Source: a virus
Direction: 5' to 3' (one strand)
Length of the DNA stretch: 29,078 bases
IMG/VR virus record: IMGVR_UViG_3300020442_003300
Coordinates: 1 to 29,078 of that record
The notes under the pieces were generated by a model, which had not been told where the DNA came from, made no database searches, and saw only the letters and a program-made list of their open reading frames with translations. Of the stretch, positions 1 through 29,078 are shown one piece after another. The translations under genes were made by a program, and so were the position numbers. Positions within the stretch are counted from its first letter, which is position 1; every line of letters starts with the position of its first letter.

Positions 1-113
1 ATATGTAGGTGCCAATAACGAAGATACCAATCAGCAATCAAACCATACATCGGAAGTTCATGATAATCGTTTTCATTCTGATGAAGCATTTGAATTAATT
101 CAGACTTTTTCAT
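1..113 (-). CDS. Hypothetical protein, N-terminal fragment
   Basis: Only the first 37 codons are inside the window; the gene runs off the left edge. The ATG is at 111-113 and the reading begins MKKSELIQMLHQ, continuing through a stretch rich in Trp and Tyr (DWYLRYWHLH). No Shine-Dalgarno sequence is obvious upstream. It follows the 2OG oxygenase gene on the same strand after a 66-nt gap. I do not recognise the family from this fragment and assign no function. The open frame to the edge and the ATG position are its main support. Confidence 0.55.
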   Translation of the reverse strand, partial: MKKSELIQMLHQNENDYHELPMYGLIADWYLRYWHLH

Positions 114-179
114 AAAAATAAAAACGATTATCGACGAAAGGGAATACCCGACCAGAGCAAGTTTTAAGTCATTTCGGGA

Positions 180-785
180 CTAGTAATAGGTGTCATAGTC
201 TTGATCAAAATCATAATAATTTGACCAAGTAAACCAATTAAAGTTGATAACACATCTATACTTAGTATTGGTTGAAGAGACTCCCCTATGCCAAGTATCA
301 GCAGGGAAGAACACCATTCTGTTTTCTACAGATTCTACCTTTTTAACAGCAGGACCATCTTGTGATTCAGCAAATTCAGTATAACCATTATTACTATTCA
401 CATAATAAATCGCTGCCTGCATTGTAGGAGAACCTTCAGTTGTAGATTCTCTTGTCCAGTCTTTATGATATTCGCTTTCATAATGTTCAGGACCAGAGTA
501 CAACTCAAGATTACACTTGATACGATGCACTGCAAGAACTCTACATCGACCAATGATAGGCAACATAAGACCCATTTGAGGTGTTCCTGTAGGTTCTTTT
601 GGAAATCTATTCCAATGATAGAAACAATGAACCATATGATGATCAGACAGTCCATTATCTTGCAGTCTACCATAAACCTTTCCATCATAATAATTGAAGG
701 GAACATCTGGTTTATCAATCAAATGCTCTCTAATGTGAAAGAATTCACCTTTAGGTAAAAAGTTATCAACAACTCTTAACTTCAT
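180..785 (-). CDS. 2OG-Fe(II) oxygenase-like protein
   Basis: A 201-aa protein with the ligand pattern of 2-oxoglutarate/Fe(II)-dependent dioxygenases (prolyl-4-hydroxylase-like fold). The HxD pair is His107-Lys108-Asp109 (EYHKDW), the distal iron ligand is probably His166 (DTWHRGV), and the Arg that would hold the 2OG carboxylate is Arg177 (KYRCVIN). Such enzymes couple 2OG decarboxylation to hydroxylation of a protein, nucleic acid or small molecule; nothing here shows the substrate. The start overlaps the stop of the upstream oxygenase by 4 nt (ATGA), so the two are probably translationally coupled. Cyanomyoviruses often carry several such genes. The family is fairly clear; the role is unknown. 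Confidence 0.8.
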   Translation of the reverse strand: MKLRVVDNFLPKGEFFHIREHLIDKPDVPFNYYDGKVYGRLQDNGLSDHHMVHCFYHWNRFPKEPTGTPQMGLMLPIIGRCRVLAVHRIKCNLELYSGPEHYESEYHKDWTRESTTEGSPTMQAAIYYVNSNNGYTEFAESQDGPAVKKVESVENRMVFFPADTWHRGVSSTNTKYRCVINFNWFTWSNYYDFDQDYDTYY

Positions 786-1438
786 TGTAGATATTCACCT
801 TCAATTTTAAGATCAAAATTCATAGACATTGAAATTCTAGTGATATCACTTCCATGTGGTGTCACTCCGTGAAGCATATGTCCAGCAAAAAAGATAATAT
901 CACCTGCTTGGATTTTCGGAAAATATGCTCCTCCAATATTTAACATATATCTCCATGGTGCAGAGAGCATGGGAAATTCTCTAGATTCAAAATAAAATTT
1001 AGAGAAATTTTCACCAGAGGTTGCAAAGAAAACACCAACTAAATCATGCTCGTCATGATCATGCATTTCTTGAAAATCTCTCCTATCATACCAATTAATC
1101 CATGGCATATAAGGGCGATATTGAAAAGCGTTATGAAGCGAACCTTCCGCTTGAAGTCTTTGAGTTAAATATGCTAGATTATCCCGCCAATAAGGGATCC
1201 ACTCTTCAATATCTTCACACAAATATTTGTCACAATTACTACGAGTTCCCCAAAGAAACTTTTCATTTTGAGGAGTTCTTTCAACACTCATGATTTTATC
1301 AATAAATGCATCAGCATTTACTGCTCTGAAATGAAAGAATGGATTGATAGGAAACAATGCTTTCTTAAAAGGTTCTCCCCCTTCCATAGGTTGAGGAGGA
1401 AGCATTCCAGGTCCCTGATTGTACGAAAGTTCTGGCAT
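782..1438 (-). CDS. 2OG-Fe(II) oxygenase-like protein (TIGR02466/PF13759 type)
   Basis: A 218-aa protein. The frame is open further upstream into the tRNA-Leu gene, but the ATG at 1436-1438 (MPELSYNQG) is preferred because it clears the tRNA. The iron-binding site is probably the His cluster 126-131 (MHDHDEHDLVGVFF), which matches the WHxH...SGVYY region of this oxygenase group. The distal His is His190 (GHMLHGVTPH) and the 2OG-binding Arg is Arg201 (TRISMSMNF). An ordered beta-barrel of about 90 residues follows the His cluster. It overlaps the next oxygenase by 4 nt. The two proteins belong to different subgroups, so they are not a simple recent duplication. Substrate unknown. Confidence 0.8.
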   Translation of the reverse strand: MPELSYNQGPGMLPPQPMEGGEPFKKALFPINPFFHFRAVNADAFIDKIMSVERTPQNEKFLWGTRSNCDKYLCEDIEEWIPYWRDNLAYLTQRLQAEGSLHNAFQYRPYMPWINWYDRRDFQEMHDHDEHDLVGVFFATSGENFSKFYFESREFPMLSAPWRYMLNIGGAYFPKIQAGDIIFFAGHMLHGVTPHGSDITRISMSMNFDLKIEGEYLQ

Positions 1439-1456
1439 AATATAGTCAAATGATAG

Positions 1457-1541
1457 TAGGAGTGGGGGGACTTGAACCCCCACGACTTATATAGTCAACA
1501 GATTTTAAGTCTGGTGCGTCTACCGATTCCGCCACACTCCC
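1457..1541 (-). tRNA. tRNA-Leu (anticodon UAA)
   Basis: Class II tRNA of 85 nt read on the minus strand. The acceptor 5' strand GGGAGTG pairs with CACTCCT (one G-U at the end), with discriminator A. The D arm contains GGCGGAATCGGTAGACGC, the anticodon loop is CTTAAAA giving UAA, there is a variable arm, and the T arm is GGGGG-TTCAAGT-CCCCC. The 3' CCA is not encoded. It sits inside a polycistron, 5 nt after the 53-aa gene and 18 nt before the 218-aa oxygenase start. It reads UUA leucine codons, which are common in this AT-rich genome. Confidence 0.95.
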
Positions 1542-1546
1542 AGGAA

Positions 1547-1708
1547 TCACTCAGATTCTAGAGTGTAGGTAGGAGGATGAAAGGCACAATACTCATTGAA
1601 TGTGATTTTCATTTCCTTATCGGTAAGGTTAGCATTCTTTGCTGCTCTTGGCAAGTTCCACTTTGCATGGAACAACATTTCCATTGACTGTCTAGTTTCA
1701 GGTCTCAT
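1547..1708 (-). CDS. Conserved-looking small hypothetical protein (53 aa)
   Basis: A 53-aa frame starting ATG at 1706-1708 (MRPETRQSMEML) and ending TGA at 1547-1549, just before the tRNA-Leu gene. A purine-rich AGGGG lies about 9 nt upstream of the ATG. It overlaps the end of the 76-aa gene by 11 nt, as is usual for neighbours here. The protein is soluble and mixed in charge, with an alpha-helical look (MLFHAKWNLPRAAKNAN) and a short aromatic C-terminus (CAFHPPTY). I do not know the function. Its compact packing between two genes supports it being real. Confidence 0.65.
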   Translation of the reverse strand: MRPETRQSMEMLFHAKWNLPRAAKNANLTDKEMKITFNEYCAFHPPTYTLESE

Positions 1709-1928
1709 CAGGCAATCCCCTATTTTCTAGGAATGATTTACGAAATTCTTCTACCTCACTCTGAATCTCTTCAGGAACAGGTGGAATTTCATTAACAGGA
1801 ACCATCATAACAGATTTTCCATCTTTTCGAGTAATCTTCCAGACAACTCTTTGATTATCAGTCAGATCAACTAGAAACTCTAGATACTGTTCTGCTTGTT
1901 CTTCAGTTACTCCAATAGGTCCAATCAT
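1698..1928 (-). CDS. Hypothetical acidic protein (76 aa)
   Basis: A 76-aa acidic protein (MIGPIGVTEEQAEQ) with a helical N-terminus, a short beta-like segment (RVVWKITRKDGKSVMMVPV) and a proline-containing acidic tail. No signal peptide or membrane segment is seen. Its start overlaps the stop of the 65-aa gene by 4 nt (ATGA). It is in the operon that begins at the sigma70-type promoter at 2146-2174. Function not recognised. Confidence 0.7.
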   Translation of the reverse strand: MIGPIGVTEEQAEQYLEFLVDLTDNQRVVWKITRKDGKSVMMVPVNEIPPVPEEIQSEVEEFRKSFLENRGLPDET

Positions 1929-2122
1929 TTTACTGCAAATGTGTAAGTGATCAAATCATGGTCAACGACATCTTGAATTCCAGCAACAGTCTCACTGAAA
2001 CCTTCAGATCCTTCGTCATCCCATTTCCAGGTTACAGTCTTATCGTATCCTTCATCATCAACGATCTTGATCGATCGCTTAGAGAAGTTGATGAAGATCT
2101 GCTCAACGCTGGTGTCTTGCAT
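1925..2122 (-). CDS. Hypothetical protein (65 aa), first gene after a strong promoter
   Basis: A 65-aa protein (MQDTSVEQIFINFSKRS), rich in Asp/Glu and aromatic residues, beta-like in pattern (TVTWKWDDEG; ITYTFAVK), with no membrane segment. The ATG is at 2120-2122, about 17 nt after the predicted transcription start of the consensus promoter at 2146-2174. GAGGCGA 5 nt before the ATG can serve as ribosome binding site. It is the first gene of a run continuing through the 76-aa and 53-aa genes, tRNA-Leu and the two oxygenases. Function not recognised. Confidence 0.7.
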   Translation of the reverse strand: MQDTSVEQIFINFSKRSIKIVDDEGYDKTVTWKWDDEGSEGFSETVAGIQDVVDHDLITYTFAVK

Positions 2123-2145
2123 GGAGTCGCCTCGTTTACCTCTGT

Positions 2146-2174
2146 ATTATAGAGGATCCTGAGGCAGGTGTCAA
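2146..2174 (-). promoter_or_regulatory. Consensus sigma70-type promoter
   Basis: On the minus strand TTGACA (2169-2174) is followed by exactly 17 nt and TATAAT (2146-2151), a perfect match to the bacterial housekeeping consensus. The -35 box overlaps the gp5 stop codon. The -10 box sits inside a short dyad, CCTCT/AGAGG (2139-2143 and 2151-2155). It should drive the 65-aa gene and those after it early in infection, using host RNA polymerase. Confidence 0.85.
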
Positions 2175-4567
2175 GTCGCTTTTTCTAGTCTCTTGATAGA
2201 GTCACCAACAAACTCACGAAGTTCACCGTCCTGCATGTCGTCATTATACGCTGCTCTATCATTATTGAGATTAATCAGATATTTCTGATAGAGATTCTGT
2301 TGTGTTGTAGCGTAATGATGTATGTAGTTACCACCAACAGTAACACTTCTCTTTCCTCTATGTTTCTTAGTAGTTCCAGCATCCTCAACACCAATCAACT
2401 CTAGCAGATGAGGTGTAACTACTTGAATAGAACTTTGAGATTGTAATGTAATTTCTAATGCACTAAAAGTTTGACTATCGGAAGTATTCTCATAGTACCT
2501 ACCAGTAACTCTAGTTTTAGTAGCAGATAGATCCAATTCACTACTCTCAAAATGCATCTTTGCACCAACAACATTCATATCAACATCAGATCCAAACTTA
2601 AGTGCATGTTTTTGCATTTTCGTGCCACTCTTCGGAGCACCTTCAGCAGTAAAGAAGAATCCACCACCAACTTCAATATGACAATCACCAGTAATTTTTA
2701 AGAAATAATCACCATCAATAGAAACCGCATGATGACCACTAACTAACTTACAATCATCACCATGGACTTCTTGAGTTAGATTTCCCGCATAAGAAATATG
2801 ATCTGCGACAAGAGATCCAGTATCACCCTTGCCACCCGTTTGCTTCCTTCTATATGCATCTACTGCTGCTTCAATCTCAGTCTCACTTGCCTTAGGATTG
2901 TTTTTCTTATATTCGTCTCGTGCAACTTTTTCTGCGAAATGAGAATTATTCAAGCAAATAGAAGTATGAGTTGTTCCATTTACTCTCTTACTCACATCTG
3001 CTTGACGACCAGGAGTTCCCAACCAAAGATCATATGATCCATTGATATGATTCTTTGCTGTTGTCAAATATGGATCGGCATCAGTATAAATTGTTGATAA
3101 TAAATCTGGATTTTTTTCAAGATCTTTATTATTACCACGAATTTTATTAAGATCCTCTAGTTCATCTAACGGGCATTTTGTTAAACCAAATAAAGGATAC
3201 CATCCTGCTGCTTTTTGAGAGTGGTCCCTAGATCTAGTACATGGAGCACCAAAACTACCTAATAACTTAAATACTGCATTGATACTTACATATTCATATT
3301 GACCTTTCTGAAAGAGCTCTGTTTTATCACTAAAGATCTTAAGACCCTTTTCCCACTCATTTAATAAAATATCAGCATCGTCACTAATACCCTCTACTTT
3401 CTTTTTAACCGCATCAGAAAGATCACCAATATCTTTCATCATAGCATTAACATCTTGAATGATATTACCAGAAATTTCTTCTACAGTAAAAGTCAAAAAT
3501 TCTTTTTGATCTATCACACCAGCAAGGTAAGCATCTATTTGTCCTTCAACAGACTTTAAGGTTTCACTTACATATTTGTCTAAATTAGCATCAAATGCAC
3601 ATGCTGTGTTTAAAATTTGTGTAGTAGCACTGACAACAGTATTGTAAATTTTAAATGGGGTTCCATCATTCTTTAGCATCAAGTTAGTGATCTTGAGATC
3701 TTCTGCTAAAGCAACTAATCCACCCCTAACAGATGATATGACCTGAGCATATACAACTGTCATAAAACTCTTCAAAGGAGCATAGATATCATCCTTTGTA
3801 ATTAATTGTCCAGTAGGAAGATCTAGATAATCTCCCGCTTCACACTTGACCAAATTAATACAACTCAAGGAGATATCTTCTACAAGATATGACAATTTGT
3901 AATCTAATGTCTTCCACGCTCCCGCAACACCATTAGCAGCAGGAATTGGTTTTTCTGGATCTAGAGGTTTGATGGGATTTGTATATCCTCCAGGAATAGT
4001 TACGCCAATATTTTTAGGAGAACCATATCCACCAGTATCAGAATTTAATAGACCAGGATATGCAACAGCATTATTATTACTCTGCCTTTGTGTTACCTCT
4101 GGATTTACCGCATTATGTTCTGAAGGATACAATGCAGAAGTATTAATGACTTCACCTGCTCTAGGTTTATGATTAGTTAAGGCAAATTCTTTCGATCTTC
4201 TTGTATTACTAGACTTATTGACACGCATAACACCTAGTACAATAGGCATTTGTGCGTCTTCTCCATCCATAAAGAAACCAAGGACAATCGCACCTGGTTG
4301 CAGTTGACCAGCACTTTCGCCCTGACCATCATTACCTGCCTGAGAGGTATGCTGCAATACAGTAGCCCAAGGTAAACTTCCTGTAGGTAGGTCTGCTAAA
4401 GTTCCACCCGCAAAGTTAGTATAATATCCAAGACAGCGAACTTTAACCCGACCCAATTCCATTGGATCTTCATTGTCTTCTACTTCGCCAACCCACCAGA
4501 CAAACCCATCTTTACCGACGAAATTTACTGTAGATTCACTAAAGATACCATCAGCAAGCGATGCCAT
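2171..4567 (-). CDS. 5: Baseplate hub/spike protein gp5-like
   Basis: A 798-aa gp5-type central spike protein. The N-terminal part (about 20-120) looks like the gp5 OB domain, with the pattern NEDPMELGRVKVRCLGYYT. The C-terminal 200 residues contain short beta-repeat stretches (VSIDGDYFLKITGDCHIEVG; VDMNVVGAKMHF; RSVTVGGNYIHH) expected of the trimeric beta-helix needle. T4 gp5 is 575 aa and has a lysozyme domain between these parts. Here the middle 200-560 is a long, mainly helical region in which I see no lysozyme motif. It should sit at the tail tip on the gp27-like hub and pierce the outer membrane. A late promoter motif lies 22 nt before the ATG. Confidence 0.85.
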   Translation of the reverse strand: MASLADGIFSESTVNFVGKDGFVWWVGEVEDNEDPMELGRVKVRCLGYYTNFAGGTLADLPTGSLPWATVLQHTSQAGNDGQGESAGQLQPGAIVLGFFMDGEDAQMPIVLGVMRVNKSSNTRRSKEFALTNHKPRAGEVINTSALYPSEHNAVNPEVTQRQSNNNAVAYPGLLNSDTGGYGSPKNIGVTIPGGYTNPIKPLDPEKPIPAANGVAGAWKTLDYKLSYLVEDISLSCINLVKCEAGDYLDLPTGQLITKDDIYAPLKSFMTVVYAQVISSVRGGLVALAEDLKITNLMLKNDGTPFKIYNTVVSATTQILNTACAFDANLDKYVSETLKSVEGQIDAYLAGVIDQKEFLTFTVEEISGNIIQDVNAMMKDIGDLSDAVKKKVEGISDDADILLNEWEKGLKIFSDKTELFQKGQYEYVSINAVFKLLGSFGAPCTRSRDHSQKAAGWYPLFGLTKCPLDELEDLNKIRGNNKDLEKNPDLLSTIYTDADPYLTTAKNHINGSYDLWLGTPGRQADVSKRVNGTTHTSICLNNSHFAEKVARDEYKKNNPKASETEIEAAVDAYRRKQTGGKGDTGSLVADHISYAGNLTQEVHGDDCKLVSGHHAVSIDGDYFLKITGDCHIEVGGGFFFTAEGAPKSGTKMQKHALKFGSDVDMNVVGAKMHFESSELDLSATKTRVTGRYYENTSDSQTFSALEITLQSQSSIQVVTPHLLELIGVEDAGTTKKHRGKRSVTVGGNYIHHYATTQQNLYQKYLINLNNDRAAYNDDMQDGELREFVGDSIKRLEKAT

Positions 4568-4588
4568 TAAACTCTATACGTTTTTTAG

Positions 4589-4596
4589 TATTTATC
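4589..4596 (-). promoter_or_regulatory. T4-type late promoter motif for gp5
   Basis: GATAAATA on the minus strand matches the T4 late -10 element (TATAAATA; any base first). It lies 22 nt upstream of the gp5 ATG, putting the start of transcription about 16 nt before it. It overlaps the last codons of the 52-aa gene. Confidence 0.6.
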
Positions 4597-4750
4597 GACG
4601 TTGCTCAACATATGACCGAAAAGCTTCTGCCATATCTCTATATCCTTGACCAACATATATTTGACCTGAGACAACTGCAACTGTAGCAGCGCCCCAGAAC
4701 CAATAATACCACTGAGTTTTTACTTGATGTAGTTGTTTTCTCTTAGCCAT
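4592..4750 (-). CDS. Small single-pass membrane protein (52 aa)
   Basis: A 52-aa frame from ATG at 4748-4750 to TAA at 4592-4594. It begins basic (MAKRKQLHQVKTQ), then has an aromatic and hydrophobic segment (WYYWFWGAATVAVVSG) that could span a membrane, then a polar tail ending EQRR. It overlaps the 3' end of the metalloprotease-like gene by 31 nt in another frame. The orderly membrane-protein layout and the way it fills the gap before gp5 support it as a gene. Function unknown. Confidence 0.6.
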   Translation of the reverse strand: MAKRKQLHQVKTQWYYWFWGAATVAVVSGQIYVGQGYRDMAEAFRSYVEQRR

Positions 4751-5388
4751 TCTTCAGTCATAGGTGTAGGATCATAATCAGTCCACATAGTGCCACGAGC
4801 ACAAGATTCAAGTGCCTCCTGAGTCATATTCTCAGTCTTACCTGCCCAGGTTGCTTCTGCTTCCCAGGGTTGTGCATGTGCAGGATATGTGCGCTTAACC
4901 ATTTCTTTCCAGATCATAGGCACATCTTCTTCATTCTTGATAATAGCAATCATATTATTCTTGATGGTGCCTGCCATACAATCCTGTGCAGCGTGCCAAC
5001 CTTCATGCCTTACAACACTCATGAGTACATGTGGGCGATGCACATAAGTGCGATTAAGATAGAAATGATTAGAAACAGTATGATAGACACCGCGATGTCC
5101 TACAGGAAAATACTTTTCATCGGCAAGATGCACATCAACACCGATCTTCTTGAAGGCGATCATAATCTGATCAAACTCATCAGCAACATATTCCCAGTCA
5201 GAGTCTGGGAATGCTTCCCTAAGATCAGCAGAAGAAGTAATCTTCTCTACATCCTTTGTGCATTCCTTAAGAAGCATACAACCCATAGCGTCCATGGTAT
5301 AGTATCCCTTAGTGGGTTCTGCATTTACTGCAATACCATGTGCTAAACCAAACAGAAGACCGCTAAGAATAGCATTACGAAGTTTCAT
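4720..5388 (-). CDS. Secreted HExxH metallopeptidase-like protein
   Basis: A 222-aa protein with an N-terminal signal peptide (basic MKLR, hydrophobic core to about residue 20, likely cleavage after VNA at 23). It has a zinc-peptidase motif HEGWH at 128-132 within SVVRHEGWHAAQDC. Glu residues in WEAEATWAG further on could supply the third ligand. Several Cys (37, 43, 137 and later) suggest disulfides, fitting an exported protein. It could act in the periplasm on host protein or peptidoglycan, but nothing shows the substrate. It follows the tRNA-Val gene by 23 nt. The motif is clear; the activity is inferred. Confidence 0.7.
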   Translation of the reverse strand: MKLRNAILSGLLFGLAHGIAVNAEPTKGYYTMDAMGCMLLKECTKDVEKITSSADLREAFPDSDWEYVADEFDQIMIAFKKIGVDVHLADEKYFPVGHRGVYHTVSNHFYLNRTYVHRPHVLMSVVRHEGWHAAQDCMAGTIKNNMIAIIKNEEDVPMIWKEMVKRTYPAHAQPWEAEATWAGKTENMTQEALESCARGTMWTDYDPTPMTEEWLRENNYIK

Positions 5389-5411
5389 TAGATGTCATAG
5401 CAAGTTGACAA

Positions 5412-5483
5412 TGGGCGAAGAGGGGATCGAACCCCCGACCGACTCGGTGTAAACGAGTAGCTCTACCGCTGAGCTATTCGCCC
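5412..5483 (-). tRNA. tRNA-Val (anticodon UAC)
   Basis: A 72-nt tRNA on the minus strand. The acceptor stem is GGGCGAA/TTCGCCC with discriminator A, the D arm is AGCTCAGCGGTAGAGCT, the anticodon stem-loop is ACTCG-TTTACAC-CGAGT giving UAC, and the T arm is CGGGGGTTCGATCCCC. CCA is not encoded. Its first 10 nt overlap the 3' end of the CpeT gene, whose TAG stop lies in the tRNA. Confidence 0.96.
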
Positions 5484-5929
5484 ATACGAGTAAACTTATA
5501 TAGAAGATTAGATCCCCATACACGTTTACCGCTTGAATCAAATCCCCGATCTCTACTATGTAGTTTGTCTCCAAAGAGATAGATCAAAGATTCGACACGA
5601 TATCCTTTGACACCCATACATTTTCCAGGAGATTCTAATTCTCCTTTCCATGAGGTGCCATCGAATGTGAATATCATATCACAATTTTCCGTCCGTGTCC
5701 AGTCTATATTGTAATTTTGCACACGAATCCTAGTCTCAGAAATTTTAACCATCCGATGATATTTTTCTCGATATGGATTATCTGGACCTTGATGACGATA
5801 ATAGTTTTTAGAATGATATCCACCAGGAATTTTACGCCACTCAAGTTCAACAGTGGCGTAATGAGTTGGATGTGATTGGGCTTGGTACTTATTAGACCAA
5901 TGACCAAGTAAGTAGTCTTCAAAGATCAT
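5474..5929 (-). CDS. cpeT: CpeT-type phycobiliprotein lyase
   Basis: A 151-aa CpeT/CpcT-family protein, which in cyanobacteria attaches or carries the bilin chromophore for phycobiliproteins. Family-like features in order: an opening DYLLGHWSNKYQAQSHP, then KNYYRHQGPDNPYREKYHR, then the central cysteine block ENCDMIFTFDGTSWKGE, and a C-terminal LHSRDRGF...VWGSNLLYKFTR. The frame is open to a GTG at 5947, but the promoter just upstream (-10 at 5958-5963) would start transcription near 5951. The ATG at 5929 is therefore preferred. Phage copies are thought to adjust host light harvesting during infection. The stop codon lies within tRNA-Val. Confidence 0.85.
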   Translation of the reverse strand: MIFEDYLLGHWSNKYQAQSHPTHYATVELEWRKIPGGYHSKNYYRHQGPDNPYREKYHRMVKISETRIRVQNYNIDWTRTENCDMIFTFDGTSWKGELESPGKCMGVKGYRVESLIYLFGDKLHSRDRGFDSSGKRVWGSNLLYKFTRMGE

Positions 5930-5957
5930 ATAATGTTTCTGAACCACTCACATGGTT

Positions 5958-5986
5958 ATTATAAAGGTCTTTTAGATTAGTGTCAA
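5958..5986 (-). promoter_or_regulatory. Consensus sigma70-type promoter for cpeT and tRNA-Val
   Basis: TTGACA (5981-5986), 17 nt, TATAAT (5958-5963) on the minus strand: a perfect consensus match in the gap between the CP12 and CpeT genes. It predicts early transcription by host polymerase, independent of the late promoter in front of the CP12 gene. Confidence 0.85.
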
Positions 5987-5987
5987 G

Positions 5988-6215
5988 TCAGTCGTCGTAA
6001 ATTAGACACTCTGGTTCTGAAGGGTTCTGGTCGCAGAAAAGTTCCAAATATGTTGGATCGTGATGATCTCCTGCTTCAATTTCTTTTTTGTGATGCTCGA
6101 CGTATTCCTCTAGATCGTGTAGTTCGCCTTCAATGTGACGACGCATTTGTGGCGATACAGTAGGATCGTGAAGGATTTCTTTGTCCTTTTCGATGTGTTG
6201 TTCGATGCTGTCCAT
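5988..6215 (-). CDS. cp12: CP12-like Calvin cycle inhibitor
   Basis: A 75-aa acidic, probably disordered protein. Its last 15 residues, CDQNPSEPECLIYDD, carry the CP12 C-terminal GAPDH-binding signature (C-x8-C, ending YDD), with Cys61 and Cys70 able to form the regulatory disulfide. The middle (HIEGELHDLEEYVEHHKKE) is a helix where CP12 normally carries its WDxVEEL-type segment. The N-terminal Cys pair of many CP12 proteins is absent. CP12 binds GAPDH and phosphoribulokinase and shuts down the Calvin cycle. Phage copies are proposed to divert carbon and NADPH to the pentose phosphate pathway and nucleotide synthesis. A late promoter motif precedes it. Confidence 0.85.
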   Translation of the reverse strand: MDSIEQHIEKDKEILHDPTVSPQMRRHIEGELHDLEEYVEHHKKEIEAGDHHDPTYLELFCDQNPSEPECLIYDD

Positions 6216-6239
6216 GATTGTATACTATTGATACGTTAT

Positions 6240-6247
6240 TATTTATT
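6240..6247 (-). promoter_or_regulatory. T4-type late promoter motif before the CP12 gene
   Basis: AATAAATA on the minus strand, 25 nt before the CP12 ATG and overlapping the stop of the gp27-like gene. It fits the NATAAATA late element, so the CP12 gene may be read late as well as by read-through. Confidence 0.5.
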
Positions 6248-7616
6248 TGAGAATAGAATCTTTCATTAATTCTAACTCTGTCTGTATCTTACCCGTTGTT
6301 GCGGTGTGTGTCAATCTAACAATTACATACTTGCCACTATAACGTCTATCAGTCTCAATATTAGTTCCTGATTTGTATACTGCAGGGAGTGAAATATCAA
6401 TACCACTACCAGCATATAGATCAATATTTCCAGGAATCCTTACAAGGGCTTTAAGATTCTTTAGAGTCTCAACACGCATATATTGATATGCTTGCAATTG
6501 AACAAGTTCTTTGTAATTTTTCTGAGGATTATTTCTATACTTTTGATCAAAAATTTGATTTGGGAGCATAGTATATCTAACTCGTTTTGGTTTATACAAA
6601 ATATTTTGTATATCAACATCCATTTGTTGCAAAGGATTAGTTGTTTTGCTAGGATCTAGGTGAGACATCTTCGACCACACGTCGCGAATGTTGTACTCAT
6701 ATGCCATATCAGAAATATCACTACTCAGTCCCATTTTGGATGCAGTAATATTGACAGGATCAAATCCAACGCTATAACCAGCGATAGTTCCATGTCGTTG
6801 TGCAATTAAATTTTTATGCTCTTCGGGGAAACTGATCGCATTAATGGTATAATTATCAAGTTCTTCGTTTAAATTTTTGGGAGCATAAGTATAACGATAT
6901 AATCTCTTTTTATCTCGAATAATATCAGTGTTGATATTATCGCCCATAGTGTTCACGTCTTCAATAATTTTATCAATAGACTTAAAGTTATATCCTAGTG
7001 AATTTTCGTAAAACAAAAATCCATTCTGCAAATTATTACCTGTAGAAGATTTGCGTACACTTCTATTAGTCAACCAATAAACAACATCTAATGGTCTCCA
7101 ATTTGGAATGATAAAGTTGTGTCTAGAAACTGTATCTTCTACAAATACATTCTTTTTAGTTCCAAGAAACTTGTCATTCTTAAGTAAATTAGATACGATA
7201 TTTTCAGTCTCTGTATTGTTTTTAAACACGGTTTCCGAAGAACCAAATACATTTACTCCTTCGTTTTTAATAAATTCCTCAGAAACTGCAGAAATTGAAA
7301 ACATTTCACTGTTATTTTTATCACGGATTCTGTTAAATACGCCCGTGCATCTAAAATTATATACTCTATCAACTAAAGAAGTAAATACTTCCAACTTTAA
7401 CGTTTCACTACCAGTAAAGATAGATTGAATACCAATAGCGTCTTGAAAGATAAACTCCGCCTCCATTGTTGCCAGAGAAATATCTTCGGTAACACTCCAA
7501 CCTTGACAGAATTGTAATAAGTTAAATTCACCACCTTCCGTTTGTAAACGTTCGCCATTCCTATAGGCACTCAGTCTCCAATCGCATTCGCCTGGGGTAG
7601 TTCTTTGAATCGTCAT
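6243..7616 (-). CDS. gp27-like baseplate central hub protein
   Basis: A 457-aa protein placed between the tape-measure-like genes and, further on, gp5, which is where a hub protein is expected. The N-terminus (WRLSAYRNGERLQTEGGEFN) and following beta-rich stretches (LATMEAEFIFQD; LKLEVFTSLVDRVYNFRCTG), together with a late segment RIPGNIDLYAGSGIDISLP and a final SGKYVIVRLTHTA, resemble the hub fold of gp27 and Mu gp44 proteins. T4 gp27 is 391 aa. It would form the trimeric ring between the tube and the gp5 spike. Its start overlaps the upstream stop by 4 nt (ATGA). The call rests on position and pattern, so direct gp27 orthology is not proved. Confidence 0.65.
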   Translation of the reverse strand: MTIQRTTPGECDWRLSAYRNGERLQTEGGEFNLLQFCQGWSVTEDISLATMEAEFIFQDAIGIQSIFTGSETLKLEVFTSLVDRVYNFRCTGVFNRIRDKNNSEMFSISAVSEEFIKNEGVNVFGSSETVFKNNTETENIVSNLLKNDKFLGTKKNVFVEDTVSRHNFIIPNWRPLDVVYWLTNRSVRKSSTGNNLQNGFLFYENSLGYNFKSIDKIIEDVNTMGDNINTDIIRDKKRLYRYTYAPKNLNEELDNYTINAISFPEEHKNLIAQRHGTIAGYSVGFDPVNITASKMGLSSDISDMAYEYNIRDVWSKMSHLDPSKTTNPLQQMDVDIQNILYKPKRVRYTMLPNQIFDQKYRNNPQKNYKELVQLQAYQYMRVETLKNLKALVRIPGNIDLYAGSGIDISLPAVYKSGTNIETDRRYSGKYVIVRLTHTATTGKIQTELELMKDSILK

Positions 7617-10600
7617 GAGAATATGCCTCCTCCAGTCTTATTTAAGCCAGAATTAATAATAGATGCCATAGCACCACCGATTGATTGAGTAATTTTATTA
7701 CCACTACCACCAGTTAAAGTACCACCTCTAGCACCTTGACCAGCAGCAAGGTTAGCGATGGCGGATTGTGCTGCTGCAACAGATGCTCTTACTTGTGCAT
7801 TTGCTTGTTCAACTGCTGCCATGGTTTGTTGAACAGTCTGCTGAGCACGATCATTCATCTGTGTTCTTGCATACTGTCTCTGCTGCGTTACTTTTTGAAT
7901 TTCTGCAGATTCGCGTTCTTTCTTTCTATCACCACCAAAAGAGAATCCACCAGAAGTGCCTTGACCCTTCTTACCGTCACCCATCAACATAGCCATCAAT
8001 GGATTATCAAATAGACCACCTCTGGAAGCAGTACTATCATTTATACCATGTTCAGATACACTACCACCACCTTGCTGTCCACCACCAAGCAGAGCACCAA
8101 ATGGACTCTGAACAGATCCTCCTCTACCACCCTTTGCACCTGATCCTCTTACATTCATAGCACCTTTATTCATTCCTGAGGATGCTTTGAACATATCTCC
8201 AATGCCAGTGTTGAATGAAGGTGTAGAACCTGAAGGTAACTGATAAGCACCACCAGTATCTTTATAAGCAGGACCACCCTTACCATATGCATCACCAGCA
8301 CCAGGTGCCATACCACCCATTTTCGATATCAGATCCATATATTTGGTGCTACCAAATCCACTGAGATTACCACTGAACATTCCACCAAGACCTTGACTTT
8401 CAACCTGCTTCTTCATCTGTTGATATTGTCCATCGGACATACCACCAGGTGCCATAGTTTGACCTTCACCCGTTAAAGGATTAGTTACTTTTTCATCAGC
8501 AACTGCAACGTGCAGGTGAGGCATACCATAATTACCAGGTGGTTTTCTCTTTCTACCATACATCCATGCACCCCAATCATCATAAATGATAGACTGTAGT
8601 TTATTGTTTGCTTTTGCAGAGTACAGTGCTTCTGCAAAACTCTTCATCTTAGATTTTTGTCTTGTAGGATCTCCGCCCTGATAGTTGGCAATATCTAAAG
8701 CAAGACCGCGCTGGTGCATCGGACCTGCTGTTGCTTCTCTACCTGCTGCCTTATAACCTCTAATGTTAGGACCATCTTCACTCCAGTTATTTCTTGCAAA
8801 GAAAGGATGATTGAATACGGTCATACCGCGATTCAGAGCAGTTCTACCAATTTCCTTTGCTTTTTTTGGACCACCGCCGTCTAGTGAGACGCTGCCGTCT
8901 TCACCCATCGCAGAGTGACCAACGCCCATACCGCCTGCTGTGCCCTGCATTGCTCCTAATAATCCAGCAGCATCATCTTGCATACTACCAGGTAGTAAAC
9001 TCATTGGCGATGCTTGTCCCAGGGCAACTGCTAATAGATGAGGAAGTTTGCCACCTAAGAAGTTCTGCTTACCAAACAGGTGCAATCCTCGTGCCAATAA
9101 CTCAGGTAATTTTTCACCAAAAGTTTTACTATCATTCTTGAATAATAAATCACCAATATTTACAGCACCATTGATAAAATCTTGTGCATCTCTTCCAAAT
9201 ATCTTCTTACCCTTTAAGAACTCAAACGCAACACCAGTGCCGCCACGAATTACATCATACCAACTTGCAGACCCATCTTCATTGCTGCCACCACCACCAA
9301 AAATTGTTTGGATGAAGTTACCAATAGCATTACCTTTACCTTGCTGACCAAATAATCCACCAATCAGACCACCAATAGCACCACCTTGCTTGCTGAGACC
9401 CCTTAAAATACCACCAAGTCCGCCCTTAACTGTGCCATTTTGATTATAATCAAATCCAAAATATTTGTTACCAGTAAGCATTGAAGCGTACTGGGTGCCA
9501 CTCGCTAAAGGACCAATTCCAGAGGTTGCATCACCACTTCTATATCTTTTTTCACCACCTCCAAATATATTGCCAAAATTAAATGTTGGCATTGCGCCAG
9601 GAATCTTATAATCAAGATCTTGACCATATCCGAGGAATCCAGAGTCTTTGGTAGAATTGAAGGCACTACTAAAATCTAGACCACTTGTCGCTAGTCCCCC
9701 GCCGAAACCTCCTCCTCCTGAGCTACTGCTAGATTTGCTACCACCACCAAAAAGATTACCAATACCACTTGCGATACTGCTGAAGAATCCGCCACCGCCA
9801 CCGCCACCGCTACTACTGCTCTTGCTACCACCACTGAAGAAGTTGCCAATACCTTTAACAGCACCACTGAACGCCTTGCCGATGCTACCAAAGATCATTC
9901 CATCTTTACCTGCTGCCTCAGAGACAGAAGATCCACCAGGACTATATCCAGTTGATGAAGGCAATTTATCGGGTAACTTAAACCCTGCCATATGTGCCAA
10001 CTCCATATTGGCACGAGTCATCCCCGAAGAGTTGAACGGGATGACCATACTGTTACCAACAGAGTCTTTAGAGATATACTCCAGACCGTGACCAATAAAG
10101 TCGGGACGATTGCCCGTCATCGATGCTAGATATCCAGACTCAGGACCATTGATCCATCCACCACTGGACATCTCTTTGAGATTAAATCCACCCTTTAGTG
10201 CTTGACTAATCCTCTTACCAGTTAGTCCAGGATCTTTAATCGTGTCTGGTGTTTCAAACGGGATGACAAATGCATCACCACCAGGTTTTTGTGCTACAAA
10301 CTCTCTACCATGACCAATAAAATCAACACCCCTACCATCTAAGGTTACGGGATATCCTCCCATAGGTCCATCGATGTAACCACCTTGAGATCTTCCCCTT
10401 CTTCCGAATCTAAGCGCACCTCTAAAAAATTGACCTACTCGACTAGGTTTAGTTTTGACTGGTTTAGTTTTGACTGGTTTTTTACCACCACCAGTCGTTC
10501 CAGTTGGACCACTCTTACCTGCTGCTGTTTTTAGTTTTTGATGTCTTTTCTGAAGATTATTATTGAAATTAGTAAAGACATTTTTGAATGCAGCAAGAGT

Positions 10601-11242
10601 CTTTCCTGGTCTCAGCAGGAAATTCATTCCTAAGAATACTCCACCAATAACAGCAAACGCCTTTAAGAATCCTGTTAGTCTTTCCCAAGGTGTTGCATCA
10701 TCCCTAAGTAAGTCGTACATTCCATCAATGAATGTAACGACAGCAGACTTAATTAACCAAGCAAAAAAGTCTACAACCTTTTTAATCCCTTCTAGAATAG
10801 AGATAACTTTATTTTGGTTCTTTTCATCCGCCAACCATTCTAAGATTGGTTTTAATACCAAATATTTCAGTAATCCACCAAGGAATCCGAGTAAACCTTT
10901 GAAGAATTGAGGTGCAACTCTACCAAAAACTCCCGATGAGAATGAAAATGATCCCTTTAACTTTTCGGTCTTTGTATACTTTGCAACGAATGACTCTTTC
11001 TGTCTTCTCTTTTGCTCTGCTTTTAAACGCTTTACTTTTAACTGTCTAATACTATCAAGAGTCTTAGAAATGCCATTAAGACTCAACCCAATTCTATTGA
11101 TTGCATCTAATTGGGTTGCAAATACCTTCGCTTCTTTCTTCTGTTGATTTTTAGCAGCGGCATCCATGCCACGCCCAAAAGACACATTTGAGATTCCTGT
11201 CGTAGGAATGACCTTATATATGTTTACTGTCTTAGTTTCCAT
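7613..11242 (-). CDS. Giant tape-measure-like virion protein with M15-peptidase-like domain
   Basis: A 1209-aa protein. The N-terminus (1-110) is helical and basic. A hydrophobic part (about 110-215) contains LEWLADEKNQNKV and GVFLGMNFLLRP, which have clear counterparts in the 1519-aa neighbour. Residues 286-405 hold two copies of a repeat built around DFIGHGxE...VIPF. Residues 450-800 are Gly/Ser-rich. At 815-915 lies a domain resembling M15/VanY D,D-peptidases: His843-x6-Asp850 (MHQRGLALD) and His909-Leu-His911 (GMPHLHVAV), the pattern of a zinc site. A Gly-rich and Gln/Ala-rich tail follows. Probably part of the tail interior, exposed to peptidoglycan during entry. The exact place in the virion is inferred. 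Confidence 0.7.
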   Translation of the reverse strand: METKTVNIYKVIPTTGISNVSFGRGMDAAAKNQQKKEAKVFATQLDAINRIGLSLNGISKTLDSIRQLKVKRLKAEQKRRQKESFVAKYTKTEKLKGSFSFSSGVFGRVAPQFFKGLLGFLGGLLKYLVLKPILEWLADEKNQNKVISILEGIKKVVDFFAWLIKSAVVTFIDGMYDLLRDDATPWERLTGFLKAFAVIGGVFLGMNFLLRPGKTLAAFKNVFTNFNNNLQKRHQKLKTAAGKSGPTGTTGGGKKPVKTKPVKTKPSRVGQFFRGALRFGRRGRSQGGYIDGPMGGYPVTLDGRGVDFIGHGREFVAQKPGGDAFVIPFETPDTIKDPGLTGKRISQALKGGFNLKEMSSGGWINGPESGYLASMTGNRPDFIGHGLEYISKDSVGNSMVIPFNSSGMTRANMELAHMAGFKLPDKLPSSTGYSPGGSSVSEAAGKDGMIFGSIGKAFSGAVKGIGNFFSGGSKSSSSGGGGGGGFFSSIASGIGNLFGGGSKSSSSSGGGGFGGGLATSGLDFSSAFNSTKDSGFLGYGQDLDYKIPGAMPTFNFGNIFGGGEKRYRSGDATSGIGPLASGTQYASMLTGNKYFGFDYNQNGTVKGGLGGILRGLSKQGGAIGGLIGGLFGQQGKGNAIGNFIQTIFGGGGSNEDGSASWYDVIRGGTGVAFEFLKGKKIFGRDAQDFINGAVNIGDLLFKNDSKTFGEKLPELLARGLHLFGKQNFLGGKLPHLLAVALGQASPMSLLPGSMQDDAAGLLGAMQGTAGGMGVGHSAMGEDGSVSLDGGGPKKAKEIGRTALNRGMTVFNHPFFARNNWSEDGPNIRGYKAAGREATAGPMHQRGLALDIANYQGGDPTRQKSKMKSFAEALYSAKANNKLQSIIYDDWGAWMYGRKRKPPGNYGMPHLHVAVADEKVTNPLTGEGQTMAPGGMSDGQYQQMKKQVESQGLGGMFSGNLSGFGSTKYMDLISKMGGMAPGAGDAYGKGGPAYKDTGGAYQLPSGSTPSFNTGIGDMFKASSGMNKGAMNVRGSGAKGGRGGSVQSPFGALLGGGQQGGGSVSEHGINDSTASRGGLFDNPLMAMLMGDGKKGQGTSGGFSFGGDRKKERESAEIQKVTQQRQYARTQMNDRAQQTVQQTMAAVEQANAQVRASVAAAQSAIANLAAGQGARGGTLTGGSGNKITQSIGGAMASIINSGLNKTGGGIFS
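10446..10475 (-). repeat. 15-bp tandem repeat in the 1209-aa gene
   Basis: GGTTTAGTTTTGACT (plus strand) occurs twice in direct tandem at 10446-10460 and 10461-10475. It encodes a KTKPV-type doublet in a basic, proline-containing linker ahead of the DFIGHG repeats. It is in frame (5 codons), so copy changes would only alter linker length. Confidence 0.85.
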
Positions 11243-11245
11243 TTA

Positions 11246-14200
11246 TTACTTCTTAGCTGGCTGCTGCTGAGCGGGTGCCTTTTGTGGAATATACTGTGTA
11301 TTATTTATCGGTACTGGTCGATCGATAGGAACTAACTTCAACAGAATCAGAGGAATAGGAACGAATTCCATGGCAGTCTGCATAGCATATTCTGCAGAAA
11401 TGCCACCCTTAGGATCAAATGCGCTAACCTGTTGATTGAAGATACCAAATACCCTTGGGTCAACACCTAACTCTGGTGATTGCTGCATCAATGCATTTTG
11501 CATCGTCATACCAGCGACACCCGCCAAGGCATCAAAGACACCACCCATACCAAACTGACCTGCTAATGTTCTAGCAATACCAATAGGTCCAGGCATACCT
11601 GGGAATTCTTCCAATCCGAATAGATTCGATAGTCCAGGAATATTGGCAACACCTGGGATACTCTTGATAATCGCACCGACTGTCGGATTCTTCTGAATGA
11701 ATTTACCAATACCACCGAAGAATTTTTGTACCCCCTCTGGTAACATTCCACCAAGACCGCCTAGTGCTCCACCAATACCTCCCTTAAGGAATCCATTAAC
11801 AACACCACCAAGACCACTTCCTAACGTATCAGTAACTCCTTGGAAGAAGTTACCCATAGTTTCTGGGAAGAAACCAGTTAAAGCACCAACAGTATTAGTA
11901 ATTGCACCAATAATATCACCAGATGCAAGAGCAGTAACTGCCTTAATACCAGCAATAACAGGTGCTAATGGTGGGAAAATAACACCAACGGCAGTTGTAA
12001 GTAAACTACCAACTGGAGAACTGAGGAAATTACCAACCCCTTTTACAACACCACTGACTGCCTTTACAACGCCATTAAACGCCTTTTTAATACCCTTGAA
12101 AATACCACCAAGGAAGAATGGTTTCAGGTTGTTAGGTACTTTACCGCCTGCAGAGAAACCAAATGCCTTACCGAAATCAAGACCACTTGTTTTGAAACTG
12201 CTACCGAAATCTAAACCCTTACCCGAATAATCACCCCAACCAGGAATCTTGTCTTGCCAACCCGTAGAGTTGGTCCACATGTCCACTTTTTGACCATCTG
12301 GACCATATGGATTCAGACCTCTATTTTTTCCGAAAAGATCCCTTAAGTCAAATCCCTTTGTCCCGCTATAAGTATCGGGATTTAATGGACCCATACCACG
12401 AGTGGCACTCTCTACATCGAGTCCCATCTCTTTCATCAAATCGCCTAAAGACGATTTTGATCCATCAGGTGCAGTAAAATCTGTCTGATTATCATAATCT
12501 AAGGTGCCAGTTGGAGGACCACCACCCGCGCTAGTGCCATCACTAGGACGCATGTACGGATTGACTGGTATTCCTGTATTTTCTGGATTGAATAAATCAA
12601 ATGGATTTAAGGAACCCTCTTTACCTTGTTTGTATAGGTCTACTGCCTGTTCAAGAGGTGTTCTTTCTCCTAGACCACCAACAGTGTTTAAATTATAAGC
12701 AGAATATTTACCATCTAATATCCCTTGTGCAACCTTCTTCGCCTCGTCAGACGATAGAGGGGTGTCTGTGCCTCCTGATTTAGAGGGTAAAACCGCGTAG
12801 CCGCTATCATCCTGTGCTGAAGTTGTTGGACTTTTTGTAGAGCTGTCTTCGCTTCCTCCCTCAGGATCTGGAATCCAATCTAATCCGTCCCAGACAACAG
12901 GTTTACCCTGAAGAGTTGCTTTCTGACCTACAGCACGACTAACAGGTGCCTCATATTGCTGTGATTCTGTAACGAAGGATGTCTTAGGTTGTACTAATGG
13001 TGTTGTTGATGAAGGAGGACGAGCAGTTCCAGATAAAATATCTAATACAGTTCCATATGCCTTATTAATTCCGTCTTTATCATATACACCCGTTCCATCA
13101 GCTCTTTTGATTGATGCGAACTGACCAGCAAGACCGTTATTATATGCTGCGTTAGAAATCTGACCTGCTTTCCATTTCTTCTGACCTGCCATGTCCAGGT
13201 AGTATTCAACCATCTTGTCCTGGTTTGCAGGAGAGAATAGTGCATTTCTGCTTACTCCTGCATAATCTGCAGCAAGTTCAGGGAACAGCATTTGATATGC
13301 ACCAACAGCAGCACTCCTCTTACTCGCAGGAATACCCTTTGATGCTTGGTGTCTAAGATATGCCTTCTGCCAATCAACAACTTGGTTGATGGTCATCTTT
13401 GTTAGATCTTCACCAGCACGACCAAACCCACCTAAGTATGCCTTGAAAGGTGTAGCATAGTTATTACCAGATTCTAATTGTCTGATTCTAGTTTTCAGAT
13501 CATTTCCAACAGAACCTTTAACTACTGGTGGTGTTCCACCCTCGGGTTGGGGAGTTGATCCAGAACCAACACTTTGTGTTTTCCTTATACTAGTTCCAGC
13601 ATTGAAGCCTCTCATAACGACTTCTTTTACATCATATCGATTTCGTTTTAACTGAGCATTACCACCACCCAGTTTAAAGAAATTAAATGCTTCATCGCTG
13701 TTGAAATTTCTCCTTGTCAAAGGACCATACATTTCAACTTTATTCCATCCACCCTGTTGACGTACATAATATTCTTTAGTTCCTCCAAAGAAGAAACCAC
13801 CTACAGTCTTATATGCTAATTCACCATCTCTCCAATTTTTTGTATTATCCCATGCTCTAATTTTAAACTTTTCTAGAAAAGCATCTCTTGCTTGTTTAAG
13901 TGCTGCTGCTCTTTGTTCCTCTTCTGCACGCTGAGCAGCCCTCTGGCGGTTGCGTTCTCTTTCTTTTGCCTTCTGTGCTGCACGTCCACCTGTTTGACCT
14001 GCACTCTGTCTTTCTTTGAAGAAATCAACAAACGCCTTAAATGCTTTTGATGCAGTTCCAACGGCATCAACCTTGATAGGAGTTACAGGTTTGTCATGAT
14101 TAAATGCTTGATCAAATAACTTTTTAGCAGCTGCAGGATCATAAGGCAATTGTAATACTGATGGGTCTAAGATCTTAAATCCACCAATTTTAAATCCAAG

Positions 14201-15805
14201 AATATCAACTTGAGGAATTTCAAACTGAGGCAGTGCCTGCCACATTCTAACGAAACTCGTTTTGATAAAGTTTCCTGCATCCCCTAATTTACTTACAGTC
14301 CACTGAAATGCTGGAACAATATTCTTCTGCCAGAGATCTCTGGCATCCATGATAATTTTTCTCTTGACACCCTCAATACCACCGCCTCTGGGATCATTCT
14401 TATTAAAGAACATGTAGGCTAAATCGCCTGCATATTGACCCGCTATCATACCAACGGTAGATCCTATAATAGGAATAGGAATAACTGCAGTACCAATAGC
14501 ACCACCAATTAAGGTTCCGATTGTTTCAAAAGCAACCTTTTCAATGGGATCACCATCTAATAATCCAATCGCAGCAGTAATAATACCACCGACCCAAGGA
14601 ACTCTACTCGCCCATGTTTTTACACCTGCTTTCAGAGCTGCAGCACCTGGTCCACCAAGTAATGCAGTAATAGGTTTAGCATTTTTACCAAACGCTTTAA
14701 GTATTGCTCGTCTAGGAATAGCACCTACTCCTCGTCCTGCAATATTACTGCCAGTTCCTCTACCCAGAAGAGTCTTATTCTCTGCTCTAAGTTTCGCAAT
14801 TAATGCAGCCTGTCTTTGCTGTGCTAACCTTGCTTGATTGAGGCGAGCCTGCATCTGTGCAGGTGTTGACCTTTGATTCTTGGGAATCTGATTACCATCA
14901 GGTCTAGTAGTTGGTGGTTTAAATCCAGGTTTAGTAGTCCCAGTCCCAGTGCCAGTTCCAGGTTTTACTGGTCTATTATTAGGTCCAATCTCTTCCCATT
15001 TACCTGTCTTGGTATTCTTTCTATATCTTCTCTGTTGTCCATCAGGACCATCAATATAAACATCATCAAGAGCGTCTGCAACTCGTGTAGCCTTATTCCT
15101 ATAAAAATCTAACCCCAGTAAACTGAGGATAGCATCCATAGTACCGAATGGATTGAGTAAGAAACCTAATCCAACAATACCAGTGATGATCTTCCACAGA
15201 CCACCTACTCGCTCACCAAAACTCTTATCTTTTCCGAAGGTTTGATTTATACCTTCAATCAGACTATCAACTACTAAGAATTTTACAATTCCAGCAATCT
15301 TATTGAATACAAATGAAGCCTTTCGGAAAAACGTGACTAGTTTTTCTCTGTTCTTAGGATCTGCAACCCACTCTAACGTAGACTTTACTGCATAAAGTCC
15401 TGCTAACTTAACAATGAAAGCAAAGGCAGCTTTGGCAAGACCACCCAGTCCACTTAATAAATTTCCAAAGAAACCATCCGCCTTCTTCTTATCTTTGGCA
15501 GATAACTTTCCTTTAGTTACTATTGATCCAGCACCTTGTATGCCTCTCTCAGCATTTTCTTCGGCAAGGCGATCCGCTTCTCTTCTTTTTCTTCTTCTTT
15601 CTGCGATTTCACGCAGTTTATCATTTTCAATTAAATCAATCTCAGCACTCTCAATCGATTTTAAAGACGATTGGATACCCTTCAGTGAGTACTGAATTCC
15701 TGCAAATGCTTTTATGTTAGCTCGTGTGGCATGAACAGCAACAGGGGAGGTGATTCCTTGACCACCGCCCCCTCCTGTTAACTTATAGACATCGAGTTTT
15801 GCCAC
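11246..15805 (-). CDS. Giant tape-measure-like virion protein with lysozyme-like domain
   Basis: A 1519-aa protein starting at GTG (15803-15805), directly after the gp51-like frame. Residues 1-110 are helical and charged. Residues 115-225 contain LEWVADPKNREKL and VGLGFLLNPF, paralogous to the 1209-aa protein. Further hydrophobic Gly-rich stretches occur near 390-460 and 1230-1450, as in tape measures. At about 765-925 lies a lysozyme/transglycosylase-like domain with a candidate catalytic Glu778 (LESGNNY), followed by SAVGAYQML and NNGLAGQF, typical of phage-tail muramidases. Length and position downstream of gp26/gp51 suggest it sets tail length or lies in the tube and cuts peptidoglycan on entry. 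Not similar enough by eye to call gp29. Confidence 0.7.
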   Translation of the reverse strand: MAKLDVYKLTGGGGGQGITSPVAVHATRANIKAFAGIQYSLKGIQSSLKSIESAEIDLIENDKLREIAERRRKRREADRLAEENAERGIQGAGSIVTKGKLSAKDKKKADGFFGNLLSGLGGLAKAAFAFIVKLAGLYAVKSTLEWVADPKNREKLVTFFRKASFVFNKIAGIVKFLVVDSLIEGINQTFGKDKSFGERVGGLWKIITGIVGLGFLLNPFGTMDAILSLLGLDFYRNKATRVADALDDVYIDGPDGQQRRYRKNTKTGKWEEIGPNNRPVKPGTGTGTGTTKPGFKPPTTRPDGNQIPKNQRSTPAQMQARLNQARLAQQRQAALIAKLRAENKTLLGRGTGSNIAGRGVGAIPRRAILKAFGKNAKPITALLGGPGAAALKAGVKTWASRVPWVGGIITAAIGLLDGDPIEKVAFETIGTLIGGAIGTAVIPIPIIGSTVGMIAGQYAGDLAYMFFNKNDPRGGGIEGVKRKIIMDARDLWQKNIVPAFQWTVSKLGDAGNFIKTSFVRMWQALPQFEIPQVDILGFKIGGFKILDPSVLQLPYDPAAAKKLFDQAFNHDKPVTPIKVDAVGTASKAFKAFVDFFKERQSAGQTGGRAAQKAKERERNRQRAAQRAEEEQRAAALKQARDAFLEKFKIRAWDNTKNWRDGELAYKTVGGFFFGGTKEYYVRQQGGWNKVEMYGPLTRRNFNSDEAFNFFKLGGGNAQLKRNRYDVKEVVMRGFNAGTSIRKTQSVGSGSTPQPEGGTPPVVKGSVGNDLKTRIRQLESGNNYATPFKAYLGGFGRAGEDLTKMTINQVVDWQKAYLRHQASKGIPASKRSAAVGAYQMLFPELAADYAGVSRNALFSPANQDKMVEYYLDMAGQKKWKAGQISNAAYNNGLAGQFASIKRADGTGVYDKDGINKAYGTVLDILSGTARPPSSTTPLVQPKTSFVTESQQYEAPVSRAVGQKATLQGKPVVWDGLDWIPDPEGGSEDSSTKSPTTSAQDDSGYAVLPSKSGGTDTPLSSDEAKKVAQGILDGKYSAYNLNTVGGLGERTPLEQAVDLYKQGKEGSLNPFDLFNPENTGIPVNPYMRPSDGTSAGGGPPTGTLDYDNQTDFTAPDGSKSSLGDLMKEMGLDVESATRGMGPLNPDTYSGTKGFDLRDLFGKNRGLNPYGPDGQKVDMWTNSTGWQDKIPGWGDYSGKGLDFGSSFKTSGLDFGKAFGFSAGGKVPNNLKPFFLGGIFKGIKKAFNGVVKAVSGVVKGVGNFLSSPVGSLLTTAVGVIFPPLAPVIAGIKAVTALASGDIIGAITNTVGALTGFFPETMGNFFQGVTDTLGSGLGGVVNGFLKGGIGGALGGLGGMLPEGVQKFFGGIGKFIQKNPTVGAIIKSIPGVANIPGLSNLFGLEEFPGMPGPIGIARTLAGQFGMGGVFDALAGVAGMTMQNALMQQSPELGVDPRVFGIFNQQVSAFDPKGGISAEYAMQTAMEFVPIPLILLKLVPIDRPVPINNTQYIPQKAPAQQQPAKK
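11302..11309 (-). promoter_or_regulatory. Possible internal late promoter before the 1209-aa gene
   Basis: GATAAATA on the minus strand lies in the 3' coding end of the 1519-aa gene, 60 nt before the next start codon. It matches the late element, but as it is inside coding sequence it may be chance. Confidence 0.3.
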
Positions 15806-15811
15806 TTATTG

Positions 15812-16003
15812 CTATCTTGAGTTTTTGTTGTCTTGCATTCTTCTAGATTCCTCTTTCAAGAAATCTGTGAGCATCATAATGTAAACTTCCTTCTCCCAGG
15901 GTAAAAGGTTTTCAATGTATTGAACATCCCATTTATGGTGGTGCATCAATGCAAAATTAGTCTGGAAATAATTCTCCAGAGTATTATGGAGAAGTGCTAT
16001 GCG
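15812..16003 (-). CDS. 51: gp51-like baseplate/tail assembly frame, probably expressed by -1 frameshift from gp26
   Basis: The frame gives 63 codons after the gp26 slip site (RIALLHNTLENYFQ...) and ends TAG at 15812-15814. The block MHHHKWDVQYIENLLPWE resembles the short gp51-type proteins next to gp26 in T4-like phages (HKW...ENLLPWE). The first ATG in frame is at 15944-15946, which would give only 44 aa, lose the N-terminal helix and have no Shine-Dalgarno sequence. Upstream of that ATG there are only CTG, TTG or ATA codons before a stop in the gp26 region. A -1 slip at 16003-16009 would instead join it to gp26 as a 297-aa protein. T4 gp51 acts as a catalyst in hub assembly. Confidence 0.65.
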   Translation of the reverse strand, partial: RIALLHNTLENYFQTNFALMHHHKWDVQYIENLLPWEKEVYIMMLTDFLKEESRRMQDNKNSR

Positions 16004-16009
16004 AAAAAA
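15972..16009 (-). promoter_or_regulatory. Putative -1 programmed ribosomal frameshift signal
   Basis: In the last gp26 codons the heptamer T TTT TTC (16003-16009, in the gp26 frame) fits X XXY YYZ. A 9-nt spacer (15994-16002) contains the gp26 TAG stop. A perfect 7-bp stem TTCTCCA/TGGAGAA (15987-15993 with 15972-15978) with an 8-nt loop follows. The -1 frame leads directly into the gp51-like frame. All parts are seen in the sequence; the function is inferred. Confidence 0.65.
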
Positions 16010-16704
16010 CTCGCCAAGCCCTCTAACTCAACATCACTTTCTACACCAGTATTGGGGTTAGTAACCTTTAAGGTATACGCCAATTTAGGCATAGTCTCAA
16101 AGAATTCTTGAATTAGTTTGAACTGAGAAGATGTGAGTGATTCAAAGAATTCATTCAACTCTTCTTTCGTAGAATCCGAAGCATCATATACTTGTTCTGC
16201 ATCAGAAATACTTTCAATGCAACTCGCAGCCATTTTAAATACCTGCTCTACACCCTGATCTTCAGAGAAATTCATTTCGACAAAAGTATCAAGACTAGGA
16301 TACTTCATTTTTACAATGACACTATCATCAAGTTTGATTTCGGGTTTATGACCTCTAGTTTTCTTGACTTTAATGTCATCAAGAGGAATTTCTGCCTCTA
16401 CAGTAGTTTCATTATCATCAGGGCAAGTGATTTGAACATTTACAGTTTCACCAACAGACTTAGTACGAATCTGAAGGAAGACATATTCAATATCAAATGT
16501 TGCTAGATTTTCAACATCTGTAATATCAGAACATTCAGAAATAATTTGCTTAATCGCGTCAAACAACCCATCCTGTCCACCCGTCTCAGTTGCGATCAAA
16601 AGAAGTTTTTCTTCTTTCACTAAGAACGGTCTAAAATTAACTACTCTACCATCAGAAGGTAGTTTTAGTTTATATCGGGGGGTGTTTAATTTAGGTAATG
16701 CCAT
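15997..16704 (-). CDS. 26: gp26-type baseplate hub/tail assembly protein
   Basis: A 235-aa acidic protein of the T4 gp26 type (T4_baseplate family; T4 gp26 is 208 aa). It starts MALPKLNTPRYKLKLPSDG, then VNFRPFLVKEEKLLLIA, the most typical part of the family. A helical run follows (LFDAIKQIISECSD), then a beta segment with TCPDDNETTVEAEIPL, and a C-terminal helical part ending VELEGLASFFA. In T4 it belongs to the hub assembly set with gp51, gp27, gp28 and gp29. It lies between a tube-fold protein and a tape-measure-like protein, the position of gpG-type chaperones in other phages. A late promoter precedes it and a frameshift signal covers its last codons. Confidence 0.8.
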   Translation of the reverse strand: MALPKLNTPRYKLKLPSDGRVVNFRPFLVKEEKLLLIATETGGQDGLFDAIKQIISECSDITDVENLATFDIEYVFLQIRTKSVGETVNVQITCPDDNETTVEAEIPLDDIKVKKTRGHKPEIKLDDSVIVKMKYPSLDTFVEMNFSEDQGVEQVFKMAASCIESISDAEQVYDASDSTKEELNEFFESLTSSQFKLIQEFFETMPKLAYTLKVTNPNTGVESDVELEGLASFFA

Positions 16705-16725
16705 AGGGAATCAATTCAGTAATTT

Positions 16726-16733
16726 TATTTATG
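16726..16733 (-). promoter_or_regulatory. T4-type late promoter motif before gp26
   Basis: CATAAATA on the minus strand, 22 nt before the gp26 ATG and in the gap after the gp54-like gene. It could drive gp26, gp51 and the two giant virion genes late in infection. Confidence 0.6.
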
Positions 16734-16740
16734 GAGGTTA

Positions 16741-17556
16741 TCAAGGTTTACCGTAATCGTAATCAGAGAACTTCCTAGGTGAATTCGAGGGAACATCAGG
16801 ACCATTAGTTGTAACCTTCAGAGCATTATTGGTATCAACGCTATCTCTAGGATAGAATTTATAACGCTCATAAGAGAACGCGATCGTAAACGTCATCAAT
16901 CTAGGTTCCATATTATTTAACTGAACCGAACCGATGTTTGTAGGGAACACATTTCTGAGTTCAAACATAGACTCAAGACGTGGCATCTTAAGTTTATTAC
17001 GAATATTCTCTTGTTTACTTTTAGTATCACCAATAGTAATTTCTTTAAGCAATGCTCTATCTAGAGCGACATCACTATTTTTTGCTTTGACGCCCTTTCC
17101 TCTTTCATACTTGTATATCCTTAAGGTGTCACAACAATAATTTTCGTAATAATCTACATACTGATCACCATCACCAGTAATAGCAGATACCCATCTTTCA
17201 AAGATTGCTCTAGTTAACTGCGATTTTGGAATAATAAATGTAATGTTTATTTGACTGAATGCCTGTCCAGTTGCATACTTATATGGAACACCAATTGTTG
17301 TAATCTGTCCAGTAGTTAACTGTTTACTTGGGAGATTGACAGCAGAAGCATAGTAGTTTAACAGATTTGCAGTATCACCCTTTTCTAGAGATTTGAAGTC
17401 TTGATCCTTCGCATAATCTCGAAATACACGAGGTGTCGAAAAGTGTACAGTAAATAAGTTAGTTAGAGCAGGTGCAGTCTTTGCTTTGGTAAGCATACTC
17501 TGCATTGTCTGTATTCTAGTCTGCAGTGCTTCTTTATCGTCGTTTAAAATGCCCAT
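16741..17556 (-). CDS. gp54-like baseplate tail-tube initiator
   Basis: A 271-aa protein with the look of the tail-tube fold: LTNLFTVHFSTPRVF near the start, then YASAVNLPSKQLTTGQITTI, INITFIIPKSQLTRAIFERW, and a final beta strand pair MTFTIAFSYERYKFYP. In T4-like phages gp54 (320 aa in T4) sits on the hub under gp48 and starts tube polymerisation. Here gp48 is encoded just across the divergent gap. Its ATG overlaps the gp4 stop by one base (TAATG). It could be another tube-fold protein, but no gp19-like copy is in the window to compare with. The fold is fairly sure, the number less so. Confidence 0.6.
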   Translation of the reverse strand: MGILNDDKEALQTRIQTMQSMLTKAKTAPALTNLFTVHFSTPRVFRDYAKDQDFKSLEKGDTANLLNYYASAVNLPSKQLTTGQITTIGVPYKYATGQAFSQINITFIIPKSQLTRAIFERWVSAITGDGDQYVDYYENYCCDTLRIYKYERGKGVKAKNSDVALDRALLKEITIGDTKSKQENIRNKLKMPRLESMFELRNVFPTNIGSVQLNNMEPRLMTFTIAFSYERYKFYPRDSVDTNNALKVTTNGPDVPSNSPRKFSDYDYGKP

Positions 17557-17975
17557 TAGACTTTAAGTTCCTTTTCGGTAATTAACATAAATTCCCAATT
17601 ATTGTCTTTGCAGAACTCAGTTGCTGCTTTCCACTTAGCTTTGTTCACACTCCAAGTGACGACCTCATTTATATATCGTTTAGTCATTCTTTTTTGTGTC
17701 TTTGGTTCTTTTGTCTGTTTGAATGGTTTTACTTCTACAAGATACTTCTTTGCTCCAATCTTTACATAAAAGTCTGGAAAATATCTATGTCGTTTTCCAT
17801 CAACAGGAGAAACGTATGGAATAATGATCTCCTCACTACCCCATTCTTCAACTGATGGCGTAATATCACACCATTTCATGAATTTTAGTTCCCAAGAAGA
17901 CCTATAAATGACGTTGGTGGGATCACCTTTGTACTTACGAGGAAAGCTTGGCGTATATTTCCCTTGATACCTCAT
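17556..17975 (-). CDS. 4: Head completion protein gp4
   Basis: A 139-aa protein close in pattern to T4 gp4 (150 aa): MRYQGKYTPSFPRKYKGDP, then YRSSWELKFMKWCD, WGSEEIIIPY, RYFPDFYVK, KKYLVEVKP, and VNKAKWKAATEFCKDN. The Asp68...Glu81-x-Lys83 arrangement is a PD-(D/E)XK nuclease-type site, and gp4 is thought to trim DNA and complete the head before tail joining. The ATG at 17973-17975 begins the minus-strand tail module, and its promoter region is shared with gp48 on the other strand. Confidence 0.9.
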   Translation of the reverse strand: MRYQGKYTPSFPRKYKGDPTNVIYRSSWELKFMKWCDITPSVEEWGSEEIIIPYVSPVDGKRHRYFPDFYVKIGAKKYLVEVKPFKQTKEPKTQKRMTKRYINEVVTWSVNKAKWKAATEFCKDNNWEFMLITEKELKV

Positions 17976-17984
17976 AAATAAATA
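17973..17984 (+). promoter_or_regulatory. Late promoter motif for the gp48-gp53 island
   Basis: CATAAATA (17973-17980) and an overlapping AATAAATA (17977-17984) on the plus strand match the NATAAATA late element. They lie 29-40 nt before the gp48 GTG, leaving room for the AGGA at 18002-18005. The first copy overlaps the gp4 start codon. Confidence 0.5.
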
Positions 17985-17996
17985 ATGATTACACTT

Positions 17997-18004
17997 TATT
18001 TAGG
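17997..18004 (-). promoter_or_regulatory. Late-promoter-like motif for gp4
   Basis: CCTAAATA on the minus strand differs from NATAAATA at one position and lies 22 nt before the gp4 ATG, the same spacing seen before gp5 and gp26. Weak on sequence, supported by position. Confidence 0.35.
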
Positions 18005-18012
18005 AAGCTTCA

Positions 18013-19134
18013 GTGGGCGTATTCAGATATCCATTAAAAAGACCTTCTGAGGGAGATGACAAGCAAGACCAGTGGGGTTTGAGAGAAAACGCTACTGAGG
18101 CAGTTGACTATTTAATGATTAGAAGAGAACGTTTCAAATATGAGGATAAGAACGTTCCTGCATTCTATTCCAGGAAAACACCTGGGAATAATTCAAAGGT
18201 GTATTCACACCCTGATAGGTGCTATATTGCAATGCCCCCTCAGATTCAAACATCATACACTCCTGCATTTAGACGTGCAGATATTGGTGTAGGTGGTGTT
18301 TCTGCTCTGGGCATGATGGCAGATGGTAGTGACTTCACTAAAATGGCGGAAGCACTTCAATCAGGTGCAAAAGCAGCAATTCCTGAGTTCTCGACTGCTG
18401 CAGTCCTTTCGATGATTAATGCAACTAACCAGTTCGTTGGTTTGCAGGGTCAACTTGATTTGAACTCGATTAAGAACCTACAATCGGGTCAAATTTTCAA
18501 CCCTTATAGTGAACAGATTTTCCAAGGTGTTGGATTTAGAACGCATAACTTCGCATTCAAATTCTATGCTCGTTCTAAAAAAGAATCTGAGGAGATCCGA
18601 AAGATTATTCAATATATCAAAGTTGGGTCTTTACCCAGAATTAAGTCTGGTGATTTCGACGACTTCTTTATCAACGAACTGGAAGAATTTGATCAACCAG
18701 GTAAGAAAAACGTTAAAGGTAAAACCTTTGGCGAAGACATCTTTAGGAAATCTGGTTATGATGATATCTTTGCTAAAATTGGTGGTAAAGACACTGTTTA
18801 TAGTCGATTAAAAAATGATGCATTCAATAACTATGCATCCAATGATAGATATTTCAATATTCCAGATCGATTCCAACTAAGATTTGTTCGATTCGGTAAG
18901 GGAGATAGTGATAATAAACTCAATAATCTTGATTATGATGAACGTCGTGATTTGATGTTTAAAATCTATCCTTCAGTTTGTACTGGTATTCAAGTTAACT
19001 ACACACCTGATAACCAATACGTTGCTATGAAACGACTGGATAAAAAAACCATGGACGTTCCCGCAGTCGTTATGACATGTTCTTTCGCAGAAACTAGACT
19101 CTTAACAGCAGCAGATGCTGCAGCAGGTTACTGA
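18013..19134 (+). CDS. 48: Baseplate tail tube cap gp48
   Basis: A 373-aa protein similar in length to T4 gp48 (364 aa), which caps the baseplate and starts the tube together with gp54. It begins at GTG (18013) with AGGA about 8 nt upstream. Visible segments are MGVFRYPLKRPSE, VDYLMIRRERFKYE, an alanine/glycine-rich middle (VGGVSALGMMADGS), NPYSEQIFQGVGFRTHNFAF (typical of the family), FKFYARSKKESEEIRKIIQY, and a final GIQVNYTPDNQYVAMKRLDK. Its stop overlaps the gp53 start (TGATG). It is on the plus strand, opposite to the rest of the tail module. Confidence 0.85.
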   Translation: MGVFRYPLKRPSEGDDKQDQWGLRENATEAVDYLMIRRERFKYEDKNVPAFYSRKTPGNNSKVYSHPDRCYIAMPPQIQTSYTPAFRRADIGVGGVSALGMMADGSDFTKMAEALQSGAKAAIPEFSTAAVLSMINATNQFVGLQGQLDLNSIKNLQSGQIFNPYSEQIFQGVGFRTHNFAFKFYARSKKESEEIRKIIQYIKVGSLPRIKSGDFDDFFINELEEFDQPGKKNVKGKTFGEDIFRKSGYDDIFAKIGGKDTVYSRLKNDAFNNYASNDRYFNIPDRFQLRFVRFGKGDSDNKLNNLDYDERRDLMFKIYPSVCTGIQVNYTPDNQYVAMKRLDKKTMDVPAVVMTCSFAETRLLTAADAAAGY

Positions 19135-20087
19135 TGGCAACATATTTTTCATATTTTCCAAACACATATGTCGGAGAGGGTATTGCCGACGATGAGATGT
19201 TTAGATATCGTCTCGTTAAAAATATCTTTCGTAGATTGAAAATCAGAGATGATTTAAAAGACTATGTAACTCTGACAGAACTCTTTACTATTCAAGATGG
19301 AGATCGTCCATCTGATGTAGCAGTTCGATTCTATGGTGATCCTTTTCTAGATTGGGTTATTTTACTTTCAAATAATATTACGGATGTATATTCGGAATGG
19401 CCAATCGAACAAGGGTTACTTTATGATAGGGTATCTAAATTATACGATAATGTAGATTCAATCCATCATTGGGAAACTAATGAATACATTTTCGATAACA
19501 CTGTATACATGCAAAAGGGCATTACAGTCAACGAAACTTTCCGTATACAATTACCTGATGGAACGTTTTTAAGTAAGGATCAATCAATTTATCCTGTAAC
19601 TAATTACGAACATGAAGAGTTTGAAAATGAGAAAAAACGTTTTCTTCAGTTACCAACACCACCAATTGTAGAGTTGATGCTGACAGATATGCAAGAAAAA
19701 CTTGCATATGAACCCCATAGAGAATTGGATCTTTACGGTGATAAAAAGACCGAACTCAGTGTTATTTCTAGATTCTTGGATGAAATTGGATATGTTAGTG
19801 GTAGTGTTAATGTTTCTCAAGCAACTACAAACGTCACTTCATTCGACTTTGGTCCTTCTGGAACTATAACAGCAACAACTGCAGGAGTAGTAACGTCTAC
19901 TGATACATCTACAACAAGTACTACACAAACTTCTACAACTACTACAACTACTACATCAAGTTCTAGTTCTTCTGGATCCTCTGGTTCTAGCGGTTCTTCT
20001 GGATCCTCTGGATCCTCTGGTTCTAGCGGTTCTTCTGGATCCTCTGGTAGCAGCGGTAGTTCGGGCGGAGGATATGGAGGGTATTAA
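19134..20087 (+). CDS. 53: Baseplate wedge protein gp53 with Thr/Ser/Gly tail
   Basis: A 317-aa protein. Residues 1-225 match the gp53 pattern (T4 gp53 is 196 aa): MATYFSYFPNTYVGEG, VKNIFRRLKIRDDLKDY, GDRPSDVAVRFYGDPFLDWV, and a late helix VISRFLDEIGYV. gp53 joins neighbouring wedges around the hub. After about residue 230 the protein becomes an unusual low-complexity tail: a Thr-rich run, then Ser, then about eleven GSS units, ending GGGYGGY. Nothing similar exists in T4 gp53. The DNA of this tail has a perfect 36-bp tandem duplication. Translation is coupled to gp48 by TGATG. Confidence 0.85.
   Translation: MATYFSYFPNTYVGEGIADDEMFRYRLVKNIFRRLKIRDDLKDYVTLTELFTIQDGDRPSDVAVRFYGDPFLDWVILLSNNITDVYSEWPIEQGLLYDRVSKLYDNVDSIHHWETNEYIFDNTVYMQKGITVNETFRIQLPDGTFLSKDQSIYPVTNYEHEEFENEKKRFLQLPTPPIVELMLTDMQEKLAYEPHRELDLYGDKKTELSVISRFLDEIGYVSGSVNVSQATTNVTSFDFGPSGTITATTAGVVTSTDTSTTSTTQTSTTTTTTTSSSSSSGSSGSSGSSGSSGSSGSSGSSGSSGSSGSSGGGYGGY
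19974..20045 (+). repeat. Two perfect 36-bp tandem repeats in gp53 tail
   Basis: The 36-bp unit at 19974-20009 is repeated exactly at 20010-20045. Each begins GGATCCTCTGGTTCTAGC and encodes four Gly-Ser-Ser triplets. Within each unit GGATCCTCT recurs, so GGATCC appears four times. The perfect DNA identity, including synonymous positions, points to a recent duplication. Confidence 0.95.
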
Positions 20088-20271
20088 TCCAGACGATATC
20101 ATTGAAATGAATATAACAAAAGACGGACTCACACTACTGTATAAGTCCGTCTGTTTTCATTTGGAAAAATGGCCAGGTAATAATCGAGAACCTTGGGAGC
20201 AAGAAGCACTTCAACTGATGAAAGATAACTTACTTCGTATTATGTTGGAGCAGCAGTTCAGAAAACCTTAG
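20074..20271 (+). CDS. Small soluble hypothetical protein (65 aa)
   Basis: A 65-aa protein (MEGINPDDIIEMNITKDG) with a helical body (LTLLYKSVCFHLEKWPG; ALQLMKDNLLRIMLEQQF). The ATG lies inside the last codons of gp53 (14-nt overlap), with GGAGG just before it. That Shine-Dalgarno lies in the GGGYGGY codons of gp53, so the tail-end DNA does double duty. It is the third and last gene of the plus-strand island. The function is not recognised; the good ribosome site and placement support it. Confidence 0.7.
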   Translation: MEGINPDDIIEMNITKDGLTLLYKSVCFHLEKWPGNNREPWEQEALQLMKDNLLRIMLEQQFRKP

Positions 20272-20300
20272 GGGTCAATTTTTTGCCGCGATTTTTTTTC

Positions 20301-20329
20301 CGACTTTCTGGGAATCAAAGGTCGTTTTT
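20301..20329 (+). terminator. Weak terminator for the plus-strand island
   Basis: CGACTTT (20301-20307) can pair with AAAGGTCG (20317-20324), with one bulged G, and is followed by five T. It lies where the plus-strand island meets the convergent minus-strand 63-aa gene and overlaps that gene's 3' end. Two T-runs just upstream (20280-20299) make the region T-rich in any case. Confidence 0.35.
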
Positions 20330-20506
20330 GGTTTTGCCCATCAGTTCTTCAACTCTCTTACGCATTCGTGCTAGATTGTCTTTGTCTCTCTCACTATGGC
20401 GGTATCCATGCCGACCATGAAAAATAAAGTGTCCCTGACATATAAGAACTATGCCAAGGACACCTATAATAATCGTTCCAATTAGTTCAATGTGATTTTG
20501 AGCCAT
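20315..20506 (-). CDS. Small single-pass membrane protein (63 aa)
   Basis: A 63-aa protein (MAQNHIELIG) with one clear transmembrane helix (TIIIGVLGIVLICQGHFIF) followed by a basic, His/Arg-rich cytoplasmic-type tail (GRHGYRHSERDKDN) and a short helix. It overlaps the end of the 78-aa gene by 25 nt. It is the last of three small envelope-type genes. Function unknown. Confidence 0.65.
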   Translation of the reverse strand: MAQNHIELIGTIIIGVLGIVLICQGHFIFHGRHGYRHSERDKDNLARMRKRVEELMGKTKNDL

Positions 20507-20718
20507 GGGAAGATTGGTTCTATAACTCCAATAAGTCGAAGAAGACCTTCAGCAAAAAGTGCAAGAACAACCCACCCAACACACATAGAGATAATTGAAG
20601 CATTACGATTATGCTTTCGTATTGCATCATCGATCATCTCCTGCACTTCTTCTTTGGATGTATACCTTTTCATTGGGTTTTCGTGTGGAGGTTTGATCTC
20701 GTCGAAACGATGGGACAT
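20482..20718 (-). CDS. Small membrane protein (78 aa)
   Basis: A 78-aa protein whose ATG at 20716-20718 follows a G-run that can act as ribosome site; a GTG at 20724 overlapping the upstream TGA is an alternative start. The N-terminal 40 residues are polar and helical (YTSKEEVQEMIDDAIRKHN). A transmembrane segment follows (IISMCVGWVVLALFAEGLL) and then a second short hydrophobic stretch. Function unknown; grouped with the two neighbouring envelope genes. Confidence 0.65.
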   Translation of the reverse strand: MSHRFDEIKPPHENPMKRYTSKEEVQEMIDDAIRKHNRNASIISMCVGWVVLALFAEGLLRLIGVIEPIFPWLKITLN

Positions 20719-20720
20719 TA

Positions 20721-21173
20721 TCACCCCCCATCAATTTGACACCCTACCATTGCACCACCAACAACTCCGAGAGGAATTGCCCACCAGCGACCATCGCCTC
20801 TGGACATAGCAGCACCTGCTCCACCACCTGCAATACCACCGATGATAGAACCTTCGATGCAAGAGTTATCATCTACATGTTGATGCCTAACTCGTTCTGC
20901 AGGACGATAGGTGCGACGAGGAGCAGGATAGTACGTGCCCTCATATGCAGGTTCACGCCAGATGTCTTCGCCAAACATTTTCTGGCAAGGAACCCGAACA
21001 CGTTTCTTTTCGGTTTTCACATAACCAGGATTTTTCATAGTGCCAGGAATGTAAGTCTCTTTGTAGACTTTCTTGAAACACTTTTGTTCTTTAGCATACC
21101 CAGATTGCGACTCATATGCTTGAGCAGCGGGAACAGAACTAAAGAGGAGGAGAGCAGCGAGTGCAAGTTTCAT
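20721..21173 (-). CDS. Exported glycine-zipper protein
   Basis: A 150-aa protein with a signal peptide (MKLALAALLLFSSVPAAQA, likely cleavage at 19) and a mature part rich in Tyr, Arg and Lys with paired Cys. Its C-terminal half has two glycine-zipper stretches (SIIGGIAGGGAGAAMS and GVVGGAMVG), as in 17-kDa/glycine-zipper outer-membrane proteins. No lipobox Cys follows the signal peptide. It may insert in or bridge the host envelope. A -10-like TATAAT lies at 21199-21204, after the gp32 terminator. Family-level call only. Confidence 0.65.
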   Translation of the reverse strand: MKLALAALLLFSSVPAAQAYESQSGYAKEQKCFKKVYKETYIPGTMKNPGYVKTEKKRVRVPCQKMFGEDIWREPAYEGTYYPAPRRTYRPAERVRHQHVDDNSCIEGSIIGGIAGGGAGAAMSRGDGRWWAIPLGVVGGAMVGCQIDGG

Positions 21174-21198
21174 AGTGAACCTCTGTGTGTATGTAATA

Positions 21199-21204
21199 AT
21201 TATA
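21199..21204 (-). promoter_or_regulatory. Possible -10 element before the glycine-zipper gene
   Basis: TATAAT on the minus strand, 26 nt before the ATG at 21173 and directly after the gp32 terminator. No -35 box is seen at the right distance, so it may need an activator or may not be a promoter. Confidence 0.4.
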
Positions 21205-21212
21205 CTACAGAA

Positions 21213-21235
21213 AGGGGAGTAAATGTGACTCCCCT
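21213..21235 (-). terminator. Hairpin terminator after gp32
   Basis: AGGGGAGT (minus-strand reading) pairs perfectly with ACTCCCCT: an 8-bp stem with a 7-nt loop, followed by TTC then mixed bases. It lies 26 nt past the gp32 stop. The T-tract is short, so it may terminate only partly or protect the abundant gp32 mRNA's 3' end. Confidence 0.65.
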
Positions 21236-21261
21236 GTGACAGATATCTTACTGTCTATGTA

Positions 21262-22218
21262 TCAATCTTCCTCAGCAAGTTTAGCGAAGTAAGACAGAGT
21301 ATCATCTTCATCTTCGACTGGAGAGGCAGCGACTGCTTTCTGACGGAAGTCCTTGACTTCAGCACCCCAATCAGGTTGATTAGAAGGAGTGATGTCGGAG
21401 TCATTGAAACTACCACGACCTTCAGACTCGTCCTCAAGGGACTCATCGAAACGAGGTGCGGGAGCAGCAGACTTACCAAGAACCAGGTTCAAACGTGCTT
21501 TAAGTTGCTCGTAGGACTTGAAGTTCTTAGGATCTTCAAACTCTGCAAGGGAATATCCCTGCTTCCAGATGCTTTCCAGTTTATCATCATCAAAATCGCC
21601 CAGTGTGCCAGCAGCGGCAAACTCAGACTTATCATAATTCCAATATCCTTCGACCTTGCGGATCTTCAGTTTGAAGTCAGCACCCTTCCAGAAGTTGAAA
21701 GGATCGATAGGAGTCTCGTCTGCAAATGCAGGTTGCATTGCTTCAGTCAATTTGTCGAAGATCTTCTTACCAAACTTGTACAAAAAGACCTTACCTTCAT
21801 TCTCAGGGTGAGCAGGATCACTCACAACATAGATGTTGGAGTAGTAAGAAAGTTTACGCTTCTGTGCGCGAGCAATCTCTTTATCACTGTCACGACCGCT
21901 GTTCCAAAGTTCACGGTTCATCTCGCCAACAGGATCATCCTTGCCGAGAGTGGTGAGAGAGTTCTCAATATACCACTGTCCACCAGGACCCTTGAATGCG
22001 TGACTCCAGACCTTTGCCCAAGGCAGTTCTTCGCCATCGGGAGCGGGGAGGAATCGGATAACGGCAAATCCGTTACCAGACTTGTCCAGTTCAGGTTTCC
22101 AGAGGCGCTCATCAGCACCGCCACCCTGAGCAGGTTGGTTGAGTTTTTCGATCTCTCGCGTCAGTTTGGAAAGAGTATTTCCAGTAGAAGACGCTTTTTT
22201 GAGGGATGCGAATGACAT
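21262..22218 (-). CDS. 32: Single-stranded DNA-binding protein gp32
   Basis: A 318-aa protein close to T4 gp32 (301 aa). The basic N-terminus (MSFASLKKASSTGNTLSKL) would give cooperativity. The OB-fold core has WSHAFKGPGGQWYIENS, SYYSNIYVVSDPAHPENEGK and FLYKFGKKIFDKL, all matching T4. It ends in an acidic tail (VEDEDDTLSYFAKLAEED) for partner binding. The protein has no Cys at all, so the three Cys of the T4 zinc site (C77, C87, C90) are missing while the His (WSH) remains. It coats ssDNA in replication, recombination and repair and works with gp59. RBS GGAG precedes the ATG; own promoter and terminator are likely. Confidence 0.95.
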   Translation of the reverse strand: MSFASLKKASSTGNTLSKLTREIEKLNQPAQGGGADERLWKPELDKSGNGFAVIRFLPAPDGEELPWAKVWSHAFKGPGGQWYIENSLTTLGKDDPVGEMNRELWNSGRDSDKEIARAQKRKLSYYSNIYVVSDPAHPENEGKVFLYKFGKKIFDKLTEAMQPAFADETPIDPFNFWKGADFKLKIRKVEGYWNYDKSEFAAAGTLGDFDDDKLESIWKQGYSLAEFEDPKNFKSYEQLKARLNLVLGKSAAPAPRFDESLEDESEGRGSFNDSDITPSNQPDWGAEVKDFRQKAVAASPVEDEDDTLSYFAKLAEED

Positions 22219-22269
22219 AATCGTATTCTCCGTATTGAATGTGTAGTTTGTTTTGTTTGCTACTGGGTT

Positions 22270-22298
22270 ATCGTAGCATAGTATTTAGTCCCCGTCAA
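22270..22298 (-). promoter_or_regulatory. Sigma70-like promoter for gp32
   Basis: TTGACG (22293-22298), 17 nt, TACGAT (22270-22275), with TG one base before the -10 (extended -10). It predicts a 5' leader of about 45 nt before the gp32 ATG, which has GGAG at good distance. The -10 matches the consensus at 4 of 6. Confidence 0.5.
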
Positions 22299-22617
22299 CC
22301 TCTTTCTTTGCCGCTTGTTCTAGTGTCCTAACCATCGCGTCTAGGCACTCACCAAGATGGGAATACCCGAATGCATTAGACAATGAATTGATCCTGGTTT
22401 TCATCTCCGCTGCACTTGGGTCATCATATGACGCTAGAGTGAGACGAGTATAAAAATTTTTCTGCTTTTCAATCAAGGATTTGCAGTGATCAATATGTTG
22501 TAATTTTTGATCGGAATCCATTGAAGGAAGTTTTGATGTCATGTAAGACAACTTTTGATATGTGTTAAAAATGTCTTGTAGATTTTCTTGTACTTGTTCG
22601 GAATCGAAAAAACTCAT
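22285..22617 (-). CDS. DUF1825-like cyanobacterial/cyanophage protein
   Basis: A 110-aa helical protein beginning MSFFDSEQVQENLQDIFNTY, which resembles the start of cyanobacterial DUF1825 proteins (M-x-F-F-x-S-E-x-V-Q). It then has SMDSDQKLQHIDHCKSLIEK and KNFYTRLTLASYDDP. No membrane segment or signal. Its ATG overlaps the gp59 stop by 4 nt (ATGA), and it lies between gp59 and gp32. Members occur in cyanobacterial genomes and cyanophages. No function is known to me. The position suggests a link to replication, but that is inference. Confidence 0.65.
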   Translation of the reverse strand: MSFFDSEQVQENLQDIFNTYQKLSYMTSKLPSMDSDQKLQHIDHCKSLIEKQKNFYTRLTLASYDDPSAAEMKTRINSLSNAFGYSHLGECLDAMVRTLEQAAKKEVDGD

Positions 22618-23210
22618 AGCTTCGTCCTAATAGTTTCTAACAACACTTTCTTGTAAGACTGACAATCAATATTCAAGAATGGTTTATACTTTAATGTTTT
22701 GATCTTAACTTCTTTCCAGATAGGATCATTCAATTTCTTATCAAAGTTAGATATAAATCCTAAACATTTTTCAAATACAACCAAGGTCTCAAGAGAGATA
22801 TTACCAGCGAGATAGTGCTTAATGATTGGAGGATGTCCAGACTCTACGGTAAATAATTTTTCAAAGGCATCTGCGTATGGAGTCTGATAATCATCTAATA
22901 GTGTGTTTACATCCTCTTTAAATTTATATGTGAAAGACTCTTGATTTATCTTCCAAGTAGTGTAGATATCCTTACTAAAAGATTGGATATATCCTTTAGT
23001 ATCAAAAACAAAATTAGCGACGAAGTAACTCAAGATTTCAGTATCTGAGTACAACGTCGCTAATTTTTTAAAGAAGTAACGATCGCGCCGCTGTTCAAAT
23101 GATTTTTCATTGGCGCGAACTTTACCTCTGTATTTGAAATAATCGTAGTCTTGTTTGGTGAAGTGCTGCTTTAGTGCAAGATACATCTTATACACTTCGT
23201 ATCCAGTCAC
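22614..23210 (-). CDS. 59: Loader of gp41 DNA helicase, gp59
   Basis: A 198-aa protein (T4 gp59 is 217 aa) with the family's marks: GYEVYKMYLALKQHF, YDYFKYRGKVR, the block FEQRRDRYFFKKLATLYSD, and a C-terminal KYKPFLNIDCQSYKKVLLET, each with a clear T4 counterpart. gp59 loads the replicative helicase onto gp32-covered forks and joins recombination to replication. It starts at GTG (23208-23210), overlapping the gp33 TGA (GTGA). The order gp33-gp59-gp32 is as in T4. Confidence 0.92.
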   Translation of the reverse strand: MTGYEVYKMYLALKQHFTKQDYDYFKYRGKVRANEKSFEQRRDRYFFKKLATLYSDTEILSYFVANFVFDTKGYIQSFSKDIYTTWKINQESFTYKFKEDVNTLLDDYQTPYADAFEKLFTVESGHPPIIKHYLAGNISLETLVVFEKCLGFISNFDKKLNDPIWKEVKIKTLKYKPFLNIDCQSYKKVLLETIRTKL

Positions 23211-23458
23211 AGTGGTAAGACTCCTTTAGATGATTGTTTCATGTAGTTTAAACGCATCGCTTCATGGCGAAGACGTTCTTTGAGTGGTTTAGATAAAAGT
23301 TTTGGCACGGTTTCAACTTCGATTTCATTCTCTGCACAGTAAGTTGTTACTGCTTCGATGTATGAAATTAGTCCTTTGCTCGTTTTTACCAAACGTTCAA
23401 TCTCCTGAGAGAACTTAGTTGGGGTTAAAAACTTGTCCTCTAGTGGATTATCCTTCAT
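23207..23458 (-). CDS. 33: Late promoter transcription coactivator gp33
   Basis: An 83-aa protein starting at ATG 23456-23458 (MKDNPLEDKFLTPTKF); a longer frame exists upstream but overlaps the nuclease gene by far more. The core SYIEAVTTYCAENEIEVETV and KPLKERLRHEAMRLNYM lines up with the T4 gp33 core (SYLEATTAFLEENSIPETQ), though T4 gp33 is longer (112 aa). gp33 bridges RNA polymerase to the gp45 clamp for late transcription and blocks early promoters. It lies just before gp59, as in T4, and fits the NATAAATA motifs seen before the virion genes. Confidence 0.82.
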   Translation of the reverse strand: MKDNPLEDKFLTPTKFSQEIERLVKTSKGLISYIEAVTTYCAENEIEVETVPKLLSKPLKERLRHEAMRLNYMKQSSKGVLPL

Positions 23459-24125
23459 GGTAGTTGACGAACTCCTGAATATAGGATTTAAGTAATTGTA
23501 AATAGTCATCAAGATTGTACTTCTCAAACACTTGAATAGTTCCTTCTTCTGTGGCGATAAGTGTGACAATTTTCTTTACCTCTAAACCTGAACGCTCAAG
23601 GAACATCGCTGCATATGCAGTCTCTTGCACAAAATAGTGCTCGATATACGATTCCTTCTTTTCTTTAGTTGAGGTTTTAAAATCGATCACTGCCAACTCG
23701 CCATCGAATTCAGCAATACAGTCCACTCGACCCGCTAAACCGAGATAGTGGGAATATAAGAAAGTCTCCAAACAATGAATCTTATTGATTCGGTTTAGTG
23801 TAGACTTTGCTGACTGGAACATTCTAACAGATAATGGATTATTTTCCAAGTATTTGTTTAGATCCAGTTCACCTTTAAAATAGTCTTCTGCAATGTTGTG
23901 ATATGCTGTGCCCCTTTGTGTAGCGCGGGCAGTGATTCGATTAGCCTCTTCTTCACCAATTTTAGCTCTCCACTTTTTGAAGAACTGAGCGTTTTTAAAC
24001 GATGTGATTGAGGTAACACTCGGATAATATTTATCCGCCCCTGGTATGGGGTAAAATCTAACGCCATCACGGTTCACAGGGTCAACATCAGGAACATCGA
24101 TGTTGACATTAATAAATTCAAACAT
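23448..24125 (-). CDS. RecB/PD-(D/E)XK family nuclease
   Basis: A 225-aa nuclease. The motifs are in order: His76 in RGTAYHNIAE, Gly132-Arg-Val-Asp135 (GLAGRVDCIAEFDG), Asp148-Phe-Lys150 (AVIDFKTSTKEK), and Gln167...Tyr171 (QETAYAAMF). This is the RecB-type site with two metal-binding acids and the Lys. Such phage enzymes usually act as 5' or ssDNA exonucleases in recombination or host DNA breakdown. It lies between PhoH and gp33. The 3' end overlaps gp33 by 11 nt and the ATG shares a base with the PhoH stop. Confidence 0.85.
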   Translation of the reverse strand: MFEFINVNIDVPDVDPVNRDGVRFYPIPGADKYYPSVTSITSFKNAQFFKKWRAKIGEEEANRITARATQRGTAYHNIAEDYFKGELDLNKYLENNPLSVRMFQSAKSTLNRINKIHCLETFLYSHYLGLAGRVDCIAEFDGELAVIDFKTSTKEKKESYIEHYFVQETAYAAMFLERSGLEVKKIVTLIATEEGTIQVFEKYNLDDYLQLLKSYIQEFVNYHEG

Positions 24126-24886
24126 TAAAATCCAAGATTATACTTATTGATAAGGTAAGATTTAACCAGACCCGAACGAACGATATCATCAATACCAAAT
24201 TCAATACAAGAAAACTCTTGCATCTCTTGAAGGATTTTGATGAAATCTGAAATACCAGACTTCTCATTCTCTTTCACCAAGTCGGACTGAGTGATATCAC
24301 CACAGAACATAATCTTGGAGTCTTCACCGACACGAGTGATCATAGAATCAAGTTCGTGGAAGTTTAGATTACTAAATTCATCTACGATAACAATACAGTT
24401 ATCAAGAGTCACACCTCTGATAAAAGAGGTTGACCAGAAAGAAATAGTTTCTTGTGCCCTAAGGTTATCATACAACATATCAAACGAATTATCATCAGGC
24501 ATACTAAACATATACCTAACCATATTCTTATATGGAATTTGATATAGGGCAGACTTGTCTTCATGATCTCCAGGAAGGAAACCAATCTCTCTGGTGGGAA
24601 CCAGAGACCTTACAATGTATATTTTATCATAAGGTGTATTTTCGTCAAGTACTTCTTGCAAAGCAAGATACAAGGTAATAAAAGTTTTACCTGTTCCTGC
24701 AGCACCATGAAGTAAAAGATTTTTTCCCTGCTCATACTGTTCAAACGCAAAAGTTTGATTCTCAGTAAGAGGTTTGATAGGCACCATGTAGGAGCTATCA
24801 ATCGGTTTTTTCCTTTTGATTTGCTTAGCAGTCATGTGAGGAGGGACAGGATTACTGGTAGTGTTCCTTTTGCGTGCTCTTGCCAT
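24125..24886 (-). CDS. phoH: PhoH-family P-loop ATPase
   Basis: A 253-aa PhoH-type protein. After a basic 40-residue leader come LTENQTFAFEQY, Walker A (GAAGTGKT, 61-68), VRSLVPTREIGFLPGDHEDK (a PhoH hallmark), Walker B (CIVIVDE, to 170) and the sensor region FCGDITQSDL. PhoH-like genes are very common in cyanophages. The role is uncertain; RNA or nucleic acid related ATPase or helicase activity is suggested for the family. The link to phosphate limitation is established for the E. coli namesake only. Confidence 0.93.
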   Translation of the reverse strand: MARARKRNTTSNPVPPHMTAKQIKRKKPIDSSYMVPIKPLTENQTFAFEQYEQGKNLLLHGAAGTGKTFITLYLALQEVLDENTPYDKIYIVRSLVPTREIGFLPGDHEDKSALYQIPYKNMVRYMFSMPDDNSFDMLYDNLRAQETISFWSTSFIRGVTLDNCIVIVDEFSNLNFHELDSMITRVGEDSKIMFCGDITQSDLVKENEKSGISDFIKILQEMQEFSCIEFGIDDIVRSGLVKSYLINKYNLGF

Positions 24887-24889
24887 AGT

Positions 24890-25120
24890 TTAGGTGTATC
24901 GACTCAAGTTTGAACGAGGATGTGCTTTTTGGACTTTAGACATCACTTCTTTAAATCCATCAGATTGTTTAGGGACACCGTAGGTTAAACCTCCGACGCC
25001 CGCTTGCCAATCTTTATCCCAATCAGGGTTATCCTTTTTCCACTGATCGTATTCTTTCATAGTCATCGAGAGAGTTTTTGTTTCTCCCGTTTCTTTATGT
25101 TTTACTGGGTAAGTAGGCAT
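24890..25120 (-). CDS. Small hypothetical protein (76 aa), Cys-free FmdB-like N-terminus
   Basis: Starts at ATG 25118-25120 (MPTYPVKHKETGETK), which forms a TAATG overlap with the ThyX stop; an upstream GTG/ATG-type extension in the same frame is less likely. The opening MPTYxxxxxxTGE resembles the start of FmdB zinc-ribbon proteins, but no Cys is present, so no zinc site. A motif MTMKEYDQWKKDNPDWDKDW follows and a basic C-terminus (KVQKAHPRSNLSRYT). Function unknown. Confidence 0.7.
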   Translation of the reverse strand: MPTYPVKHKETGETKTLSMTMKEYDQWKKDNPDWDKDWQAGVGGLTYGVPKQSDGFKEVMSKVQKAHPRSNLSRYT

Positions 25121-25764
25121 TAGGTCCACTCCATTGCTTCTGCACAAATAGGGAATTGTTCTACAAAGATTGCCTTACACATGTTAGCAATCTCCATATG
25201 TTCTTTCTGGGTTCCATGCCCAGATCGTAAATCTATATAGTGGATCCACGAGCGAACTGATCCTGTCATGTACAATTTTGTTGGCACAGCGAGGGGAAGC
25301 ACAAAACGCGAACACTCCTTTGCGATATTAGCATCGAGCATCTCTTTATAGAGTTTCATACCAGCATCAAAGTGCTGCCTCATCTTGATCTCAAACTCTT
25401 GCTTGACAAACGGGTCAATATCATCAATAGAATTCTGACGATTCTTGGTGTCTTGACGGCGTAGTTCAGGTAGAGGGATCTCCTCCGTGAGTAGGGAAGA
25501 ATCAGCATAGCGTTGTGAAAATTCTTGATATGTCATACTCCTATGACGGAGTAGCTGAGCTGCGAGACCCCTGGTAGTATGGATCTCAAGAGTCATGAAT
25601 GCCTGCTCAAAGACGCTCCAGTGCCCGTGTTTGATGCAATACTTGAGAAGACCTGCAACCTTAGGATTATCCTGGTTAGAGGGGTTGCTGACTCGTGCAA
25701 CATACCCCATAGTCTTCTCTGCGTCTGGGGTGACGGATACTAATTCAACTTTCTGATTCATCAT
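25120..25764 (-). CDS. thyX: FAD-dependent thymidylate synthase ThyX
   Basis: A 214-aa enzyme making dTMP from dUMP with CH2-THF and FADH2. The ThyX signature is at about 73-86 (RHRSMTYQEFSQRY), with HGHWSVFEQAFMTLEI before it and the dUMP/FAD-binding C-terminal block (FVLPLAVPTKLYMTGSVRSW, then DLRSGHGTQKEH). Starts MMNQKVELVS at 25764 or the next ATG at 25761; both overlap the upstream gene. It raises dTTP supply for phage DNA and fits with glutaredoxin nearby. Confidence 0.95.
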   Translation of the reverse strand: MMNQKVELVSVTPDAEKTMGYVARVSNPSNQDNPKVAGLLKYCIKHGHWSVFEQAFMTLEIHTTRGLAAQLLRHRSMTYQEFSQRYADSSLLTEEIPLPELRRQDTKNRQNSIDDIDPFVKQEFEIKMRQHFDAGMKLYKEMLDANIAKECSRFVLPLAVPTKLYMTGSVRSWIHYIDLRSGHGTQKEHMEIANMCKAIFVEQFPICAEAMEWT

Positions 25765-26008
25765 TTTTGAAAAGAATATGAGTGATAATGCACATAGCAA
25801 ATGCTTTCAGATATCCAATAGTTTGGAGACCAAACAATCCTGGCATTAACCAATTCCATAATAGCATAAGAACTAAAGGTTTGACAAATACACCAATACC
25901 TTTAGCAACTGCTTTCACATTCTTTTCTTGCTGCGCTTTCTGAATAGCAGCAATCTCCGCTTCTGTAGGTTCGGGAGCGGGTGGTGTTTGTAAATTGTAG
26001 ACTGTCAT
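25745..26008 (-). CDS. Small membrane protein (87 aa)
   Basis: An 87-aa protein with a proline-rich acidic start (TPPAPEPTEAEIAAIQ), a helix with charged residues, then one or two hydrophobic stretches (VKPLVLMLLWNWLMPGLFG; FAMCIITHILF) that could form a hairpin in the membrane. Ends acidic (KNDESES). ATG overlaps the preceding stop by 4 nt (ATGA), and its 3' end overlaps thyX by about 20 nt. Function unknown. Confidence 0.65.
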   Translation of the reverse strand: MTVYNLQTPPAPEPTEAEIAAIQKAQQEKNVKAVAKGIGVFVKPLVLMLLWNWLMPGLFGLQTIGYLKAFAMCIITHILFKNDESES

Positions 26009-26280
26009 TTCTTTTTCTTTTTAGAGGGGTCATTCCATAGTTTCGGATTAATTCTACCATTAGTCTGACTAAATGTCACGAAGTCGTGTCGATATAGATC
26101 CCAATAATAATCGAACACATCGACTTTTTTATTGGCGATAACAATATCAAACTTGGTCATACCATCCTGAAGGTATTCAACCAAGTACGTAGTATATGGC
26201 AAGGATGTGTCTTCAGCAGCACTGGGATCACATCCTTGCTGTAAAATTCTGATCTTGCTACTCAACTCCGACCTCCCCAT
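26005..26280 (-). CDS. Hypothetical protein (91 aa)
   Basis: A 91-aa protein (MGRSELSSKIRILQQG) with a beta-like middle (TYLVEYLQDGMTKFDIVIA), a helical part (VDVFDYYWDLYRHDF) and a Lys-rich end (SKKKKK). The pattern looks like a small globular domain with a basic tail. The start overlaps the 155-aa gene by 19 nt. No family recognised. Confidence 0.65.
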   Translation of the reverse strand: MGRSELSSKIRILQQGCDPSAAEDTSLPYTTYLVEYLQDGMTKFDIVIANKKVDVFDYYWDLYRHDFVTFSQTNGRINPKLWNDPSKKKKK

Positions 26281-26729
26281 TCAATGCTGGGGAATGCTTC
26301 AGAAATGACTGCCTTGGTAATTCTCTTATACTTCGATGACAGATTGCCGTCTTTTACAAGACAAAGCAGTTCTGCTTCTTCAGCAGACAAACCTTCTAAA
26401 AGTTGAATGAACATAGACTCTCGCTTCATACCAGGGAGACGATCTTGCCCACCCTTAACAAAGCGATAAAACCCTCTGTACTCCTGCTCTAACCGTGTAT
26501 GATCAGTTCCTACGGGTGCATCATTAGGCGTATAAGGAACTTCCCCCTCAGGGATCATTGAGATAACACTCTCGTCAAAATTCCAAATCAATAGTTGACG
26601 AAGAGCAGGTGTGTTGTGTTTGCGGAGAAGATCAACCTTCTCCTTTTTAGTCTTAGCATTAGAAACCTTTCGCAAGATCTCACTAAGTAGCAACCTAGAG
26701 TTGCTGTTTTCAATTGATCGTGTAGGCAT
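26262..26729 (-). CDS. Conserved cyanophage protein (DUF6433-like)
   Basis: A 155-aa protein (MPTRSIENSNSRLLLSEILR) resembling a family found widely in T4-like marine phages, with KKEKVDLLRKHNTPALRQLL, WNFDESVISMIPEGEVPYTP, KRESMFIQLLEGLSAEEAEL and a final FPSIEWGG. It is helical and soluble. AGGAG lies at good distance before the ATG. The domain name is from memory and should be taken as tentative. No function is known. Confidence 0.7.
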   Translation of the reverse strand: MPTRSIENSNSRLLLSEILRKVSNAKTKKEKVDLLRKHNTPALRQLLIWNFDESVISMIPEGEVPYTPNDAPVGTDHTRLEQEYRGFYRFVKGGQDRLPGMKRESMFIQLLEGLSAEEAELLCLVKDGNLSSKYKRITKAVISEAFPSIEWGGRS

Positions 26730-26748
26730 GATTTAATTCTCCTGTGAT

Positions 26749-26988
26749 TTAATCCTCCTCATCATCACCCCAATCTTCATCAGTCCAGTATTTATTTTCT
26801 GGTCTAATGTAAATTAGATCGTCTGCGATAATGTTACCATTCTCATCAAACATTTCTGGATGAGTGATTGACTTAGCATAAGCAGCGTTTTCGATATAAT
26901 CTTCAACGTAACCTTTTGCGAGCCATGATACCGTGATGCCAAGGATAAAAGCACCGACAGTAACTAGAACAACTAGTGCAATTAGCAT
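26749..26988 (-). CDS. Small membrane-anchored acidic protein (79 aa)
   Basis: A 79-aa protein with an N-terminal membrane segment (MLIALVVLVTVGAFILGIT) and an acidic outer part ending DEDWGDDEED. A strong Shine-Dalgarno (AAGGGGGAA) lies just before the ATG. The segment could be a signal anchor. A 64-nt gap separates it from the upstream gene, with only weak promoter-like matches. Function unknown. Confidence 0.7.
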   Translation of the reverse strand: MLIALVVLVTVGAFILGITVSWLAKGYVEDYIENAAYAKSITHPEMFDENGNIIADDLIYIRPENKYWTDEDWGDDEED

Positions 26989-27052
26989 GGTTCCCCCTTA
27001 ATACGGTTAAAAAATAATAACGGAACCAACCTCCTATGTTAGAACTCTGACA

Positions 27053-27391
27053 TTATTTAGTACGCTTTTTGCGTCCTGGTCTTCTGTCATGTTCATATCG
27101 ACAAGCATCAGAAAGGACACTTTGGAGATAGGTTTTAATCTTTCTCGCCTTAGGTTTCCCTAAATGTCCGTATGCTTCTCGTAATTGTTTATTTCCACCC
27201 TTGATATATTCATCAAGTTCAGATATCAATCCGTTAATAGTATTGGCAGTAGTGGATTCAATAAATTCACGAACTTCTTTTCGTTTGGTCTTAGTTGACT
27301 TCAAATAATCGTAGCACCTAAACAGATACTTGTCTTCCTCAAAGGCAACATCAATCGAACGTTCAATAAGTCCATAAAATTCTTCGTTCAT
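27053..27391 (-). CDS. Hypothetical basic protein (112 aa)
   Basis: A 112-aa helical protein (MNEEFYGLIERSIDVAFEED) whose first half is acidic to neutral and whose end is strongly basic (YEHDRRPGRKKRTK), which could bind nucleic acid. The ATG shares a base with the glutaredoxin stop (TAATG), so the two are probably co-translated. Not recognised. Confidence 0.65.
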   Translation of the reverse strand: MNEEFYGLIERSIDVAFEEDKYLFRCYDYLKSTKTKRKEVREFIESTTANTINGLISELDEYIKGGNKQLREAYGHLGKPKARKIKTYLQSVLSDACRYEHDRRPGRKKRTK

Positions 27392-27630
27392 TAGATAAGA
27401 TTGTTTTGTCGCATGTATTTAACAGCATCGACACATCCGCCGAGCTTCTCTGAGTTTAGCAGAACTTGGGGGAAAGTGCTACCTTCTCCGAATTCTTCAT
27501 AGAAAGACTCTCTGCTGAAGTCTTTGTCTAATTGATATTCTCTAAAGGTATATCCTTTATCAGCGAGAACATCTTTAATCTTTGTGCAGTATGGACAACC
27601 AGTTTTGGTGTATACAGCAAAGTTTGTCAT
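27391..27630 (-). CDS. grx: Glutaredoxin
   Basis: A 79-aa glutaredoxin starting at MTNFAVYTKT (27630). It has the dithiol active site CPYC (12-15), the cis-Pro loop TFPQV (52-56) and the GGC motif (64-66) for glutathione binding. It reduces disulfides, and in T4-like phages serves ribonucleotide reductase for dNTP supply. The upstream frame reaches a GTG/ATG at 27666, which lies in the terminator hairpin and is rejected. It is the first gene after that terminator. Confidence 0.93.
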   Translation of the reverse strand: MTNFAVYTKTGCPYCTKIKDVLADKGYTFREYQLDKDFSRESFYEEFGEGSTFPQVLLNSEKLGGCVDAVKYMRQNNLI

Positions 27631-27649
27631 AGTTCTTTGGTGCGAAAGA

Positions 27650-27677
27650 ATAAAAAAGGGACTCAAAGGAGTCCCTT
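27650..27677 (-). terminator. Rho-independent terminator after the beta-barrel-like gene
   Basis: AAGGGACTC pairs with GAGTCCCTT (9 bp, 4-nt loop CTTT on the minus strand), followed by T6 and ATTC. It starts 23 nt past the stop of the beta-barrel-like gene. A strong, classical terminator. Confidence 0.92.
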
Positions 27678-27700
27678 ACTTTACCTTATATATGTGGTGA

Positions 27701-28078
27701 TCAGAAGGAATACTTCAGACCCAGTTTAGCACCATATCCACGGTCGATGTCGCTGTCGCCAGAACCGACGAAGGAGACCTCACCATATGCACCCAGAGCA
27801 TCGCTCAGAGCAACGCCGACACCTGCCTTACCAGAAGGAACGGTCTCGTCAGTGCCACTGTCAGGAGTCAGCAGAGTAGCGCCACCCTGAACATAGTAGG
27901 AAGCAGACTCACCCAGAGCACCTTCGTAGCCTACATGGAAATCTGTAGCGGCACCAGTGTAATCCGAACCCGTCCAACCTGCATTGGTTTCCACGTTGAC
28001 GTACGGACCTGCAAGGGCAGCACCAGGAGCAGCGAAAGCAGCAGCTGCAGCGGCAGCAGCGAAAGCAGTTTTGATCAT
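27701..28078 (-). CDS. Secreted porin-like/outer-membrane beta-barrel protein
   Basis: A 125-aa protein with a clear signal peptide (MIKTAFAAAAAAAAFAAPGA, likely cleavage after ALA at about 23). The mature part has alternating beta strands rich in Gly and Tyr (DFHVGYEGALGESASYYVQG; GKAGVGVALSDALGAYGEV) and the outer-membrane-type C-terminal strand GAKLGLKYSF ending in Phe. It is too short for a full porin; an 8-strand barrel is possible. The DNA is visibly GC-richer than the neighbours, with many C- or G-ending codons. It has its own promoters, a structured leader and a terminator, so it is a single-gene unit. Role in the phage is unknown. Confidence 0.75.
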   Translation of the reverse strand: MIKTAFAAAAAAAAFAAPGAALAGPYVNVETNAGWTGSDYTGAATDFHVGYEGALGESASYYVQGGATLLTPDSGTDETVPSGKAGVGVALSDALGAYGEVSFVGSGDSDIDRGYGAKLGLKYSF

Positions 28079-28102
28079 TTGAAAATACCTCGTTAATTTA
28101 CT

Positions 28103-28147
28103 TGCGGAGTGATTACCCGCAGATGAAAGCAGACTCGACTCGTCTGC
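28103..28147 (-). promoter_or_regulatory. Two hairpins in the leader of the beta-barrel-like gene
   Basis: Two stems lie between the predicted transcription start (about 28150) and the ATG at 28078: GCAGAC/GTCTGC (28129-28134 with 28142-28147, 7-nt loop), and TGCGG/CCGCA (28103-28107 with 28117-28121, 9-nt loop). The ribosome site GAGG is free, 10 nt before the ATG. They may stabilise the mRNA. Confidence 0.5.
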
Positions 28148-28156
28148 GTTGGATAG

Positions 28157-28185
28157 ATTATAACACAACCTTGAAGAGAAGGCAA
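28157..28185 (-). promoter_or_regulatory. Sigma70-type promoter for the beta-barrel-like gene
   Basis: TTGCCT (28180-28185), 17 nt, TATAAT (28157-28162) on the minus strand. The -10 is perfect and the -35 matches at 4 of 6. It predicts a leader of about 70 nt. Confidence 0.75.
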
Positions 28186-28187
28186 GT

Positions 28188-28208
28188 GTTACAATTTTGT
28201 AACGTTAC
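28188..28208. promoter_or_regulatory. Overlapping dyads upstream of the -35 box
   Basis: GTTACA-ATTT-TGTAAC (28188-28203) and the perfect palindrome GTAACGTTAC (28199-28208) overlap, ending 2 nt from the -35 box. The position suits an activator or repressor site; no protein can be named. Confidence 0.45.
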
Positions 28209-28214
28209 GAGGAA

Positions 28215-28222
28215 TATTTATA
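28215..28222 (-). promoter_or_regulatory. Exact T4 late promoter element
   Basis: TATAAATA on the minus strand, an exact late consensus, in the 175-nt gap upstream of the beta-barrel-like gene and upstream of its sigma70-type promoter. Late transcripts would have a leader of about 130 nt. Confidence 0.6.
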
Positions 28223-28253
28223 AGTGTTAATACTTACAAATGTTACCGAAGTA

Positions 28254-28418
28254 TTACTGATTACCGTCAAGTTGTGATTGTTTCTTTTCTAATGCTCGCT
28301 GTGCTTGTTTTTTAATCATACGTACATATAGTAATTCATGTTCGTTGTATAGCTCAGGATGTTTCTTTGCTGTCTTGAGGATCTTTTTTGCCCCCTTTAT
28401 TGTGTCTTTGTATCTCAT
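28254..28418 (-). CDS. Small basic hypothetical protein (54 aa)
   Basis: A 54-aa frame from ATG (28416-28418) to TAA (28254-28256): MRYKDTIKGAKKILKTAKKH, then PELYNEHELLYVRMIKKQAQ and a polar end. It is a basic helical protein. Its first 65 nt overlap the 3' end of the 84-aa gene in another frame, a longer overlap than elsewhere in the window. The orderly helical pattern and lack of another gene here support it. Function unknown. Confidence 0.6.
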   Translation of the reverse strand: MRYKDTIKGAKKILKTAKKHPELYNEHELLYVRMIKKQAQRALEKKQSQLDGNQ

Positions 28419-28608
28419 TTTGATTATTCCTAGATTCTACGAGTAACTTTGCTGCATGTAGACGATCTTCATAATAAGAATCAGGATCTATCTGAATATC
28501 CATTACGTCCATCGGGTCTACAATCGATTCAAATTCCAAATCTCCATCACCTACTATCTCCCTGAGTTCAGGAGTCAAGTATTCATTTGGAATTTTAGGC
28601 AGTTTCAT
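28354..28608 (-). CDS. Small acidic hypothetical protein (84 aa)
   Basis: An 84-aa protein (MKLPKIPNEYLTPELREIVG) whose first 60 residues are acidic and look folded (DGDLEFESIVDPMDVMDIQI; DRLHAAKLLVESRNNQ). The last 20 (RHNKGGKKDPQDSKETS) are polar and probably disordered; that end is the part overlapping the 54-aa gene. It begins 14 nt after the terminator of the psbD unit. Function unknown. Confidence 0.65.
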   Translation of the reverse strand: MKLPKIPNEYLTPELREIVGDGDLEFESIVDPMDVMDIQIDPDSYYEDRLHAAKLLVESRNNQNEIQRHNKGGKKDPQDSKETS

Positions 28609-28621
28609 ATTAATATTTAGA

Positions 28622-28648
28622 TAAAAAAAGAGGGTCCGAAGACCCCCA
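28622..28648 (-). terminator. Rho-independent terminator with UUCG loop
   Basis: GGGTC-TTCG-GACCC on the minus strand (28632-28645), followed by TC and T7 (28622-28630). The UUCG tetraloop makes a short but very stable hairpin. It ends the psbD-82-aa unit, 9 nt past the stop. Confidence 0.93.
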
Positions 28649-28656
28649 TTATATCA

Positions 28657-28905
28657 CTAATCATTATCTTGTCTATAAAGATCTTCTAATGATTGTTTGG
28701 TATCATTAAATTGTTGACTATTCATTTGTGATACATCAACATACATCACTTCTTCACCAGGTTCAGGTGCTTCTGGATGTTTTCGTTTGATGGGTTCATT
28801 CATTGCTTTATTAATTGATTGAATGTTTGACCACATCATAGCGAATGCAGCACCTGCAATCAATGCAAAGAATATAAAATAAATGACAACAAAGAATGGA
28901 TTCAC
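28657..28905 (-). CDS. Small membrane protein downstream of psbD (82 aa)
   Basis: An 82-aa protein starting at GTG (28903-28905), which overlaps the psbD TGA stop as GTGA and suggests translational coupling; the next in-frame ATG would cut off the membrane segment. It has one transmembrane helix ([21 protein letters not shown]), then a polar stretch with [16 protein letters not shown] and an acidic end. The tie to psbD could mean a thylakoid or photosystem-related role, but that is inference. Confidence 0.7.
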
Positions 28906-29078
28906 AGGGCGTTACCTCGGGGAAGTACTTCCTCAGGGAACACGAAGTTCTCATGAGGTTGATCGACTGGTGCCAACCAGGCACGAAGACCTTCATTCAG
29001 GAGAATGTTCTTCGTGTAGAAGGTCTCGAACTCTGGATCTTCTGCTGCTCTGATCTCTTGGGATACAAAGTCATAAGC
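28902..29078 (-). CDS. psbD: Photosystem II D2 protein, C-terminal 58 residues
   Basis: The last 58 residues of D2 are inside the window; the rest lies beyond the right edge. The reading [20 protein letters not shown], then [16 protein letters not shown] and [18 protein letters not shown], is the D2 C-terminus, not D1. D2 pairs with D1 in the photosystem II reaction centre. Cyanophages carry psbA and psbD to keep photosynthesis going during infection. The end is complete and well conserved, so the gene looks functional as far as seen. Confidence 0.97.

Follow-up and report, generated by a model that had tools for sequence, protein, structure and literature searches.

The gp26 locus and the frame that overlaps its end

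The window, that is, the whole 29,078-nt stretch of viral DNA analysed here (IMG/VR record IMGVR_UViG_3300020442_003300), carries a gp26 homologue whose 3′ end is overlapped by an open reading frame in the -1 register. The features of the locus, with the gene that comes next, are:

15997..16704, minus strand: gp26 homologue, putative short tail assembly chaperone (TAC-N, G-like), 235 aa
16019..16023, minus strand: GAGGG, Shine-Dalgarno (SD)-like putative 5′ stimulator, 9 nt before the heptamer
16003..16009, minus strand: slippery heptamer T_TTT_TTC, identical in the window and in 80/80 viral-contig loci
15997..15999, minus strand: gp26 stop codon TAG, one sense codon past the heptamer
15812..16003, minus strand: -1 frame extension, 'gp51-like', putative C-terminal domain of the long chaperone (TAC-NC, GT-like), 63 codons plus stop
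15972..15993, minus strand: perfect 7-bp stem with an 8-nt loop, candidate 3′ stimulator of the original prediction, -8.3 kcal/mol
15961..15980, minus strand: alternative 8-bp hairpin that overlaps the former and shares one arm with it, -9.1 kcal/mol
15944..15946, minus strand: earliest ATG of the -1 frame, lying within the conserved domain, an unlikely start
11246..15805, minus strand: next gene, 1519-aa lysozyme-containing tail protein (phrog_790, E=7e-162), a candidate for the tape measure from gene order

In profile searches, gp26 matched PF12322 (T4_baseplate) with E=3.4e-76 and 256 bits, against a curated cut-off of 24.5, and phrog_150 with E=4.3e-88, covering positions 5-232 of 282. The zero-frame 3′ end of the gene reads GCG AGT TTT TTC GCA TAG. 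In the -1 frame, reading continues from codon CGC (16003) to a stop at 15814-15812, and gp26 together with this extension makes a fusion of 297 aa. TAC-N/TAC-NC pairs are recognised by this arrangement, in which a slippery heptamer in the last part of a short ORF links it to an overlapping -1 ORF. The original prediction had described the heptamer, a 9-nt spacer containing the TAG, the 7-bp hairpin and the 63-codon -1 frame, and had given 235 and 297 aa for gp26 and the fusion; positions and sizes were all reproduced. The match of the -1 frame to phrog_634 ('baseplate hub assembly catalyst', E=2.2e-28) begins at profile position 54; in phrog_150 the frame matched positions 226-277, the part of that profile absent from gp26.

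An AlphaFold2 model of gp26 had a mean pLDDT of 85.5. Its residues 1-87 resembled the HK97 tail assembly chaperone 2ob9 (Z 7.0, below 8; rmsd 3.7; 83 of 104), followed by 3fgx (Z 5.9, also below 8), with unrelated chains at 4.6 and below, a ranking that favours a TAC fold but is not conclusive. Foldseek alone returned nothing below E=1 for the gp26 model, and chaperones came first only in the second structural comparison; the gp26 profile found no relative among the sequences of solved structures.

The 1519-aa product of the next gene has endolysin/lysozyme-type profile matches and weak matches to tape-measure profiles (phrog_1272, E=4e-4; phrog_4200, E=2e-3). Gene order and these weak matches suggest that the neighbouring giant proteins may act as the tape measure. 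The two giant tail proteins, encoded at 7613-11242 (1209 aa) and 11246-15805 (1519 aa), have N-terminal matches to phrog_1200, 2588, 17500 and 22508 in common and appear to have diverged from a duplicated sequence.

Conservation of the slippery heptamer and its flanking signals

Conservation was assessed in the window and 80 viral-contig loci (51-72% identity in gp26). T_TTT_TTC is present in the same register in 81/81 loci and the gp26 stop codon lies exactly one sense codon past it in all of them, as TAG (68), TAA (11) or TGA (2). Elsewhere in the gp26 genes of these loci phenylalanine is encoded by TTT 675 times and by TTC 242 times, and for that reason codon usage alone does not explain an invariant TTT followed by an invariant TTC. 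Judged from this pattern, the slip signal is evidently under strong selection. T_TTT_TTC or T_TTT_TTT occupies the same place in the reference phages Syn19, P-SSM2, Mosig, S-CRM01, vB_OspM_OC, nt-1, Aeh1, S13, pf16, Astolliot, Moby, OLIVR6 and ORM_20, and the equivalent place in four further Synechococcus phages. The alignment of junctions in relatives, which had been proposed as a check, has thus shown the heptamer to be conserved well outside the window; the same site is found in Kyanoviridae, several Straboviridae and other T4-related groups. A tblastn search with the -1 product (65 residues) found a homologous frame in 560 phage records and, among the matches listed, nearly all begin at the slip site or at most 3 residues from it. 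With nt-1 gp26 as the query for more distant loci, two loci were obtained.

A few phages depart from this pattern. Rhizobium phage RL38J1 carries the variant T_TTT_TTG, and its slip site lies within the annotated terminal repeat of the record (L007:1-320), so that in the deposited record the gp26-gp51 junction spans the two genome ends. The Ackermannviridae phages SenALZ1 and EP75 and Klebsiella phage Madison retain a homologous -1 frame after gp26; their junctions (L094:1990-2220, L099:1470-1700 and L100:1490-1720) have neither a standard heptamer (GAR ATT TTC ATT TAA) nor an ATG start. In Vibrio phage D494 (L098:1746-2000) the heptamer is absent and an ATG in the -1 frame overlaps the gp26 stop (TAATGG); therefore, reinitiation may replace the slip in that lineage.

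Upstream of the heptamer, at the GAGGG site, GAG was used in 54/75 cases versus 536/1682 elsewhere in gp26 (Fisher p=5e-12), and GGG in 22/75 versus 28/464 (p=3e-8), p-values that overstate the case because the sequences are related and not independent. The Glu-Gly pair encoded by GAGGG is invariant and thus the SD-like signal is partly forced by the protein.

Downstream of the heptamer, the first 45 bases fold far more stably than synonymous recodings of the same stretch, with mean z between -2.7 and -2.9 as against 0 to -1 in control windows. The stems mostly begin 0-11 nt downstream and covary in two lineages. In one of them the stem has 11 bp and starts 5 nt past the heptamer, and one of its pairs appears as UA, AU or GC, a compensatory change; in the other, a stem of 5 bp, 10 nt past the heptamer, has changed on both sides at three pairs (16 double-changed cells). 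The subgroup to which the window belongs shows weak folding there on average (z -0.9), the window itself being at about -3. The 7-bp hairpin of the original prediction (15993-15972) does exist, with its 8-nt loop; it begins 9 nt after the heptamer, and when the window was recoded synonymously a 7-bp stem at that spacing arose in only 0.18% of cases. However, it competes with the slightly more stable 8-bp hairpin (15980-15961), which begins 22 nt after the heptamer and is the minimum free energy fold of the stretch. RNAalifold covariation gave no common structure in the window's own subgroup, which is why we do not claim that the 7-bp hairpin is conserved, and within the closest subgroup it is partly kept (5 bp) only in Syn19. 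A well-folding downstream stretch is thus found in most relatives, but this particular stem is plausible only as a stimulator private to the window. The whole arrangement, an SD-like element and a stem-loop at suitable spacing around the heptamer, corresponds to a dnaX-type cassette, with a weak fold in the window's own subgroup.

Probable expression of the -1 frame and its counterpart in T4

How is the -1 frame translated? The original prediction was right that the N-terminal part of the gp51-like frame lacks an ATG or GTG start: before the ATG at 15946, the sole possible start in the window is a TTG at 15949, and no Shine-Dalgarno sequence was found upstream of either codon. The first start lies in the middle of the domain, at +59 to +62, in the window and the majority of close relatives, and in two loci (L011 and L087) the first one listed is at +104, past about half of the domain. 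The ATG equivalent to 15946 is missing or positioned elsewhere in several relatives. Non-standard starts, such as an ATA overlapping the TAG, were rejected, as both the residue and the codon at that place vary among relatives. Between the gp26 stop and +61, pN/pS in the 20 closest sequences is 0.225 in the -1 frame and 1.3 and 2.0 in the other two, a contrast which shows purifying selection on the -1 frame ahead of any start codon. For such a startless conserved coding stretch behind a perfect heptamer, a -1 slip is the best explanation.

A second line of evidence comes from T4. T4 gp51 matches phrog_150 from 13 to 280 of 282 in a single frame, and PF12322 with its first 201 residues, whereas T4 gp26 covers 14-235 of phrog_150 only, ending where the cyanophage slip site lies. 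The BLAST alignment of the 297-aa fusion with T4 gp51 runs through the junction, and a two-sequence comparison of gp26 with gp51 gave a weak match (E about 4e-6). By these alignments T4 gp51 is homologous over its full length to the whole fusion, the extension as well as the part resembling gp26, and the long form thus exists as a continuous protein in a relative. T4 therefore has a short and a long paralogous copy of the same protein. The original prediction had correctly taken T4 gp26 and gp51 as separate genes but had missed that gp51 corresponds to the entire fusion. Among 19 complete phage genomes, T4 was the only one with a second full-length gp26-type gene; in the other 18, phrog_150 matched nothing besides gp26 except, in some, the -1 fragment that follows it. 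A T4-type gp51 was found in 1339 phage records.

We are therefore confident that a single tail assembly chaperone gene is read in two ways, -1 programmed ribosomal frameshifting yielding the 297-aa long form besides gp26. The majority of ribosomes would terminate at the TAG and produce gp26 (235 aa, TAC-N), and a minority would slip by -1 on U_UUU_UUC, bypass the stop and produce the 297-aa TAC-NC with its 63-residue C-terminal domain. Two elements would probably promote the slip, as similar ones do in E. coli dnaX: the SD-like GAGGG inside the gene, ahead of the heptamer, and an RNA hairpin behind it. On the model of lambda gpG/gpGT, the tape measure protein would be covered by numerous copies of the short form and a few of the long one, and the latter would bring in tail tube subunits through its C-terminal domain. 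Slippage itself, its rate and the chaperone role are inferred, the last from family, position and the lambda G/GT precedent (PMC5009743).

Public annotations present gp26 and gp51 as two genes, and in many relatives an ATG lies two bases past the gp26 stop or overlaps it (for example in S-CRM01 and nt-1). Both facts would be accounted for if gp51 were made alone, by ribosomes that reinitiate after terminating on gp26 or that start internally, for instance at the ATG at 15946, but we consider this improbable. For the window and the majority of close relatives, the first start falls mid-domain or later, in the window without an SD sequence, and yet the residues ahead of it are conserved and under purifying selection. 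A separate gp51 would moreover leave the invariance of the heptamer without a reason, and T4 carries the whole fusion as one gene. In many relatives of other subgroups, where a -1-frame ATG is found at +14 or +23, reinitiation could add a separate short product. Even less credence is due to transcriptional slippage on the T run, by which mRNAs with a shifted frame would arise. Six consecutive T followed by a hairpin might suggest it, but the run is never longer than six bases in 81 loci, bacterial slippage has been described on runs of about nine (PMC5009743), and both the zero-frame register T_TTT_TTC and the fixed distance to the stop fit tandem slippage by the ribosome. The proposal that a -1 slip generates a G/GT-like pair is hence well supported, because the heptamer is conserved, the -1 frame is conserved and startless, stimulators are present and the complete relatives have no second gp26-type gene; what needs correction is its T4 picture and the view that the system was undescribed.

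Relation to known systems and significance

T4-like tail assembly chaperones were identified by Vladimirov, Gautam and Davidson in 2022 (Virology 566:9-15, doi 10.1016/j.virol.2021.11.003), according to PMC10885494 and PMC12846349. The first of these, PRFect, summarises that work and the second cites it for poly-T slip signals in T4-like phages. As far as these citing papers convey its content, the locus therefore belongs to a described system; the original prediction had known of no description in cyanomyoviruses. The content of the 2022 article aside, our search found no literature on this frameshift in cyanophages, and in none of the relatives' records examined is the fusion annotated as a joined gene.

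The closest likeness by family is T4 itself, gp26 being the short form and gp51 the full fusion; the difference is that T4 obtains the two forms from two genes, whereas here, and in most T4-related phages examined, one gene and a -1 slip would provide both. With lambda G/GT the locus has in common overlapping genes near the tape measure gene (here a candidate), a -1 slip, here predicted, shortly before the short form ends, and a long form with an additional C-terminal domain. The lambda slip site is G_GGA_AAG and that of the present locus T_TTT_TTC, the comparison being one of layout. The E. coli dnaX arrangement consists of an SD-like element upstream, the heptamer and a stem-loop downstream (PMC5009743); the present locus resembles it in these elements and in the homopolymeric character of the heptamer, but the run is of A in dnaX and of U here, and the slip shortens the dnaX product whereas it would lengthen this one. 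The TAC locus of Vandenendeviridae and Andersonviridae (GTTTTT, PMC12846349) likewise has a poly-T -1 site near the end of TAC-N and a downstream frame mis-annotated as a separate gene. These are other phage families, likened to gp26 here by layout.

Why has the extension been annotated as a gene of its own? In loci L010-L089 an in-frame Met codon is common about 62 bases past the slip, within the conserved motif FALMHHHKW/FSLMQYHKY, and it may have misled gene callers into proposing short gp51 genes.

The slip trick is well known in phages and the locus does not represent a novel kind of system. Very probably, this marine phage and its relatives make a short and a long version of the chaperone by a one-base slip of the ribosome. 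For the wider proposal we see about an even chance: that in hundreds of cyanophage and related genomes a dnaX-like GAGGG, T_TTT_TTC and lineage-specific hairpins generate a chaperone fusion, that the annotated core 'gp51' is no separate gene, and that the 3′ stimulator has been re-invented repeatedly around a fixed slip site. By this evidence, the 'hub assembly catalyst' fragment that appears in the annotations of hundreds of marine phages would be the C-terminal part of a tail chaperone. The use of two genes in T4 and of recoding in its relatives offers a natural comparison for understanding why the ratio of the two forms matters, and the finding bears on what the cyanobacterial ribosome must do during infection.
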